DNA of 64,000 nucleotides. Source: Anaerolineae bacterium. GTDB taxonomy: Bacteria > Chloroflexota > Anaerolineae > Caldilineales > Caldilineaceae. The position numbers were made by a program, and so were the translations under genes. The notes beneath the pieces were generated by a model. It had not been told where the DNA came from. It did no database searches and worked only from the letters and a program-made list of their open reading frames with translations. Positions 1 through 64,000 of the stretch are shown here, piece after piece; positions within the stretch are counted from its first letter, which is position 1; each line of letters opens with the position of its first letter. The stretch spans positions 1 to 64,000 of the forward strand of contig JAUIHI010000022.1 of assembly GCA_030432295.1 (NCBI GenBank), written 5' to 3'.

Positions 1-2
1 TC

Positions 3-104
3 ACACCGCTTTCGGCCTTGCAACGCCGCATCTTGGGATTGCTCGGCATCCCGGAATCCGTCTACTCTTCCCTGGCTCACTTGCCATTAGCCAGTTCACC
101 CTAA
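3..104 (+). CDS. C-terminal end of an unidentified protein (partial)
   Basis: An open frame enters from the left edge and ends at TAA 102-104, giving 33 residues that include LQRRILGLLGIPESVYSSL. The leucine-rich tail recalls the C-termini of some DDE transposases, but this is a weak impression. The rest of the gene lies outside the window, so no function can be assigned. Confidence 0.3.
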   Translation, partial: TPLSALQRRILGLLGIPESVYSSLAHLPLASSP

Positions 105-154
105 AAAATGAGCGAAACTACCGTCATAATATTTTTCCTTTGGCTAAATATCAA

Positions 155-1273
155 TTACCGGTGGAGAATCCGCACAATACGGCCGTAAACAACATTCGAT
201 ACCATCACCTTAGTGCCACCACCTGTATCGAACAGCGGAACTATCGGGGTGCCACCGGCTGTGTTCACAAACTGAACCACAACCGTATCAATGTCACTGT
301 GGTAACGAGCGATACTTTGATATCCAGGTATCAAGCCAGAATGTCCATACTCGTAAATAGAGGAGTAAATAGCCTGCTCATTATCATTTAACAATGAGCC
401 ATCATTTAAAGCCCTCAAGAATATGCCCACATCCTCTGCTGTCGCGACCATTGAGCCGTGGGGATCATTCTTCAAATCAGGCTCATAGCCTACCCAATAG
501 CCGCTCATTACATCGTCTACATCCACATCATCAATTGAAGTGTATGTATTGTTCAGTTCGAGCGGTATCAGAATCTCCTCCTCGATATATTGCCAATGGC
601 TATACCCCACCACTTTTGTAATGAGTTCGCCTAACAAAAAATAATTCGTATTTGAATAACCATACTCTTCATCCGGCGCAAAGTTAGCAGGCAAATCAAG
701 CGCTAATTCAAGCATTGCTTCGCTGCTATCCGGTGGGTTTTCCCAGTAACCAGGAGCGTCGGTGAAATTGGGAATACCACTGCGGTGCTGCACCATCATC
801 CGCACCGTAATCTGATCGGCATATTCAATTCTTCCCACAAGTTCTGGAAAGTGATCCGCGAGCGTATCATCCAGCGACAAGCGTTGTTCATTGACCAGTT
901 TGGCGATAGAAACGGCGACATATAACTTATCGATACTGGCGATCTTGAATAATGATTGCGGGTCGGCTGGTATTTGATCTTCTCGGTTTTTCCAGCCAGC
1001 TGTATAAAATGCGGGTGGTTCACCTGCTTTGTCCACATACACAATAATGCCATCCAAGCCATGACCAATTGCATCATCGACTTGTTCTTGGACAGTGTCA
1101 GGTACTGGTGTAACCCAAGCCCATATTCCGTCCCAGGGCGAGAATGCCACGATACAGAGTAGCCCCACGATAGGCATGATTATTCTGAGTATTTGAACGA
1201 TACGTTTCTTTTTTTGCATTTGCGATGTTACCTTTCTGAGCTGAAGCTCAAACTCATTAAACTTAAGTGACAT
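155..1273 (-). CDS. Membrane-anchored serine hydrolase, class C beta-lactamase/PBP-like
   Basis: Protein of 372 residues with the three motifs of the beta-lactamase class C/penicillin-binding family (PF00144): SIDK at 113-116 (nucleophile Ser and Lys), YSN at 206-208, and HSG at 311-313 in place of KTG. One hydrophobic segment at about 24-48 should anchor it in the membrane with the catalytic domain outside. The family includes D-aminopeptidases, esterases and PBP-like enzymes, so the substrate is open. The ATG at 1273 has no clear ribosome site; an internal ATG at 1219, preceded by AAAGG, is an alternative start. It is the last gene of a minus-strand series that includes a second serine hydrolase (2340-3650). 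Confidence 0.85.
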   Translation of the reverse strand: MSLKFNEFELQLRKVTSQMQKKKRIVQILRIIMPIVGLLCIVAFSPWDGIWAWVTPVPDTVQEQVDDAIGHGLDGIIVYVDKAGEPPAFYTAGWKNREDQIPADPQSLFKIASIDKLYVAVSIAKLVNEQRLSLDDTLADHFPELVGRIEYADQITVRMMVQHRSGIPNFTDAPGYWENPPDSSEAMLELALDLPANFAPDEEYGYSNTNYFLLGELITKVVGYSHWQYIEEEILIPLELNNTYTSIDDVDVDDVMSGYWVGYEPDLKNDPHGSMVATAEDVGIFLRALNDGSLLNDNEQAIYSSIYEYGHSGLIPGYQSIARYHSDIDTVVVQFVNTAGGTPIVPLFDTGGGTKVMVSNVVYGRIVRILHR

Positions 1274-1452
1274 GAACTAAGTAGAGAAACAAGACAAATT
1301 ATTATCAAAACTCTTTTCAAAGAAAACAGGTAACTATTCAGATGTCCCGTTCGGCTTTGCTGAGCGAGCGTACCCATCCATGGTCACGCTCATAAAGCCA
1401 GTCGAAGCATCTCCTCCGACCAAATGCTTGCCCGATAAGCGTATCTTTTGTT

Positions 1453-2046
1453 CTAATCTGTCGATGCTTGGAGAGTATCGGTCTTTTTGACTGGGAAGCT
1501 ATCGTGCTTGATATCAAACCCCTTGAGCGTAAAAGCGAAAAGACCTAGTGAGATAAGCAGGAGCGGCCAGCCAAATTCCAGATCAAACCCACCTAACCCC
1601 ACAATGAATTCAAAGAAAACGGCAAAGACTCCAAGTAGCCCCAGTCCGACTTTGGTATAGTTCCAACCAGCGCGGCTCAGTTTTGGTTTTGTTTTCAGCA
1701 CACTATAGGCTAACATGCCTAGCCCAACTGCGGTAGGATAGATCAGCGTCCAGGAATAGGCCCAGGTTGCTCGGTAGCCAGTCATGACGTTTACCCAAAA
1801 TATAAGGCCGGTCATCGTAGTGACGCTACCAATGATTGACCACACAACGCCGTTTCTTTCGTCCATGAATAAGGCGCAAAAAAACAGCACGACACCCGGC
1901 ACAATAATGCGGAAGGGCCATAAGTTGGCTCCCAGAAAATGACTGAGCGCGGCGTCAGCTAGGAGCAAGAGGCCCGTTAAAATTGTGATTTTGCCCAATA
2001 TTTCAATCATGGCGTGTAACGTCTGATTTTTATTTTTTTGTTTCAT
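1453..2046 (-). CDS. Six-TM membrane protein of unknown function
   Basis: A 197-residue protein made almost entirely of hydrophobic segments, about six transmembrane helices (roughly residues 18-36, 46-60, 68-88, 95-115, 132-150 and 158-173). The C-terminal tail is polar (FDIKHDSFPVKKTDTLQASTD region). The start is well supported: GAGGAG lies 7-8 bases upstream of ATG 2046. I do not recognise the family; the pattern of short helix hairpins resembles small integral proteins of the cell-envelope stress type, but no motif supports this. Directly upstream lies a coding remnant of the small-protein family described at 12787-13065. Confidence 0.75.
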   Translation of the reverse strand: MKQKNKNQTLHAMIEILGKITILTGLLLLADAALSHFLGANLWPFRIIVPGVVLFFCALFMDERNGVVWSIIGSVTTMTGLIFWVNVMTGYRATWAYSWTLIYPTAVGLGMLAYSVLKTKPKLSRAGWNYTKVGLGLLGVFAVFFEFIVGLGGFDLEFGWPLLLISLGLFAFTLKGFDIKHDSFPVKKTDTLQASTD

Positions 2047-2062
2047 TTTGAATCTCCTCGTT

Positions 2063-2110
2063 TTATTGTGAATGTGGGTTCACTGAGATGAGGGTTAACC
2101 TCAATCTTTT
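2063..2110 (-). pseudogene. 3'-end remnant of the ~90-aa small-protein family
   Basis: Read on the minus strand, 2110-2063 translates as KRLRLTLISVNPHSQ followed by TAA. This matches the C-terminus of the intact small proteins at 5950-6201 (NLGLKLISVNPQE) and 12787-13065 (AGMSLYSVNPVE). No reading frame for the rest of the gene is left upstream, so only the last 15 codons persist, 17 bases ahead of the next gene's start. Confidence 0.6.
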
Positions 2111-2177
2111 AAACTCAAATTGTAATTGATAGAAAGTTTTCTTATCGAAAAACATTCAAAACTGTAGTAGTCAAGAA

Positions 2178-2293
2178 GATGGTGGAATTTTCAACGCAGA
2201 GGCGCAAAGAAGCAGAGACGCAAAGAAATCGCTTTTCTCTCTGTACCTTTGCCTCTTTGCATCTTTGCGTTAAGAAATAGCCATTCCACCATC
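2178..2293. repeat. Long intergenic inverted repeat (CGCAAAG family)
   Basis: Outer arms GATGGTGGAAT (2178-2188) and ATTCCACCATC (2283-2293) are perfectly complementary. Inside them, tandem-like purine-rich units (GCAGAGGCGCAAAG, GCAGAGACGCAAAG) face CTTTGCCTCTTTGCATC and TTTGCGTT. The whole 116-bp element can fold into a long imperfect hairpin. It lies between two co-directional genes. Confidence 0.8.
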
Positions 2294-2339
2294 CCGTTGA
2301 CCAGTACAAAAAACATTCAAAACCTCAGAGGTTTTACCT

Positions 2340-3650
2340 TTACTCAGCCTCGTCGAGCATGGGAAGCGCTGGCTCCATCACATCAGCCAGATTGAGTTCC
2401 GGATCAGCGCCGTCATTGTTGTAAAGCATCACCACAATGGTGTCGGATTTAGGTATGTACGTGAGGACTGACCGGAATCCGGCAATGTAACCAGCATGCC
2501 GCATATTGTCTGCTTGCAGCATGATGCCCAAACCATTGGTGCTGTTAGGTGCGGGCGTCGTCATGACGGCCAATGATTCAGGATTGTCAAACAATGCCCC
2601 ATCGAATAGGCCACGACCGAAGGTTACCAAATCGAGCGCAGTAGAAACCAGGCCACCTGCTGACCAACCGACAGATTCATGTAGTTCCGTTAAATCGGCC
2701 ATTGCTTCCCCACTTCCTGTATAACCATGTACGGTGTCAGTGCGTGGTTCTTCATAACAATCCAGAAATGTTGATGTCATGCCCAATGGCTGATAGATAT
2801 ACGTGTCATATGCTTCTGCCAAAGGCATACCGGCGGCCTCTTCGATGATCATGCCGAGTAGGGTGTAGTTGGTGTTGCTATAGCGCCATTGTGTCCCTGG
2901 CTCAAACTGAGCATCTTTGCCAAAAACGTAGCGGGCAAGCGTGTCGTTCGGGTCTCGCTGGACACAATCGAGCGAGACATTCCCGGTCGTCTCATCCACG
3001 ACCATCTGCGTGAAGATATCTGGGTAGTACGCTTCGTGTTCAACCACATTAAACAGGCCGGATGTGTGTGCCAAAAGCTGGCGTAGGGTGATTCCGTCCC
3101 CATGAGGCAGTTCCCCAGCAACCTCTGGCAGCCAAAGCGCCAACGGGTCATCCAAGGTTAATACACCATCTTCTGCCATCTGTAGGATGACGACTGCGGT
3201 GAACATCTTGGTGATGCTGCCAATTCTAAACCCGCCATCGGGGAGCATGGGGCTGTCTGTCGCAATGTTGGCGAGACCGCTGGCTCCTTCAAACTGATAA
3301 GTTGGGGCATCGATCCAGAGGACCATGCCGGGGAGGAGTTCTTCTGCAGTCAACTCGTCCATTTTTGTCTGTATCTGGGCGGTCACATCTGTGATTGCTA
3401 CTTGAGGCTCGTCCTCGGCAACGGTATTATCTGTTTCTGCTGGTGTCTCCGTTGCATACTCTGTGGGCATCGGTTGGGGCTCGTCTTGAACGGCCGTTTC
3501 GCCTGTTTCGGCAGGCAGTTCGGTAGCGGCATCTGTGGGTTCCGCTTGGGGCTTCTCTGGAGGGCTGCTGCAACCGATCAACAGCAGCATAATCAAACCA
3601 AGCGTAAAAATAAGTCTTTTCGTCATCTGATTTCTATTGTGTTGCTTCAT
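2340..3650 (-). CDS. Serine hydrolase lipoprotein, class C beta-lactamase-like
   Basis: A 436-residue predicted lipoprotein: hydrophobic leader then lipobox LLIGC with Cys27. Residues 28-85 form an acidic Pro/Thr/Glu linker built from two similar ~26-residue units (ATELPAETGETAVQDEPQP and ATETPAETDNTVAEDEPQV). The catalytic domain has SITK at 145-148, YSN at 257-259 and HAG at 385-387, so the PF00144 active site is complete. It should act outside the cell on a D-amino-acid peptide, ester or amide; the exact substrate is unknown. GGGAG lies 8 bases before ATG 3650. A truncated close paralogue of its C-terminal half is at 10290-10706. Confidence 0.88.
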   Translation of the reverse strand: MKQHNRNQMTKRLIFTLGLIMLLLIGCSSPPEKPQAEPTDAATELPAETGETAVQDEPQPMPTEYATETPAETDNTVAEDEPQVAITDVTAQIQTKMDELTAEELLPGMVLWIDAPTYQFEGASGLANIATDSPMLPDGGFRIGSITKMFTAVVILQMAEDGVLTLDDPLALWLPEVAGELPHGDGITLRQLLAHTSGLFNVVEHEAYYPDIFTQMVVDETTGNVSLDCVQRDPNDTLARYVFGKDAQFEPGTQWRYSNTNYTLLGMIIEEAAGMPLAEAYDTYIYQPLGMTSTFLDCYEEPRTDTVHGYTGSGEAMADLTELHESVGWSAGGLVSTALDLVTFGRGLFDGALFDNPESLAVMTTPAPNSTNGLGIMLQADNMRHAGYIAGFRSVLTYIPKSDTIVVMLYNNDGADPELNLADVMEPALPMLDEAE

Positions 3651-3669
3651 TTTGAATCTCCCTGGTTTG

Positions 3670-3720
3670 TTATGAACGTGGATTCACTGAGATAAGGACT
3701 AACCCCAGATTGCTGAAATG
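3670..3720 (-). pseudogene. 3'-end remnant of the ~90-aa small-protein family
   Basis: The minus strand reads HFSNLGLVLISVNPRS and then TAA at 3672-3670, nearly the same as the C-terminus of the intact small protein at 5950-6201 (SNLGLKLISVNPQ). It ends 20 bases before the serine hydrolase start. Upstream of about 3720 the resemblance stops, where the chimeric pseudogene begins. Confidence 0.65.
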
Positions 3721-3741
3721 CCGCCGCTTCTCCTCAATGCA

Positions 3742-4172
3742 TTAGGCGGGTACTGCTGCGCTTTGCATCGTTGTCGCTGACTGACGCAGCAGGACGATGC
3801 CAAGCCATGCAAACCAAACGATTTGGGTTAGGCCAAAGATGCTGGCGCTGCTGGCAGCAAAAGCGGCCATGCGCTCGTGATCCCGATCCCGCAGGATGTA
3901 GATGTCCATCCAGTTGTCCATATAGCCGGCCAGATGGCCCACGGCCTCCCCAGTTTTGAGCAGATTCGGCACCTCGACCGGGGTGATGCCCAGATCAACC
4001 AGGGCCTTGGTGAAGGTGGCTCGCGTCCGAATGCTGTTGCCCTCAAAGGAAATCAGGCGGTCAGCCCCGCTTCACGAGGCAAGGCAAGACTGTCCGAGTT
4101 GTCGGCCAGGTCAAAAATCTGGTCGATCTCTGCGGGCGAGAGATCGTTGACTGTGATGATGTCTTTTTTCAT
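3742..4172 (-). pseudogene. Chimeric pseudogene: carbamoyltransferase N-terminus joined to a membrane-protein C-terminus
   Basis: From ATG 4172 the frame reads MKKDIITVNDLSPAEIDQIF..., typical of the N-terminus of aspartate/ornithine carbamoyltransferases, and stops at TGA 4055-4053. In another frame the reading resumes with ISFEGNSIRTRATF, the carbamoyl-phosphate loop (SxRTR), and continues to AAFAASS near 3850. The same frame then runs into IFGLTQIVWFAWLGI, almost identical to the C-terminus of the membrane protein at 5263-5946. So a frameshift breaks the first part and a recombination has replaced the catalytic second half. No functional carbamoyltransferase can result. Confidence 0.75.
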
Positions 4173-4203
4173 GGGTGTCCTCGATTCATATCCCCATCCC
4201 TGA

Positions 4204-5160
4204 TCACTGAGCCTTCCGATACCATGCCACGGTTTCGGCGATGGCTTGGTCCATGGGGGTAGGGCTAGCCCCGAAGGCGGCTTCGAACTGGCTGTGGTCA
4301 ACGATGTACGGCTCTTCGAACTCGTACATCAGTTCCCGGAATTCTTTCATAGTCGGGTTGAAGAGACCCAGGAGCCAGACGATGGCCTTGCCGCTTGGCT
4401 GGATTTTGGACGAATTGCCCGCTGCCGCGTTCACCTTGTCCACAAACTGGCGAGTGAAGATCGTCTCGGCGTTGGGGATGTGCCAGGCCCGGCCCAGGGC
4501 AGCATCGTGTTCGCTCAGGGTGACCAGACCCCGGCCAAAATCTTTGATGTACGTGTAGGTGTGGGGCAGGTCGATTTTGCCCAGTACGTTGATGGTCTTG
4601 CCCTTGACCGCGGCGTCGAAGACCACATCTCCTACCGCAGAACCGGCGACCCGGGGGCCGAAGAAGTCGGAACCGCGCCCGATGGCGACTTTGACCTTGC
4701 CCGCTTTGTGGGCATCCAACAGTTGCTGAGACATCTTGGCTCGGGTACTGCCCTTGCGTCCAGTGGAGGCGTAGGGCAGATCCTCGCGGATGGGCGCGCC
4801 GCCGGTGGACCCATACATGTACAGGTTGTCCCCAAAGATCAGTTTTGCCTCGGATCGGGAGACGCCTTCCAAAATGCCCGATGTGATGGGCGGGAACTTC
4901 TCTGGCCATTCGTGGTATTCGGGCTGGGCGCAGTGGAAGACCACATCCGTGCCGGCGGTGAGGACGGCCACGCTGTCCGGGTTGGTGGCATCCCCAGCCA
5001 CGATGTTGACCCCGGCGGGCAGGGCTTCTGGCGCGTGGCCCCGGCGATTGACCAAAGTGATGTCGCCGTAGCCTCGCTCCACCAGGGCATCCATCACCGA
5101 AAGGCCGAGCGGGCCGGTGCCGAAAATGACGTTTTTGCGGGATTTGGTTGAGTTGGTCAT
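4204..5160 (-). CDS. NAD(P)-dependent epimerase/dehydratase family protein (extended SDR)
   Basis: A 318-residue protein with an N-terminal Rossmann motif GTGPLGLSV (residues 13-21) and the extended-SDR pattern of NAD(P)-dependent sugar epimerases and reductases, including DNLYMYG followed by the REDLPYASTGRKGSTRAK region and GRGSDFFGP. The usual catalytic YxxxK is not clear in that region, so the chemistry may differ from classical epimerases. AAGGAGA stands 7 bases before ATG 5160, which is why this start is preferred over an upstream ATG at 5241. Neighbours are the carbamoyltransferase pseudogene downstream and a membrane protein upstream; no pathway is evident. Confidence 0.82.
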   Translation of the reverse strand: MTNSTKSRKNVIFGTGPLGLSVMDALVERGYGDITLVNRRGHAPEALPAGVNIVAGDATNPDSVAVLTAGTDVVFHCAQPEYHEWPEKFPPITSGILEGVSRSEAKLIFGDNLYMYGSTGGAPIREDLPYASTGRKGSTRAKMSQQLLDAHKAGKVKVAIGRGSDFFGPRVAGSAVGDVVFDAAVKGKTINVLGKIDLPHTYTYIKDFGRGLVTLSEHDAALGRAWHIPNAETIFTRQFVDKVNAAAGNSSKIQPSGKAIVWLLGLFNPTMKEFRELMYEFEEPYIVDHSQFEAAFGASPTPMDQAIAETVAWYRKAQ

Positions 5161-5262
5161 GGTTGAGTCTCCTTGAAAATGAATAATCGGTGTGATTGCT
5201 CTACACTTTGGTTCATTGGGAATGTCCGTGGTTATAGACATATACCTGTATAGCCTTGTTTT

Positions 5263-5946
5263 TTATTCAAATGCGGGTGTTACTACTTCTGCTGCTTCGT
5301 CAGTGGCAGGCCGCAGCATGGCAATACCGAGCCATGCAAACCAAACGATTTGGGTCAGGCCAAAGATGTCGGCGCTGATTTCGCTTAGGGCCGGCACGAC
5401 GCTAACCACACCGGCGGCGCCAACCACGAAGCCGAGATAATGCAGGGTGCGGCCAAATGTACCGCTGCGCAGGCCAGCCACGCTGAGCAAAATCACCCAG
5501 ATGCCGCCAACCACTTCCACCCCGCCGCCCAGGCCGTTGAAGACAGACCCAATCGCCAGCCAGACGGTGGCCGCCTGTTCCGGGTTGGTGGCCGCCAAAG
5601 TCACGACAGTTTCCATACCGACGTTGTAAATCATGCCGCTGGCGATGACGAGCACCGACCAGATGATGCCGAAGGCGGTGGCGGTGCGCGCCAGGGCGGA
5701 ATTTTTGCCGTTCAGCCGCTCGTGCAGCGCCAGCGTCAGCACCACCAGTGACGCGCCCCAGGCGACGTAGACAATCAGCATCAGGGCAGTGAGCAGCCCC
5801 TGGTTTTCGACAATCGCCGTCACTTTGTCCAGCGGGTCGGCGATGCCGCCGACGTTTACAACGGCGATAAAGCCGATAAAGCCGATAATGTAGGCCAACG
5901 CTTCGTACAATGCGGCAACGCCGCCCCATTTCTGCAACTGCTTCAT
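5263..5946 (-). CDS. Multi-pass membrane protein, DUF4386-like
   Basis: A 227-residue hydrophobic protein with about six to seven transmembrane segments. The layout (short Lys-rich N-terminus, a first helix with GGVAALYEALAYIIGF, and a final helix IVWFAWLGIAML) resembles DUF4386-type proteins of Chloroflexota and Actinomycetota, which have no known function. AAGGAGAATAA lies just upstream of ATG 5946. The small protein 5950-6201 ends 3 bases before this start, suggesting translational coupling. Its last ~30 residues are duplicated in the chimeric pseudogene at 3742-4172. The same arrangement, small protein then membrane protein, recurs at 12787-13065 and 12032-12745. Confidence 0.75.
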   Translation of the reverse strand: MKQLQKWGGVAALYEALAYIIGFIGFIAVVNVGGIADPLDKVTAIVENQGLLTALMLIVYVAWGASLVVLTLALHERLNGKNSALARTATAFGIIWSVLVIASGMIYNVGMETVVTLAATNPEQAATVWLAIGSVFNGLGGGVEVVGGIWVILLSVAGLRSGTFGRTLHYLGFVVGAAGVVSVVPALSEISADIFGLTQIVWFAWLGIAMLRPATDEAAEVVTPAFE

Positions 5947-5949
5947 GAT

Positions 5950-6201
5950 TTATTCTCCTTTGTAGTTCGATGATTCTTGTGGATTGACGGAGATGAGCTT
6001 CAGACCGAGATTGCTAACCTTCTTCAAAATACCGTGCAGCGCGGCTTGGTCTCGGACAGGGCCAGTAAGCGTAGAACGACCGTTTGCGAGGCGAGCCAGC
6101 GAAAACCCTTCAAACCATTCTTGCCAGCCATCATCGAGATGACCTTCAATTTCAATGTCGTACTGCGTTTGTTTCTCGGTGCTGTTGTTCATCATGCCCA
6201 T
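5950..6201 (-). CDS. Small conserved protein (~80-90 aa), paralogue of 12787-13065
   Basis: About 83 residues with no signal peptide or membrane segment. The core IEIEGHLDDGWQEWFEGF...LTGPVRDQAALHGILKKV...SVNP is shared with the paralogue at 12787-13065, so the conserved parts are GHLD-W-WF, TGPV-DQAALHG and SVNP. Function unknown; the compact alpha/beta look suggests a soluble ligand-binding or scaffold protein. In both loci it lies just upstream of a membrane protein and downstream of, or near, a MalT-like regulator. Three in-frame ATGs (6201, 6195, 6192) could start it and none has a strong ribosome site. Confidence 0.75.
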   Translation of the reverse strand: MGMMNNSTEKQTQYDIEIEGHLDDGWQEWFEGFSLARLANGRSTLTGPVRDQAALHGILKKVSNLGLKLISVNPQESSNYKGE

Positions 6202-6358
6202 AGAATACGATTTTGGGCAGCACAAGTCCCCACCACAAACTGTGGTTGTGGGTGAAAAAAACTGTAGGTCTGTGGGGGAAAAAATGTAGGGGATGGATAA
6301 AAACAGCAGGGGAAGGGTTAGAAACGGTTTCCAGGCATCGAGAATGATTGTTTCGCCT

Positions 6359-9040
6359 CTATACCAATCCTAGCTCTCGAGCTTTAGAAACGGCAACGGT
6401 TCGCTTGCGCACGCCAAGCTTGCCATAGATATTTTTGTTGTGGTAAAGCACCGTGTTGAGGCTGATGAAAAGCTGGGTGGCAATCTCTTTGTTTTTTAGC
6501 CCGGCAGCAATAAGCTGCAAAATCTCGAGCTCGCGCTCGCTGAGCGGCTCCACCAAAGGTTGCTGCTGAACGACCGGTTCCCCAAATGCCGACAACAGGC
6601 GGGCGGCGTAGTTGGGAGCGATGTTGTGAGAAACAGCCGTTTTCAATAGGTCAGCCAGCGGTGCGCCCTCCCGCACAAATAGCTGCATATACCCTTGCGG
6701 TTGCGCTAGCCGCAGTGAGTTCGCCAAGTGAGTCAGTGCATCTTGACGATTGCCCTGCGCATCCTCTGCCAAAGCCAGCAGCAGGAAACATTCAATCTCG
6801 CTCTCCGTTCTTTTTCCGGCACGCGCCGACTGCAGCAGCCGGTTGAGCAAAGAGAAGGTCTCCTCTAGCAGCGTGCGCTCTTTGTTGCGCCGATAGTAGG
6901 CCACAGTCAATCTTGCTAGCGTCAGGTGCTCATATTCACGCAAAAAGGCTGGCTCGTCTGCAGAGGAAAGATTGTGTCGGGTTGCCCAATCCTGCGCCTT
7001 CGATAGCTCACCTTGAGCCAGCCATACGCGGCACTTGATCGCTTCAATCGGGGCATATTCAGCCATGCGCCCCCGTCGATAATTCGCAGTTGCGCGGTCA
7101 AGATGTTCCTCTGCCGCCGCCAAATCCCCCGCGGCCCACGCAAGGGTGGCTTTCGCTACCTCGTGCTGATGCTCACCTTCTGGCTCGCCTGCCTGTTCAC
7201 TTTGCTTGGCGCTTTGGTTCAAATGGTGCCAAGCCGTCTCTAAATTCCCTTGCTCACAGAAAATCTGACAGAGATTACGGTGCAACATGGCAATGGAGCG
7301 AAACAATGGCTTCTCCCTTTGCGCAATGAGCTGGAGGGCTTGCTCATTAATCTCAATTGCTTCAATGAGCCGCCCAAGCCTAACTTTTATCTCGGCCAAC
7401 CCCAGCATGCCGCCGGCCGCGAAAAGCAGGTTGTCTGCTCTTAAAAAATGGCCAATGGCAACATCAAAAGAGTCCGCAGCGGCAAGCATCTCGCCCTCTG
7501 CCCGTTGAGCCATGCCGAGAGTGACGGTGGGAATACCACGATAGAAATGGTCGTCAGCGGGCAGGAGCGCGAGCGTCTTTTGAGCATATTGCTTCGTGGA
7601 CGCCATATCGCCCTTTCCATAAGCCAGATAGGCGCGTGCGGCAGAGAGAGTTGCTGGCAATGCCTCAAATTCTCGTTTGTCTGCCACAACCATGTCGCTA
7701 GAGGGATTTTCTAGCCAGTGTTCGGCGTCTTGCAGTCGGGATTCCGCAGCGGCAAACTGGCCGGTGTCCAATAACGCCCAGCCGTATCCCGCACTGAGTA
7801 CGGGGCGGGTGCGGACCAGCGTATCAGGCAATGTCTGGACCCATTTAAGCCATTTCATCTCCTGAAAGCTACGATCCATGTTGCGCCAGGCCAGCTCGAT
7901 TTGCTCTGCCGCAAGCTCGAAGTCGCTGGCCGCCAAGGCATGAGCGATGGCTTTATGTCGAACATTCTGCTTGGCAAACCAGCGGCTGGCCCGTTGATGA
8001 CTCATAATTGTCAGCTCAGGCCGCTTAGCCCGCGTATGCGCTTGCAGCACATCGGCGAAGAGATGGTGATAACGATACCAATGTCGCTGCTCGTCAAGCG
8101 GCACAACGAAGAGGTTCTTTCGTTCTAGTGATTCAAGCATCTCTTGAGCGCCGGACATCTGCGTAACGGCCGCACACAGTGGCCCGCTCAGTTGCTCCAA
8201 AACGGCCGTCGCTAACAAAAACGTGCGAACCTCGTCAGGCTGATGCAACAATGTTTCCTCAACCAAATAATCAATCACAAAGCGGTGACTGCCAGTGAAG
8301 TTTGCAACAAACTGATCCAAATCAGCAGTCGCCCGTTGCTGCATCGACAGCGCAGCCATTTGTAGCCCAGCAATCCATCCTTCGGTGCGATTTTCTAGCG
8401 CAGCAATCTGATCTGTAGTCAACAACAGCCCCATTGCTTGCTGCAAAAATTGAGCGGCTTCAGCTTTCGTAAAGCGTAGCTGATCAGCACGTAATTCAAT
8501 GAGTTGACCGCGCACTCGCAGCCGGGATATAGGAAAGCCGGGATCGCTGCGACTGGTAAGCACAAGCATCATTTGCGGCGGCATCCAGTCCAGCAACATT
8601 GCCACTGCAGCATCCACATCCGCAGAGTCAACCGTGTGATAGTCATCCAGAACAAGGCAGAAGGGATGAGAAATGGTGGCAACATCGCTCACAAATGCTT
8701 TGACCAATCCTGTATAGGACTGTGGCTGACCAAACTGTAGCAGTTCACCTAGGGTGGACTTCGTGCCGAGAAACGGCCTTATTGCAGCCAGCATGTACTG
8801 GAAAAACTGCTGCGCGTCACTGTCATCTTCATCAAGCGAGACCCAACAGCTTTGCACATCGTTTAACTGATTAAGCCATTCGATAACAAGCGTCGTTTTC
8901 CCATATCCTGCCGGGGCCGAGATGAGAATAAGCTTGGTGTTCGGGGTGGGGGCGAGATGCTCCAAAAGGCGTGGTCGATTGACCCGGTTGGTCTGGATCG
9001 GGGGCATATACAGTTTTGTTGTCAAAAAAGCGTCAGCCAT
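6359..9040 (-). CDS. LuxR-family MalT-like (LAL) transcriptional regulator
   Basis: An 893-residue regulator of the large ATP-binding LuxR (LAL/MalT) type. The N-terminus has the usual TTKLYMPPIQ opening and Walker A APAGYGKTT at about 43-51, with Walker B CLVLDDYH near 130. A winged-helix/arm region follows, then a long helical TPR-like section (about 400-800), and a C-terminal LuxR HTH (SERELEILQLIAAGLKNKEIA...). These STAND ATPases bind an inducer, multimerise with ATP and activate transcription. It is the first gene of a minus-strand set whose next member is the small protein at 5950-6201, a likely target or partner. A second copy of this class is at 13508-16258. Confidence 0.92.
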   Translation of the reverse strand: MADAFLTTKLYMPPIQTNRVNRPRLLEHLAPTPNTKLILISAPAGYGKTTLVIEWLNQLNDVQSCWVSLDEDDSDAQQFFQYMLAAIRPFLGTKSTLGELLQFGQPQSYTGLVKAFVSDVATISHPFCLVLDDYHTVDSADVDAAVAMLLDWMPPQMMLVLTSRSDPGFPISRLRVRGQLIELRADQLRFTKAEAAQFLQQAMGLLLTTDQIAALENRTEGWIAGLQMAALSMQQRATADLDQFVANFTGSHRFVIDYLVEETLLHQPDEVRTFLLATAVLEQLSGPLCAAVTQMSGAQEMLESLERKNLFVVPLDEQRHWYRYHHLFADVLQAHTRAKRPELTIMSHQRASRWFAKQNVRHKAIAHALAASDFELAAEQIELAWRNMDRSFQEMKWLKWVQTLPDTLVRTRPVLSAGYGWALLDTGQFAAAESRLQDAEHWLENPSSDMVVADKREFEALPATLSAARAYLAYGKGDMASTKQYAQKTLALLPADDHFYRGIPTVTLGMAQRAEGEMLAAADSFDVAIGHFLRADNLLFAAGGMLGLAEIKVRLGRLIEAIEINEQALQLIAQREKPLFRSIAMLHRNLCQIFCEQGNLETAWHHLNQSAKQSEQAGEPEGEHQHEVAKATLAWAAGDLAAAEEHLDRATANYRRGRMAEYAPIEAIKCRVWLAQGELSKAQDWATRHNLSSADEPAFLREYEHLTLARLTVAYYRRNKERTLLEETFSLLNRLLQSARAGKRTESEIECFLLLALAEDAQGNRQDALTHLANSLRLAQPQGYMQLFVREGAPLADLLKTAVSHNIAPNYAARLLSAFGEPVVQQQPLVEPLSERELEILQLIAAGLKNKEIATQLFISLNTVLYHNKNIYGKLGVRKRTVAVSKARELGLV

Positions 9041-9093
9041 ATGTGGCTTGCCCTATTTTAGTAAACACATTGTCGTGGGACTGCTGGCAAGAG

Positions 9094-9240
9094 CTCGTAC
9101 TCAACGGGACTACGATAGCCAAGTTGAGAATGGAGTCTTTGGCGATTATAAAGGATTTCGATGTATTCAAACAACTGCGCCCGAGCATGTGTTCGTGACG
9201 GATAGACAATACCACGCACACATTCGGCTTTCAGCGTGAG
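9094..9240 (-). mobile_element. IS3-family transposase remnant (C-terminal fragment)
   Basis: The minus-strand frame contains LKAECVRGIVYPSRTHARA, then LFEYIEILYNRQRLHSQLGY and RSPVEYE, the characteristic C-terminal end of the IS3-family OrfB integrase. Only about 50 residues remain. The D, D and E catalytic positions upstream are gone, no terminal repeats are visible, and the frame runs into the next gene's 3' end. It marks an old insertion between the regulator and the hydrolase. Confidence 0.85.
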
Positions 9241-9262
9241 AGCTATTCCCACGTTCCAGCAT

Positions 9263-10222
9263 CTATGTTGCAGACTGTTGCTCAAGCCATCGTAGAATCG
9301 CCCAGTTTGTTTCCTCGGGCTTTTCCTGCTGGATCCAATGACCGCAGTCCAGGTTGACTACTTCCACATTGGGCACGAGCTTTTTCAGATTTGCAGATTT
9401 GGGGATAAGATCTCGATCGCCATAAATCATGAGAGCCGGCTGCTGGATGATCGGGTTCACATCCGCCAGCAAACGCCAGTTGCGGTCCAGGTTCCTGTAC
9501 CAATTGATACTGCCGGTGAATCCTGTTGATTCGAAGGCTGAGACAAAGACCGCCAGTTCGTCGTCGCTCATGATAGGTTCGCCCGGAGCTGTTTCTGCCC
9601 TGGCGAGGTTAATCATCGAATTACCCGGCTGAGGGGCTGCAGGAGGCAGGTTCTTGCAGAATAGATTGCGAAGGAACTGGTGTGTATTTTCTTCCAAAAC
9701 TGCATCCGCGACACCTGGTTGTCGATTGAAGTGGACAAAATAATAGTCCTCGCCGAGTATCTCGCTCATGAACTCGATCCAAGGTTTTTCTCCGCGCTCC
9801 TGGTACGGTAAGGCCAGGTTGATAACCTTGTTTACCCGGTTGGGGTGCAACAAGGTCAGCCCCCATACGACATTTGCCCCCCAATCATGACCAACGAAGG
9901 CGGCATCTTTGTACCCGTAGTGGTCGAGAAGTGCGACGAGATCACCGGTCAGGTGCTCAATGTCGTAGTCGGTGACTTCGGAAGGATGGGATGAATTGCC
10001 ATACCCTCGCTGATTCGGAACGATGACGTGGTAGCCCGCTGCAGCAAGAGCCGGCACCTGATTGCGCCACGAATAGGCATGCTCCGGCCAGCCGTGACAG
10101 AGTATGATAGGGTTTCCTTTGTTCTGTCGGCCCGCTTCGAAGACTTCGAGTTCCACACCGTTGACTGGAATCAGAGTGGGTTTGAGAAATTCGGTTGTTG
10201 CGTTTGCTGACTGCTTATCCAT
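9263..10222 (-). CDS. Alpha/beta hydrolase, epoxide-hydrolase-like
   Basis: A 319-residue alpha/beta-hydrolase. The oxyanion motif HGWPEHAYSW is at about 44-53 and the nucleophile elbow GHDWGANVVWG is near 114-124, with Asp as nucleophile as in epoxide hydrolases and haloalkane dehalogenases. The C-terminal GHW at about 296 supplies the catalytic His, and a lid region with several aromatic residues lies between. The HGWP motif favours an epoxide hydrolase over a dehalogenase. No signal peptide, so it is cytoplasmic. It stands alone between the IS3 remnant and a truncated serine hydrolase. Confidence 0.87.
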   Translation of the reverse strand: MDKQSANATTEFLKPTLIPVNGVELEVFEAGRQNKGNPIILCHGWPEHAYSWRNQVPALAAAGYHVIVPNQRGYGNSSHPSEVTDYDIEHLTGDLVALLDHYGYKDAAFVGHDWGANVVWGLTLLHPNRVNKVINLALPYQERGEKPWIEFMSEILGEDYYFVHFNRQPGVADAVLEENTHQFLRNLFCKNLPPAAPQPGNSMINLARAETAPGEPIMSDDELAVFVSAFESTGFTGSINWYRNLDRNWRLLADVNPIIQQPALMIYGDRDLIPKSANLKKLVPNVEVVNLDCGHWIQQEKPEETNWAILRWLEQQSAT

Positions 10223-10289
10223 TTGTTCTCTTTTCGTAGAGTGCGCACCACACGACGCTTATTGGGATTTTCCATGATTTTTCTGCTTC

Positions 10290-10706
10290 TCACTCCGCCA
10301 CCCACAGCACCGGGAGCACAGGCTCCAGCAAATCCGCCATATCTGATTCGGGATCGGCGCCATCGTGGTTGTAAACCATCACCACAACTGTATCGATCTC
10401 AGGCGCGTAATTCAGAACCGATCGAAAACCGGCAATATAGCCTGCATGCCCCATAGTTTCTCCCTGGAGCGTGATGCCCAGACCGTAGGAACTGCCAGGG
10501 GTGGGTGTCGTCATCGCCACCAGGGAGGCTGGGTCATCGAACAGCGCCCCACCGAACAACCCCCGGGCAAAGGTGACCAGGTCCGGTGCGGTCGAAACCT
10601 GGCTGCCCGCTGACCAACCGATGGATTCATGCAGTTCCGTGACATCGGTCATGGTATCCCCAGAGGCCGTATAGCCGTGTACCAAGTCAATGGCGAGGGC
10701 GCGGTT
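10290..10706 (-). pseudogene. Truncated serine hydrolase (C-terminal third only)
   Basis: The frame between an upstream stop near 10706 and the stop at 10290 reads VHGYTASG...ELHESIGWSAG...MGHAGYIAGFRSV, closely matching residues about 307-436 of the lipoprotein at 2340-3650. The SxxK and YxN motifs are missing, so it cannot be active. The adjacent sequence is unrelated, so the copy was cut by a recombination or deletion. Confidence 0.8.
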
Positions 10707-10752
10707 TTACCGGCATTCATCTGCTGGCACTGATTACCGGCAAAGGCTTCAC

Positions 10753-11709
10753 CTAGATCGTAATCACAACTTTGCCGCAAATCTGCTTGCTGCCCTGCAT
10801 CGCCATCGCAGCGGCTGTTTCTTCCAGCGGGAAGCGGCGGTCAATTACGGACTTGACCTCGCCAGACGCCATGAGTTGGGCCAGTGTGCTGAGGTCATCT
10901 GTATTGAACTGCGCCGTGTAACTGAAGACCTTCTCTTCTTCTTGCGACGCCTTGTAGGCTCCCATTTTTGCCATAAATGCCATCATGTCCATGCCGAGTG
11001 CACCTACAGAGACCATCCGCCCTCCTGGTGTGAGGTTCTTGACGTACACATCGAAGGGACGATCACCAACCATATCGAGAATGAGGTCATAGGGTCCGGC
11101 GCCATCCCAATCCTGTTGGGTGTAGTCGATCACCTCATCGGCGCCGATACGTTTCACCATCTCAATGTTGCGCGTGCTGCACACCGCTGTCACATGGGCA
11201 TGGAACGATTTGGCGATTTGCACCGCATAAGTCCCCACACCACCGGATGCCCCAATGATCAACACACGCTGACCAGATGTGATACGGCCGTGGTTACGCA
11301 AACCTTGCAGGGCCGTAAGCCCACCGGTGGGGATGGCGGCGGCGTCCACAAAAGAGATATTCTCCGGTTTGTGGACTAGATTTTTCTCCGCAGCGATAGC
11401 GTACTCGGCGAAGGCTCCTTTCGCCGCCCCAAAGACGGCATCACCAACGGCAAACCGTGTGACGTTCTTCCCAACGGCAACGACCGTTCCCGTACAATCG
11501 CCGCCCATAGCGTGATCCGTCGGTTGTGGGTCACCGTACACCTTGCGGAGCATGGAAATCTTGCCCTCCATGCGATGCCAGTTGGAGGGGTTGGTTGCCG
11601 CCGCGTGTACTTTGACCAATACTTGATTGTCTCCCGGCGTGGGCTGGTCGATTTCTTCCAATGTCAGGACGTCAGGGGACCCATATTTACGTGCTAAAAT
11701 TGCTTTCAT
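10753..11709 (-). CDS. NAD(P)-dependent zinc-less alcohol dehydrogenase/quinone oxidoreductase family (MDR)
   Basis: A 318-residue medium-chain dehydrogenase/reductase. The N-terminal GroES-like part starts MKAILARKYGSPDVL and contains VHAAATNPSNWHRMEG; the cofactor domain has the GASGGVGTYAVQIAK motif near 145-159, typical of the zinc-independent quinone oxidoreductase branch. No structural-zinc cysteine cluster is present. These enzymes reduce quinones or activated alkenes with NADPH. GAGAGGAAAT lies 6-8 bases before ATG 11709, which is chosen over the in-frame ATG at 11751. Confidence 0.87.
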   Translation of the reverse strand: MKAILARKYGSPDVLTLEEIDQPTPGDNQVLVKVHAAATNPSNWHRMEGKISMLRKVYGDPQPTDHAMGGDCTGTVVAVGKNVTRFAVGDAVFGAAKGAFAEYAIAAEKNLVHKPENISFVDAAAIPTGGLTALQGLRNHGRITSGQRVLIIGASGGVGTYAVQIAKSFHAHVTAVCSTRNIEMVKRIGADEVIDYTQQDWDGAGPYDLILDMVGDRPFDVYVKNLTPGGRMVSVGALGMDMMAFMAKMGAYKASQEEEKVFSYTAQFNTDDLSTLAQLMASGEVKSVIDRRFPLEETAAAMAMQGSKQICGKVVITI

Positions 11710-11756
11710 GGCATTTCCTCTCTTTGATTCTTCGTCGGTGTTTGCAGTCATTACGA

Positions 11757-11957
11757 TTAGTCTTGTGCCGATCGGTTCTTCTGCTGCATAGCGGCACCAA
11801 TGGCAAGACCTAATGCGATACCAATGGCCAACCCGGCACCGGCATTGCCCATTGCGGACCCAACTGCCAGACCAACCCCTACACCGATGGCGATACCGGC
11901 ACCGATGTAGGTTTGAGGTGATTTTTTGTCACCCTGATTGTTTGAATCTGAAGTCAT
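11757..11957 (-). CDS. Small glycine-zipper membrane protein
   Basis: A 66-residue protein: a polar N-terminus (MTSDSNNQGDKKSPQTY) followed by a run of G/A/I/V with repeated GxGxGxxxG spacing (YIGAGIAIGVGVGLAVGSA and GLAIGIALGLAIGAAM), ending in polar QQKNRSAQD. This is the glycine-zipper pattern of small proteins that pack or oligomerise in membranes. A purine-rich GAGAGAAC precedes ATG 11957. No specific family name can be given. Confidence 0.7.
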   Translation of the reverse strand: MTSDSNNQGDKKSPQTYIGAGIAIGVGVGLAVGSAMGNAGAGLAIGIALGLAIGAAMQQKNRSAQD

Positions 11958-12031
11958 ACTGTTCTCTCCTTTTTGCTTGCTTGTCCAAATGATTTTGGTC
12001 TCTCGATTATCATCGAGGGATGTCTCTAAGT

Positions 12032-12745
12032 TTATGCCGTTTCCAAGACTCTCTGCTTCCACTGTTCCACGTTCACGCCTTTGATCACCAGCCACAGGGG
12101 CAGAAGGACTTCGCCGAGGAAAGTGAATTCGCTGAAGGTCACGCCGAAACTGGGAACCAGAAAGAAGACAAATGAGTCGATCAGGTAGCCGAAGCAGCCA
12201 ATCATCAACAGGATGCCCAGTATTCTAGGCAGAAAACCGGACTTGAAGATCAGGTAGCCCATGGGAAAGAGCCAAAGCCCCCAAAAAACCTGAGCGATGA
12301 AGATGCCGTACTCATGCAGGTCGAGAAAGAAGGCGACCATTGCCTGAATTTGATCTGTGGTGAAGGCTGCCAGGTAATCCGCGCCGTTCAGGAGCAGGAG
12401 GACGGCCAGATGAGTAAGCTCATTGAGGAATGCGATAGGGACGCCGAGCAGAAGAAAGATCACCATCAACTGGGCCATGCCTCTGTTGACCGGTTTGAGC
12501 AGTTTGTACAGATACAAGACCACAAAGATGTTGACCAACTGGGCGGCGATAGCGCTCACAATGCCCAGACGAAACAGGGACTCATTGGCCCGGATATTGC
12601 TGATGGTGGCAGCGATGTCCCCAGACACAAAAAGTGTGGTGGGAATATACAGAATGCCGAGAATGCCCAGGGGAACCAGAAGCAGATAGAGGAATCCGGC
12701 GATACGGGCGGTCTTGTTTGGATTGATGTTGTTCTGCGTTGTCAT
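12032..12745 (-). CDS. DUF4386 family membrane protein
   Basis: A 237-residue integral membrane protein with about seven hydrophobic segments. The opening NPNKTARIAGFLYLLLVPLG, the ANESLFRLGIVS section and GFLPRILGILLMIGCFGYL are the hallmarks of the DUF4386 family, whose function is unknown. It follows the small protein at 12787-13065 after a gap of 41 bases, the same order seen at 5950-6201/5263-5946. Confidence 0.85.
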   Translation of the reverse strand: MTTQNNINPNKTARIAGFLYLLLVPLGILGILYIPTTLFVSGDIAATISNIRANESLFRLGIVSAIAAQLVNIFVVLYLYKLLKPVNRGMAQLMVIFLLLGVPIAFLNELTHLAVLLLLNGADYLAAFTTDQIQAMVAFFLDLHEYGIFIAQVFWGLWLFPMGYLIFKSGFLPRILGILLMIGCFGYLIDSFVFFLVPSFGVTFSEFTFLGEVLLPLWLVIKGVNVEQWKQRVLETA

Positions 12746-12786
12746 TTCTTCGCTACCTTTTGAATGGTTTGTTCTGTCAAAACGAT

Positions 12787-13065
12787 TTACTTGTCTGGTT
12801 CAACCGGGTTGACCGAGTAGAGAGACATTCCTGCATCCCGCACCTTTCGGAGCAGTCCATAGAGTGCCGCCTGATCAACCACCGGGCCGGTCAACAGCGT
12901 ATCGCCGTCGTCGTCCAGGGTGATGGCCATGCCCCCGAACCAGTCGCTCCATCGCTCATCCAGATGCCCTCGGATACGGATCTCATACTGTTGGGACCTG
13001 TCCACGTCCAGGTTTGTAGCAGTGCCACTGTCTTTATTTGTGGATAGGGGTTGCTGCCTATCCAT
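12787..13065 (-). CDS. Small conserved protein (92 aa), paralogue of 5950-6201
   Basis: A 92-residue soluble protein. From residue ~26 it matches the other copy: YEIRIRGHLDERWSDWFGGM, LLTGPVVDQAALYGLLRKV and SLYSVNP. The first 25 residues are polar and not conserved. AAGGAGG stands 7 bases before ATG 13065, so this start is firm. It lies between the 38-residue ORF upstream and a DUF4386 protein downstream, in the cluster led by the MalT-like regulator at 13508-16258. Function unknown; its repeated presence beside LAL regulators suggests it belongs to their regulon. Confidence 0.82.
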   Translation of the reverse strand: MDRQQPLSTNKDSGTATNLDVDRSQQYEIRIRGHLDERWSDWFGGMAITLDDDGDTLLTGPVVDQAALYGLLRKVRDAGMSLYSVNPVEPDK

Positions 13066-13095
13066 GCTGCGCCTCCTTATCAATAATTTGGAGCG

Positions 13096-13123
13096 CTCCT
13101 CGCAAAGTGAGCCTTGCGAGGAG
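13096..13123. terminator. Hairpin between the 38-aa ORF and the small-protein gene
   Basis: CTCCTCGCAA (13096-13105) and TTGCGAGGAG (13114-13123) form a perfect 10-bp stem with an 8-base loop. On the minus strand no clear U tract follows, so it may act as a processing or attenuation site rather than a full terminator. It sits about 30 bases before the start of the 92-residue gene. Confidence 0.5.
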
Positions 13124-13131
13124 TGCCTCAA

Positions 13132-13248
13132 TCAATCAGTTTTGCTTTTACCGAGTGCCGCTGCGAATTGGCCGAGTCCCCAAAACATAAAGCCGAGACC
13201 CGACAGAAAAAGCCCCAGACCTGCTGCACTGCCCCAAGACAAATCCAT
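13132..13248 (-). CDS. 38-residue single-TM small protein
   Basis: ATG 13248 is preceded by AAAAGGAGATATACA, one of the best ribosome sites in the window, and opens a 38-codon frame ending TGA 13134-13132. The product begins MDLSWGSAAGLGLFLSGLGF, continues MFWGLGQFAAALGKSKTD, and is a single Gly-rich hydrophobic helix with a basic tail. It lies between the MalT-like regulator and the 92-residue small protein, on the same strand. Unknown function; a membrane microprotein is likely. Confidence 0.65.
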   Translation of the reverse strand: MDLSWGSAAGLGLFLSGLGFMFWGLGQFAAALGKSKTD

Positions 13249-13437
13249 TGTATATCTCCTTTTGACTATGAAAATGATGGTTATCCAGTGTCTGAATCGA
13301 CACATTCTTGCCTTCGTGCTACGGCCAAAGTATACCGGGGGAGATGGTGAGGCGTCATCACATCATCTGGTGATTGATGTGGTGATTCCCATTGATGGCT
13401 GATGTGGTGAGTGAGTGTGCAGAATGATATGAGGACA

Positions 13438-13479
13438 AGAAAAAGCCCCGGCAGGTGCTTCCAAAAGCCTGCCAGGGCT
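13438..13479 (-). terminator. Rho-independent terminator after the MalT-like regulator
   Basis: Minus-strand stem AGCCCTGGCAGG / CCTGCCGGGGCT (13479-13468 and 13455-13444) with a 12-base loop, followed by TTTTTC at 13443-13438. It ends the 13508-16258 transcript about 30 bases after the stop codon. Confidence 0.85.
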
Positions 13480-13507
13480 GGGGAGAGATGGGGGGTGTCG
13501 GGTGGGT

Positions 13508-16258
13508 TTAGAGCAGGCCGAGTTCCTGGGCCTGACTCACCGCGGCCCGACGGCTGTTCACACTGAGTTTGCTGTAGATGTTTTTGGTGTGGGTGCGCAG
13601 GGTATTCAACGAAATCATCAATGTCTCGGCGATTTCCGGGCCGCTCAATTCGCTGCCCAATCGCTTCAATACGTCGAGTTCCCGGTCGCTCAGCGGTTCG
13701 ACCAGCGGCTGGTTCGATGGCTGGTTGACAGGTGCGCTGACTTCCGGCTCTCCAAAGGCCGCCCGCAGTCGGCCCACATAGACCGGGGAAATACTCGCTG
13801 CGGCAGCTTCCTCCAACAGTATCCGCATTGGGTCGCCCTCTCCCACAAAGATACGCACGTATCCCTCCGGTTCGGCCAGATCGAGGGCACGGGCCAGGAC
13901 TGCCAGGGCCGCGGGAATCTCATTTTGGGCCTGGTGCGCGAGGGCCAGGGCCACTCGAATCTCAATCTCACTTCCCCTGCGCTCTCCCCTCTCCGCTGCC
14001 TGCAAAAGGCGTTCCAGCAGCGCAACCGCCGGGCCGTTCTGGTTCTGGGCCATGAGAATCCTGGCCAGGATGATGTGCTCGAACTCGTGCAGGAAGCTCA
14101 GTTCGTCGTTGACAGACAGGCCCCGCTCGACCGCCCACGCCTGCGCATCGGCCAACCGGCCCTGGGCAAGCCACACTTGGGCCTTCAGCGCGCCGATCGG
14201 TCGCAGATCCGGGACGGGGGTTGGATAGTAGAGCCGGGCAGCCTCATCGAGCAGCGCGAGCGCACCATCCAGATCGCCTTCGTCCACTTTGACCTGGGCC
14301 TGGGCACGGCGCAGGCGATAGGGCCAATCCCCCAGGGCAGCTTTCTCCCCAAGGGCCTCATTCTTTTGCATCTCTTCTTCGGCGGCCTCCAGAAGTCCCT
14401 GCTCCCGGTAAATCTTGCTCAACCCCAAATGGATGTCCGCTGTGCCCGGTGGCGCAGGCTCGCCCAGCCGATCGGCCAATTCCTTGGCCCTGGCATAGAC
14501 GCCAATCGCCTCCCGGAGACGCCCCTGGGCCACCCGGATATCGCCCATCCCAAAGGTACCACTGAGGGCGAAAACCACACTGCCGATCGACTCAAAGGTA
14601 GCCATCGCGTGGGCGATGGTGCGGTAGGCGTCCTCCAGATCGCCGATGGTCCACTGGGCCAGGCCCAGAAGCCCCGCGGCTGGCCCCCGTCGCAGATAGT
14701 CATCTTCGGGCAGCAGATCGAGCGCCCGCTGGGCATGGGTTACACTGCTGGGGATGTCGCCGCGCGCCTGGGCAATGTAAGCCCAGGCTGTAGCAATGGA
14801 CGCGGGCAACGTCTGAAATTGCTTCTCGTCCACGACGACCATCGGGCGATCGTCGCTTTCCGACGCCGGAGGGGAAGTGTCCATCCGGCGCTCCGCGTCC
14901 CGCAGCCAGACCGCGCCGGCCTCCATCTCCCCGGCGTTCAGATACGCCCAGGCATAGGCCACACAGAGCACAGGCCGGGCGCGCACCAGATCGTCGGGCA
15001 GTCTTTGCACCCATTCCATCCAGGCCGCGGACTGGAACTGCCCGTCCATGGCAGGCCAGGCCAATTCGGCCAGGCGCGCCACCCGTTCAAAGTCATCCGC
15101 GGCCAGCGCGTGCCGAACCGCATCCGCGGTCGAACCGTTCTCCTCGTGCCATTGGCTGGCCCGGATGTGCAGGAGAGCTACGCCCGGTTCGTCATCCGGA
15201 GACAGGGCCGCGCGCTGATACAGCCGCTGGCGCAGGAGATCGGCAAAGAGGTGGTGATAGCGGTACCAGCGCCGTTCGTTGTCCAGCGGAACCAGGAAGA
15301 GGTTGGCCTGTTCGATGTAGGCCAGAACTTCTTGCCCGGACTGAGCTGCGGAGCTGTCTGCGCCCCCATTCAGAACCGCATCGCACAGGGGGCCGCACAG
15401 GCGGTCGAGGATTGAGGTGTACAGCAAAAAGGTCTGGATGCTTTCGGGCTGCTGGTGCAATACCTCTTCCACCAGATAGTCCATCACAAAGCGGTGGCTG
15501 CCCGTGAACGATTGGATGAAACTGGCTGTATCCGCTCGCCCCTGCATAGAGAGAGCCGCCAGTTGCAGACCGGCAATCCAGCCCTCCGTGCGGATTTCCA
15601 GGGCAGAAACATCCGCTTCAGTCAGACTGAGGCCCATCACCTGATTGAGAAATGTCGCGGCTTCGCTGGGCGTGAAGCGCAGATCAGCCGCGCGCAGTTC
15701 GGTCAACTGATTGCGCACCCGCAGCCGGGCCAGGGGCAGGTTTGGGTCCTCTCGTGTGGTGATGACCAGATGCATCTGGGGCGGCAGATGCTCCAGCAGG
15801 AACGCGAGCGCGCTGTTGGCCGGTTCCGTATCGATCACGTGGTAGTCGTCCAGGACGAGGATGAAATTTTCCGGGATGGCGGCAATTTCGTTGAGCAGCG
15901 CAGTCACAATCGACTCGGTCGGCGCTGGCTGGGGGGATTCGAGCAGGCCCAGCACCTCCGCGCCAAATGTCGTCGGGCCGGTTTTGTCGGTAACCGTTTT
16001 CAGCGCGGCCACCAGATAGGCCAAAAAGCGGGTCGGGTCGTTGTCCCCTTCGTCCAGCAACAGCCAGCCCGCGGGTCGGCCACTGGCAGTCACCCATTCG
16101 CTGGCCAGGGTGGATTTCCCAAAACCAGCCGGGGCCGAGATGAGGGTCAGTTTGTGGTCCAGCCCCTCATCCATGCGCTGGATCAGGCGGGGGCGGGCTA
16201 CGAATTTGGAACGAACCGGGGGGAGATAGAGTTTCGTGGCGAGGATTGGCGTAGGCAT
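13508..16258 (-). CDS. LuxR-family MalT-like (LAL) transcriptional regulator
   Basis: A 916-residue regulator from ATG 16258. It opens MPTPILATKLYLPPVR, has Walker A APAGFGKST near 40-48 and Walker B FILVLDDYHVID near 134, a TPR-like helical middle, and a C-terminal LuxR HTH (SDRELDVLKRLGSELSGPEIAETL...NTLRTHTKNIYSKL). The same architecture occurs at 6359-9040, but divergence is large, so this is an old duplication or separate acquisition. A perfect 20-bp palindrome lies 12-31 bases upstream of the start, suggesting that another repressor controls it. Other upstream start codons fall on or beyond that palindrome. Confidence 0.92.
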   Translation of the reverse strand: MPTPILATKLYLPPVRSKFVARPRLIQRMDEGLDHKLTLISAPAGFGKSTLASEWVTASGRPAGWLLLDEGDNDPTRFLAYLVAALKTVTDKTGPTTFGAEVLGLLESPQPAPTESIVTALLNEIAAIPENFILVLDDYHVIDTEPANSALAFLLEHLPPQMHLVITTREDPNLPLARLRVRNQLTELRAADLRFTPSEAATFLNQVMGLSLTEADVSALEIRTEGWIAGLQLAALSMQGRADTASFIQSFTGSHRFVMDYLVEEVLHQQPESIQTFLLYTSILDRLCGPLCDAVLNGGADSSAAQSGQEVLAYIEQANLFLVPLDNERRWYRYHHLFADLLRQRLYQRAALSPDDEPGVALLHIRASQWHEENGSTADAVRHALAADDFERVARLAELAWPAMDGQFQSAAWMEWVQRLPDDLVRARPVLCVAYAWAYLNAGEMEAGAVWLRDAERRMDTSPPASESDDRPMVVVDEKQFQTLPASIATAWAYIAQARGDIPSSVTHAQRALDLLPEDDYLRRGPAAGLLGLAQWTIGDLEDAYRTIAHAMATFESIGSVVFALSGTFGMGDIRVAQGRLREAIGVYARAKELADRLGEPAPPGTADIHLGLSKIYREQGLLEAAEEEMQKNEALGEKAALGDWPYRLRRAQAQVKVDEGDLDGALALLDEAARLYYPTPVPDLRPIGALKAQVWLAQGRLADAQAWAVERGLSVNDELSFLHEFEHIILARILMAQNQNGPAVALLERLLQAAERGERRGSEIEIRVALALAHQAQNEIPAALAVLARALDLAEPEGYVRIFVGEGDPMRILLEEAAAASISPVYVGRLRAAFGEPEVSAPVNQPSNQPLVEPLSDRELDVLKRLGSELSGPEIAETLMISLNTLRTHTKNIYSKLSVNSRRAAVSQAQELGLL

Positions 16259-16269
16259 AGGACAATCAT

Positions 16270-16289
16270 ACAACAGACCGGTCTGTTGT
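16270..16289. promoter_or_regulatory. 20-bp perfect palindrome, probable operator
   Basis: ACAACAGACCGGTCTGTTGT is perfectly self-complementary and starts 12 bases before ATG 16258 of the regulator gene. The centre ACAGACCGGTCTGT is like binding sites of TetR-family repressors (established pattern of TetR operators). No TetR-type gene is in the window, so the cognate protein would act in trans. Confidence 0.6.
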
Positions 16290-16324
16290 TTCAAGCTTGA
16301 AGTGATGTAGGCACTGCCCACATC

Positions 16325-16353
16325 TTTCCATTTCCTCTCACACTGCTTATAAT
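16325..16353 (+). promoter_or_regulatory. Sigma-70 type promoter of the adenine deaminase gene
   Basis: TTTCCA (16325-16330), a 17-base spacer and a perfect TATAAT (16348-16353) lie about 80 bases before the deaminase start. The leader then contains the inverted pair GACGGAT/ATCCGTC at about 16370-16393. Confidence 0.55.
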
Positions 16354-16433
16354 GACCCGGATAGATTGACGGATTTATCCGCGTTGATCCGTCCGTACCG
16401 TTTCATTCGCGTTCCATTCTTCAGGATTTCCCG

Positions 16434-18155
16434 ATGTCGTTGACCAATCTTCTGGCCGTGGCCCGGGGCGACGAACCAGCCGATCTGCTTCTGCAAGGCG
16501 GACGGCTGTTGAATCTCTTCTCCGGCACAATCGAAGAGGCCGATATTGCCATCTACGGCGAACACATCGCCGGGATTGGGCCGGGCTACCGCGCCCACCA
16601 GACCGTCGAACTGAATGGCGCATACGTCAGCCCTGGGCTGATCGACGCCCACGTCCACATCGAGAGCAGTCTGTGTACGCCCGCCCAGTTTGCCGCGGCC
16701 CTGCTCCCATGTGGCGTGACCAGCGCAATCATCGATCCCCACGAAATCGCCAATGTGGCCGGGCTGGATGGCGTGCGCTTTATGGCCGAAAGCTGCCGCA
16801 ATCTACCCCTGCGGGTGTCGGTGATGGCTCCTTCCGCCGTGCCTGCCACCCCGATGGAGACCAGCGGCGCGGCCCTGGACGCGGCCGATCTGGCGACGCT
16901 CCTGGCCGAAGGGACGGTCTACGGCCTGGCCGAATTGATGAACTTTCCCGGCGTCGTCAACGGCGACCCGGATGTGCTGGCGAAGATCGCCGCCTTTGCC
17001 GGACGGCCCCGAGACGGCCACGCGCCCGCGCTGACGGGCCATGCACTCAACGCCTACGCCGCGGCGGGCGTGCAGACCGAACACGAATGTACGACAGTCG
17101 AAGAGGCCGCGGAGAAGCTGGCCCGGGGCTTCTACATTCTGATCCGGGAAGCCACCAATGCCCACAACCTCCACACCCTCCTCCCGCTGATCACCCCGGA
17201 CAACCACCGGCGCATCTGCTTCTGCACCGACGACCGCCAGCCCGGCGATCTGCTGGGCCAAGGCAGCATCGACTATATGCTGCGGGAAGCCATCGCCTAT
17301 GGCCTCAATCCGCTGGTCGCCTTTCGCCTGGCCACGCTGAACACCGCCGAGTGCTACGGTCTGAATGACCGGGGCGCGCTGGCGCCGGGTCGGCTGGCCG
17401 ATCTGATGATCTTTGACAACCCGACCGCACCCCAGGCCCGACAGGTCTACGCGGGCGGGCGGCTGGTGGCGGAAGATGGACAGATTGTGCCGGGTCTTTC
17501 CCTCGCTTCCCCGCCTGTGCCCGCCGCTATCAGCGAGACGATACGGGTGGATTGGGATGCCATCGATCTGCGCATTCCCGCGCTGGGTAGACGGGTGCGG
17601 GTCATTGGCTCCCTGGAAAATCAGTTGGTGACGGAAGAGCGCATCCTGCCCGCCACAATTGTAGACGGCGAAGCTGTGGCCGATCCGGTGCGGGACATTC
17701 TGAAAATGGCAGTCATCGAGCGTCACACAGCCAGCGGCGGCCAGAGTCTGGGCTTTATCCAGGGGATTGGTTTGCAGCGGGGCGCGCTGGCCGGGACCGT
17801 CGCCCACGACCACCACAATCTGGTGCTCATCGGTGCGGACGACCTGTCGATGCTCACCGCGGCCCGGGCCATCCGGGAAATGGGTGGTGGGCTTGCCATT
17901 GCCGAGGGCGAACGGGTGTTGGCCCGTCTGCCTCTGCCCGTGGCCGGTCTGATGAGTGACCAGCCCGTGGCCGCGGTGGCTGCCGCCTACGACGAACTGC
18001 TATCTGCCGCCGCCGAACTCGGCTCGCCCCTCCACGACCCCTTTATGGCGATGAGCTTTATGGCCCTGGAGGTCATCCCCAAGCTGAAGCTGACGGATAA
18101 GGGGCTGGTGGATGTGGAGAAATTTGGGTTTGTAGAGTTGTTCGTGGATGGGTAG
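16434..18155 (+). CDS. ade: Adenine deaminase
   Basis: A 573-residue amidohydrolase of the adenine deaminase family (adenine + water to hypoxanthine + ammonia; purine salvage), close to the usual ~580. The metal-binding HVHIESS motif is at about 71-77, followed by the DPHEIANVAG signature near 98-107. The catalytic domain ends around residue 340, and the C-terminal part carries the conserved SGGQSLGFIQG and VAHDHHNLVLIG segments found only in this family. It is cytoplasmic and probably manganese- or iron-dependent. The nearby nucleoside hydrolase (24267-25178) would supply free base, so the two can work in one salvage route. Confidence 0.93.
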   Translation: MSLTNLLAVARGDEPADLLLQGGRLLNLFSGTIEEADIAIYGEHIAGIGPGYRAHQTVELNGAYVSPGLIDAHVHIESSLCTPAQFAAALLPCGVTSAIIDPHEIANVAGLDGVRFMAESCRNLPLRVSVMAPSAVPATPMETSGAALDAADLATLLAEGTVYGLAELMNFPGVVNGDPDVLAKIAAFAGRPRDGHAPALTGHALNAYAAAGVQTEHECTTVEEAAEKLARGFYILIREATNAHNLHTLLPLITPDNHRRICFCTDDRQPGDLLGQGSIDYMLREAIAYGLNPLVAFRLATLNTAECYGLNDRGALAPGRLADLMIFDNPTAPQARQVYAGGRLVAEDGQIVPGLSLASPPVPAAISETIRVDWDAIDLRIPALGRRVRVIGSLENQLVTEERILPATIVDGEAVADPVRDILKMAVIERHTASGGQSLGFIQGIGLQRGALAGTVAHDHHNLVLIGADDLSMLTAARAIREMGGGLAIAEGERVLARLPLPVAGLMSDQPVAAVAAAYDELLSAAAELGSPLHDPFMAMSFMALEVIPKLKLTDKGLVDVEKFGFVELFVDG

Positions 18156-18171
18156 AAATCGGGATTTTATA

Positions 18172-18245
18172 GACGGCGGACGACGGACGAAAGACGAACG
18201 ATTGTCGAATTGGTTCGTCTTCCGTCTGCGGTCTGTCGTCGCCGC
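18172..18245. repeat. Intergenic inverted repeat, CGTCTGCCGTC family (copy 1)
   Basis: Left arm AGACGGCGGACGACGGACG...AGACGAACG (18172-18200) and right arm GTTCGTCTTCCGTCTGCGG...GTCGTCGCCG (to 18245) fold into a long imperfect hairpin. Copies 2 and 3 are at 22532-22614 and 24124-24230. It lies between two co-directional genes, just after the deaminase stop. Confidence 0.8.
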
Positions 18246-18296
18246 AAAAGTCATAGACACATAAGCATCAGTTCAAACACATACGAGGGAATTCCT

Positions 18297-19493
18297 ATGT
18301 TCGATACAATTACTCCTGCCCCGCCCGACGCGATTCTGGGACTGACCGAAGCTTTCAAAAATGACCCGAATCCCCGCAAAGTCAATCTGGGCGTGGGTGT
18401 CTACAAAGACGCGGGCGGCGCGACGCCTGTGCTGGAAACGGTGAAAGAGGCCGAGAAGCGTCTGCTCAGTGGCGAGAAAACGAAAAGTTATTTGCCCATC
18501 GACGGCAGCCCGGAATACGACGCGGCCAGCCAGCGGCTCATCTTCGGCGACAGCCACGAGATTGTGAGCAGCGGCCGGGCCGTCACCGCGCAGGCGCCCG
18601 GCGGCACAGGCGCGCTGCGGGTGGCCGGGGATTTTATCCGCGAAATCACCCCCGGCGCAACGGTCTGGATCAGCGATCCCACCTGGCCCAACCACCCCAG
18701 CGTCTTCGAGTCTGCCGGACTGAAGGTGGCGACCTATCCCTATTTTGATGCGGCCACCAACGGCGTCGATTTCGACGGAATGTTGGCGGCCATCCGCACG
18801 ATTCCTGCCGGGGATGTGTTGCTGCTCCACGGCTGCTGCCACAACCCGACCGGCGTGGACCTTTCAGCGGCCCAGTGGCAGGCGGTGGCGAAGATTGTGA
18901 CGGAGCGGGGGATTCTGCCCCTGCTCGACTTTGCCTATCAGGGCTTTGCCGAAGGGCTGGAAGAGGATGCGGTCGGTGTGCGCACAATTGCTGCCCACTG
19001 CCCAGAGATGTTCGTTGCCAGCTCCTTCTCCAAAAATTTTGGCCTCTACAACGAACGGGTGGGCGCGCTGACTGTCGTGGCCCGCACACCGGACGCGGCC
19101 GCCGCAGCCCTCAGCCACGTCAAGCGCTGTATCCGGGCCAACTACTCCAATCCACCAGCCCACGGCGGCGAGATTGTGCGCACGATTCTGGGTGACCCGG
19201 AACTGCGCCGTCGCTGGGAAGACGAAGTGACGGCTATGCGGGAGCGCATCAATACAATGCGCCACCTTTTCGTCGAGACGCTGAACGAAAAGGGCGTGAC
19301 CCAGGATTTTTCCTTCATCACCCACCAGCGGGGAATGTTTTCCTTCAGCGGCCTGACGCCCGCCCACGTGAAGGCCCTGCGCGAACGTCACTCCGTCTAT
19401 ATCGTCGGCTCCGGGCGTCTCAGCGTGGCCGGGATGACCGAAGGGAATATGGACTATCTGTGCGCGGCGATTGCGGATGTGTTGAAAGCGTAG
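18297..19493 (+). CDS. Class I aspartate/aromatic amino-acid aminotransferase
   Basis: A 398-residue PLP enzyme of the AspC/TyrB branch of class I aminotransferases: LGVGVYKDAGGATPVL near the N-terminus, the GCCHNPTGVD segment, and the PLP-lysine motif SSFSKNFGLYNERVGAL at about 242-258. It transfers the amino group between aspartate or aromatic amino acids and 2-oxoglutarate. Start ATG 18297 follows GAGGGA; an upstream in-frame start would lie in the repeat. A second aminotransferase of another branch is at 20448-21617. Confidence 0.92.
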   Translation: MFDTITPAPPDAILGLTEAFKNDPNPRKVNLGVGVYKDAGGATPVLETVKEAEKRLLSGEKTKSYLPIDGSPEYDAASQRLIFGDSHEIVSSGRAVTAQAPGGTGALRVAGDFIREITPGATVWISDPTWPNHPSVFESAGLKVATYPYFDAATNGVDFDGMLAAIRTIPAGDVLLLHGCCHNPTGVDLSAAQWQAVAKIVTERGILPLLDFAYQGFAEGLEEDAVGVRTIAAHCPEMFVASSFSKNFGLYNERVGALTVVARTPDAAAAALSHVKRCIRANYSNPPAHGGEIVRTILGDPELRRRWEDEVTAMRERINTMRHLFVETLNEKGVTQDFSFITHQRGMFSFSGLTPAHVKALRERHSVYIVGSGRLSVAGMTEGNMDYLCAAIADVLKA

Positions 19494-19518
19494 GGATTGG
19501 AGATTCTGAGTCTACTGC

Positions 19519-19588
19519 AAAAACCGAGTTTTTTGCGCAGATCGCCCGGGTTTCCAGGAGTGGTTCGGTCTCAAAAACTCGGTTTTTA
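19519..19588. repeat. Inverted repeat/terminator-like hairpin (ACCGAGTTTTT family)
   Basis: AAAAACCGAGTTTTTTG (19519-19535) and CAAAAACTCGGTTTTT (19572-19587) are complementary apart from one extra T. It lies 25 bases after the aminotransferase stop and before the convergent toxin gene, so it may end both transcripts. Confidence 0.75.
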
Positions 19589-19650
19589 GCCTTCTTGTCG
19601 TGGAGTCAGATTCGAGATTGCCAATTTCGACGCTCTCTGGGATGATTCAT

Positions 19651-20019
19651 TTAGCTGAAGATGGGAAGATACCAAATCAGATTGGCATATTCCTCTGCAT
19701 CTGACGCACCCCAAACCAACACTAAGTCCTGGACGATCTGTTCCAGTGCGAGGCTGGGATGCAGAACGAATATCCCGGTGGCGGTCTCGCCTGCTTCCAA
19801 TCGTTGGCGCAGATGGACAGGCATGGACGCTCGATTATTGGTGACCAGAATGAAGTGATTGAGGCTACACCACTCCAGAATTTTCGGATCCGGTGTCCCG
19901 TTGGCAGGCGCAACCGGATCCCCGACCCGCCAGACAGTCATTTCTGGGATCTGCTGGTGAAGGGCTTGGCGGAGGATAGGATCGACGTTTTCATCCAGAA
20001 GAAAACGAATGCGACTCAC
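19651..20019 (-). CDS. DUF5615 family PIN-like protein (probable toxin)
   Basis: A 122-residue protein with FLLDENVDPILRQAL at the N-terminus and the VTNNRAS motif near 62-68, the acidic pattern of DUF5615/Mut7-C-like PIN nucleases. Such proteins are typically encoded after a DUF433 antitoxin-like gene. Here the start overlaps the DUF433 stop by 4 bases (20016-20019), which supports a coupled pair. RNase activity is inferred from family membership only. Confidence 0.85.
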   Translation of the reverse strand: MSRIRFLLDENVDPILRQALHQQIPEMTVWRVGDPVAPANGTPDPKILEWCSLNHFILVTNNRASMPVHLRQRLEAGETATGIFVLHPSLALEQIVQDLVLVWGASDAEEYANLIWYLPIFS

Positions 20020-20351
20020 GTCGCAGCCACTTTCACAGAGGATTGTTCAGCGGCCAGAGAGCGCAGGCGGGCGATAACCGGCGGAACATTCTGTTCCTGA
20101 TCGGCCCGTTTTCTTTCTGCGTGGGCAAACCAGTCAGCCAGGTAGCCTTCCATTTGCGTCCGGTTGCTTAGGTAATAGAGAATGGCCGCATAGACCTGTT
20201 CCAGTGAAAGGGACGGATAACGCGCTGCGATGGCCTCCGGAGACTGGCTGCCGTAGATGTAATCGTAGAGAACACTCTCAATACCGATGCGCGTTCCAGC
20301 AATGCGTATGTCATCGGGTCGCAGAAATTCGAAGTAGCTTTCCAGTTGCAT
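20016..20351 (-). CDS. DUF433 family protein (probable antitoxin)
   Basis: A 111-residue protein with the DUF433 signature: RPDDIRIAGTRIGIESVLYD, the helix pair SPEAIAARYPSLSLEQVYAAI (two runs, HTH-like), and LYYLSNR. It is the first gene of the toxin-antitoxin-like pair, and by analogy would bind DNA and the PIN-like partner. AGGAGA is found 7-8 bases before ATG 20351. The C-terminal tail (about 85-111) is charged and would contact the toxin. Confidence 0.85.
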   Translation of the reverse strand: MQLESYFEFLRPDDIRIAGTRIGIESVLYDYIYGSQSPEAIAARYPSLSLEQVYAAILYYLSNRTQMEGYLADWFAHAERKRADQEQNVPPVIARLRSLAAEQSSVKVAAT

Positions 20352-20370
20352 TTTGCTGTCTCCTATAAGA

Positions 20371-20382
20371 ATGACTGGTCAT
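20371..20382. promoter_or_regulatory. Possible operator of the toxin-antitoxin pair
   Basis: ATGAC-TG-GTCAT is a 5+5 inverted repeat 20 bases before the antitoxin start, next to TATACT (minus strand 20388-20383), which could be the -10 box. An autoregulatory site is expected here for such pairs, but no direct evidence exists. Confidence 0.3.
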
Positions 20383-20447
20383 AGTATAGCACAGGAAAAG
20401 CCGTAATTGGACACCACTTTTTCACCTACGGAGTTGAAGCCAACCCA

Positions 20448-21617
20448 ATGAAACCACTCTCCACACTCGTAAATTCCGTCCCGGCCAGCGTGACCGCGGC
20501 GATGATGCAGAAGGGGCGGGAACTGGCCGCTGCTGGCAAAGATGTGATCAATCTGGCCGGGGGCGAGCCGGACTTCGACACACCCAAGCACATCCAGGAA
20601 GCCGCCTTCGCCGCTATCCGCAAGGGCGACACCCACTACCCGCCCAGCTTTGGCTCGTCGGAACTGCTGGAAGCGATTGTCAACAAACTGGCGCGAGAGA
20701 ACAGCGTCACCGCCACAACCGATCAGATTCTGGTGACGCCGGGGGCCAAGTGGGCCATCTACGCGGGGCTGGCGGCCACCCTCAACCCCGGCGATGAGGT
20801 GATGATCCTCGACCCGGCTTGGGTGAGCTATGCGCCGATGGTCCAGTTGAACGGGGGCGTACCTGTGCACGTGGGCTTGCCCGCCGCGGAGAATTTCCGG
20901 GTGAGCGAGGCGATTTTGCGCAGCCACGTGACAGAGAAAACGAAGCTAATTATGGCCTGCTCGCCCAACAATCCCACAGGCCGGGTGCTGCAACAGGACG
21001 AGATCGACGCGATTGTGAAGATCGCCACGGAATTTGACCTCTACGTCCTCAGCGACGAAATCTACGAGCACATCCTTTTCGACGGCCAGGTGCATCACTC
21101 TTTGGCCGCGCAGCCGGGGATGGCCGAGCGCACGCTGATCATCAACGGCTTCAGCAAAGCCTATGCCATGACCGGCTGGCGGCTGGGCTGGCTGGCCGCA
21201 CCCAAACCGATTGCCAAGCTGGCCCGCTCCTACCAGACCCAGAGCATCACCAGCGCGGCCAGCTTTACGATGGCCGCGGGTGTGGCTGCGCTCAATGGCC
21301 CCCAAGAATGTGTCCACGAAATGACCGCTGCCTATGCCCGGCGGCGCACCTTTTTGCTGGACGCGCTGGACGAAATCCCCGGCATCGAGAGCAGCCCGAT
21401 CGAAGGGGCCTTCTACCTCTTCGCCAAATTCACCCACACGGAAAAGGGCAGTCTGGAAATTTCGCAAAAACTATTGGAGGATGGACTGATCGCCTCCACC
21501 CCCGGTGTCGCCTTCGGCCAGGCCGGGGAAAACCACGTCCGTTTCGCCTTCGCCACCCACATGACGGACCTGGAAAAGACTGTCGAGCGGTTGGCGAAGA
21601 TTGTCCCGAATTTGTAG
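20448..21617 (+). CDS. Pyridoxal phosphate-dependent aminotransferase, aspartate aminotransferase-like (AspB type)
   Basis: A 389-residue class I aminotransferase of the AspB/Ib branch. Visible marks: INLAGGEPDFDTPKHIQEAA near 29-48, the SPNNPTGRV segment near 167-175, and the PLP-lysine motif NGFSKAYAMTGWRLGW at about 229-244. The reaction is probably aspartate + 2-oxoglutarate to oxaloacetate + glutamate, although related enzymes use other amino acids. It is transcribed divergently from the DUF433/DUF5615 pair, leaving less than 100 bases for both promoters. Confidence 0.92.
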   Translation: MKPLSTLVNSVPASVTAAMMQKGRELAAAGKDVINLAGGEPDFDTPKHIQEAAFAAIRKGDTHYPPSFGSSELLEAIVNKLARENSVTATTDQILVTPGAKWAIYAGLAATLNPGDEVMILDPAWVSYAPMVQLNGGVPVHVGLPAAENFRVSEAILRSHVTEKTKLIMACSPNNPTGRVLQQDEIDAIVKIATEFDLYVLSDEIYEHILFDGQVHHSLAAQPGMAERTLIINGFSKAYAMTGWRLGWLAAPKPIAKLARSYQTQSITSAASFTMAAGVAALNGPQECVHEMTAAYARRRTFLLDALDEIPGIESSPIEGAFYLFAKFTHTEKGSLEISQKLLEDGLIASTPGVAFGQAGENHVRFAFATHMTDLEKTVERLAKIVPNL

Positions 21618-21632
21618 CCGTCCTATCGTTCA

Positions 21633-21709
21633 GATATTGGGTATTGGATATTTTGTGGGGAAGCGAAGGGACATCCCGACAAAATATCCAATACCTAATA
21701 TCCAATATC
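21633..21709. repeat. Intergenic inverted repeat, TATTGGGTATTGG family
   Basis: GATATTGGGTATTGGATAT with TTTGT (21633-21656) pairs with ACAAAATATCCAATACC...TCCAATATC (21679-21709), loop about 22 bases. A lone left arm of the same family is found at 33381-33399. Confidence 0.8.
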
Positions 21710-21734
21710 CGCTTTCACCACAAAAGGCTGCCCA

Positions 21735-22523
21735 ATGGACATTACCCCAATCCAATTGATCCTCGCCATTCTGGCCGGCATCGCCGCTGGTGTCATCAAC
21801 ACACTGGCTGGCAGCGGCTCGGCGGTGACGCTACCGATGCTTGTCTTTCTGGGCCTGGATGCAGGCGTAGCCAACGCCACCAACCGGGTGGGCGTGTTGG
21901 TGCAAAATATCGCAGGCATCGCCACCTATCAACGCAACAAAAAGCTGGACATCGGCGGCTCCTTCTGGCTGACTGTCCCTGCGATGCTGGGCGCGGTGGT
22001 GGGCACGTACATCGCCACCATTCTGAGCAACGATCAGATGGAGTTTGCCATCGGCGTAATGATGGTGATTATTCTCATCACCATTTTTGTCAATCCCAAT
22101 AAATGGCTGCGCGAACAATCGGAAGTAAAAGCGGGGCGGCCCAGCCTGGGCGTGCTGGCCCTCTTCTTTGTGATTGGCGCCTACGGCGGCTTTGTGCAGG
22201 CCGGGGTGGGGGTCTTCATTCTGTCGGCGATGGTGCTGGGCGCGGGCTATTCCATGACCCACGCCAACGGCATCAAACTGGTGATTGTCCTGGCGTTGAC
22301 AGTCGTGGCGCTGGTCGTCTTCATCTGGTCGCCGGTGGAGATCAACTGGGGCATCGGCGCGCTGATGGCTGTGGGCCAGAGCATCGGGGCTTGGGCCGCG
22401 GCCAAATTTGCGGTCAGTGTGCCCAACGCCAACAAATATGTGCGCTGGCTGCTGATTGTAGTGGTGGTCTATTCGATTTTCAAGTTCTTTGGGATTCTCG
22501 ATCTGTTGCTGGGGATGCTGTAG
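21735..22523 (+). CDS. TauE/SafE family (TSUP) membrane transporter
   Basis: A 262-residue integral membrane protein with about eight transmembrane helices. The N-terminal GVINTLAGSGSAVTLPML and the second-half GGFVQAGVGVFILSAM are the internal repeats of the sulfite-exporter/TauE/SafE family. Members move sulfonates, sulfite, sulfoacetate or other organic anions, so the substrate is open. It follows the aminotransferase on the same strand after the inverted repeat; whether both share a transcript is unclear. Confidence 0.88.
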   Translation: MDITPIQLILAILAGIAAGVINTLAGSGSAVTLPMLVFLGLDAGVANATNRVGVLVQNIAGIATYQRNKKLDIGGSFWLTVPAMLGAVVGTYIATILSNDQMEFAIGVMMVIILITIFVNPNKWLREQSEVKAGRPSLGVLALFFVIGAYGGFVQAGVGVFILSAMVLGAGYSMTHANGIKLVIVLALTVVALVVFIWSPVEINWGIGALMAVGQSIGAWAAAKFAVSVPNANKYVRWLLIVVVVYSIFKFFGILDLLLGML

Positions 22524-22531
22524 AGGAAATT

Positions 22532-22614
22532 GACGGCAGACGGAGGACGATAGACGAACGTGTGGTGCGATTTCACCCCTACCGTTCGTCTATCGTCTGC
22601 CGTCCGCTGTCTGC
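22532..22614. repeat. Intergenic inverted repeat, CGTCTGCCGTC family (copy 2)
   Basis: GACGGCAGACGGAGGACG...AGACGAACG (22532-22560) faces CGTTCGTCTATCGTCTGCC...TGTCTGC (22583-22614) around a 22-base loop. It exactly fills the gap between two convergent genes (stops at 22523 and 22616), a place for a bidirectional terminator. Confidence 0.85.
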
Positions 22615-22615
22615 T

Positions 22616-23008
22616 TTACCCCATCGTCCACACCCGTGTCGGGGCGATTTTGTAGATGACACGGGTATCGTTGGCAAGGGCAGAAGCCGGGTAGTCATGG
22701 CCGTTGTACTTGCGCGATAGCTTGTGGATGTGCTCTGTGCCACCCTCTTCGGTAATCTCCACGACTTTGCCCTGGATTCCAACATAGCGATAACTATTGT
22801 CCGGGTCCTGCACGCTGAGGGCGACCTTCGGATTCTTGCGCAGAGAGCGGTCTTTCTTGCGGCCTTTGGCGCTGTTGATGAGGATATGCTCGCCGTCGTA
22901 CTCCACCCAGACCGGTGTCACCTGAGGCACATCGCCATCGCTAGTGGCGACGTGGGCAAAACTTTTCTTCTCGAAAATGTCTTTGTGGCTTTCGGGGATT
23001 TGTGTCAC
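22616..23008 (-). CDS. PPOX-class F420/FMN-dependent protein
   Basis: A 130-residue split-barrel flavin/F420-binding protein. It begins VTQIPESHKDIFEKKSFAHVAT and has VTPVWVEYDGEHILINSAKGRKKDRSLRKNP (seen in two parts) with DPDNSYRYVGIQGKVVEI, the pattern of the PPOX-class F420-dependent enzymes. The reaction is probably reduction of an unsaturated or quinone substrate, or F420 binding. I chose GTG 23008, preceded by GGAGCG, because the upstream codons to 23068 do not look like this family. Confidence 0.85.
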   Translation of the reverse strand: MTQIPESHKDIFEKKSFAHVATSDGDVPQVTPVWVEYDGEHILINSAKGRKKDRSLRKNPKVALSVQDPDNSYRYVGIQGKVVEITEEGGTEHIHKLSRKYNGHDYPASALANDTRVIYKIAPTRVWTMG

Positions 23009-23134
23009 GAATACGCTCCTGTGGATTGATGGGATAGTTCGATAACGGGGGAGTGAGCGTTCCAGCATCTCACCATCCCGTCATCTTCGGTATACTCTCT
23101 TTGTACCCTACACACATCCCCTTACCCAAACTGT

Positions 23135-24145
23135 ATGCCTGATTTCATTTGTCTCGGCGGTCTGCGTATCGACTATCTGATTACCGCAGAGGGGTGCGCC
23201 ACATCTTACATTTTCGGTGGCAACGCAACCTTTGCCGCGGTGGGCGCGCGGCTGTGGAGCCAATCGGGACAGGTGGGGATTCTCGCCAAGAACGGGCCGG
23301 GTTTCCCCGCCGATTGGCTGGCCCAACTGGAAAGCCACGGCATCGACACCGGCTGCGTCATCCCCATCGCCGAGCTGGTGGATCAGCGCACATTCTTCTC
23401 CCATTTCGCCGATGGCAGCCGGGACGAGGGCAACCCGGAAAGCCACTACCGGGCGCTGGGATTGCCCTTGCCCGACGGACTGCGGGGCTACAGCCAGCCC
23501 AGCGCAGACGCCCAGGAAGCCAGCTATCGGCCCCTGCGCATCGACGGCGCGGAGGTGGCTGGTGACTGCTGGCCGCGCCGCGCCTTCCATTGCAGCCCCA
23601 TCGACTGGGAGACGACCCGCTCCTGCATCGCGGCGGCCCGCCGAGCCGGAACGCCCCAGATTTCGCTGGACCCCGGCCTGTGGATCGGCCAGCGTCCTTT
23701 GGCAGAAGTGAAGGAACTTCTGGGCCAGTGCGATGCCTTCTTACCCAGCGAAGCCGAAGCCCGGCTGCTCTTTGGCCCAGAAATGGGCCGCCAGGAGATG
23801 GCCCGGCGTCTGGCTGTGGATGGCCCACCGGTTGTGGTGCTGAAACTGGGCAGCGAAGGCAGTCTGGTCTATCAGCGGGAGCCGGACCGATTCACCCACA
23901 TCCCCGCCGCCCCCGCGGCTGTGCTGGATGTGACCGGCGCGGGGGATGCCTTCTGCGGGGCCTTTGCCGTGGGCCTGAGTGCAACCGGCAATCCCGTGAC
24001 CGCGGCCCGTTGGGGCGCGGTGGCCGCCAGTTTCGTCATCGAAGGCTTTGGCGCGCTCCACGCGCTGGAACAGGCTACGAGTACGGAACGGTTGAAACGT
24101 CTGAACCGCATTGCTGGCAGCGTGACGACGGACGAAGGACGATAG
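23135..24145 (+). CDS. PfkB-family carbohydrate kinase
   Basis: A 336-residue ribokinase-fold kinase. FGGNATFAAVGARLW at about 28-42 is the substrate-side glycine motif and DVTGAGDAFCGAF at about 264-276 is the ATP/anion-hole motif with catalytic Asp. The substrate could be a sugar or a nucleoside; its position ahead of a nucleoside hydrolase suggests ribose or a nucleoside. The last codons (TDEGR and the stop TAG 24143-24145) lie inside inverted-repeat copy 3, so the original C-terminus may have been changed by the repeat. Confidence 0.85.
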   Translation: MPDFICLGGLRIDYLITAEGCATSYIFGGNATFAAVGARLWSQSGQVGILAKNGPGFPADWLAQLESHGIDTGCVIPIAELVDQRTFFSHFADGSRDEGNPESHYRALGLPLPDGLRGYSQPSADAQEASYRPLRIDGAEVAGDCWPRRAFHCSPIDWETTRSCIAAARRAGTPQISLDPGLWIGQRPLAEVKELLGQCDAFLPSEAEARLLFGPEMGRQEMARRLAVDGPPVVVLKLGSEGSLVYQREPDRFTHIPAAPAAVLDVTGAGDAFCGAFAVGLSATGNPVTAARWGAVAASFVIEGFGALHALEQATSTERLKRLNRIAGSVTTDEGR

Positions 24146-24230
24146 ACGAACGACAGGTGTACAAGAGGACAACAGACAGACGCCGAGTAATGATTCCAGC
24201 CGTTCGTCCTCCGTCTGCCGTCCGTCGTCG
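24124..24230. repeat. Intergenic inverted repeat, CGTCTGCCGTC family (copy 3)
   Basis: Left arm GACGACGGACGAAGGACG...ACGAACG (24124-24152), right arm CGTTCGTCCTCCGTCTGCC...GTCGTCG (24201-24230), with a 48-base loop. Its left arm encodes the last residues and stop codon of the kinase gene 23135-24145. Confidence 0.85.
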
Positions 24231-24266
24231 AACCCACACAAAATTACGCCCACCGGAGACACACCC

Positions 24267-25178
24267 ATGCCCACCCCAATTATCCTCGACGTTGACACCG
24301 GCTACGACGACGCGGTTGCCATTCTGATGGCCGCGGGTCACCCGGCCATCGAACTCCTGGGCGTGACGACTGTGGCGGGCAACGCGCCCCTGGACGTCAC
24401 TACCGACAACACCCTGCGCACGCTGGACGCCGCGGGCTATACGGAAATTCCGGTGATCGCTGGCGCACACCGACCGCTTCTGCGGGAATTGGGCGGATCG
24501 ACTGACGCGCAGAGCCAACATTTCCGCTTTCCCAAAGCGCGGGAAGCCACACCGGGCTATGCGGCGGACTGGCTGGTGGAGACGCTGATGGCGTCGGACG
24601 GGGAGATCGTCCTCGTCCCCCTGGCCCCGCTGACGAACATCGCCCTGGCCCTACACAAAGAGCCGCGCATTGTGGAAAAGGTGAAGAAAGTTGTGCTGAT
24701 GGGCGGCGCGCTCCACGGCGGCAATATGACGCCCAACGCCGAGTTCAACATTTGGATCGACCCGGAAGCGGCCCGGATCGTCTGGCAGGCGGGCTGGCCG
24801 ATTGTAATGGTGGGGCTGGACGTGACCGGCCGCGCCCTCATTCCGCCGGACGATGTGGCACGGGTGAAGGCGCTGACGACGGATCGGGCGCGGATCACCG
24901 GCGAACTGCTAGACTTCTGCGTGCAGCGAGAGGTGGTGGGCTGGGGCAGACCGGGGGTGCAGATTTTCGACGCCTGCGCAGTGGCAGCGGTGGTCGATCC
25001 GGAGATGCTGACGACCCGTCACTGCTTTGTTGATGTGGAGACAGCGGGAACCCTCACCGCGGGGATGACCGTCTGCGATGTGGACGGACTGACCGCCAAT
25101 CCGCCCAACTGCCACGTGGGGCTGGACATCGACTACGCCCGCTTCTTCCGGGTGATGCTGGATGGGCTGGAGGGATGA
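24267..25178 (+). CDS. Inosine-uridine-type nucleoside hydrolase
   Basis: A 303-residue nucleoside N-ribohydrolase of the IUNH family. The calcium-binding motif DVDTGYDDAVAI at about 8-19, the VTTVAGNAPLDVTTDN segment near 34-49 and VLMGGALHGGN near 141 (GGAL with N after) are characteristic. It hydrolyses nucleosides to base plus ribose. It overlaps the next PfkB kinase by 4 bases (ATGA at 25175-25178), so both are translated together, and follows another PfkB kinase; together with adenine deaminase at 16434 this looks like nucleoside salvage. Confidence 0.92.
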   Translation: MPTPIILDVDTGYDDAVAILMAAGHPAIELLGVTTVAGNAPLDVTTDNTLRTLDAAGYTEIPVIAGAHRPLLRELGGSTDAQSQHFRFPKAREATPGYAADWLVETLMASDGEIVLVPLAPLTNIALALHKEPRIVEKVKKVVLMGGALHGGNMTPNAEFNIWIDPEAARIVWQAGWPIVMVGLDVTGRALIPPDDVARVKALTTDRARITGELLDFCVQREVVGWGRPGVQIFDACAVAAVVDPEMLTTRHCFVDVETAGTLTAGMTVCDVDGLTANPPNCHVGLDIDYARFFRVMLDGLEG

Positions 25179-26080
25179 AGGGACCAGACTTTGCGGCCAT
25201 TGCCGGTCTGATCATCGACGATATTGTCCTCCCCACGGGCGAGACGCGCATGGGCGTGCCCGGCGGATCGGGAACCCACAGCGTCTGGGGGATGCGCATC
25301 TGGTCGGAGAGTGTGGGGCTGATTGCCAGCTACGGCGAGGATTGCCCGGCGGAGATTCTGGCCGCGTTTGATCAGGCCGGAATTGCCCTGCTCCGAGCCG
25401 CGGCCAACCCGGAACCGACGCCCCGCTGCTGGCAGGTCTTCGAGTTCGACCAGCACCGCACAGAGATTTTCCGCACATCCGAGGCCGACTTCTATCGCTT
25501 CCAGCCACTGGTCTCCGATATTCCCGCGAGGTGGCAAAAGGCAGCCGGTTTCCATCTGATCCACGAAGCCAAAAACATACCTGCCTTTGCCCGCCATTTG
25601 CGCGCAGGTGGCGTCGACTGCCTGCTCGCCGAGCCGCCACCCACCGATTTTGTCCCGGAGAAGCTGGACGAATTTGCTGCTTTTTTGCCGCTGGTCGATG
25701 TTTTTTCGCCCAACTGGGAGGAATCGGCCCAACTGCTGGGCATCGACAATCCGGACGCGATCCTCGCACGTTTTCTGGAAATGGGTGTGCCTGTCGTGGC
25801 CCTGCGTATGGGGGAGGCCGGTTCGCTGGTGGCGACAGCGGAGCAGCGCTGGCACATCCCCGCCGTGCCGGTGCGGGTGGTGGATGTGACCGGTGCGGGC
25901 AACAGCTATTGCGGCGGCTTTTTGGTGGGCTATGCGGAAACGGGCGATCCCCGCATCGGCGGTCTCTACGGCGCGGTCTCGGCCAGTTTTACGATTGAGC
26001 AGTTTGGGCTGCCGGTGATCGACGGGGCGACAAACGGACTTGCGAAGGAGCGATTGGTGAGGATAGCGGATGCGCTTTAG
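25175..26080 (+). CDS. PfkB-family kinase homologue with altered GAGD motif
   Basis: A 301-residue ribokinase-fold protein. The PfkB signature reads DVTGAGNSYCGGF at about 238-250; the Asp normally used as the catalytic base (GAGD) is Asn. The N-terminus has MGVPGGSGTHSVWGMR, the equivalent of the sugar-binding glycine motif, and VFSPNWEES is present near 180. Some eukaryotic MAK32-type relatives are also divergent there, so it may be a kinase with a different base or a non-catalytic protein. It overlaps the nucleoside hydrolase by 4 bases and ends overlapping the convergent ABC permease gene. Confidence 0.78.
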   Translation: MKGPDFAAIAGLIIDDIVLPTGETRMGVPGGSGTHSVWGMRIWSESVGLIASYGEDCPAEILAAFDQAGIALLRAAANPEPTPRCWQVFEFDQHRTEIFRTSEADFYRFQPLVSDIPARWQKAAGFHLIHEAKNIPAFARHLRAGGVDCLLAEPPPTDFVPEKLDEFAAFLPLVDVFSPNWEESAQLLGIDNPDAILARFLEMGVPVVALRMGEAGSLVATAEQRWHIPAVPVRVVDVTGAGNSYCGGFLVGYAETGDPRIGGLYGAVSASFTIEQFGLPVIDGATNGLAKERLVRIADAL

Positions 26081-26883
26081 GAGCCAAAGGCAGCGTAGCG
26101 ACGAATCCCCGCCCGGTAGACCGTGCGCATCAGGAAAAAGCCGACAGCGATCCAGGCCAATTGCACGCCCACACCGATGAGCGCATCCCGTGTGGACAGA
26201 CGGCCCAGGACCAGTTCCACCGGGAAGGAAAGCATCCAACGAAAGGGCAGGGCCGCAGCCAGTGTCTGGACGGGCTGGGGGAAAAGTTCCAGGGGCGCGA
26301 GCCGCCCGGAGAAGAAGAGCAGCAGGACGAAGTAGACCTGATTGACCGCACCTGTGCGGGTCGTCCAAAAAGCACTCATCGCCAGCGCCCACTCCAGAAA
26401 GAAGCGCATGAGAAAGGCGAAAACCAGCACAGGAAGAGTCGCCGCCACTGCCCAGCCCACAAAAGTCCACGTGGGGTGGAAGAACCAGGCCAACAGACCC
26501 ACCGCAGGCAGATAGACGATCAGCGTCAGCACTTTATAGCCCAGATTGTCGGCGATGTCGCTGTGGATGGGGTGGATGGGTTTGAGCAGGACGGTTGAGA
26601 AATCGCCGGAGCGGATGCGATAGTCGTACTCCCACATAATCCACGAAAATGTGGCGTGGTTCACCAGCATCATCGCAATGTAATAGGCGGCAAAATCCCC
26701 GGCTGTAAAACTCCCCACCGAGCCGCCCTGTTGGGCCGCTACGGTTGACCAGACCACCAGATACATCAGCGGCTCCACAATGCCGCCAATCAGCCAAATA
26801 ATCATCGCCACCCGATATTGAAACTGGACGGCCAGGGCTGTCTTAAAATAGCCTTTGTAGATGGAGAGGTAGGCGGACATCAC
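26077..26883 (-). CDS. ABC-2 family exporter permease
   Basis: A 268-residue membrane protein with six predicted helices, including AMIIWLIGGIVEPLMYLVVWSTVA-like opening helices and the AAYYIAMMLVNH and YDYRIRSGDFSTVLLKPIHP segments found in the ABC-2 type permeases (PF06182). The start overlaps the stop of the ATPase gene by 4 bases (26880-26883), so the two are translated as a unit. Usually two such permeases accompany one ATPase; only one is seen here, so it may act as a homodimer. Substrate unknown. Confidence 0.82.
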   Translation of the reverse strand: MMSAYLSIYKGYFKTALAVQFQYRVAMIIWLIGGIVEPLMYLVVWSTVAAQQGGSVGSFTAGDFAAYYIAMMLVNHATFSWIMWEYDYRIRSGDFSTVLLKPIHPIHSDIADNLGYKVLTLIVYLPAVGLLAWFFHPTWTFVGWAVAATLPVLVFAFLMRFFLEWALAMSAFWTTRTGAVNQVYFVLLLFFSGRLAPLELFPQPVQTLAAALPFRWMLSFPVELVLGRLSTRDALIGVGVQLAWIAVGFFLMRTVYRAGIRRYAAFGS

Positions 26884-27869
26884 GCCCCCGGCTGGTTGAA
26901 TACGTGTTCGATCACATCCTCGATCGGCGGGTCCTGGACGGTGAGATCGACCACTTCCAACTCACGCAGCAGACGTGCTGTGACGCTGGCGGTCTCGGCT
27001 TTGGGTACGCGCAGGGTGACAGAGGCGTCGTTGCGGGCGACTACTTTGCCGTACTTTTCCAGACTGCCCTCCCCACCGCCGTTGAGCAGATCGACGGTGA
27101 CAGTTTTGAAGGGCGAGAAGCGCTCGACCAGCCCGGTCAAGCCGCCGTCGTAGAGAAGGGTGCCGTGGTGGATAACAATCACCCGCTTGCAGAGGGCTTC
27201 CACATCGGCCATATAGTGGCTGGTGAGTAGGACCGTCGCACCCGTGCGCTGGTTGTATTCGTTGACAAAAGTGCGGATGCGCCGCTGCATTGTCACATCC
27301 AGCCCAATCGTTGGCTCGTCCAGAAAGAGCACCCGGGGGCTGTGCAGCAGGGCGCAGGCGATCTCACACTTCATCCGCTCGCCCAGGGATAGATTGCGCA
27401 CGGGCTTTTGCAGCAGAGGCCCCAACTCCAACAGTTCGGTCAATTTGGCGACCGTCGGACGGAACTCCTCGTAGGGGATGCGGTAGACGGCCCGGTTTAG
27501 CTCGAAGGAATCGGCCACGGGAATGTCCCACACCAGTTGGTTGCGCTGGCCCATCACCAGTGTCATCCGGCGCAGATAGTCCCGCTCCCGTTCCCAGGGG
27601 CGAAAGCCAAAGACCTGGGCATCGCCGCTGGTGGGGTGGAGCAGGCCGGAGAGCATCTTCAGCGTCGTCGTCTTGCCCGCGCCGTTGGGACCCAAAAAGC
27701 CCACAATCTCGCCTTCGGCCACGTCAAAGGAAATCCCGTCCACCGCGCGCACTTCCCGGCTCTTGCGGCTGAAGAGACTACGCAGGGCCGCGCCCAGCCC
27801 AGCTTCCCGCTCGGCGACGGTATAGATTTTGCGAAGTTCGCGTAGGGTAATGACAGGGGATGAGGGCAT
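26880..27869 (-). CDS. ABC transporter ATP-binding protein (ABC-2 exporter partner)
   Basis: A 329-residue ATPase: Walker A GPNGAGKTT near 60, signature LSLGERMKCEIA near 150 and Walker B VLFLDEPTIGLD near 170, plus a C-terminal regulatory extension of ~90 residues ending EHVFNQPGA. This is the NatA/ABC-2 type that powers drug or polysaccharide exporters with the permease encoded next. ATG 27869 is used because the frame upstream (to 27947) runs through the inverted repeat 27879-27964 and gives a repetitive PQSPVPNP peptide. Confidence 0.9.
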   Translation of the reverse strand: MPSSPVITLRELRKIYTVAEREAGLGAALRSLFSRKSREVRAVDGISFDVAEGEIVGFLGPNGAGKTTTLKMLSGLLHPTSGDAQVFGFRPWERERDYLRRMTLVMGQRNQLVWDIPVADSFELNRAVYRIPYEEFRPTVAKLTELLELGPLLQKPVRNLSLGERMKCEIACALLHSPRVLFLDEPTIGLDVTMQRRIRTFVNEYNQRTGATVLLTSHYMADVEALCKRVIVIHHGTLLYDGGLTGLVERFSPFKTVTVDLLNGGGEGSLEKYGKVVARNDASVTLRVPKAETASVTARLLRELEVVDLTVQDPPIEDVIEHVFNQPGA

Positions 27870-27878
27870 AGGATATAA

Positions 27879-27964
27879 GGGATTGGGGACTGGGGACTGG
27901 GGACTGGGATTACGAGTATATGGGTCAACGAATTGCCCAGTTTCCAATCCCCAGTCCCCAATCC
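27879..27964. repeat. Intergenic inverted repeat, GGGGACTGGGG family
   Basis: GGGATTGGGGACTGGGGACT with one more GGGGACTGGGA unit (27879-27908) faces CCCAGTTTCCAATCCCCAG and TCCCCAATCCC (27935-27964). The arms are themselves a tandem of a ~9-base unit. A second copy is at 41034-41105. Confidence 0.85.
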
Positions 27965-27969
27965 CAATA

Positions 27970-29241
27970 TTATTCCGGCCCGGCTACGACGAGTGTATAC
28001 GCATCCGGGCGCAGATATTTGGCCGCCACCCGCTGCACATCGGCGGCGGTGATGGCGTTGATGTTGTCGGCGTAGCGGTAGAGATAGTCCAGCCCCAGCC
28101 CATACCACTCCATATTGAGCAGTTGGGAGGTTACGCCGTCGTTGGTTTCCAAGGCCAAGGGCAGGCGACCGGTCATATTGGCTTTGCTGTCGGAAAGCTC
28201 CTCGTCGCTCACCGGCTCTGCGCCCAGCCGGGCAAACTCGGCGCGGATGCTCTCGACGGCCAGTTCTACATTGGCCGGGTTCACCCCTGCCGCGGCCAGC
28301 CAGGGGCCAGGGCCGATGTCCGCATCCAGCATACTGTAGCTGTAATAGGCCAGCCCCTGCTCCTCCCGCACAACCTCGCCCAGCCGTCCCATCATCCCAA
28401 ACTGGCCCAAAATGCTGTTCGCCACCTGCACAGCGAAATAGTCCGGGTCGGAGCGGGCAATCGCCAGTGAGCCGATCAAAATATCGGACTGGACTTTGCC
28501 GGGCATCGCCACCGACTCCCGGCGGATGTCGGTTTGGGCCGACACCGGCGGCAGCGTTTGGGCGGGAGATGTCCCTTGCCAGTCGCCCAGATGGGTGGTG
28601 ATCAGTTCGACAACCGCGTCGGTGGTTACGTCGCCGCTGACAACGATAATCGCGCCCTGTGGCCCGTAGTTGTCCCGGTGAAAGGCCACGACATCCTCCC
28701 GGCTGATGGACTGGATTGTCTCCGGGTAGCCAGAGCCGGGCCGTCCGTAGGGGTGATCGCCGTAGAGCAATTCGTGGAAGCGGCGGGAAGCTACGCTGCG
28801 GGTGTTCTGCTCCCGCTCCTGCAGACGTACCAGCCACTGGCCCCGCATCCGCTCCATCTGTTCGGCGGGAAAGGTGGGGTGGCGCAGCACATCGGCCAAC
28901 AATTCCACCATCTGGGAGAAATCTTCGGCCAGACTTTCCGTGCTGAAACTGGTCTGGTGGTCCCCCGCGCCCGCGCTGACACTTGCCCCTACGGCTTCGA
29001 CCGTTTCGTTGAAGGTGTCGAAATCGTAGCGGCTGCTGCCCCGTGTGAGCAGAGAAGCGGTGAAAGAGGCCAGCCCGGCTTTGTCAGCCGACTCGTGGAT
29101 ACTGCCCACGGAGAGATAGCCGTCCAGGACGACAACGGGCGCGGCGTGATTTTCCCGCACTAGCAGCGTAATGCCGTTGCTCAGTTGGGTGCGGAAAACA
29201 TTGTCGGGGCCAGGAAAAGCGTGATTCGCTCTGTTTGTCAT
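27970..29241 (-). CDS. M16-family (insulinase-like) protein lacking the HxxEH zinc motif
   Basis: A 423-residue M16 fold: NGITLLVRENHAAPVVVLDGYLSVGSIHES at the N-terminus, two tandem domains joined near residue 215, and REEQGLAYYSYSM near 307, the RxxxGxxY motif of the C-terminal half. Where the catalytic HxxEH should follow (near residue 56) the sequence is GLASFTASLLTRG, so the zinc site is missing. Catalytic M16 proteases often work with such an inactive subunit, but no HxxEH partner is encoded next to it. Function: probably a non-catalytic M16 subunit or a diverged peptidase. Confidence 0.82.
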   Translation of the reverse strand: MTNRANHAFPGPDNVFRTQLSNGITLLVRENHAAPVVVLDGYLSVGSIHESADKAGLASFTASLLTRGSSRYDFDTFNETVEAVGASVSAGAGDHQTSFSTESLAEDFSQMVELLADVLRHPTFPAEQMERMRGQWLVRLQEREQNTRSVASRRFHELLYGDHPYGRPGSGYPETIQSISREDVVAFHRDNYGPQGAIIVVSGDVTTDAVVELITTHLGDWQGTSPAQTLPPVSAQTDIRRESVAMPGKVQSDILIGSLAIARSDPDYFAVQVANSILGQFGMMGRLGEVVREEQGLAYYSYSMLDADIGPGPWLAAAGVNPANVELAVESIRAEFARLGAEPVSDEELSDSKANMTGRLPLALETNDGVTSQLLNMEWYGLGLDYLYRYADNINAITAADVQRVAAKYLRPDAYTLVVAGPE

Positions 29242-29291
29242 GAAAATAGATACCGTTGGCTGAATTTTGTAAGTGGGTATTTCTTGTTGAA

Positions 29292-29320
29292 CTGACAGTA
29301 AGATGAAAGAATCATATACC
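29292..29320 (+). promoter_or_regulatory. Putative promoter of the Flp pilin gene
   Basis: CTGACA (29292-29297), 17-base spacer, TATACC (29315-29320). It points to the pilin gene, about 100 bases downstream. Matches are 5/6 and 4/6 to the consensus. Confidence 0.35.
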
Positions 29321-29425
29321 CCAATCGGGTGTATTGTAAAACCAATCGTTTGTCAGTTCCTTTTCGCAGATTGCTGTCACGCAGGCCGCAATCCTATGCG
29401 GAGCACAGCTACAGGAAATCATCGA

Positions 29426-29605
29426 ATGCAAAGCCTCTATCTCTCTGCTACAAAACTTCTCCCCAATGAACACGGACAATCCCTAATCGAATACGGCCTG
29501 ACACTCACATTGATGATTGTCGTCATTCTGGCAGGCACAGCGCTCCTGACAGGTTTGATGGGTGAAGAAGTACAACAGACTGTCAACGCGTTGTCTAAAT
29601 TGTAG
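29426..29605 (+). CDS. Flp-family type IVb pilin
   Basis: A 59-residue product from ATG 29426 (AGGAAA upstream). NEHGQSLIEYGLTLTLMI contains the prepilin peptidase site: cleavage after Gly, with Glu at +5 and Tyr at +6, followed by the hydrophobic helix, exactly as in Flp/Fap pilins. The mature protein would be about 40 residues and would be assembled by a Tad system at the membrane. No tad/cpa genes are in the window, so the assembly genes must lie elsewhere. The longer frame from 29303 has no ribosome site and an unlikely N-terminus. Confidence 0.85.
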   Translation: MQSLYLSATKLLPNEHGQSLIEYGLTLTLMIVVILAGTALLTGLMGEEVQQTVNALSKL

Positions 29606-29621
29606 ACCTCAGTCGTACGCC

Positions 29622-30659
29622 CTACCGGACTCTAAGTTGGGTCAACTCGGCCACCAGAATCTCAATCTCCGTCTCCGCGTCCGCGCCGGTTTTCATAGCC
29701 AAGTCCGCCCGCAGGAAACGGTCCAGAATTGTCTCCAACTCCTCCATCCGATAGCCCCGACACTGCTGCATCGCCTTCTTCACCGGGTAGGGACTCTCCT
29801 TCACCTCCCGCGCGATTTCATTCTCATTGCTGCCGCCCCGGCTCATCGCATCCTTCACCTTGACCAGAATGCGGTATTGGCGGGCCATCATCGTCAGCAG
29901 GTAAAATGGATTGGCATCTCCCCGACGCAGATCGTGGAGAGAACGCATGGCCTTGCGCCCATCCCGCTGGCTCAGAGCGTCGGTCAGGTCCCAGATCAGC
30001 CCCTCGCTGCTGTCGCTGACCATCAGCTTGACATCCGCCGCCGAAATTGAACGCCCGTTGGCGTAGAGCGAGAGCTTTTGCAGCTCATTGGCAAGCTGGC
30101 GCAGGTTTGGCCCCACAAAGTTGGCGAGCATCTGCACAGCCTGACCGTCGATGGCAATGGCCTCGTCTTTGGCCGTGCGCATTATCCAGCCGCTCAACTG
30201 GCGGGGGTCCGGTGTCCCCATCTCTTCTGCCACCACCCGCTTGGAAGAGATCAGTTCGGCCAGACCCGGCGTCGCCCCCTTTTCGCCGCTGAATCCCTTC
30301 CACAATTGCCGCCGCTTGTCCACACCGCTGTCCACAAAGACCAGATCGTTGGTGGATGGCAGATCCGCCATATCCGCAATCAGCCGGGCGGCTTCTGTGT
30401 GGGCCGCGCTGTCGCTGCCTTTGCTGGCGGCCATCCGTTTGTCAAGCTGGCTCAGAAAGTCCCGCACAATCACAAGCCGGCGCTCGGCCAGAAAGGGCAT
30501 TGTCCCCGCGTGATAGAGGATGTCGGCCACATCTGTCTGGTTGCCCGCCAGGTCAGTCACATTCAGGTCCGCCATCTCTGGATCGCCCATTGCCGCCTTC
30601 AATTCCGACAGGCGGCGGCTGAACAGATAATCATCGGCGTCGAGAAAGAGATAGATCAT
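29622..30659 (-). CDS. holA: DNA polymerase III delta subunit
   Basis: A 345-residue clamp-loader subunit. It starts MIYLFLDADDYLFSRRL, has the AERRLVIVRDFL segment near 58-69, and KAMQQCRGYRMEELETILDRFLRADLAMK near the end, the helical C-terminal collar that binds other clamp-loader subunits. Delta opens the beta sliding clamp. ATG 30659 overlaps the upstream DUF6391 gene's stop by 4 bases, so they are probably co-translated. A longer frame up to 31010 covers only an alternative reading of the upstream gene. Confidence 0.9.
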   Translation of the reverse strand: MIYLFLDADDYLFSRRLSELKAAMGDPEMADLNVTDLAGNQTDVADILYHAGTMPFLAERRLVIVRDFLSQLDKRMAASKGSDSAAHTEAARLIADMADLPSTNDLVFVDSGVDKRRQLWKGFSGEKGATPGLAELISSKRVVAEEMGTPDPRQLSGWIMRTAKDEAIAIDGQAVQMLANFVGPNLRQLANELQKLSLYANGRSISAADVKLMVSDSSEGLIWDLTDALSQRDGRKAMRSLHDLRRGDANPFYLLTMMARQYRILVKVKDAMSRGGSNENEIAREVKESPYPVKKAMQQCRGYRMEELETILDRFLRADLAMKTGADAETEIEILVAELTQLRVR

Positions 30660-31174
30660 TGCCCAAAAGTGACCCTGTGAATCTGCCCGCGAGGAGTGGA
30701 TACCTTTTCCACATTGACCAGCCAGCGGTCGCTGACATCGGCCAGTGTGGTGTAGCCCTGCAAGCGCATCCCCAGAGGGTTCGATACAAAGAGCGCGGCC
30801 ATCACCAAAAAGCCGGTTGTGGTGATGCGGCTCGACAGCGAGCGCTGTTTGCCCCCGCCGCCTCTCCGGCCGCCTCCCTGGCCGCCCAGCAGCGCGGCGG
30901 CGGTGACCAGCACGACAGTCGTTGCCAGATTGGTGCCACAGTTGGGATGCCGGGCCAAGGCCGACTCGCCCGCCTGCAAACGCAGCAGGGCCTGGCGCAC
31001 GGCCTGCCACACATCCTCAGTTTCCACATCGCCGAAGAGGGTGAAACCCAGGGGATCGCTCCAGCCAGCCAGCGACACATAGGGATGGGACGCGGCCAAT
31101 AGATGGATCGTCGCGTGTTCCAGCGCGTGGTGCTGCCGGGTGTGGCGCAGAATGTGGGTGAGAGAAGTCAGCAT
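30656..31174 (-). CDS. DUF6391 family protein
   Basis: A 172-residue protein with HHALEHATIHLL near 15-26 and the HPNCGTN motif near 76-82, the marks of DUF6391, known from cyanobacteria and Chloroflexota without assigned function. The conserved His, Cys and Glu residues could bind a metal. Residues 84-97 and ~118-135 are hydrophobic and likely membrane helices separated by a Gly/Arg-rich loop. It is immediately upstream of, and overlaps, the DNA polymerase III delta gene. Confidence 0.82.
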   Translation of the reverse strand: MLTSLTHILRHTRQHHALEHATIHLLAASHPYVSLAGWSDPLGFTLFGDVETEDVWQAVRQALLRLQAGESALARHPNCGTNLATTVVLVTAAALLGGQGGGRRGGGGKQRSLSSRITTTGFLVMAALFVSNPLGMRLQGYTTLADVSDRWLVNVEKVSTPRGQIHRVTFGQ

Positions 31175-31198
31175 CGGTGGGTCTCGTATTTAGAACAG

Positions 31199-31264
31199 AT
31201 AATGAGATAATGGGATGATGGCCGGCGAGGCGCAATCACCCCACTATCCCATTATCCCATCATC
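31199..31264. repeat. Intergenic inverted repeat, TAATGGGATAATGG family
   Basis: GATAATGAGATAATGGGATG (31199-31218) faces CCACTATCCCATTATCCC and ATCATC (31241-31264). The transketolase gene ends inside the right arm: its last codons ATG ATG GGA and stop TAA are part of the repeat. Confidence 0.8.
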
Positions 31265-33297
31265 AATTCTTTTGCTTTCGCCGCCACCGCCGCGGAGGTC
31301 AGCCCAAACTCCTCGTAAATCCGTTTGTACGGCGCGCTGGCCCCGAAGTGGTCGATGCCGATGACCGCACCCTGGGCCGGGTCGTTGCCTACCCAGCGCT
31401 CCCAGCCCATTGTGATGCCCGCTTCGATAGCAACTTTGGGCACACCCGCGGGCAGCACAGCCGCCCGATAGGCCGCATCCTGGGCCGCGAAGATGTCCCA
31501 ACTGGGCAGGCTGACTACCTGCACTGTGCGTCCCTCGGCAGCCAATGTCTGACCAGCAGCCAGGGCGATCTCCACTTCGCTGCCGCTGCCCATCAGCACC
31601 ACATCCGGGCTGTCGCCGTTGGACCAGAGCGTATAGCCGCCCCGCTGGGTTCTGTTGGCCGCGCCCACACCATCCCCACTGCGATCTACCGTCGCCAGAT
31701 TTTGCCGGGTGAGAATCAGCGCGGTCGGCCCGTCGGTCCGGCTCACAGCCAGCCGCCAGCCTTCCGCTGCTTCATTGGCATCTGCCGGGCGGATGACGGA
31801 AAGATTGGGAATGGCGCGCAGGGCCGCCACCTGTTCCACCGGTTGGTGGGTGGGGCCATCCTCGCCCACGCCCACGCTGTCGTGGGTGAAGACGTAGATG
31901 ACCCGAATGCCCATCAGCGCGGCCAGGCGGATGCTGGGGCGCATATAATCGCTGAAGACGAGGAATGTACCGCCGTAGGGGATTACCCCGCCGTGTAGGG
32001 CCATCCCGTTGAGAATGCCGCCCATCCCGTGCTCGCGCACGCCGAAGTGGAAGTTGCGCCCGCTGAAGTCGTCCGGGCCGATGAAGTCACTGCCGCTGAT
32101 GACGGTTTTGTTGCTGGGGGCCAGGTCTGCGCTGCCACCGATGAGATTGGGGATGACCTTCGCCAAATCATTGAGAACGCTGCCGCTGGCATTGCGGCTG
32201 GCCTGGCTGCCCGGTGCATCAAAAGTCGGCACTGCATCTTCCCAGCCTTTGGGCAGATCACCGGCCAGGATGTGGCAAAGCTCCGCGGCCAGTTCCGGGT
32301 GGGCCTTGTTGTAGGCTTTGAAAAGCTGATTGTATTCGGCTTCCAGTTTTTCGCCCCGAGCCACGGCCTGCCCGTAAAAGGCCGCCACATCCTCCGGCAC
32401 GAAAAATGTCGGCTCCAGGGGCCACTCTAAATTGCGTTTGGTGGCTTCCACACCCGCCGCGCCAAAGGCGTCGGAGTGGGCTTTGGGCTTGCCCTGCAGT
32501 TCCGGGTTGCCGTAGCCGATGACCGTCTTGCAGCCGATGAGGCTGGGACGCGGATCAGTTTTGGCCGCTTCAATGGCCGCGGAGACCGCGGCGCTGTCCA
32601 TTCCATCAATCTTCTGCACGTGCCAGCCGTAGGCTTCGAAGCGCTTGTACTGGTCTTCCGTAAAGGCCAGCTCTGTGTAGCCATCAATTGTGACTTTGTT
32701 GTCGTCGTAGAGATAGATCAGTTTGCCCAGGCGCAGATGACCGGCCAGGCTGGCCGCCTCTTGGGCCACCCCTTCCATAATATCCCCGTCGCTGACCACT
32801 GCGTAGGTGTAATGATCTACCACTGCAAAGCCGGGGCGATTGTAGCGCGCAGCCAGCCAGCGCTCGGCAATCGCCAGTCCCACGCCGTTGGCAAAGCCCT
32901 GGCCGAGCGGGCCGGTCGTCGTCTCTACGCCGGGGGTGTGGCCCCGTTCGGGATGGCCGGGGGTGTGGCTGCCCCACTGACGGAAGTTCTTGAGTTCGTC
33001 CAGCGGCAGGTCATAGCCGGTCAAATGCAGCATTGCATAGAGCAGCATCGAGCCGTGGCCCGCGCTGAGGACGAAGCGGTCCCGGTTGTTCCAATCCGGG
33101 TTGGCCGGATTGAACCGCATATAGCGGGTCCAGAGGGCGGAGGTAGCCCCGGCCATACCCATCGGCAGACCGGGATGGCCGGAACTGGCGGCTTCCACCG
33201 CGTCCACAGCCAGCATACGGATGGTATTGAGGGCACGTTCTTCAAACGCTGGATCGAGGGTCGGGGCGTCCAGTGCCGGGATTGTGGATGATGACAT
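31252..33297 (-). CDS. tkt: Transketolase
   Basis: A 681-residue thiamine-diphosphate enzyme of the pentose phosphate pathway. Marks include [11 protein letters not shown] at about 33-43, [12 protein letters not shown] near 120, the ThDP-binding GDGDIMEG region (SDGDIMEGV here), the RxHGMGG segment (REHGMGG) near 420 and [18 protein letters not shown] near 465-482. Length agrees with the usual ~660. ATG 33297 follows AAAGGAAAC. The C-terminus (KELMMG and stop) lies within the inverted repeat, so the last residues may have been changed. Confidence 0.95.
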
Positions 33298-33705
33298 CGG
33301 GTGTTTCCTTTGGTGGTGACTTGGCAAAAATCAGGAGTATTTCGTACACAATTTGCGAGAATTATAGCATAAGGCGAGAGGATATTGGGTATTGGATAGT
33401 AGAAATTGGGGATTGGAGATCGGACACTGGTGACTAGACCAGTCACCCAACAGTTTGTAACACAGGAGCACAAATTGTCTCAATCCAGCCAGAGAGCGTC
33501 GGTTGAGCTTGTCGAAACCAGCGGCTCAGATGGCGATTTTTCGTAGACCCGCTCCTGGGTTTCGACAGGCTCAACCGGCGTCGCTAGTCCAGTTTGAAAC
33601 CATCGGAATATCCACTGATAACAGGTGACACAATTTTCAGAACCGGATAGGGTGGGGTAGGATCATTTGAATGCGGAGTGCAGAATGCGGAATGGAGACC
33701 TGGGA
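33298..33705. other. Gene-free stretch with repeat fragments
   Basis: 408 bases with no convincing gene. It holds a single left arm of the TATTGGGTATTGG family (33381-33399) fused to GGGGATTGGAGAT and the small hairpin GGTGACT/AGTCACC (about 33428-33447), then the TTGAGCTTGTCGAAACC inverted repeat (33496-33585). The short frame 33021-33473 is a shadow of the transketolase gene and of the repeat. Confidence 0.7.
33496..33585. repeat. Intergenic inverted repeat, TTGAGCTTGTCGAAACC family
   Basis: GCGTCGGTTGAGCTTGTCG with AAACCAGCGG (33496-33524) faces CCGCTCCTGGGTTTCGACAG plus GCTCAACCGGCG (33549-33580). A single arm of this family lies in the loop of the repeat at 53884-53988. Confidence 0.8.
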
Positions 33706-34752
33706 ATGGTAAAGCAAAATCGTTCGTTGTGGCTGGGGCTGGGGGCATTGGCAGGGCTGGGCGCGGGGACAGGCACGGCCCTGGCGAGCTATGCCTATTG
33801 GAGCGAACCCTTTGCTGTACGGCTGGATCGGCTGTCACTGCGGCTGCCCAACAGCCGGGGAAAGTTGCCCGCGGACGGTCTGCGTCTGCTCCATCTGTCG
33901 GACTTCCATTTTCGGGGGGCCGAGCCACGGGAACAGCGCAAATTGGAGCGGGTGAAGCAGATCACCGCGGGGCTGGAGTACGATCTGTTAATTCACACCG
34001 GCGATTTTCTGCACTACAACGAGGGAATGGCGAATGTCCTGGCCCTGTTGGATGTGCTGCCAGCACCCCGGCTGGGCGCGTATGCGGTGCTGGGCAATCA
34101 CGACTACGCAGTCTACCGAATGTCCAAAGCCGTCGGCTACACCTGGCGCAACTTCGTCGCCAAAGAGAGCCGATTGGGCCAGGGATACCCGGTCCATCGC
34201 CCTGCCACCCGACAGCAGGAAGTGCGCCGCTATCTGCGCTTCTTCCTCCATCTGCTCCACAACCGTATCGACGGCGAACCTTCCGGCGCCAACGACGTGC
34301 CCCGACTGCGCCACGAGTTGGAGCGCCGGGGAATGCAGGTGCTGCACAACTGCGCCATCCGACTTCAGAGTGGCGGGACTGATCTCTTCCTGGCCGGGGT
34401 GGACGATCTGCAAGAGGGCCATCCCGACCTGGCCGCGGCTCTGACGGGTGTGGACGGAAGCGCGCCCCTGCTCCTGCTCTCCCACAACCCGGACATTCTC
34501 CAGGCCCCGGCCGCGCACCGGGCCGATCTAATCCTGGCTGGCCACACCCACGGCGGCCAGATCGTCCTGCCCTTTCTCGGCCCGGCCCACACCCAGACCG
34601 ATATTCTCAGCCGAGCCGACGCCTCGGGCCACGTCTTTCTGGGCGACACCCAACTCTACATCAGCCGGGGGCTGGGCGAGGGTATACCCCTGCGCTTTGG
34701 CGCGCCGCCCCACATTACACTGCTTACGCTATTGCCAGAGGAGGCGAAATGA
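33706..34752 (+). CDS. Membrane-anchored metallophosphoesterase (YaeI/YkuE-like)
   Basis: A 348-residue calcineurin-like phosphoesterase. Metal-site motifs in order: LSDFHFRG (about 62), GDFLHY (about 103), GNHDY (about 131), LSHNPD (about 258) and GHTHGGQ (about 280), so the dinuclear site is complete. An N-terminal hydrophobic segment (about 8-26) anchors the enzyme with its active site outside or in the periplasm-like space. Family members hydrolyse phosphoesters such as UDP-diacylglucosamine-like lipids, but the substrate here is unknown. ATG 33706 is preferred; the ATG at 33667 lacks a ribosome site. It overlaps the methyltransferase gene by 4 bases. Confidence 0.87.
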
Positions 34753-35306
34753 TCAGTCGATTATTGGGCAGAGGCAAAAGCTGGCGTGCCCGGCTGGTGG
34801 AGAGAGTGACCGGGGATGTGCTGGAGATCGGCGTGGGGACAGGCGCGAATCTGCCCCATTACCGGGCAGCGTCGTCGGTGGCTGCCGTCGAACCAAATGC
34901 GGACAGAGCCGGTGAAGCGGCCACAGCCGCGGCCCAGGCATCGGGTCTGTTGGGCATTCCCGTGCGGGTGGATGTCGCGCCAGCCGAAGCGCTGCCCTAC
35001 GCCGACGGTTCTTTTGACGCGGTGGTGAGCAGTCTCGTCTTCTGTTCGGTGGCGGATCAGGCCCAGGCGTTGGGGGAGATCGGGCGGGTGCTGCGTCCTG
35101 GCGGTGTGCTGTGGATGGTGGAGCACGTGCGCCCGCAAACGCCCGCTCTGGCCCGGCTGGCCACATTTGTCACCCCACGCTGGCGGCGCATCGCCCACAA
35201 CTGCCATCTCGACCGCCCGACGCTTAATCTGCTGCGGGAAGCGGGCTGGCAGGTGGAAGTCCTGCGGCGACGGGGTGTGTTTGTGAAGCTGCGGGCGTGG
35301 AAATAA
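34749..35306 (+). CDS. Class I SAM-dependent methyltransferase
   Basis: A 185-residue enzyme with the SAM-binding motif [15 protein letters not shown] near 22-36, the acidic VEPN near 47, [21 protein letters not shown] near 79-99 and [15 protein letters not shown] near 117-131, typical of the UbiE/methyltransferase-11 class. The substrate is unknown. ATGA overlap with the phosphoesterase stop points to one transcript, so it may modify the same lipid. A hairpin terminator begins right after the stop codon. Confidence 0.87.
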
Positions 35307-35307
35307 A

Positions 35308-35341
35308 AAAAGTTCGACTTCTCAGAAGAAGTCGAACTTTT
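35308..35341. terminator. Bidirectional terminator, GTTCGACTT hairpin
   Basis: AAAAGTTCGACTTCT (35308-35322) and AGAAGTCGAACTTTT (35327-35341) form a perfect 15-bp stem with a 4-base loop, with A and T runs on both sides. It lies between the convergent methyltransferase and RodZ-like genes. Same core sequence as 37746-37776 and 63467-63496. Confidence 0.85.
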
Positions 35342-35375
35342 GGAAGCCTGGCTGACAAGCTTGATTCTGCACTGT

Positions 35376-36647
35376 CTAATTCTGAACCGTCACCGTCACA
35401 CTGCACGGCGGCGGGTAGTTGCCGGTCTGGTCCACCACAATCAGACGGATGGTATAGACCCCATTCGGCACACCGGGGCTGTTGAAATAGCCCAACACAC
35501 CGCCGGAAATCTGTGCAGATGTGCCGTCGAAGTAGACAAAGCCTTCCCCCGCATTGGCCCCCGGCGCAAATTCCAATTTGTAGAAATTGAACTCTTCGTG
35601 GGTGGCGCTGCCGACTATCGCCACAGAGCCGCTCACCACCTGATTGACGCCGGGCTGAGATATCAGCGAACGGCCATCCGGGCAGGCAGGCGGCTGTACC
35701 ACCGGTTCTGGTGTGGGTGTCGGTTCTTCCACTACAACCACCGGCTCTGGCGTGGGCAAAGGAATCGGCGTATCTGTGGGCAGGGGAACTGGCGTCTCTG
35801 TCGGCGTAGGCGTGGGTGGCAGGGGCGTCTCTGTCGGTGTGGGCGGCAGAGGCGTGGGTGTCTCTGTGGCTACGGGGGCAACGGCCACCGGCGCAACAGC
35901 CCCAGCCACCGGAGTTTCCGCGCCGCCAGTACCGCCGCTGGCGTCAATCTCCCGTCCGCCTTCTCCCGCGGCGATAGCCCCAGCGTCTGCCGCGTCGCTC
36001 TCCGGTGTAGCCGCTGTCGGGTCCTGGCTACTAAGGGAAGGGGCTACCTGGCTGGCCCGTTCTTGCAGACCGTCCAATAGGCTGCCCACCTGACCACCGA
36101 TCTGGCGCAGGCCCCAGCCCAGAATCACAATAACGGCGATAACGACGAGCGCGGTGGCAATGGGGGCAAACCAATCCCGGCCAGCCGCCACATATTCGCT
36201 CAACACATCGCTGACCGGCGTCTCCACCAGGTCCACATCTTTGGGCCGATAGTCCACCTGGCGCACAGGGGGCAGGGCCGAGCCTGCACTGGTGCGGGAA
36301 AGGCTGCGGGCCAGGGTGGGGTCGGTGGCAGCCCGGCGACGTTCGAGCAGGCTGTCTGCATCCAAGCGCAGAAAATTGGCGTAGTTTCGTAGAAAGCCCC
36401 GGCCTACTACTTCACCGGGGAGCAGATGCCATTCGTCGGCCTCGATCGCGGCCAGATATTTCTGGCGGATCCGGGTCCCCTTTTCCACGTCGGCCAGGGA
36501 CGCGCTGCGCTGTTCCCGGCGCTCGCGCAGAAGTGCGCCCAATGTTTGCAGCGGAGAATTGCCCACTGTGCCGTTTGTGGCGGAAGGGGGTGTATAAGAA
36601 GCCGGTCGGCTTGATTCGTTAGGGTTCGTTTGTTCCATAAAGTCCAT
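35376..36647 (-). CDS. RodZ-like helix-turn-helix membrane protein with Thr/Pro stalk
   Basis: A 423-residue protein. N-terminal RodZ-type HTH (TLGALLRERREQRSASLADVEKGTRIRQKYLAAIEADEW in two parts, about 35-75, then GRGFLRNYANFL) faces the cytoplasm; one TM helix (about 178-197, TALVVIAVIVILGWGL) follows. Outside comes a long Thr/Pro/Glu-rich stalk (about 240-320) and a C-terminal beta domain with GSVAIVGSATHEEFNFYKLE and NGVYTIRLIVVDQTGN. RodZ proteins link MreB to the cell wall; here the extracellular part resembles other Chloroflexota surface proteins, so the role in cell shape is inferred. Confidence 0.85.
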   Translation of the reverse strand: MDFMEQTNPNESSRPASYTPPSATNGTVGNSPLQTLGALLRERREQRSASLADVEKGTRIRQKYLAAIEADEWHLLPGEVVGRGFLRNYANFLRLDADSLLERRRAATDPTLARSLSRTSAGSALPPVRQVDYRPKDVDLVETPVSDVLSEYVAAGRDWFAPIATALVVIAVIVILGWGLRQIGGQVGSLLDGLQERASQVAPSLSSQDPTAATPESDAADAGAIAAGEGGREIDASGGTGGAETPVAGAVAPVAVAPVATETPTPLPPTPTETPLPPTPTPTETPVPLPTDTPIPLPTPEPVVVVEEPTPTPEPVVQPPACPDGRSLISQPGVNQVVSGSVAIVGSATHEEFNFYKLEFAPGANAGEGFVYFDGTSAQISGGVLGYFNSPGVPNGVYTIRLIVVDQTGNYPPPCSVTVTVQN

Positions 36648-36976
36648 GCTACAGACGCGCAGGGCGTCAACAATTTAGCGCAACACTTGGCGTGCAAGCA
36701 TCTACGATTTTATCACAGGCCGATTCGTTCGTTCCAATTGGATTTTGTCCGTGGGCATATTAAAACCAATCGCCTCCATTTCAACGCCAGCCGCGGGCGA
36801 TTGGTTCTATTTGCCAGAGAAAAGACGAAATCTGCCTTCTGGTGTACAATCAACGGATGGTTCTTACCCGAAGATAGGGTTGTATACACAGATGAAAAGG
36901 AACACGGATTAAATCTGCGTTCCGATTTTCAGCCTCCCTTGTGCCCCACAGGGCACGAACACTGACCAGAAAGCCC
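36648..36976. other. Intergenic region between divergent RodZ-like and amidase genes
   Basis: 329 bases without a convincing gene. An inverted pair AACCAATCGCC (36764-36774) / GGCGATTGGTT (36796-36806) lies near the middle, and TACAAT stands near 36845. Both divergent genes probably have their promoters here, but no pair of boxes is clear. The sequence ACACAGATGAAAAGGAACAC near 36897 resembles the repeat families seen elsewhere. Confidence 0.55.
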
Positions 36977-37675
36977 ATGCGCCGCGATCTGCTTGGCCGA
37001 ATTCAACAGATTTTCTTGCTTATCAGCATTCTGCTGCTGCTGGTGATTGGCGTATTGGCGGCCCAGTCGGCGGGCCTGCCCTTTGTGTCGGGGGAATCAT
37101 TGGCCGGGCTGCTGCCCTCCCTGCCTGCCCGCCCACAGGTGGTGCTGATCAGCGGCCACGCGGGGAACGATTCGGGTGCGGTCTGCACAGACGGGGCTGG
37201 TGATGTGACGCTGGCGGAGGCTGATGTGAACGCGGCAGTGGCCGAGCTTGTGGCCGCACGGCTGGGCCGAGCGGGCAACAACGTGGAGATTTTTGACGAG
37301 TTCGACCCTCGACTGGACGGGCTGGTGGCAGATGTACTGGTCAGCCTGCACGCGGATAGCTGCCTGGATTACAGCGGCTACAAAGCTGCCCACCGGGACA
37401 ACGACCCCTTGCCCGCCGACAGCCAGCTATTGGCCTGTATGGATAGGGCGTACCCGGCCGCAACCGGACTTGCCTATCACCCGGACACCATCACCCGGGA
37501 TATGATCGATTATCACGTCTTCCGCAAGATCGATCCTTCCACACCGGCGCTGATTCTGGAAATGGGCTTTCTGGGGGGCGATGGAGCGTTGTTGACCGAC
37601 GGCACAGATCGGGTGGCCCAGGGCGTGGCCGACGGTATCGAATGTTTCCTCGAACCGGCCACGGAACAGCCGTAA
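36977..37675 (+). CDS. N-acetylmuramoyl-L-alanine amidase (Amidase_3)
   Basis: A 232-residue envelope enzyme: basic N-terminus and one hydrophobic signal or anchor segment (about 8-30), then the zinc amidase fold. Zn ligands are His in ISGHAG (about 59), Glu in TLAEADVN (about 80) and His in VSLHAD (about 125); the catalytic Glu is in ILEMGF (about 196). It should cleave the amide bond between N-acetylmuramic acid and the stem peptide. It is divergent to the RodZ-like gene, so both may concern the cell wall. ATG 36977 is chosen over ATG 36941 because the longer start adds only a short basic extension. Confidence 0.85.
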   Translation: MRRDLLGRIQQIFLLISILLLLVIGVLAAQSAGLPFVSGESLAGLLPSLPARPQVVLISGHAGNDSGAVCTDGAGDVTLAEADVNAAVAELVAARLGRAGNNVEIFDEFDPRLDGLVADVLVSLHADSCLDYSGYKAAHRDNDPLPADSQLLACMDRAYPAATGLAYHPDTITRDMIDYHVFRKIDPSTPALILEMGFLGGDGALLTDGTDRVAQGVADGIECFLEPATEQP

Positions 37676-37680
37676 GAACC

Positions 37681-37743
37681 ACAAAGGCACGAAGCCACAA
37701 AGGAAGAAGAGAATCGTATCTTCTTTGTGGCTTCGTGCCTTTT
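37681..37743. repeat. Intergenic inverted repeat, CACGAAGCCACAAAG family
   Basis: ACAAAGGCACGAAGCCACAA with AGGAAGAAGA (37681-37710) faces TCTTCTTTGTGGCTTCGTGC with CTTT (37720-37743). Loop 9 bases. Followed at once by the GTTCGACTT hairpin. Confidence 0.85.
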
Positions 37744-37745
37744 AT

Positions 37746-37776
37746 GAAGTTCGACTTTTCTGAAAAGTCGAACTTC
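37746..37776. terminator. GTTCGACTT hairpin between convergent genes
   Basis: GAAGTTCGACTTTTC (37746-37760) and GAAAAGTCGAACTTC (37762-37776) form a perfect 15-bp stem with a single-base centre. Located 4 bases before the end of the minus-strand oppF-like gene, so it may end both transcripts. Confidence 0.8.
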
Positions 37777-37779
37777 TGG

Positions 37780-38805
<1,026 letters not shown>

Positions 38806-38816
38806 AATTTTTTCGC

Positions 38817-39887
38817 TTACCCCACTGTCTCGATAAGTACTTCGTCGCCCGTAAATTGCCAATTGGCCTTGCCAACGCCAGCCCATTGAGCCGCGGTGGC
38901 CGGATGGCGCATATGGCAACGGGCTGAATGGCCGTCCTCCACCTGTACCAGTTCGGGAACCTCCTGGACGCACATTTCTTTGACGTACGGGCAGCGGGGC
39001 GCAAATTTACAGCCCGGTGGCAGGTTGATCAGGTCGGGCACAGAGCCGGGGATGACGGCCAGATCGTCCTGGACGATACCCAGTACGGGGATAGCGGCCA
39101 ACAGCCCTTCGGTGTAGGGGTGCAGGGGCTTCTCGAAGAGTGTAATCACATCCGTATATTCCACAATCTGTCCGGCGTACATCACCGCCACACTGTCGCA
39201 CATCTCCGCCACCACGCCCATATCGTGGGTGATGAGCAGAATAGCCGTATCAAAATCCTGGCGCAGGTTGCGCATCAGGTCGAGAATCTGGGCCTGAATG
39301 GTCACGTCCAGGGCGGTGGTCGGCTCGTCGGCGATGAGCAGTTTGGGCTGGCAGGAAAGGGCCATCGCAATCATCACCCGCTGGGCCTGGCCGCCGGAAA
39401 TCTCGTGGGGAAAGGCTTTGGCCCGCCGCTCCGGGTCCGAGATGCCGACTTTGCGCAGAAGGTCGTGGACCTGGCGCATGGCATCCTGGCGGTCCATCTT
39501 CTGGTGGACCATAATGGATTCGGCAATCTGATCCCCCACCCGAAAGACCGGATTGAGACAGCTTGTGGGCTGCTGGAAGATCATCGACATTTTGTTGCCG
39601 CGCAGGTCGAGCAGTTCATTCTCTGGCAGCTTTGTCAGGTCAACGCCGTCGAAAAGTATCTGGCCGTCCACAATCTTCCCAGAGCCGCCGATCAGCCGCA
39701 TAATCGAGAGCGAAGTGACGCTCTTGCCACTGCCCGACTCCCCCACCAGCCCCATCACCTCGCCGGGGCGGATGGCAAAGTCCACGCCGTTGACAGCCTG
39801 TACAACGCCGTCTTCGGTGTAGAAAAATGTCTTCAGCCCTTTGATTTCCAGCAGGGGCTGTGCTGTTGAATTTCTTTTGTCAGCCAT
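38817..39887 (-). CDS. Dipeptide/oligopeptide ABC transporter ATP-binding protein (OppD/DppD type), system 1
   Basis: A 356-residue ATPase with Walker [10 protein letters not shown] near 52, signature [15 protein letters not shown] near 163 and Walker [13 protein letters not shown] near 184. The C-terminus has [15 protein letters not shown] of the OppD group. It should dimerise with the OppF-like protein at 37780-38805. The following gene starts 12 bases after this stop, so both ATPases share a transcript; an inverted repeat separates them from the permeases. Confidence 0.92.
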
Positions 39888-39925
39888 TCGTTGTTCCGTA
39901 TCAATACTCTTTGCTTTGGAAACGT

Positions 39926-39984
39926 GATGGGTGAAACGTGGGATCCTTGTACGTTTTCACGTAGCAGGTTTCACGTTTCATCGT
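39926..39984. repeat. Imperfect inverted repeat (GTGAAACGTG family)
   Basis: GATGGGTGAAACGTG (39926-39940) faces CACGTAGCAGGTTTCACG and TTTCATC (to 39981). It lies between the DppC-like gene and the OppD-like gene. The match is less perfect than in the other families. Confidence 0.6.
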
Positions 39985-40017
39985 GCCCGAATAGAGCCGG
40001 GGCATTTTGCAATCGCC

Positions 40018-41013
40018 CTATTTCTTCAACCGGGGGTCCAGGGCATCCCGCAGCCCATCGCCGATGAAATTGAAGCCCAGGGCCACAATGACCAAAGGAA
40101 TGCCAGGGATCAGGGGCAGCCAGGGGTGCTGGAACATATAGCTCTGGGAGGCATTGAGCATATTGCCCCAGGTGGGCGTCGGGTCCTGCACGCCCAGGCC
40201 GAGGAAGCTGAGGGAGGCTTCCAGAATAATCACACCGCCCAGCGAAAGGCTGGCATTGACCAGAATCGGCGCAATGCCGTTGGGGATCAGATGGCGCAGG
40301 ATAATGCGGGCGTCGGATGCACCCAGGGCCTTCAACGACTCGACAAAGTCCTGCTCGCTGAGGGAGAGTACCATCCCTCGCATCAGGCGAGCCGCGCCCA
40401 GCCAGCCAAAGATCACAATAATCATCACCAACACAAAGACCTGATTAGCCTCCCGCTCCGGGGCCAACAGGACAGCGCTTAGCCCTTTGATCACGAAATC
40501 GGGCAGGGGCAGATTCGCATCTGTGTTGATCATAATCGCAGAGAGGATGAGCAGAATAGGCAGGAGGGGAATGGTGAGCATAAACTCGATCACCCTGGAA
40601 ATAAGGGTATCCACCCAGCCCTTATAATAGCCAGCTATAGCGCCGATAATCACACCGATTGTCTCGGAAAGGAGGACGACGGAAAAGGCAATCGAGAGCG
40701 AGACCCGGGCCGCGTAGAGCAGACGGGTGAAGAGATCGCGCCCCAGATTGTCGATGCCCAGAAGGTGAAGCCGCCCATCGCTGCCCGCGATACCGGGCGG
40801 GCCGGGGCGTGTGGGCGCAGAAATGTCCACCGCATCCCGGGGGAAGGTGGTGATGACGGGTGCTAGAAGTGAAGCGACAAAGATGAGCAGAATGAGAACG
40901 AGCGAGATGACGGCCAATTTGTGGCGCATAAAACGCCGGGCAATTACCAGCCACTGGCTGTCCTGCTTCTCGCCTTTGCCCTCAATTTTCAGTGTACCGG
41001 CTGTTGCTGCCAT
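40018..41013 (-). CDS. Peptide ABC transporter permease (DppC/OppC type), system 1
   Basis: A 331-residue permease with the OppC N-terminal domain (ARRFMRHKLAVISLVLILLI) and six transmembrane helices. The EAA loop GASDARIILRHLIPNGIAPILVN near 233-255 is well conserved, and the C-terminus GFNFIGDGLRDALDPRLKK is typical of DppC. It forms the channel with the permease encoded upstream. An inverted repeat (41034-41105) lies between the two permease genes. Confidence 0.92.
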   Translation of the reverse strand: MAATAGTLKIEGKGEKQDSQWLVIARRFMRHKLAVISLVLILLIFVASLLAPVITTFPRDAVDISAPTRPGPPGIAGSDGRLHLLGIDNLGRDLFTRLLYAARVSLSIAFSVVLLSETIGVIIGAIAGYYKGWVDTLISRVIEFMLTIPLLPILLILSAIMINTDANLPLPDFVIKGLSAVLLAPEREANQVFVLVMIIVIFGWLGAARLMRGMVLSLSEQDFVESLKALGASDARIILRHLIPNGIAPILVNASLSLGGVIILEASLSFLGLGVQDPTPTWGNMLNASQSYMFQHPWLPLIPGIPLVIVALGFNFIGDGLRDALDPRLKK

Positions 41014-41033
41014 TGATGTTCTCCCGAAAGCAA

Positions 41034-41105
41034 GGGATTAGGGATTGGAGATGGGGGACTGGGAAAATCACCCAACCCAGTCCCCGATCCCCGGTCCCCA
41101 ATCTC
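41034..41105. repeat. Intergenic inverted repeat, GGGGACTGGGG family
   Basis: GGGATTAGGGATTGGAGATG with GGGGACTGGG (41034-41063) faces CCCAGTCCCCGATCCCCGGT with CCCCAATCTC (41076-41105). The stop codon TGA (41106-41104) of the upstream DppB-like gene is formed at the edge of the right arm. Confidence 0.8.
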
Positions 41106-42321
41106 ATTTGTATTTGATGCGCGGATCGACAACTGTGTAGAGAATATCGCCCAGCAGCAGGGCAAAGACAGTCAGCACAGCCGTGATGAAAATGAAGGCC
41201 AGCGCAATCGGCCAATCGCTGCGACTGAGGGCATCGAAGTAGAGTCGCCCCATCCCTGGCCAGGCAAAGACCGTCTCGGTGATAATTGCACCGCTGAAGA
41301 TGCCCGGAATCGTCAGCACCAGAATCGTGACAAAGGGAATCAGGGCATTGCGCAGGGTGTGTTTATAGATGACCAGATTTTCCCGTAGCCCTTTGGCCCG
41401 GGCCGTGCGCACGTAATCCTGGCGCAGTACCTCCAGCATAGAAGTACGCACAAAGCGGCTCCAGCCCGCCATGTTGAAGAAAGTCAACACCATCAGGGGC
41501 ATGGCCAGATGGAGCAGTCGATCCCAGAGCGAACCGGCTTCGACACGGGGCAGCCATTCGGCGATGCTATAGCCGCGCATGGCCTCGCGCAGACCGGAAG
41601 GCAGGCGGGGAATCCACGGCATTGTATCCTGCAGGAAAACGGGCATGACGGAAAAGACCAGAATCAGCAGCAAGGCGAAGAAAAAGACGGGCATCGACGA
41701 GCCAATAAAGGCAAGGGTTGTAAAGAAATAATCGAATCGGGAGTATTGATGGACAGCGCTGTAGATGCCGATGGGCACGCCGATCAACAGGGAAAGCAGG
41801 GTGGCTGTCACCAGCAACTCCAGCGTGGCGTTCAGGCGGCTGAGCAATTCATCCAACACTGGGCGACCGGGACGCACCACTGTACTCAGGCCAAAATCGC
41901 CCCGCAGAATCCCTTTGCTGCTGCGCACAGCCGGGTGCAGTTCGGGGATTTCGGAGAGATAGACATAGTCATCACAGCCTGTGGGCCGGGTAACTGTATT
42001 GCCGTTGCGGTCTGTCGTCTGCTCCTCTCGCACCAGATAACAGCCCACCGGAATATCGGCGAAAAGTTCTTGGCCGCCAACGGTGATGGGTCCCGAGGGA
42101 AACCCGATCAGCCAGCGGGAGAAGCGCACAGGCAGGTAGAGGTCCAGCTCAAACTGGGCTTTAATGCGGGCGATATCTTCGCGGGTCAACTGCTGTTGCT
42201 GCTGCTGCAAACCAGACAGCGGCCCACCCGGTGCGATGTTGAAGAGAAAGAATGTGGCCCCCGCCGACAGCAAAATCACAAAGATCATCTGTATCACACG
42301 GCGGATCAGATAATTGGTCAT
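41104..42321 (-). CDS. Peptide ABC transporter permease (DppB/OppB type), system 1
   Basis: A 405-residue permease starting MTNYLIRRVIQMIFVILLSAG, with six helices, FGLSTVVRPGRPVLDELLSRL and the EAA loop ARAKGLRENLVIYKHTLRNALIP near 310-332. It is about 80 residues longer than usual because of an extra periplasmic stretch (about 40-140) between the first two helices, containing GGQELFADIPVGCYLVREEQ and DRNGNTVTRPTGCDDYV; its cysteines may form a disulfide. Partner of the DppC-like protein. Confidence 0.92.
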   Translation of the reverse strand: MTNYLIRRVIQMIFVILLSAGATFFLFNIAPGGPLSGLQQQQQQLTREDIARIKAQFELDLYLPVRFSRWLIGFPSGPITVGGQELFADIPVGCYLVREEQTTDRNGNTVTRPTGCDDYVYLSEIPELHPAVRSSKGILRGDFGLSTVVRPGRPVLDELLSRLNATLELLVTATLLSLLIGVPIGIYSAVHQYSRFDYFFTTLAFIGSSMPVFFFALLLILVFSVMPVFLQDTMPWIPRLPSGLREAMRGYSIAEWLPRVEAGSLWDRLLHLAMPLMVLTFFNMAGWSRFVRTSMLEVLRQDYVRTARAKGLRENLVIYKHTLRNALIPFVTILVLTIPGIFSGAIITETVFAWPGMGRLYFDALSRSDWPIALAFIFITAVLTVFALLLGDILYTVVDPRIKYK

Positions 42322-42356
42322 AATTCCAGCCCCCCACTGTCAATAAATCCAGTATA

Positions 42357-42421
42357 GGACGCAGATTTTCACGATCGGAATGGATCAGAGCAGATCAATC
42401 CAAATCACAAAATCTGCGTCC
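42357..42421. repeat. Intergenic inverted repeat, GGACGCAGAT family
   Basis: GGACGCAGATTTTCACGATC with GGAATGGATC (42357-42386) faces GATCAATCCAAATCACAAAA with TCTGCGTCC (42393-42421), imperfect. Shares GACGCAGAT with the element at 53884-53988. Confidence 0.75.
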
Positions 42422-42437
42422 CCTTCTATCGGTAAGC

Positions 42438-42481
42438 AAAAGCGGGTGGAACATCCGATTCGGAATGCCCCACCCGCTTTT
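42438..42481 (-). terminator. Rho-independent terminator after the system-1 binding protein
   Basis: Minus-strand AAAAGCGGGTGG/CCACCCGCTTTT (42481-42470 and 42449-42438), a perfect 12-bp stem ending in TTTTGC. It lies ~80 bases after the binding-protein stop. Since the permease genes follow, it may reduce their expression relative to the binding protein. Confidence 0.85.
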
Positions 42482-42559
42482 GTTGTCACATAACACGATT
42501 CAGCGGTGGTCCTACTTCAGGCCGTCTGTCTCGCGTTCATTGCAAACAGGGGAGCCTGA

Positions 42560-44512
42560 CTACTTGGTGTACAGGTTCATGTCAATGTGTTCCCAAGTCG
42601 GGCTGGGGATAATCTCCACATTGACTTTGCCCTCTGCCGCCGCGTCGATGACTGTCTGGACCTCAGCGCCGCCACCCAGGGTGGCCCGCTCCAGGTAGTC
42701 CACATCACCGGCCAACAACTGGGCTACAGCCTGGTTGGTGTCGGCGACGATGACGACGATGATCTTCTGCACCTTGGGCGCAGGCTCGTAGTAGGGATTG
42801 GCTTCCAGCTCGATCCGCTCGCCCTTCACCCAGTCGGCGATGACGTAAGGACCGTAGCTCAGGCGTTTCTCAGCGATCTCAGGCAGGGTAGCCCACTCGG
42901 CCGCAGGCACATCCTTCAACATCCGGCCATCGCTCAAGACCTGATGGCTGGGGTAGAGTTCGCCCCAGGGCGACAGGAAGTAGGTCGGATTCTGGTAGCC
43001 GGGCAGGTAGGTGACAGTCGCTTCCACGCCAGGACCAAACTCTGCACTTTGCATGGCATCACAGACGATGAAGGAAACCGCACCGGAGTCCTTGTCACAT
43101 TCGATCTGGTGGGCCAGTTCCACATCACCGGCAGAGGCAGGCGTGCCATCGCTCCAGGTGAATTCGGCATACTTGTAGTTGACAACCAACTGGGGCAGGG
43201 AGACGGTGCTGGAACCGTCATATTCCACGGTCTCACCATCTACAACAATCTTCGTGCCAGCGGCCAGTTCTTCCGGCTCGCCATCCACATTGTAGACCAT
43301 ATCGCCAGCGGTGACTTCCACCATCTCGTTGGTGGCCAGACCATTTTCCAGGCTCGCCAGAGGCGTCTGGGTCAGGGGCTGATAGTCGTAGCTGTACTGG
43401 GTCCAAATATTGCCAACGCCCATCTGGGCAACCTGACGCTGGACAGCCGCAGAGACGATCAGCGAGAACATGCTGGAGGGTTCCTGGGAGAAAGCGACAA
43501 CCATCGTGTCGCCGCCATCAGCCAGTTCCCATTCCCAGGAATTGGCCGAGCTATACTCGGTGGCATCCGGGCGGAAGTTGAGCAGGTTGATGCCCCAGGC
43601 TTCGGCCTCGGCCCGCTGGAAGAGGGGCAGAGAAATCATGTCATCAGCGAAGTGCTTCTGCACAGTGTCATAGGCGGCAACGCGCTCGGCCTGGACCAGT
43701 GTGTTGTTGCCAGCTACGATAGCCTGGCTGGCTTCCTCGTTGCACCAGCCCATGTAGTTCTGGCCTTCCCAGTTGTTGCTGGGCAGAGGAATCTGGTTGC
43801 AGGCATAGAGGGTGCGACCGCTTGGGTTGGTCTGGCCGACCCAGGCATAAGCGCCCAGCTCGAAGTCCCGGCGTTGCAGACCCGTGCTGTCACCGAACCA
43901 CCAGGAGGCGGGGGTGTGCAGACGGATGATTTCGATGCCACAACCAAGCAGGTTCTGCTCGGCCACAGCGGCCCAGGTCTGGCGGAATTGGGCGGTGGTG
44001 GTGGTGAACTTGAGGGAGAGGCGGTTGCCATCCTTCTCGCGCACGCCATCGCCATCGGCGTCGACCCAGCCAGCCGCTTCCAGCGCGGCGCTGGCCGCAG
44101 CCGGATCATAGGCATAATCTGTGTAGCCACCGCTGTAGGCCCAGTGGCTCTTGGGCAGGAAGGTGTCCATGCGCAGAGTGGGCTTCACATCGTCCGCCAC
44201 ATAGGGGTAGACGGAGGCGATCAGCTCATCCCGGTTGACGCACTGGGCGATGGCCTGGCGTACAACGATGTCACTCAGGATGGGGTGGGGCGTGGTGTAA
44301 TCTTCCGCCGTCACTTCCACAACCTTCTCGACTTCGACGGGGACTTCGACTTGAACTTCAACGGGGACTTCCTTCTCGACAATCTTTTCGACCTCGCGGG
44401 TCACTTCGATTGTCTGGGGGGCGGCTGCCGGTTGGGCAGGACAGGCAGCCAACACGAAGGCCAGCACTGTCAAAACACCGACCAGTGTCAACCACTTCTT
44501 GGTGTAGTGCAT
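42560..44512 (-). CDS. Peptide ABC transporter substrate-binding lipoprotein, circularly permuted SBP family 5
   Basis: A 650-residue lipoprotein from ATG 44512 (AAAGGAG 6-7 bases upstream; ATG 44518 is too close to it). Signal peptide with lipobox LAAC, Cys24, then a charged E/V-rich tether (34-70). Residues about 75-325 match what is normally the C-terminal half of SBP family 5: HPILSDIVVRQAIAQCVNRD, LEAAGWVDADGDGV, and LPLFQRAEAEAWG. Residues about 335-650 match the usual N-terminal half: MVVAFSQEP, FTWSDGTPASAGDV, YGPYVIADWVKGERIELEAN, and finally WEHIDMNL. The halves are thus in reversed order. It should bind peptides or other oligomers for the system-1 permease. Confidence 0.88.
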   Translation of the reverse strand: MHYTKKWLTLVGVLTVLAFVLAACPAQPAAAPQTIEVTREVEKIVEKEVPVEVQVEVPVEVEKVVEVTAEDYTTPHPILSDIVVRQAIAQCVNRDELIASVYPYVADDVKPTLRMDTFLPKSHWAYSGGYTDYAYDPAAASAALEAAGWVDADGDGVREKDGNRLSLKFTTTTAQFRQTWAAVAEQNLLGCGIEIIRLHTPASWWFGDSTGLQRRDFELGAYAWVGQTNPSGRTLYACNQIPLPSNNWEGQNYMGWCNEEASQAIVAGNNTLVQAERVAAYDTVQKHFADDMISLPLFQRAEAEAWGINLLNFRPDATEYSSANSWEWELADGGDTMVVAFSQEPSSMFSLIVSAAVQRQVAQMGVGNIWTQYSYDYQPLTQTPLASLENGLATNEMVEVTAGDMVYNVDGEPEELAAGTKIVVDGETVEYDGSSTVSLPQLVVNYKYAEFTWSDGTPASAGDVELAHQIECDKDSGAVSFIVCDAMQSAEFGPGVEATVTYLPGYQNPTYFLSPWGELYPSHQVLSDGRMLKDVPAAEWATLPEIAEKRLSYGPYVIADWVKGERIELEANPYYEPAPKVQKIIVVIVADTNQAVAQLLAGDVDYLERATLGGGAEVQTVIDAAAEGKVNVEIIPSPTWEHIDMNLYTK

Positions 44513-44608
44513 ATTCATCTCCTTTGGTGAACAAAAAACTGCGGTTGTTACAAAAACTGCCTGCTTCACAGCCGTAGGACTGGCTGCTCCACACGCAAAC
44601 TATGCGCT

Positions 44609-44638
44609 ATCTTACCCGCAATTACACCGAACTGTCAA
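44609..44638 (-). promoter_or_regulatory. Promoter of the system-1 peptide importer operon
   Basis: Minus strand TTGACA (44638-44633), 18-base spacer, TAAGAT (44614-44609), about 100 bases before the binding-protein start. The -35 box is a perfect match. Confidence 0.5.
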
Positions 44639-44696
44639 GATTTTCGTCTCATTGCGCTGTTTGATATGCGGATAATTCAATGCTTGGGGACTGGCT

Positions 44697-45407
44697 CTAG
44701 CGTCTGCGCCTGTTTGCCCAGACAGCGACACCAACCAGGGCAACAGCACCAGCGATCACAAACAGAGGCCACCTGGAAAAAGGTCTCTCTGCTTCCATAG
44801 AAGAAGCCTCATCGACAGCACTTACGGAAGAAACGGAAGAAAGGGAAACGGTGCGAGAGGTGGGCAAACCTGCCGCGATTTCGGCCCACGCCCCGGCCCT
44901 GTTCAAACCGGTTGCGCCATTGGCATCGGCCAGGTAAATCGCAATCCGCCGATACTGTTCCTCCTCCAACGCACCGGGCATATGCCAGGGCATAGAAAGC
45001 CGAATATAGTCGTGGAGATCGCCGATTGTGGCAAAGCGGGCCAGGGCATAGTCACCGATGAGCGGCGGGGCATAGCGGGGCAGTTCAAAGCCACCGGGTG
45101 GATAGTTGGATGCGTGACAGCGGCTCTGCCAGCAGTTGGCATCTGCCGGGTCGCCCGCGTTGCGCCACTCTTCGGTCAATCCCTGGCCTCTGTCGCCGTG
45201 ACAGACCATACAGTACAAATAATATTCGTAGTGGCCCGATTCCACCAAAGTTGGCGGATCGGAGATCGGCGGTGGAGCCAGCCGATCCCGGATGTCCCCC
45301 ATCGGGGTGGGATCGTCACCCGGAGTCTGGGCCACGACTGTGGATGTGCAGAGCAGGCCAAGCAAGAGCAGGCCGCAGATCGTGGCAACCCAATGTCTAC
45401 GATTCAC
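44697..45407 (-). CDS. Exported, membrane-anchored c-type cytochrome
   Basis: About 236 residues with an N-terminal signal segment (WVATICGLLLLGLLCTSTV) and one heme motif CMVCH (in YLYCMVCHGDRGQGL), followed by CWQSRCH with a longer cysteine spacing, which may be a second, unusual heme site or a disulfide. A hydrophobic C-terminal segment (WPLFVIAGAVALVGVAVWA) with an Arg-rich end anchors it in the membrane. The start is taken as GTG 45407, overlapping the upstream gene; TTG 45440 is an alternative. No oxidase or reductase partner is nearby. Confidence 0.8.
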   Translation of the reverse strand: MNRRHWVATICGLLLLGLLCTSTVVAQTPGDDPTPMGDIRDRLAPPPISDPPTLVESGHYEYYLYCMVCHGDRGQGLTEEWRNAGDPADANCWQSRCHASNYPPGGFELPRYAPPLIGDYALARFATIGDLHDYIRLSMPWHMPGALEEEQYRRIAIYLADANGATGLNRAGAWAEIAAGLPTSRTVSLSSVSSVSAVDEASSMEAERPFSRWPLFVIAGAVALVGVAVWANRRRR

Positions 45408-46497
45408 TATACCGGCAACTTTGCAACACAATCGGCACAATCCCTTTGAAGAAGCAGTCCAGCCCTGGGCTTGCGCCGCTGGGTCGGGCCTGCATCAGGA
45501 CGACATCGCCCAGTTGGTTCACTTTTGTGATCTCAAAATCACCAGCGTCGCTCTCTGGCTGGGCGGCCATCCATGCCGCCTGTTCCTCGGTGAAACGGAA
45601 GCGGCAGGCCACGCAATCGGCAGGCAGTGCGCCGCTGTCCACAAAAGCGGGAAAGCCCACCAGATAGGGCGGCGACGCATCGTTACAGTGGGAGAGGCTG
45701 TCGCCCTGCAGATGGCAGAACAACCAGACGCCACTTTCAAACTCAACGACAATGTGGACTGTATTGATCGGCCCCCACTCCACCTGCCCAATTTGCAGGG
45801 AGTAGGAACCGTCCAATCGCGCCCGCTCACTCTTCAACCCGCTATAGTTCACGCCGTCTCTCTGGCTCAGTTCCAGAAGATCGCCCTCTGCGCTGCGCAC
45901 CACACGAATAGCCTGATCCGTAACCTGGGCTGTTGTGTAGATCGGTTTGAGGACAATTTCGTTAGCGATCAACCCTACGCCGGCGAAGGGCGCTACTCCG
46001 AGCAGCAGCAAAAACCAGCCACGTCCAGTCAACCCAAATCGCGGGTCTCCTTCAGCCCGCAACCCATCCAGACGGTTCTCCTGCAACAGCCCATAGATCG
46101 CCAGGGCCAGCACGACAAAAAATCCGGCCAGACCACCCCGCAGTTGGGATGCGCTGCTGGCCTCATAGATCGGCTGCCCCCAAAAACGCAGATCGCCGAG
46201 CCAGGCCACAAGCGTCTGTGTCTGGAAGAGAAAACCACCAATCAGCCAGGCGGACACCAGCCCGGCCCCTAGCCAGAGCAGACTGCTGATGGCCGCGTGG
46301 GAGAACCGGGCCGATAGCATACCGGTCCCGGCCCCGATCAGCACCAGGGCAAGGCTCCCGATTGCCAGGGTGGGGTAGAAGTGGCGTAATGGAACGTCCC
46401 ACAGTCGAATCACCTCTGGCAGCCATAGCCCGGCAGCCAGGGCCAGCCCCAATGTGGCCCCATGCCACAGGGAAACTCGCGTATTCGTTGCCAACAT
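45397..46497 (-). CDS. Membrane protein of unknown function with C-terminal extracellular domain
   Basis: A 366-residue protein. The first ~190 residues have about five transmembrane helices (for example ATLGLALAAGLWLPEVI and LAGFFVVLALAIYGLL). The rest is soluble and has GPINTVHIVVEFESGVWLFC and CVACRFRFTEEQAAW with a CxxC, so it may bind metal or form a disulfide on the outside. I recognise no family. It overlaps the cytochrome c gene downstream by 11 bases, which suggests a joint role in electron transfer or metal supply. Confidence 0.7.
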   Translation of the reverse strand: MLATNTRVSLWHGATLGLALAAGLWLPEVIRLWDVPLRHFYPTLAIGSLALVLIGAGTGMLSARFSHAAISSLLWLGAGLVSAWLIGGFLFQTQTLVAWLGDLRFWGQPIYEASSASQLRGGLAGFFVVLALAIYGLLQENRLDGLRAEGDPRFGLTGRGWFLLLLGVAPFAGVGLIANEIVLKPIYTTAQVTDQAIRVVRSAEGDLLELSQRDGVNYSGLKSERARLDGSYSLQIGQVEWGPINTVHIVVEFESGVWLFCHLQGDSLSHCNDASPPYLVGFPAFVDSGALPADCVACRFRFTEEQAAWMAAQPESDAGDFEITKVNQLGDVVLMQARPSGASPGLDCFFKGIVPIVLQSCRYSES

Positions 46498-46537
46498 GCG
46501 TCAGTCAGTGTCCGTGATGATATAGGCAGAAACACAA

Positions 46538-46582
46538 AGTGTGAAACACGAGAATCTGTAATCGACTCTCGTGTCTCACACT
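46538..46582. repeat. Short inverted repeat between divergent-looking neighbours
   Basis: AGTGTGAAACACGAGAATC (46538-46556) faces GACTCTCGTGTCTCACACT (46564-46582) with a 7-base loop and few mismatches. It lies between the unknown membrane protein and the system-2 DppC-like gene. Confidence 0.75.
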
Positions 46583-46630
46583 GGGTTACACATCGTTCGG
46601 TGGGTTGCACAACAGGCGCTCGATCTGCAC

Positions 46631-47677
46631 TTACTTTTTCATACGCGGATCAAGTACATCCCGCAGCCCATCCCCAATCAGATTCCAGCCCAGGCCAAAG
46701 AGAATCAGCGCTGCGCCGGGATAGACAATAATGTACCAATAGGTGTCCAGGCTCAGAATGTAGGAACGGGCAAAGCTGATCACCTGGCCCCAGTCGGCAT
46801 AGCCGATATCCGTGCCCACCCCCAGAAAGCTGAGAGCGGCAAAGGTGAGGACAATCGCGCCCACATCCAGCGAGGCCAGCACCATTGTGGTGAAAATGGC
46901 GTTGGGCAGAATGTGGCGCAGCAGAATCGTGCCGTCCCGAGCGCCTACTGTGCGGGCAGAAAGCACATAATCCCGTTCCTTTGTAGCCAGAATATCGCCC
47001 CGGATCACACGGGCATAGCCCATCCAGCCAAAGCTGACCAGCGCGATCACCGATGGCCAGATGCCCCGGCCAAAGAGGGGTACGAGAATGGCAGAGAGGG
47101 TGAGGGCCGCCAACAGAAAGGGGAACGCCATAAAAATTTCGGTAATGCGCATCAGAATGTCATCAACAACGCCGCCGTAGTAGCCGGATATGGACCCGAC
47201 TATCAGACCGATGAACAGCCCGGCAAAGACGACCAGAATCCCCACCAGCAGCGCGGTGCGGGTTCCCCAGACAATGCCGTAATAGATGTCGAACTGACCG
47301 CTGGTTGTGCCAAAAAGGTGGACCCATTCGGTCTTGCCCGTGACACTCTCGTACCAGAAAGGTATGGGCGGAACACTGCGCTCCCAAAGCGTGCCTGGCT
47401 CCTGGGGCGTGGGGCCAAAGCCATCCCGAGGTATTTGGTAGGGGTCTGCCATCGCATTCAGGGGCGGAGCCAAAACAGGAGCGGCCGCGGCCACTGTGAT
47501 AAAGAGAATGACGACAACCAATCCAGTGACAGAGAGCGGGTTGGTGAGCAGCCCGCGGATAACCCGTGCCCACTCCGGTCCCAGCATCTTCTCCAGGCGG
47601 CTTGGCTCTGGCAGAAAAAAGCCGTCATCGGTCTTAATGCGCTTGCGGGCATTCTGAGCGATTGCTGAAGTTGTCAT
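46631..47677 (-). CDS. Peptide ABC transporter permease (DppC/OppC type), system 2
   Basis: A 348-residue permease with the OppC N-terminal segment and six helices. The EAA loop VGARDGTILLRHILPNAIFTTMV near 258-280 and the C-terminus GWNLIGDGLRDVLDPRMKK identify it as the DppC type. It has a longer first periplasmic loop (about 80-110: DGFGPTPQEPGTLWERSVP) than the system-1 protein. It is the last gene of the second importer set, following the DppB-like gene at a distance of 77 bases that contains a degenerate GTTCGACTT hairpin (47703-47740). Confidence 0.92.
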   Translation of the reverse strand: MTTSAIAQNARKRIKTDDGFFLPEPSRLEKMLGPEWARVIRGLLTNPLSVTGLVVVILFITVAAAAPVLAPPLNAMADPYQIPRDGFGPTPQEPGTLWERSVPPIPFWYESVTGKTEWVHLFGTTSGQFDIYYGIVWGTRTALLVGILVVFAGLFIGLIVGSISGYYGGVVDDILMRITEIFMAFPFLLAALTLSAILVPLFGRGIWPSVIALVSFGWMGYARVIRGDILATKERDYVLSARTVGARDGTILLRHILPNAIFTTMVLASLDVGAIVLTFAALSFLGVGTDIGYADWGQVISFARSYILSLDTYWYIIVYPGAALILFGLGWNLIGDGLRDVLDPRMKK

Positions 47678-47754
47678 AGATTACAAGTCCTCATTCGATA
47701 GGGCTAAAAGAAGTCCAACTGTTGCCAAACGCTGAACTTCTGGATACTTCGTTG

Positions 47755-48819
47755 CTATCGCAGGCGCACCCGGGGATCCAGGAAGGCGTACATCACATCT
47801 ACGATTAGATTGGCTGAAATTAATAGGGTGGCGTTGAACAGCACAAAACCCAGCACTGTCAGCACATCCAGACTGACAGCCGCGGCAGCCACAGCAGATC
47901 CCAACCCTGGATAGTTAAAGACCGTCTCGGTAATCACTACGCCGTTGAGCAGGCCGACGACTGTCAGACCACCAATCGTTGCCACCGGAATCAGCGCATT
48001 GGGGCGGGCGTGCTCGTTGACCACTTTCTTCTCGGCCACACCTTTGGCCCGGGCCGTCCGAATATAATCCTGCCCCAGTGTTTCCAGCATAGACGAACGA
48101 GTTACACGCAGGAGCAGCGCCCAGGAGAGATAGGAAAGGGTAATAATCGGCAAAAACATATGGCGCAGCGCGTCCAGAAAGACATCGAAACGGCCATTGA
48201 GCAAAGCGTCAAAAGAATTCAAATTTGTATATTGGGTAAATCCAGGCGCACTGACAACCTGTACAGCCCAATCGGAGAGGCGACCCGGCGGAAACCACCC
48301 GGTCTTGGCATAGAAAAGCATCAATACCAACAGGCCAAAGACAAATGTAGGAAAAGAATAGCCCACAATACTGAAAACCCGGGCAATCTGATCGATCAAT
48401 TTATTGTGGTTGATGGCCGCGATGATTCCCAGCCAAATGCCGATTCCCAGAATGGGAACAAAACTCCAGATTGCCAGCTCTGCCGTGGCGGGCAGACGAC
48501 GCAGAAGCAGATCAATCACTGGCTCGCGGCCTGTGCGGGAATAGCCTAAATCAGCCCGCAGGACACCGCCCACCCGGTCTCCCGTGTCCTGGTCCACAGT
48601 CCCAACCAACCAGTTCACATACTGGACGTAGATCGGCTTGTCCAGCCCATACCGCTTGATCACCCGGTCGATCTGCGCCTCGTTTTTGGGAATGTCTTTG
48701 ATGTACAGGGCCGCCCGCTCCGCAGGGCTGAGCACCTGAAGCATCAGGAAAATCAAAATTGTGACGCCAAAAACGGTGATAGGCAGTTGTACCAGACGTC
48801 GCAGGATATAAGCAGTCAT
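47755..48819 (-). CDS. Peptide ABC transporter permease (DppB/OppB type), system 2
   Basis: A 354-residue permease starting MTAYILRRLVQLPITVFGVT, with six helices, the DLGYSRTGREPVIDLLLRRL segment and the EAA loop ARAKGVAEKKVVNEHARPNALIP near 268-290. Length is close to normal. It pairs with the DppC-like protein encoded downstream. The binding-protein gene lies upstream beyond a terminator, so the permeases may be expressed at a lower level. Confidence 0.92.
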   Translation of the reverse strand: MTAYILRRLVQLPITVFGVTILIFLMLQVLSPAERAALYIKDIPKNEAQIDRVIKRYGLDKPIYVQYVNWLVGTVDQDTGDRVGGVLRADLGYSRTGREPVIDLLLRRLPATAELAIWSFVPILGIGIWLGIIAAINHNKLIDQIARVFSIVGYSFPTFVFGLLVLMLFYAKTGWFPPGRLSDWAVQVVSAPGFTQYTNLNSFDALLNGRFDVFLDALRHMFLPIITLSYLSWALLLRVTRSSMLETLGQDYIRTARAKGVAEKKVVNEHARPNALIPVATIGGLTVVGLLNGVVITETVFNYPGLGSAVAAAAVSLDVLTVLGFVLFNATLLISANLIVDVMYAFLDPRVRLR

Positions 48820-48937
48820 CGCTCGTCCGCCTTGAACATATATTTCATTCGAGAGTTGTCGGTGTTCATTGCCGCTGTGGCCCTGTGGATCGCTGAATGG
48901 GTGACACTAATAATTGTGTACAGCGACAAAAAAGAAG

Positions 48938-48977
48938 AAAACTCACCGGCAAGAGCAAGCCCTTGCCGGTGAGTTTT
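48938..48977 (-). terminator. Terminator after the system-2 binding protein
   Basis: AAACTCACCGGCAAG (48938-48952) and CTTGCCGGTGAGTTT (48962-48976), a perfect 15-bp stem; read on the minus strand it starts right after the binding-protein stop and ends in a short T run. Confidence 0.8.
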
Positions 48978-48994
48978 GTCAAGTCACGATAGAA

Positions 48995-51028
48995 CTACTG
49001 GGCCAAACTGAACGAGTAGAAGTAGCGGTCAAACAGGGCTGGGTTGTAGTAGTAGCCTTGTACCCAACGCTGCTCGTAGCGCACACCCGTGGCCTGGGCC
49101 AGGGTAATCTGGATGGCACTGTCGTGATGCAGCTTCTGCAGATCGTAGTAGATTGCCTCACGCTCGGCAGGCGTCGACGCTGCCACACCTGCGTTGACCA
49201 GTTCCTGGAACTGTGCCTTCAGATCGTCAGGCAGATTCTGGCGACCCGCGTAGGTGCCCACAGTGAAGGGCTGTACCCAGTTGTGGGGATCGTGGATGTC
49301 CTCGACCCAACCGCTGGCGACCACAGGCAACTGACCAACCCGGAAGGCAGCCAGCATTGTGGGCCAGGGCAGACCGACCAACTCAATGCGATAGTTGGGA
49401 TTGATGGAGGCGAAGTTGGCCTGCAGGATGGCACCGATGGTCTGGCGGGTGTCATTGCCTGTGTTATAGGCGGCCTGCAAACGGAAGCCATTCTCGGCTA
49501 CTGCGCCGTCCCAGGCAAGGGCCATCTCTTCGGCACACTTGTCCAGATCGAAGGGATACATCTCGCCGTCGGGATTGTAACCCAACATGTCCAGAATGAT
49601 GGGGCCGTTGTTGCGCACACCGTCGCCATTCAGGGCATCGGAAATGTAAGTGTCATAGTCGAAGCAGTATTGGAAGGCCAGACGGGCATGGATGTCGCTG
49701 AAGAAGTCAGCGGGAATGCCGTTGCCGTCCAACTGTCCACTGCCGATGTAGGGGTTGTTGCCGTTCTCATCCGTGCTGACGTTGAAGTTCAGGAAGACGT
49801 CGGTGCGGCTGGTGCTGGGCAGATCGCCCCACTTGCGCAATGGACCATCCGGGTTTTCTGTGGCGGTACACTCATTCGTGCGCCAGTCACAGATTTCGCC
49901 CACGAATTCGTCTGCCTGGGGCCGATTGGCCACGGGCACGTTGACCACTTCCGCATCCCCAGCCTGCAGGATGGCAAAGCGGGTTCCCCATTCGCTCACC
50001 AGTCGGCGAACGATACGCTGGACAGCGGGTGCGCCAGCCGGGCCACCTTCCCACATGGGATCGTCGTCGGCTCGCCAGTAGTTGGGATTGGCGGTCAGCA
50101 CCCAACCCTCACCAGGCGTCCAGCTCTCCAGCATATAGGGGCCGGTGCCGTTGATGATGCCGGTCAGTTCGTCGTTCTCTGCGCCCGGTGCATAGAAGTC
50201 GGTCCAGGTATCACAGGAGCCGTCCCACGCGCCATTTTCCACAGCCCACTGCTCGTCCAGGGCAGCGCCCCAGGTCTGAGTCAGGGTAGCCAGGAAAGGA
50301 CCCCAGGGCAGAGAGAGGTTGAAGGTCACGGTTCCAGCTTCGTCGTCGGCCACCACAGCCGATTTGACATTCTCACAGACAGCCACCAACTCTTCCGGGC
50401 TGGCATTGGCCTTCAGTGCATCCGGATCGCCGGCATATTCGCCGTCGGCGATCTCTTCAGTCACATCACCAGAGGTATAGCCCAGGATCGGCTCCAGGAG
50501 CAGCCACTGGGGGCCATTCGGGTCGGACTGGAGCAGGCCTCGCTGGAAGCTGTAGGCGATGTCGCTGGGTGTCAGGTCGTTGCCGTTGTGGAAGGTAACG
50601 CCTTCACGAATATTGAAAGTGTAGGTGAGACCGTCGGCAGAGATACCGCCGTTCTCTTCGCTGGGTACTTCTGTGGCAAGCACAGGTACAAAGCTGGTGG
50701 CATCCGTGTGATCGAACCAGATCAGCGTTTCCATCACATTCATAATCAGACCGCCGCTGGACGTGTCATAGGCCAGAGCCGGGTCCATCGTGTCGATGTC
50801 GCCAAAAGTGATGTCGGTATAGGTATCGGAACGGGGGGCTACGAACGAAACGGGCATGACTGGTTCGGGAGTAGCTGTCACCACAACCGTCTGGGATTCA
50901 CCCTCGACGATACGGGTAACTTCTACTTCCACTACTTGGGGTTGCACAGCCGCCGGGCAGGCTGCCAGTATCATTGCTACCAGCAACAATACCCCCAATA
51001 GGATAGAACTTCGAAAACTTTTTGACAT
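48995..51028 (-). CDS. Peptide ABC transporter substrate-binding lipoprotein (SBP family 5), system 2
   Basis: A 677-residue lipoprotein with lipobox LAAC (Cys24) and the normal order of SBP family 5: DIDTMDPALAYDTSS near 77, LTYTFNIREGVTFHNGNDLTPSDI (in two parts) near 132-155, GPYMLESWTPGEGWVLTANP near 289, and the C-terminal half from about 400 with ARLAFQYCFDYDTYISDAL. It should capture peptides outside the membrane for the DppBC-like pair encoded downstream. The natural order here contrasts with the permuted system-1 protein. A terminator precedes it, so it may have its own promoter; none is clear. Confidence 0.92.
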   Translation of the reverse strand: MSKSFRSSILLGVLLLVAMILAACPAAVQPQVVEVEVTRIVEGESQTVVVTATPEPVMPVSFVAPRSDTYTDITFGDIDTMDPALAYDTSSGGLIMNVMETLIWFDHTDATSFVPVLATEVPSEENGGISADGLTYTFNIREGVTFHNGNDLTPSDIAYSFQRGLLQSDPNGPQWLLLEPILGYTSGDVTEEIADGEYAGDPDALKANASPEELVAVCENVKSAVVADDEAGTVTFNLSLPWGPFLATLTQTWGAALDEQWAVENGAWDGSCDTWTDFYAPGAENDELTGIINGTGPYMLESWTPGEGWVLTANPNYWRADDDPMWEGGPAGAPAVQRIVRRLVSEWGTRFAILQAGDAEVVNVPVANRPQADEFVGEICDWRTNECTATENPDGPLRKWGDLPSTSRTDVFLNFNVSTDENGNNPYIGSGQLDGNGIPADFFSDIHARLAFQYCFDYDTYISDALNGDGVRNNGPIILDMLGYNPDGEMYPFDLDKCAEEMALAWDGAVAENGFRLQAAYNTGNDTRQTIGAILQANFASINPNYRIELVGLPWPTMLAAFRVGQLPVVASGWVEDIHDPHNWVQPFTVGTYAGRQNLPDDLKAQFQELVNAGVAASTPAEREAIYYDLQKLHHDSAIQITLAQATGVRYEQRWVQGYYYNPALFDRYFYSFSLAQ

Positions 51029-51054
51029 ACATTTCTCCTTTGAACAGGATTGCT

Positions 51055-51086
51055 AAAAACGTAACCAATTTTGGGGGTTGGTTACG
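51055..51086 (-). terminator. Terminator between the system-2 ATPase genes and the binding protein gene
   Basis: Minus strand CGTAACCAA / TTGGTTACG (51086-51078 and 51068-51060), a perfect 9-bp stem, then TTTTT at 51059-51055. It directly follows the OppF-like stop and precedes the binding-protein start by 27 bases. Confidence 0.8.
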
Positions 51087-51094
51087 TACACCAC

Positions 51095-52123
51095 TTATTC
51101 GTACAGGAAGCAGGCCACGTGATGGCCGTTGCCGTCGTCCTTGAACTCTGGATCGCTCTGGCGGCAAATATCCATTACACGGGGACAGCGGGTGTTGAAG
51201 TTGCAGCCTTTCGGCGGGTTGGCCGGGCTGGGCACATCGCCTTCCAGGATAATGCGCTGGCGCTTCTTCTCAATTTCGGGATCGGGAATGGGCACAGCGG
51301 AGAGTAGGGCCTGGGTGTAGGGATGCTGGGGATTGGCGTAGAGTTCGTCCCGATCTGCCAGTTCCACAATTTTGCCCAGATACATAACTGCAATGCGGTC
51401 GGAAATGTGGCGCACCACCGACAGGTCGTGGGCGATGAAGAGATAGGTCAAGCCCAATTCCTGCTGCAAATCTTCCAGCAGGTTGATCACCTGGGCCTGA
51501 ATTGAAACGTCCAGGGCCGAGATGGGTTCGTCGCAGACAATAAACGAGGGATTTACCGCCAGGGCACGGGCCACGCCGATGCGCTGGCGCTGACCACCCG
51601 AGAATTCGTGGGGATAGCGGTTGATGAAATAGGGGTTCAGCCCCACAATCTTCAGCAACTCCTGCACCCGCTCCTGGCGCTCCTTGCGGCCGGCCCCAAT
51701 GTTATGCACTTCCAGTGGCTCGCCCACAATACTGCCCACTGTCATACGCGGGTTGAGCGAGGCGTAGGGGTCCTGAAAGATCATCTGCATCCGGCGGCGC
51801 ATTCGGCGCAGGTCATTGCTGCCGATTTCGGTCAGTTCTTTGCCTTCAAAGAGAACCGATCCGTCGGTTGGCTTGTATAGCTGTAAAATCGCCCGCCCGG
51901 TGGTGGACTTCCCACAGCCAGATTCGCCTACCAACCCCAGAGTTTCGCCTCGGAGCAGATCGAAGTTCAGCCCGTCTACTGCTTTGATGCTGCCCACCTG
52001 GCGCTGGATAATTACGCCTTTGGTGATGGGAAAGTGCATCTTCAAGTTGCGCACCGAGAGAATCGATTCCGGCGCACCCGTACCGCCTGCCTGTGTTGTT
52101 TGGCTCATTGTGGTTTCACTCAT
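51095..52123 (-). CDS. Dipeptide/oligopeptide ABC transporter ATP-binding protein (OppF/DppF type), system 2
   Basis: A 342-residue ATPase with Walker [10 protein letters not shown] near 69, signature [15 protein letters not shown] near 169, Walker [13 protein letters not shown] near 191 and the C-terminal [15 protein letters not shown] motif. It begins 2 bases after the stop of the OppD-like gene upstream, so the two are certainly one transcript. It is very similar in layout to the system-1 protein (37780-38805) but clearly diverged. Confidence 0.92.
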
Positions 52124-52125
52124 TA

Positions 52126-53148
52126 TTAAAGCGCCTCGACATTCTGCTGATCCGCGCTGGGATCGTAAATCTCAACATTGGAAATATCAACCCAGCAGGC
52201 CGACTTGTGATCCGTACCCACAGTCACCAGTGTCGGATTTTCCTGCCAACATTTTTCAATATTGAATACACAGCGAGGCGCAAAGGGGCAATGGCTGGGT
52301 GGGTCGAGCAAATCTGGGGGTAGACCGTCGATGGGGATAAGCCGTTTCTGGCGGCCCAGGTCCAGGCGAGGAATCGAACGCAACAGCCCCAATGTGTAGG
52401 GGTGACGGGGCTGGGCGTAGAGTTCGTCCACCGCTGCCTCTTCCACCACAAAACCCGAGTACATCACAATCACCCGGTCGGCCATCCCGGCCACCACACC
52501 CAAATCGTGGGTGATCCAGATAATCGCCATCCCCAATTCCTTCTTCAGCCGTTCCACCAGGTCCACAATCTGGGCCTGGATTGTCACATCCAAAGCAGTG
52601 GTCGGCTCGTCTGCAATCAGCAGTTGGGGGTCGCAACTCAGCCCCATAGCAATCATCACACGCTGGCGCATACCGCCGGAGAACTGGTGCGGATAGTCGT
52701 CCAGCCGGGAGGCAGCACCGGGGATACCCACCAGTTCCAGCAACTCAATCGCCCGCTTGCGGCTCTCCTCCCGACCCATATTCAGGTGCAGTTCCAGGGC
52801 TTCGGTAATCTGCCGCCCGATAGTCAATACCGGGTTCAGGGAGGTCATCGGGTCCTGGAAAATCATAGCGATGCGGTTGCCCCGCACACTGCGCAGTTCA
52901 TTTTCCGAGAGTTTGAGCAGGTCTTGCCCGTCAAACATCACCTGGCCGTCCACAATTTTGCCGGGCGGCTCCGGGATCAGGCGAATCAGCGACATCACAC
53001 CGACACTTTTGCCGCTGCCAGACTCGCCCACAATTGCCAACGTCTCTCCCTGATCCACCTGATAGGAGATACCATTGACCGCGTGGACGATGCCGTCCTG
53101 AGTAAAAAATTGGGTCTTGAGATTCGAGACTTCTAGCAGTTTTGCCAT
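52126..53148 (-). CDS. Dipeptide/oligopeptide ABC transporter ATP-binding protein (OppD/DppD type), system 2
   Basis: A 340-residue ATPase with Walker [10 protein letters not shown] near 40, signature [15 protein letters not shown] near 151, Walker [13 protein letters not shown] near 172 and C-terminal [19 protein letters not shown] 53148 fits the OppD N-terminus ([19 protein letters not shown]); the frame upstream to 53268 gives an unlikely leader. It is the first gene of the second importer set and follows a good promoter at 53372-53400. Confidence 0.92.
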
Positions 53149-53506
53149 TGCGGCCTGCTCCTGGGATGAATGGGAGTCATCGCACGATAAGTTCGCATGA
53201 ATTGGGAGATAGCTGGGAAAATGATAACAATTAAGCCCCATTCCATGCGTGAGGGCTTTGGACTGCATAAGTAGGGGAATTTACGATGCGAATCCAATAT
53301 TTTCTGATTGGCAGGACATTGAGGAAAAACTTCGTGTCCTAAGCCATCGTACAGAGAGATAAGTCTGGGCTATCCTAACAATCTTTGCGCCCTTTGTCAA
53401 CTTGGCAAAACCCACGCGCCCATTTGCCTGGCTGCCATAGGCGGGGGCGTGCCTGTCTCCCACACGCTATGGTAACAAAAAACCGGCCACAGAGGACCGG
53501 TTTGTG
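53149..53506. other. Leader and promoter region of the system-2 importer
   Basis: 358 bases without a gene. The strongest signal is the minus-strand promoter at 53372-53400, giving a leader of about 215 bases before the OppD-like start. A GGTAACAAAAAACCGGCC stretch next to the tRNA (about 53470-53500) contains CCGG-centred symmetry (ACCGGCCACAGAGGACCGGT) that may be the tRNA terminator. Confidence 0.55.
53372..53400 (-). promoter_or_regulatory. Promoter of the system-2 peptide importer
   Basis: Minus strand TTGACA (53400-53395), 17-base spacer, TAGGAT (53377-53372). The -35 box is a perfect match and the -10 box has 4/6. Confidence 0.55.
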
Positions 53507-53579
<73 letters not shown>

Positions 53580-53684
53580 AAATATTCGTTTGAGCGCTTG
53601 CGCGCCTGTCACAGTATTATCTACGTCCGGGATTTTGTCAAATCTGCGGCTATTTTGCAGACTCTTCTGTTTCCGTCCGTTTGG

Positions 53685-53758
<74 letters not shown>

Positions 53759-53813
53759 AAACGTTTCGCTGGCCCGCCCACAAACCGCGGACGGCTGTCG
53801 AACACAGAAAGAA

Positions 53814-53843
53814 AGTATAGCAGAGAGGGGAGATGAGCGTCAA
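53814..53843 (-). promoter_or_regulatory. Promoter of the two alanine tRNA genes
   Basis: Minus strand TTGACG (53843-53838), 18-base spacer, TATACT (53819-53814), about 55 bases before the first tRNA. These two hexamers and the spacing are the same as those ahead of tRNA-Leu at 56930-56959. Confidence 0.6.
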
Positions 53844-53883
53844 ATTGGGCAAGGTTTCGGGGAATCCGACTACAAGGGGGAAT

Positions 53884-53988
53884 AGGACGCAGATGACGCG
53901 GAAAGGGCTGATTGACGCAGATTTTATCCCTTCGACAAGCTCAGGGCATCGCAGCGCAAATCTGTTGTTTCCGCGTCATCTGCGTCCT
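53884..53988. repeat. Composite intergenic inverted repeat, GGACGCAGAT family
   Basis: AGGACGCAGATGACGCGGAA plus A (53884-53904) is perfectly complementary to TTTCCGCGTCATCTGCGTCC plus T (53968-53988), a 21-bp stem. The 63-base loop contains CTTCGACAAGCTCAGGG, a lone arm of the TTGAGCTTGTCGAA family, so it is a repeat nested in a repeat. Confidence 0.85.
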
Positions 53989-53997
53989 GCTCCTTCT

Positions 53998-54810
53998 TTA
54001 GCTTTGGCAGGTGGGGCAAAAGTGGGTGCTGCGCTGGGCCAGCACAATGCGCCGAATCGGTGTCCCGCAGGTGTAGCAGGGCTGGTCCGTGCGGCGAAAG
54101 ACCCGGTGTTCCTCCTGAAATGAACCCTTTTCACCGCTGGGCGGCGCATAGTTTTGCAGACTGCTGCCCCGCCCCTCAATCCCCGCCTGCAAGACGGCCC
54201 GTACCGCCCCGTGCAAGGCCGCTACTTCGTCCGGGGATAGCCCACCACCCGGACGCCGGGGATCGATCCCGGCCAGAAAGAGCGCCTCGTCCGCATAGAT
54301 ATTGCCCACCCCTGCCAGGATCGACTGATCCAACAGCAGGGCTTTGATCGACGCGGTGCGCCCGGCCAGCCCTTTCACCAAATCGTCCGGCACAAAGCCA
54401 TCTTCCAACGGCTCTGGCCCCAACTTATGAAGCACCCCGGCCGGATCGTCCACCAGCCAAATTCGGCCAAACTTGCGCGGGTCTCGATAGTGCAGCCGCT
54501 CGCCGCTGTCCAGCGCCAGGAGCAGATGGGTGTGTTTGTCCGGCTTCACAGAGGCAGGCTGCACCCGCACCTCACCGGTCATCCGCAGATGGACAATCAG
54601 CGTTTCGCCACTGTCCAGCCCAAAGAGCATATACTTGCCCCGCCGGGCAAAGCTATCGAAGCGACGTCCCCGGATCAGTTCCAAAAAGAGAACAGAATCG
54701 GGCGTGGCGATGATGCGCGGCCAATGAACTTCGCCCCCAATGACCCGTTTGCCGATCAATTGGGGGCGAAGTTCCCGTACATAAGTTTCAACTTCAGGCA
54801 GTTCTGGCAC
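53998..54810 (-). CDS. mutM: Formamidopyrimidine-DNA glycosylase
   Basis: A 270-residue base-excision repair enzyme (8-oxoguanine and FapyG removal plus AP lyase). It starts MPELPEVETYVRELRP with the catalytic Pro2 and Glu3, has Lys in the GKRVIGGEVHWPR region, the helix-two-turn-helix segment QSILAGVGNIYADEALF near 165-181, and a C-terminal zinc finger CYTCGTPIRRIVLAQ with CPTCQ. All functional sites are present. It ends at the composite repeat and starts 8 bases after the anti-sigma gene stop. Confidence 0.95.
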   Translation of the reverse strand: MPELPEVETYVRELRPQLIGKRVIGGEVHWPRIIATPDSVLFLELIRGRRFDSFARRGKYMLFGLDSGETLIVHLRMTGEVRVQPASVKPDKHTHLLLALDSGERLHYRDPRKFGRIWLVDDPAGVLHKLGPEPLEDGFVPDDLVKGLAGRTASIKALLLDQSILAGVGNIYADEALFLAGIDPRRPGGGLSPDEVAALHGAVRAVLQAGIEGRGSSLQNYAPPSGEKGSFQEEHRVFRRTDQPCYTCGTPIRRIVLAQRSTHFCPTCQS

Positions 54811-54817
54811 AGTCTAC

Positions 54818-56131
54818 TCAAGCCCTTCTTGTGTATAACCAGAGCGCGCCCAGCAGCAGGGCCAGTCCGCCAACGGCCGCTTGCAGCCAGCCCCAGTAAG
54901 CCCAGGGCAGGCCAGAATCGGCTGGGACAGGCGCAGGTGCAGAATCCGGCTCAACCGAAGCGGATGGTGCCTGCAATGCCTTCGCAACGGGTTCTTCGGA
55001 TAGTTCGGCTGGCGCGGATTGAGCCGCCACCGCCGGGGAAGATTCCTCTATTGCCGGGGCATCCGCTGCTGCATCCGCCGCGACATTGGCCGTGACCTCT
55101 GCGGGATCGTCTGCTGCGGCTTCCGCAGGCACTTCTGCCATAGACATTTCCGCCGCAGATTCCTCTGGCACAGACTCGGCCATAGGCGCCTCGCCCATAG
55201 CCGCATCCATTGGCCGACGAATCTCGGCTTGCTCTGGGATGTCGCCGAGGGCAGGTTCTTCACCGATAGGGGCCAGTGCCGCAGCCGGTGCAGCCTGGAA
55301 CAGCGCCGGGCCGCTTTCTAAGCCGCCGCCTCTGGCCTCTGGCAACATTCTGGCAGACGGTGCGCCCTGGCCTTCCGGCCCGACCGCCATAGACGCCGAC
55401 GCAGCGCCCGCGTCCATCTCTGCTGGGGCCGCTTCCATCGCCGCGGCTGAGACAGGCGGCGCTGACGCTTGGGCAGGTGCCATCTCCGCCATTGGTGCAG
55501 GCGCTGCTTTGGCCGCGGCGGGCGGAGCTTCTTCACTTTGTACATCAGCCTGTGCATCAGCGGATTCTGCATCCGCAGACGTGCTTGCTGGTTCTTTCAA
55601 CACTAGAGCCATAGCCGGTTCGGGCTGACTGGCCGGTGATGCCGACATCTCCGCCTGGCGTTGGGCCGTAGCTGGCAGCGAACTGCTGTACGAGGTAAGA
55701 CCCGGCGATGTAACCATCACCACAACAAAAAGAACAGCGGCCACAGCCGTGGCGTTGCGCAGGAGCAGATTGCCCGAATTGAAGAAAGCGAGAAATTCGG
55801 TCCAGAAGCTTCGACGGGGTGAGGCCGCAGACTGGCGCTGTGTGCTGGCCGGTGCGGGGGCAGCCGTCGCTTGCACAGCCACTCTGGCCCGACGCTCGGC
55901 CAGTACATCGGCCACCTGATCTTCCCGCAGTGCAAAGGCGCGGGGCAGGGCAATCGGGGGCAGCGCCTGCACCAATTCCACCGTGCGGCGCAGGGTTTCC
56001 ACCTCCCAGGCCAGGGCCGGGTCTGCGGAGATAGCCGCCTCGACGGTTGCTCGCTCTTGATGGGTGACAGCGCCGTCGATATAGGCCGACAGCAGCTCAT
56101 CACTGATTGGGGTACGTTCAGAACGGTTCAT
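54818..56131 (-). CDS. Putative anti-sigma factor, membrane-bound, Ala/Glu-rich
   Basis: A 437-residue protein. Residues about 8-60 (ISDELLSAYIDGAVTHQERATVEAAI) match the anti-sigma zinc-finger family fold, but the HxxxCxxC zinc ligands are absent. A first TM lies at about 120-142 (TAVAAVLFVVVMV) and a second near the C-terminus (about 410-432). The extracytoplasmic part between them (about 165-405) is extremely rich in Ala, Glu, Pro and Met. It lies directly downstream of the sigma factor gene, as expected for a sigma/anti-sigma pair. Confidence 0.8.
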   Translation of the reverse strand: MNRSERTPISDELLSAYIDGAVTHQERATVEAAISADPALAWEVETLRRTVELVQALPPIALPRAFALREDQVADVLAERRARVAVQATAAPAPASTQRQSAASPRRSFWTEFLAFFNSGNLLLRNATAVAAVLFVVVMVTSPGLTSYSSSLPATAQRQAEMSASPASQPEPAMALVLKEPASTSADAESADAQADVQSEEAPPAAAKAAPAPMAEMAPAQASAPPVSAAAMEAAPAEMDAGAASASMAVGPEGQGAPSARMLPEARGGGLESGPALFQAAPAAALAPIGEEPALGDIPEQAEIRRPMDAAMGEAPMAESVPEESAAEMSMAEVPAEAAADDPAEVTANVAADAAADAPAIEESSPAVAAQSAPAELSEEPVAKALQAPSASVEPDSAPAPVPADSGLPWAYWGWLQAAVGGLALLLGALWLYTRRA

Positions 56132-56195
56132 AAGGTCATCTACTGGGTTTCACCGTTGCCCCCGCGGGGCTGGCAGGTGAGAATCCCGAATGGGT

Positions 56196-56786
56196 TTACT
56201 CAGTTTCAGGACGAAAGGGAGCGGGCAAAAGTTCCGAGTATTCGGACAAATACTCCCGCAGCCGCCCCCGTGCCCGGCTGATGCGGGATTTGACAGTGCC
56301 CATTGCCACGCCGGTCATCTCGGCGATCTCTTCGTAGGCATAGCCGTGGACATCGCACAGCACAATCACTGTGCGCTGCTCGTCGGGCAGAGATTGGATG
56401 GCCGCTTCGATCAGTTCAGCCAGTTCCTGCCGCTCCAAATGTTCGCTGGGAGAATCTCCCGGATCGATCAGTTGGGCCGCGTATTCTTCCCCAACGGGCA
56501 GATCGTCCAGGCTGTCCGTGCGCCGCCGCTTCTGGGCGCGCAGCATATCGTAGCAGGTATTGGTGACAATCCGCATCAGCCAGCTTTTGAAGCTGCCCCC
56601 GCGAAAGCTATCCAATGCCCGGTACGCTTTGATAAAACTATCCTGCACGGCGTCGGCTGACGACTCAGTGTTGTTCAACAGTCGGTAGGCAACACTATAG
56701 GCCAGATTCTGGTATTCCAGAATGAGGTGGTTGAAGGCATTCAGATCGCCGTTGAGCGATTGTTCGATCAGCAGGTCCTGATCCAT
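56196..56786 (-). CDS. ECF-type RNA polymerase sigma factor
   Basis: A 196-residue sigma-70 family protein of the RpoE/SigW class. Region 2 has LAYSVAYRLLNNTESSADAV and FIKAYRALDSFRGGSFKSW near 33-75, region 2.4 WLMRIVTNTCYDMLR, and region 4 GYAYEEIAEMTGVAMGTVKS with ISRARGRLREYL near 155-188. It would direct RNA polymerase to a special promoter set in response to an envelope signal relayed by the anti-sigma protein encoded 65 bases downstream. ATG 56786 is the start that fits the family; its ribosome site is poor. Confidence 0.92.
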   Translation of the reverse strand: MDQDLLIEQSLNGDLNAFNHLILEYQNLAYSVAYRLLNNTESSADAVQDSFIKAYRALDSFRGGSFKSWLMRIVTNTCYDMLRAQKRRRTDSLDDLPVGEEYAAQLIDPGDSPSEHLERQELAELIEAAIQSLPDEQRTVIVLCDVHGYAYEEIAEMTGVAMGTVKSRISRARGRLREYLSEYSELLPAPFRPETE

Positions 56787-56929
56787 CGCGATTAAAAAGA
56801 TTTCCTGAGAGTATGGATAACAACACAAAGACGGACGTTGATTTAGGCTGAAACCAGCGATCTACGCTGATTCTATCAGAGTCACTCACGCTTTCCAGCG
56901 ACACCAGCATCCTATTTGCCGCGCCAGAT

Positions 56930-56959
56930 TTGACGATTTCGGCTATCACAACGTATACT
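56930..56959 (+). promoter_or_regulatory. Promoter of the leucine tRNA gene
   Basis: TTGACG (56930-56935), 18-base spacer, TATACT (56954-56959), 10 bases before the tRNA. Strong agreement with sigma-70 consensus. Confidence 0.65.
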
Positions 56960-56969
56960 GCTCTGCGAA

Positions 56970-57051
56970 GCCGAAGTGGCGGAATTGGCAGACGCGCACG
57001 ACTCAAACTCGTGTGGGGCGACCCGTGTGGGTTCAAGTCCCACCTTCGGCA
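56970..57051 (+). tRNA. tRNA-Leu (anticodon CAA)
   Basis: 82 bases with acceptor GCCGAAG/CTTCGGC and discriminator A, anticodon stem CACGA/TCGTG around CTCAAAC (anticodon CAA, reads UUG), a class II variable arm (TGGGGCGACCCG) and T arm GTGGGTTCAAGTCCCAC. No CCA encoded. Transcribed divergently from the sigma factor gene. Confidence 0.95.
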
Positions 57052-57324
57052 CTCAGTTTTCAACAACGGTCTGCTATAATCTTATGGCAGGCCGTTGTTG
57101 TCTCTGATAGTACGAAGTTCGACCTTTTTGAAATATCGAATTTGAAATGTCGAGTTTCTACTGTTCGTAGCTGATTTGTTCGTAGCTGATTGATTATAGC
57201 AAAGAGTTGGACTGCGGGAAAAAGCAGATGTGGGCTATGCAGCCCTGCGCCAGCAACAGCTTTGCTATCCAAGTGTTTTTTCTGTCCGCCTCCGGGTGAT
57301 GGCAGACTTGTGACTGAAAGATAT

Positions 57325-58695
57325 ATGAACGATATAAACCAGCCGGTGGACCTTTCGTCTATTCGTACGCAAAGCGATTCCCTGAAAGTGTCCCGAAAAG
57401 CACCGACGAGCAGCCCTCCCCTCTTTGCTCGCCTTTCTCCTATTCTCATCCTAGCAGCCCTTCTCCTGTTTCTGGCCGGATGCGGTCCGTCCGATTCCGG
57501 CGCCAGCAATATGGATTTGAGCGCGGCGACACATCGCATCGCTCAAGATTTTCAGGCCAATGGCGATCTGACCGCGGCCAGATCCGCGCTGGGTGAGTTG
57601 GACGTACCCAACGCCAATCAACTGCTGATCCTGACAGCCGAGACCGCCATCAGCGCGGGCGATATTGGCAATGCGGATGCCCTGGCCCGCCTTTCTCTGG
57701 CGCTGGGTCTGATATCCGGCAGCATCGAACGCCACGCCGAGTCCAGAGGGCTGATCGCTGCACAAAGCCAACCAGCCAGCCAAACCACCGGCGCTGAACA
57801 GCCCGCAGCCGAGCCTATAGCAACAGCCGTGGTAGCAGCCGCGGAGATAGCCGAAAATCCGACAGCGACACCGGAGGCCGCTACGGCCACGCCCGTTCCC
57901 GAAGTACCTACCGCCACACCGGAGCCGCCCACAGCCACGCCTGTGACCGACCCGGAAGTGCGCACGGAATCCGCCATGAATGTGCGGGGCGGGCCGGGCA
58001 CAAATTACGCAGTTGTGGGCGCGCTGAATGCAGGGGACGTGGCCCGCATCACCGGCAAAAATGACGCGGGAGACTGGTGGCAGATCAGCTTCGCCGGTGG
58101 CGCGGTAGGGTGGGTCTATGGCCCGCTCGTCACCACCAGCGGCGAGACCAGTGGTATAGCTGTCGCCGCTGCCCCGCCCCCACCGCCGACAGCCATACCA
58201 CCGACGGCCGCGCCTGTCGAGCCGACCAGCACCCCAGCACCGGCCCCATCCGGGGTGGATTTCCGGCTGATCGAAAGGCGGATTTGGGGCGTAGAGGAGA
58301 ACGGCGGTCGGATGGTCGGTGATTCTGTCAACTGCGGTGACAAGCAGGAACTCCAGGTGATTGTGCTGGATGCTGGCGGCAATCGGTTGAATGGAGTGAC
58401 TGTGCGGGGTGTCTACCGCAACGAATTCCATGTGACTGGGGAAAAAGGCCCAGGCATTGCCCAATACGACGTAAATGTGGATGGGGACGATATTGTGGTT
58501 GCCAGAGACGTAGATGGCCGGGATGTCAGCAGTGATCTGGCGAAAGGACTGACCGCCAAGACCTACAACATTTCCCACGCTGATCTAATACAGGGTGGAT
58601 TCTGCCGGGATGCAGCCAGTTGTGATTCGTTTATTGCGACCAATGGCTGTTTCGGTCACTTTAGCTGGACAGTGACTTTCCAACGCACATATTGA
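57325..58695 (+). CDS. SH3-domain lipoprotein with C-terminal extracellular domain
   Basis: A 456-residue protein. A polar cytoplasmic leader of ~30 residues precedes a hydrophobic segment and lipobox FLAGC (Cys53). Residues about 55-140 are helical and Ala-rich; about 170-210 is a Thr/Pro/Ala stalk with ATPEAATATPVPEV units; about 212-276 is a bacterial SH3 domain (MNVRGGPGTNYAVVGALNAG); and about 311-456 is a C-terminal domain (RLIERRIWGVEENGGR, VLDAGGNRLNGVTV, FSWTVTFQRTY) that also ends the next gene's product. It is probably a surface-attached wall-binding protein. ATG 57325 is chosen over ATG 57190, which would add a Cys-rich leader. Confidence 0.78.
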   Translation: MNDINQPVDLSSIRTQSDSLKVSRKAPTSSPPLFARLSPILILAALLLFLAGCGPSDSGASNMDLSAATHRIAQDFQANGDLTAARSALGELDVPNANQLLILTAETAISAGDIGNADALARLSLALGLISGSIERHAESRGLIAAQSQPASQTTGAEQPAAEPIATAVVAAAEIAENPTATPEAATATPVPEVPTATPEPPTATPVTDPEVRTESAMNVRGGPGTNYAVVGALNAGDVARITGKNDAGDWWQISFAGGAVGWVYGPLVTTSGETSGIAVAAAPPPPPTAIPPTAAPVEPTSTPAPAPSGVDFRLIERRIWGVEENGGRMVGDSVNCGDKQELQVIVLDAGGNRLNGVTVRGVYRNEFHVTGEKGPGIAQYDVNVDGDDIVVARDVDGRDVSSDLAKGLTAKTYNISHADLIQGGFCRDAASCDSFIATNGCFGHFSWTVTFQRTY

Positions 58696-58750
58696 CGCTT
58701 TTTCGCTGACAGGTGGAGAAACGTCTGTCTTTTGTCGGGAAATCGGTAGA

Positions 58751-58777
58751 TTGAAAGTAGGAAAGTTGGCGTATAAT
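58751..58777 (+). promoter_or_regulatory. Putative promoter of the four-cNBD gene
   Basis: TTGAAA (58751-58756), 15-base spacer, perfect TATAAT (58772-58777), 71 bases before GTG 58849. The spacer is short but the -10 box is perfect. Confidence 0.5.
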
Positions 58778-58848
58778 AGGCGGGTTATCCGGCTGCTGTT
58801 CTCCAACGGCCTGCTGAATCTGAAACCGCTCGACCCAAAGGAGATCAG

Positions 58849-61497
58849 GTGAAGATCGATTTTATTAGGAACGTGCCCCTATTTTCTGACTTACCAGAGG
58901 AGCATCTGGCCCAGCTTGTGGGGGCCATGCGCCAGGAAAGCCGAACCAAAGGCACAGTTGTTTACAGCGCGGGCCAGCCCAGCGAGTCCCTGCTGATCAT
59001 CCAGAGCGGTTTTGTGCGTCTGCTGGGCGAGAATGGGATTGCCCTGGCAACCCTGGGACCGGGCAGCCTGCTGGGCGAAGCCGAGTTTCTGCGCGGGGTG
59101 GACCACACAATGAGCGCTGTGGCCGCGGGTGATGTGGAACTGATGAGCCTGCGCGACGACGCCCTGCGCGGGCTGTTGAAGCAGAAGCCCCAGATCGGCA
59201 TCGCCCTCAGCCGCAACTTTGGCGAACATCTGGTCCAGATGGAAGATTATCTGGTGGCCCGGCTGGCCGACACCAACATTATGGGGGATATGCCCCGTAA
59301 TGTGCTACGTGCCTTGGCCCGCTCGCTTCAGCCCCAGTCTGTAGCTGCCGGTTCTTATCTCTTCCGCTCCGGCGAGCCGCCTGTGGGCCTGCTGCTGATG
59401 GAGGATGGCAACCTGGAGATTCGCCCGGATCAGCCCGGCGCGGAGGCACAGCGGGTGCAGACCGGGGAAGTCTTCGGTGTCTTGCCCCTTTTGACCAACA
59501 AAAATTACACCGAAAGCGCATCGGCCAGCCAGCCGTCGCTGGTCTGGGTACTCCCTGTGGCCGAGTTCCATCACATCGGCAGCCACTTTCCCGCACTGCG
59601 CCGGGCATTGGGCCGCCGGGTGCGCAGTCGCCTCAGCCAGAGTGACCAGACCCAGGCTGTCATCCGCCTGGCCCAGACCCCTATCTTTGCCCAGATGGCC
59701 CCGGAGAATCTCCAGGCCATTGCCCAGCGGCTGGTGCTTCATCACGTGCCCGCGGGCGAGCCGATCTATCGGGCCGGCGAGCCGGGGGATGCCCTCTATC
59801 TGGTGGATGCAGGCGAAGCCGAACTTACATCCCAGAACCCCCAGGGCATTGTGGAGGAACTGGACAGGATTGGCACAGGCGGCTTCTTTGGCGAAGTGAG
59901 TTTGCTCACCGGCAAGAACCGAACCGACGACGCATCGGCCACCCGCAACACCAATCTGTGGGTGCTTTACAAAGCCGATCTGGACGAATTGGTCGGGCTG
60001 TACCCAGCCATCGGCACTACCCTCAATCAGGTCGTGGCCTCCCGGCTCTCTTCCCGGGAAGGTTCTGTAGACGAAAGCCACTATCGCCGCTTCCCTCTCC
60101 TGGCCAATCTGAGCGCCCACGATCTCAAAACTGTGGTCAACAGTCTGCACCCGACCCGTTTCCAGGCGGGCGAGCAGATTTTTCGGGCTGGTACGCCGGG
60201 GGATATGCTCTATCTGGTGGAGCGGGGCCACGTGCGTATGCAGCCCCTTTCTGGCAGCAATAGTTGGGTGTTGGGCGACGGCAGTATCCTGGGCGAGAAG
60301 TCGGTGCTCACCAATCAGCTTCAGGGCCAGAGCGCCTATGCCGAAACCGAAGTTGATCTGTTGACGATTGGCCGGGAAGAGTTGGAAGCGCTGATGATGC
60401 GTATGCCCACACTCTCCATGAGCCTCAGCCGCCTGCTCAGTCAGGCCGCGGTGGAGCCGGGTTCGGCCCCTTTCTATGCCGAAAATGCCCAGCCTCAGGC
60501 TGACGGGCAGCAGATGGCCTACGCCCAGGCTCCCACCCTTTCGTCCCAGCGGCGACGGGCCGCGGCCAATCGCTCGGAAAGCAACGAGCCTCGTCAGCGT
60601 TTCCCTGGGATTGGCGTCTGGTTTACCAATCTGAGTATGGGTGCAAAGTTGCGTCTGGCCCTGCTGGTGCTGATTTTGATCTATCTCTTTGGCGTGGCCG
60701 CACCGGCCGCGTTGGGCCGTCTGCTCAGCAGCGCAGAGACAGCCGAGGGCGAGGCCGCGGCTATTTCGGCCAGCGTCACTGGTGCAGTGGCCCTGCGCGA
60801 AAGTGAAGGCGCGCTGGTTTCGCTGCAAAGCACAGAAGGCAACGACCAACTGATTGCTTTGGCTGCGGAAGGTGTAATGCCTACGGCAACCTATACACCT
60901 TTCCCCACCAATACACCGATTCCGACTGAAACGCCGACTATCACCCCTACGCCGTCGCCCACACCATTGCCCACGGCCACACCGGTTCCGCCCACACCTG
61001 TGCCTGTCTTTGTGCAGCAGGTCCAGGCGGCGCCGCAACCGGAGCCAGAAGTCCAGGCTGCGTCTGCGCCCGCTGCGCCGTCCCGGGCCTGGGATGGCCG
61101 TCTGAGCCAGTTGGGGATGAATGTGGCTGACGCCAGTGCCGCGCCGGGTCAGCCCTATTGGCGGCTGATTGAGGCCAAATGGGAAAACGAGCAGGAAGCG
61201 GGCGGCAGACACCACATCTTCATTGAGGTGCTCGATGAAGGCGGCAACCGCATTGTGGGTGCGCCGGTCACAATCTTCTGGAGCGGCGGCAGCGAGTCTG
61301 GCGCAACCGAGGACAAAAATCCGCCGGACTACGCCTACAACTACCCGATGTATATGGCGGGGAATTCCTATGGGGCCAAAATTGAAGGACTGCCCAGTGA
61401 TGTGATGCAGGGGATGGGACTGGGCACGCCAGACCTGCCCTTCCACACGATTCATACGAATGTGAAGCTGATTTTCCAGCGCACTGTGGCTCCGTAG
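58849..61497 (+). CDS. Transmembrane protein with four tandem cyclic-nucleotide-binding-like domains
   Basis: An 882-residue protein starting at GTG 58849 behind AAAGGAGATCAG. Four cNMP-binding-like domains occupy about 1-125, 143-262, 273-395 and 412-535, each opening with the LF/IF-x-L pattern (VPLFSDLPEEHL, TPIFAQMAPENL, FPLLANLSAHDL). The phosphate-cassette arginine is present only in the third (GEVSLLTGKNRT), so most repeats probably do not bind cyclic nucleotides. A single TM (about 600-622) leads to a Thr/Pro stalk (about 682-722) and an extracellular C-terminal domain (769-882) shared with the preceding gene. It may carry an internal signal outward, or the reverse. Confidence 0.85.
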   Translation: MKIDFIRNVPLFSDLPEEHLAQLVGAMRQESRTKGTVVYSAGQPSESLLIIQSGFVRLLGENGIALATLGPGSLLGEAEFLRGVDHTMSAVAAGDVELMSLRDDALRGLLKQKPQIGIALSRNFGEHLVQMEDYLVARLADTNIMGDMPRNVLRALARSLQPQSVAAGSYLFRSGEPPVGLLLMEDGNLEIRPDQPGAEAQRVQTGEVFGVLPLLTNKNYTESASASQPSLVWVLPVAEFHHIGSHFPALRRALGRRVRSRLSQSDQTQAVIRLAQTPIFAQMAPENLQAIAQRLVLHHVPAGEPIYRAGEPGDALYLVDAGEAELTSQNPQGIVEELDRIGTGGFFGEVSLLTGKNRTDDASATRNTNLWVLYKADLDELVGLYPAIGTTLNQVVASRLSSREGSVDESHYRRFPLLANLSAHDLKTVVNSLHPTRFQAGEQIFRAGTPGDMLYLVERGHVRMQPLSGSNSWVLGDGSILGEKSVLTNQLQGQSAYAETEVDLLTIGREELEALMMRMPTLSMSLSRLLSQAAVEPGSAPFYAENAQPQADGQQMAYAQAPTLSSQRRRAAANRSESNEPRQRFPGIGVWFTNLSMGAKLRLALLVLILIYLFGVAAPAALGRLLSSAETAEGEAAAISASVTGAVALRESEGALVSLQSTEGNDQLIALAAEGVMPTATYTPFPTNTPIPTETPTITPTPSPTPLPTATPVPPTPVPVFVQQVQAAPQPEPEVQAASAPAAPSRAWDGRLSQLGMNVADASAAPGQPYWRLIEAKWENEQEAGGRHHIFIEVLDEGGNRIVGAPVTIFWSGGSESGATEDKNPPDYAYNYPMYMAGNSYGAKIEGLPSDVMQGMGLGTPDLPFHTIHTNVKLIFQRTVAP

Positions 61498-61517
61498 AGT
61501 TCGGCTCCGTAGAGTTC
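61488..61517. repeat. Perfect tandem duplication of 15 bases
   Basis: GGCTCCGTAGAGTTC occurs twice in succession (61488-61502 and 61503-61517), across the stop codon of the four-cNBD gene. Probably a slippage event. Confidence 0.8.
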
Positions 61518-61525
61518 AAAATGTT

Positions 61526-61576
61526 CCAATCAAAAAAGCGCCCGGACCAGTAACGGTCCGGGCGCTTTTTGATTGG
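61526..61576. terminator. Bidirectional rho-independent terminator
   Basis: AAAAAAGCGCCCGGACC and GGTCCGGGCGCTTTTT form a strong stem (61526-61548 with 61555-61576 including flanks CCAATC/GATTGG), with A and T runs on opposite sides. It lies between the convergent four-cNBD and D-threonine-aldolase-like genes and can end both. Confidence 0.92.
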
Positions 61577-61580
61577 GAAA

Positions 61581-62633
61581 CTATTGCAGCAGTCCCCGCG
61601 CTGCCACGGGCCAGACGACTTCCACAACGCCGTTGCGATAGCCGACGATTTCATTGAAGAGATTGTTGGCGACGCAGCAGTGGTTGACCATCAGTGTCAC
61701 CCGCTCGCCGATCTCAGGTTTTTTCGCACTGGCCGAGAAATCGACCCAGCCGTGTTCTTCGTTGAGTTTCTCGATCTGGGCGTCGGGATATTCCAGAATC
61801 AGTCCATAACCGGTTGCCCCCCTCGCCCCGTCCGACGAGAGTGCCTTGCTGCCCGCGTCCAACACAGCCCGATCCTCGGTGGGACGGCTGACAACTGTGG
61901 CAATGACGTGAAAGGCCACCTCCTCCTGGCTCATCACCCCCACATTGACCATCGACCGATCGCCGTAGACGTATGTGCCGGCCCGGTGCTCGGTGACTTC
62001 TTTGTTGGCGTGGGCCTGCCACAACCCCGGCGAACCGCCCGCGCTGACTGTCTCCACAGGGATGCCATCCCCGGCCAGCAGACGCCGGGTTTCGGCCACA
62101 AAGCCGTCGGTCTGCTCGTTGGAGGGGTAGGTCATCAGCCCGCCAAAATGGAGGTGGGAGGAACGGGCGATGATCCGGGCCAGCTCGGCGGCCTCAGCCG
62201 GTGTCTGCACGCCACAGCGTCCCAGGCCTGTGTCAAACTCGACCAGCACAGGCAGCGTCAGCCCGGCAGCTTTGGCCGCTTCGGCATAGCCCCGCACAGT
62301 AAACGCAGAGTCGCCGGTGACGCTCATCTTCACCCGGCGGGCCAGGTGCATCAGTCGCTCCAGTTTGGCCTCGCCCAGAAGATTGTAGGGCAGAAAGATG
62401 TCTTTGATGCCGGAACGGGCCATCACTTCGGCCTCGCCCAGTTTCTGGCAGGTGATGCCCACCGCGCCCGCATCCACCTGCATGTGGGCAATTTCGGGGA
62501 TTTTGTGGGTTTTGATGTGGGGGCGGTTGGCGATTTTATGCTCGTCCAGATAATTCTGGAGGCGGGTAATGTTGGCAGACATTTTGTCCAGATCGACAAC
62601 TGCCGCAGGGCTTTCGAGCTGATCAATGTGCAT
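61581..62633 (-). CDS. D-threonine aldolase/D-serine dehydratase-like PLP enzyme
   Basis: A 350-residue protein of the alanine-racemase-fold III family. PAAVVDLDKMSANI near 9-22 and RPHIKTHKIPEIA near 37-49 contain the PLP lysine (Lys41-type); TCQKLGEAEVM follows near 60-70, and a C-terminal metal site is suggested by HCCVANNLFNEIVG near 318-331. It probably cleaves D-threonine or related D-3-hydroxy amino acids, or dehydrates D-serine. ATG 62633 with GGAGAAG upstream is the start. Together with the two genes upstream it forms a minus-strand group. Confidence 0.88.
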   Translation of the reverse strand: MHIDQLESPAAVVDLDKMSANITRLQNYLDEHKIANRPHIKTHKIPEIAHMQVDAGAVGITCQKLGEAEVMARSGIKDIFLPYNLLGEAKLERLMHLARRVKMSVTGDSAFTVRGYAEAAKAAGLTLPVLVEFDTGLGRCGVQTPAEAAELARIIARSSHLHFGGLMTYPSNEQTDGFVAETRRLLAGDGIPVETVSAGGSPGLWQAHANKEVTEHRAGTYVYGDRSMVNVGVMSQEEVAFHVIATVVSRPTEDRAVLDAGSKALSSDGARGATGYGLILEYPDAQIEKLNEEHGWVDFSASAKKPEIGERVTLMVNHCCVANNLFNEIVGYRNGVVEVVWPVAARGLLQ

Positions 62634-62661
62634 GGGTTCTTCTCCAAGATTGTTGAAAGAG

Positions 62662-62719
62662 GTAGGGGCGCTGCTTGCTGCGCCCACAATGTGTCGGGCG
62701 CAGCAAGCAGCGCCCCTAC
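62662..62719. repeat. Perfect 24-bp inverted repeat, GTAGGGGCGCTGCTTG family
   Basis: GTAGGGGCGCTGCTTGCTGC plus GCCC (62662-62685) and its exact complement (62696-62719) flank a 10-base loop. Within each arm GCTGCTTGCTGC is itself repetitive. It lies between two co-directional genes. Confidence 0.9.
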
Positions 62720-62726
62720 AAGACTG

Positions 62727-63449
62727 TTATCGGGGATCGAACAATCGCACATCCCGGCGGCCATAGACGATTTGGCGGCTGCCTGCGATGTGGATGTCTT
62801 CGCAACCGTTGGCTTTATCCGGCCAGACCAGCCGACCCACCCGCCGTGCCCAGCGGAAACTGGTGGCGACGGATTCGCTGTAGGTGGCGCCGTTCAGCCA
62901 GCGGGACAGAAAGAGGGAGAGGCTCGGCTCGGGAAACCAGTTGACGCCCACCGCACCGTTGACCGCATCCGCGCCCAGGGCCAGCCAGATAGGGGCCAGG
63001 CTTGCGCCGTAGCAGTTGACGCCGTAGACGACACCCAAATCCAGCGCGGATGGGTCCTGGCTGTAGGCTTCGAGCAGACGGTTGAAGAGGTTGCCGTCGA
63101 TATAGGCTTTGCCCTGATAGCCGACCAGACATTCCTGCTGGCCGTGGACGAGCAGAAGCTGATCCACCCGGTGTTCCCGGCTCAGGTCAAAGAGGGCAGC
63201 GGCCATCTTTTCGTTGGTCACGTCTGCATCTTCCAGAATCACCACCCGGTCGTAGCGGCGGTGCGCGCCCAGCAGACGCAGGAGGATTTTGGCGTACTCC
63301 TCGGTCACGTAGTCGATAATGGCCATCGCCCAACCGGGCAGGTTCAGCCCGCTGATGTAGCCCACATTTTCCAGAACGACCAGCAGCGCCCGGCCTTTGG
63401 CGGCTGGGGTTGTGTTGCGAACAAAATCTCGTTCCGCAGTGGCGAGCAT
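62727..63449 (-). CDS. Protein of unknown function with caspase/CHAT-like (clan CD) features
   Basis: A 240-residue soluble protein. Two segments resemble clan CD cysteine peptidases: a hydrophobic strand ending in His (VDQLLLVHGQQE, His about 100) and a second strand ending in Cys (LGVVYGVNCYGASLAP, Cys about 148), followed by LALGADAVNGAVGVNWFPEP, like the GA-x-V strand after the catalytic Cys in CHAT/caspase domains. This is my structural reading, not a family match. It lies between D-threonine-aldolase-like and SsnA-like genes, so a metabolic role is also possible. Confidence 0.75.
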   Translation of the reverse strand: MLATAERDFVRNTTPAAKGRALLVVLENVGYISGLNLPGWAMAIIDYVTEEYAKILLRLLGAHRRYDRVVILEDADVTNEKMAAALFDLSREHRVDQLLLVHGQQECLVGYQGKAYIDGNLFNRLLEAYSQDPSALDLGVVYGVNCYGASLAPIWLALGADAVNGAVGVNWFPEPSLSLFLSRWLNGATYSESVATSFRWARRVGRLVWPDKANGCEDIHIAGSRQIVYGRRDVRLFDPR

Positions 63450-63466
63450 ACTTCTCTCCTCATATC

Positions 63467-63496
63467 GAGTTCGACTTTTTCCGAAAAGTCGAACTT
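63467..63496. terminator. GTTCGACTT hairpin after the SsnA-like gene
   Basis: GAGTTCGACTTTTT (63467-63480) and GAAAAGTCGAACTTC (63482-63497) pair around CC. It immediately follows the amidohydrolase stop codon on the minus strand. Same family as 35308-35341 and 37746-37776. Confidence 0.8.
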
Positions 63497-63498
63497 CT

Positions 63499-64000
<502 letters not shown>

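Follow-up and report, generated by a model that had tools for sequence, protein, structure and literature searches.

The upstream context shared by a serine hydrolase gene and a six-TM membrane protein gene is very probably a copied gene start, produced when the start of the six-TM gene was duplicated and fused onto the hydrolase gene during rearrangement of their cluster. The window analysed here is the whole 64,000-nucleotide stretch of Anaerolineae bacterium contig JAUIHI010000022.1, and coordinates without another source refer to it.

A start region shared by two genes

DNA alignment of the regions around the two starts identified an 82-bp segment in two copies, with 67 identical bases (82%, E=2e-15). 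The genes and segments concerned are as follows.

1453-2046, minus strand: six-TM membrane protein, 197 aa, no Pfam family; donor of the copied start
2022-2103, minus strand: copy 1 of the 82-bp repeat, comprising a small-gene tail, a Shine-Dalgarno sequence (SD), the ATG and the first eight codons (MKQKNKNQ) of the six-TM gene, in native position
2340-3650, minus strand: serine hydrolase, Beta-lactamase family PF00144, lipoprotein-like; native start at Met9 (base 3626), residues 1-8 grafted
3626-3707, minus strand: copy 2 of the 82-bp repeat, the equivalent segment fused in frame to the hydrolase, of which it encodes residues 1-8 (MKQHNRNQ)

In both genes the repeat runs from within the tail of a degenerate small-protein gene, through the SD and the ATG, to the end of codon 8, so that both proteins open with MKQ[KH]N[KR]NQ. 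The preliminary description had assigned one immediate upstream context to four genes and had called for an alignment of their upstream DNA. The similarity is well above chance for the six-TM and hydrolase pair, and its continuation eight codons past the ATG had gone unnoted. The other two genes, both of the DUF4386 type, do not share it; they are linked to the pair only by the protein family of the small gene that precedes them, and DNA comparison within the window found the 82-bp DNA neither in the intact small genes nor in their DUF4386 partners.

Native owner and recipient of the start

The nearest homologue of the six-TM protein (79% identity, aligned from residue 1) is encoded in the Anaerolineae MAG L091, whose locus is the same as the G137 locus. 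Its N-terminus is MKQQSNKQ, given as MKQQSNKQKLHA; the protein opens MKQQSNKQKLHATIGILGKITILTG and is preceded by ACGAGGAGAATCAAAATG, and the start region that it shares with the window reads ACGAGGAGA[AT]TCAAAATG. Several distant six-TM homologues align from residue 1 or 2 and carry a short polar N-terminal stretch such as MKKQNK or DKQSDK. Because the L091 protein begins with MKQ and the distant homologues align from their first or second residue, the eight-codon start is native to the six-TM gene. Identity to the L091 start is 35/40 for the native six-TM copy versus 30/40 for the hydrolase copy. We also considered the idea that both N-termini are grafts from a lost third gene, which was dropped since L091 shows the MKQ start to be native to the six-TM gene.

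The closest homologues of the hydrolase, in G017 (72%) and on contig C51 of the same assembly (68%), both begin at the equivalent of Met9. Residues 1-8 are therefore foreign to the hydrolase and, given that the six-TM gene owns the corresponding codons, represent a duplicated six-TM start to which the hydrolase has become fused. The G017 and C51 genes are preceded by a different leader of their own, GGAAAATCACATG. In the window that original leader is lost and no SD is left before Met9; the join, ...AATCAG/ATGACG, lies at the 6-bp sequence AAATCA, which is common, in register, to six-TM codons 7-8 and to the hydrolase leader of the homologues. To judge from this arrangement, the captured start most likely now translates the hydrolase, adding an eight-residue basic extension before the signal peptide. 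The captured GGGAG...ATG start may be useful to the hydrolase, Met9 being without an SD.

Remnants of the small-protein gene

The preliminary description had also recognised the 3' ends of a small-protein gene ahead of the two unrelated genes. Both peptides were located on the minus strand.

2066-2098 (stop 2063-2065), minus strand: relic 1, LTLISVNPHSQ-stop, degenerate small-protein-gene 3' end upstream of the six-TM gene
3673-3714 (stop 3670-3672), minus strand: relic 2, SNLGLVLISVNPRS-stop, degenerate small-protein-gene 3' end upstream of the serine hydrolase

A tail profile built from the last 27 conserved residues of about 85 family members was run against the window in all six frames. 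First and second place went to the intact small genes, with 54 bits each, followed by relic 2 at rank 3 (16.8 bits, E=5e-4) and relic 1 at rank 4 (9.9 bits, E=0.06). Top scores in 20 shuffled windows ranged from 4.4 to 12.8, so relic 2 exceeds all 20, while the score of relic 1 is by itself not significant against them; the identity of relic 1 is backed by its DNA identity to relic 2 over the repeat. In an ungapped, profile-free scan of the examined loci, the nearest DNA to relic 2 besides relic 1 was, among the matches listed, almost all in-frame 3' ends of small-protein genes, the top partner being in G019 (28/36 bases). Both sites correspond to the conserved C-terminal segment of the family, [RS][DN]LGLxLxSVNP, near a stop and ahead of the next gene. 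The family core GHL...W...TGPV.DQAAL.G.L is absent in frame upstream of them, and the open segments span only 23 and 30 codons, which makes both sites relics rather than genes.

The intact family comprises proteins of 80-90 aa with the pattern DQAALxGLL...LISVNP. Over 550 loci were recognised in Chloroflexota, Actinobacteria, Cyanobacteria and others, and no Pfam or NCBIfam model scored above cut-off. The small gene mostly stands before DUF4386, DUF6326, DUF2306 or Zn-ADH genes, frequently with a 4-base overlap, and is sometimes fused to DUF6326; a literature search found no paper naming DUF4386. A beta-beta-beta-alpha-beta fold is predicted for the small protein (pLDDT 79), and a fold search returned weak ferredoxin-like matches only. 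One genome search also linked the small protein, at 30% identity (E=8e-4), to the C-terminal portion of an ABC-transporter ATPase at L008 (contig C36, 45236-45424). The idea that the small protein is a stand-alone relative of this C-terminal domain was not confirmed, as no Pfam family covers that ATPase domain, the small-protein family has no Pfam or NCBIfam match above cut-off and the fold search was weak.

Cluster context

Comparison of gene orders shows that the cluster of LuxR/MalT regulator, small protein and DUF4386 genes in the window is heavily rearranged. Its further components are listed below.

2163-2308, strand not assigned: MITE-like element, 146 bp, inserted between relic 1 and the hydrolase and flanked by target-site duplications of 15 bp (2148-2162 and 2309-2323)
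3739-3850, minus strand: 3'-end relic of a DUF4386-like gene, 88% to window 5312-5377; it also matches the end of the L091 DUF4386 gene that precedes the six-TM gene
3843-4185, minus strand: 5'-part relic of an aspartate/ornithine carbamoyltransferase gene, frameshifted (Pfam OTCace_N E=3e-7; 91% DNA identity to G017)
5263-5946, minus strand: DUF4386-like membrane protein (DUF4386a), natural partner of the small gene
5950-6192, minus strand: intact small protein, 80 aa, module 1
6359-9040, minus strand: LuxR/MalT-type regulator heading module 1
12032-12745, minus strand: DUF4386 membrane protein, partner of the second small gene
12787-13065, minus strand: second intact small protein, module 2

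In G017 the order is LuxR/MalT, small gene, DUF4386, glycine-rich protein, ADH, hydrolase A and hydrolase B. Module 2 of the window (16321-10290) retains this order, but with just the last third of hydrolase A. A second module of LuxR, small gene and DUF4386 (9040-5263) and a string of remnants precede hydrolase B (1273-155). The remnants run in the order carbamoyltransferase 5' part, DUF4386 3' end, small-gene 3' end, fusion of the six-TM start to hydrolase A, MITE, small-gene 3' end and six-TM gene. The two hydrolase genes are immediate neighbours, the second after the first, in G017 and on C51; in the window they are separated by the six-TM gene and the MITE. The L091 order is LuxR, DUF4386a, six-TM, small gene, DUF4386, ADH, ADH and hydrolase. 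Relic 2 keeps the order of DUF4386 tail, small-gene tail and six-TM start, and in L091 DUF4386a stands directly before the six-TM gene. Upstream of the L091 six-TM gene no clear small-gene tail was found, and the adjacency of small gene and six-TM gene is for this reason read from the window alone.

The MITE-like element has 26-bp inverted ends (TGTA...TACA), a target-site duplication (AAAAACATTCAAAAC), multiple near-identical copies and no coding capacity. The genome has about 40 such sites, most of them 90-99% identical, and direct repeats of about 15 bp were present at most of the 12 copies examined.

Further rearranged loci were observed in the same genome. Window positions 10282-10690 encode the C-terminal third of a second serine hydrolase, with 83-86% DNA identity to the G017 and C51 hydrolases, to which it is nearer than to the complete hydrolase of the window (2340-3650). 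On contig C20, L011 8127-8579 is a 94%-identical copy of window 5891-6342, in which the small gene is intact and 96% identical at the protein level. The DUF4386 partner at this locus stops after 22 codons, its ATG changed to ACG; an alpha/beta hydrolase gene and then a complete DUF4386 gene follow. A search of a plasmid collection gave no match.

Proposed origin of the fusion

Duplication of the six-TM start and its fusion onto the hydrolase would have proceeded from an ancestral cluster of LuxR/MalT, small protein, DUF4386 and six-TM genes. The small gene before the six-TM gene would have decayed down to its last codons, after which a segment with this tail, the six-TM ribosome-binding site, the ATG and the first eight codons would have been duplicated. 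One copy would have kept starting the six-TM gene, and the other would have become attached, in frame, to the serine hydrolase gene of the same cluster at its native start codon. The simplest join would be illegitimate recombination at the 6-bp microhomology (six-TM ...AAATCAG; hydrolase leader ...AAATCAC-ATG; product ...AAATCAG-ATG). We infer this join through the homologues, from which the leader is read because the original hydrolase leader of the window is gone. Two routes would lead to the present arrangement: tandem duplication of a cluster piece and then removal of the DNA between six-TM codon 8 and the hydrolase ATG, or a single tandem duplication that made this join, one copy being lost afterwards. 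The duplicated but unfused intermediate was seen in no genome examined. The tails would be passive debris, and the event appears to be natural and old, given that the copies are 82% identical.

The preliminary description had offered two explanations of its own, a recombination hot spot at the end of the small gene or a translational lead-in. It is highly improbable that unrelated genes are inserted time and again at the small-gene 3' end, with this end acting as a hot spot or a site-specific joining site. There are two joins within the window, and a third copy of the small gene, that on C20, is followed by a truncated DUF4386 partner and then the alpha/beta hydrolase gene. However, both window copies descend from one segment, and the breakpoints differ, six-TM codon 8 versus DUF4386 codon 22; as its breakpoint lies elsewhere in the partner gene, the C20 locus reflects cluster turnover rather than a single site. 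Further relics, which had been suggested as a genome-wide search, did not turn up either: a pattern search found 13 [I/L]SVNP-coding sites in the genome, of which just four belonged to the family, namely one intact copy in the window, one on C20, and both relics. DNA searches found no third copy of the 82-bp segment in the 6.7-Mb genome and none in the whole genomes of 297 relatives, at most the best two candidates being scored in most of these, and one weak relic candidate emerged from the loci that surround intact members of the family, about 0.9 Mb in all.

The proposed lead-in fared differently in its two parts. The copied segment does supply a ribosome-binding site, an ATG and eight codons that the hydrolase now most likely uses, but the tail itself is no working leader. 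It seems extremely unlikely that the tail persists as a short leader whose translation is coupled to that of the downstream gene, even though intact members of the family run into the following gene or end shortly before it, with a 4-base stop/start overlap in 20 of 76. In relic 2, no ATG, GTG or TTG occurs between the preceding in-frame stop and the stop that ends the relic; the sole in-frame ATG of relic 1 lacks an SD and lies inside the target-site duplication of the MITE, and the closest six-TM homologue, in L091, shows no clear tail. Selection of the shared segment as a regulatory mRNA or DNA element is also highly improbable. It would recall a leader of about 50 bp that stands in 48 copies ahead of several protein families in related clusters, and a pair of copies in G047, almost identical over about 90 bp, that ends at the ATG of two unalignable genes. 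That leader, however, differs in sequence and is absent before both window genes, and the two 82-bp copies are predicted to fold differently and gave no Rfam match. Fusion of a duplicated six-TM start thus remains the preferred reading, and an event of an ordinary mechanistic kind accounts for the puzzling shared upstream context.

Repeated leaders in other Anaerolineae

The leader of about 50 bp found in other Anaerolineae contains an SD, has the consensus AAGTCCAATTCAATGAAACTCATCCATATCGTTCAAAAAAGGAGAnAAAAATGAA and stands before several gene families beside the small gene in the examined loci. It was observed at L173, L140, L053, L046, L062, L065, L069, L078, L174-L177 and others, with up to three strong copies per locus. 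The two G047 copies diverge right after the ATG, and the proteins that follow show no detectable similarity; some other copies stand before distantly related genes. In-frame fusions of the small gene with its downstream neighbour occur in several genomes, some of these fusions running through this leader. A tentative and rather doubtful extension of these observations is that start regions of about 50-90 bp, ending at or a few codons past the start codon, undergo recurrent copying between genes in the Anaerolineae clusters of LuxR/MalT, small-protein and membrane-protein genes, and that the window and G047 pairs are independent products of one ongoing process. If so, copying of start regions would be a way in which these clusters recruit and express new genes, unrelated neighbours would come to share a leader, a ribosome-binding site and first residues, and the clusters would form a natural record of newly arrived genes gaining a working translation start.

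Comparison with known systems

Intact members of the small-protein family resemble translationally coupled pairs of a small gene and a membrane protein gene, in that they often overlap their partner by 4 bp or end a few bases before it, and some are fused to DUF6326. The relics differ from such pairs in having lost the start and body of the small gene, and therefore provide no coupling. They are closer to the gene remnants and pseudogene tails of rearranged bacterial clusters, since the breakpoints in the window likewise hold gene fragments, namely small-gene and DUF4386 3' ends and a carbamoyltransferase 5' part; unlike such remnants elsewhere, one in the window would have been preserved by riding with a used start region.

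PMC11111574 documents tandem duplication with illegitimate joining as a route by which genes capture expression signals, and the promoter or start-capture cases described there include the Salmonella his genes, the citrate transporter in the E. coli long-term experiment and the activation of transferred genes. As in these cases, a gene in the window appears to have gained the expression start of its neighbour through a duplication or deletion with little or no homology at the join. The window differs from them in that the capture brought in a translation start plus eight codons, yielding an N-terminal extension, and in that the event is seen by comparison only. The native donor is identified through the six-TM gene and its L091 homologue, and the homologues of the recipient in G017 and on C51 lack the captured part. 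The similar N-termini of unrelated neighbouring proteins can be copied start regions and call for caution before they are read as homology. The event in the window is a tidy case of known gene-start capture and not of a recombination hot spot.
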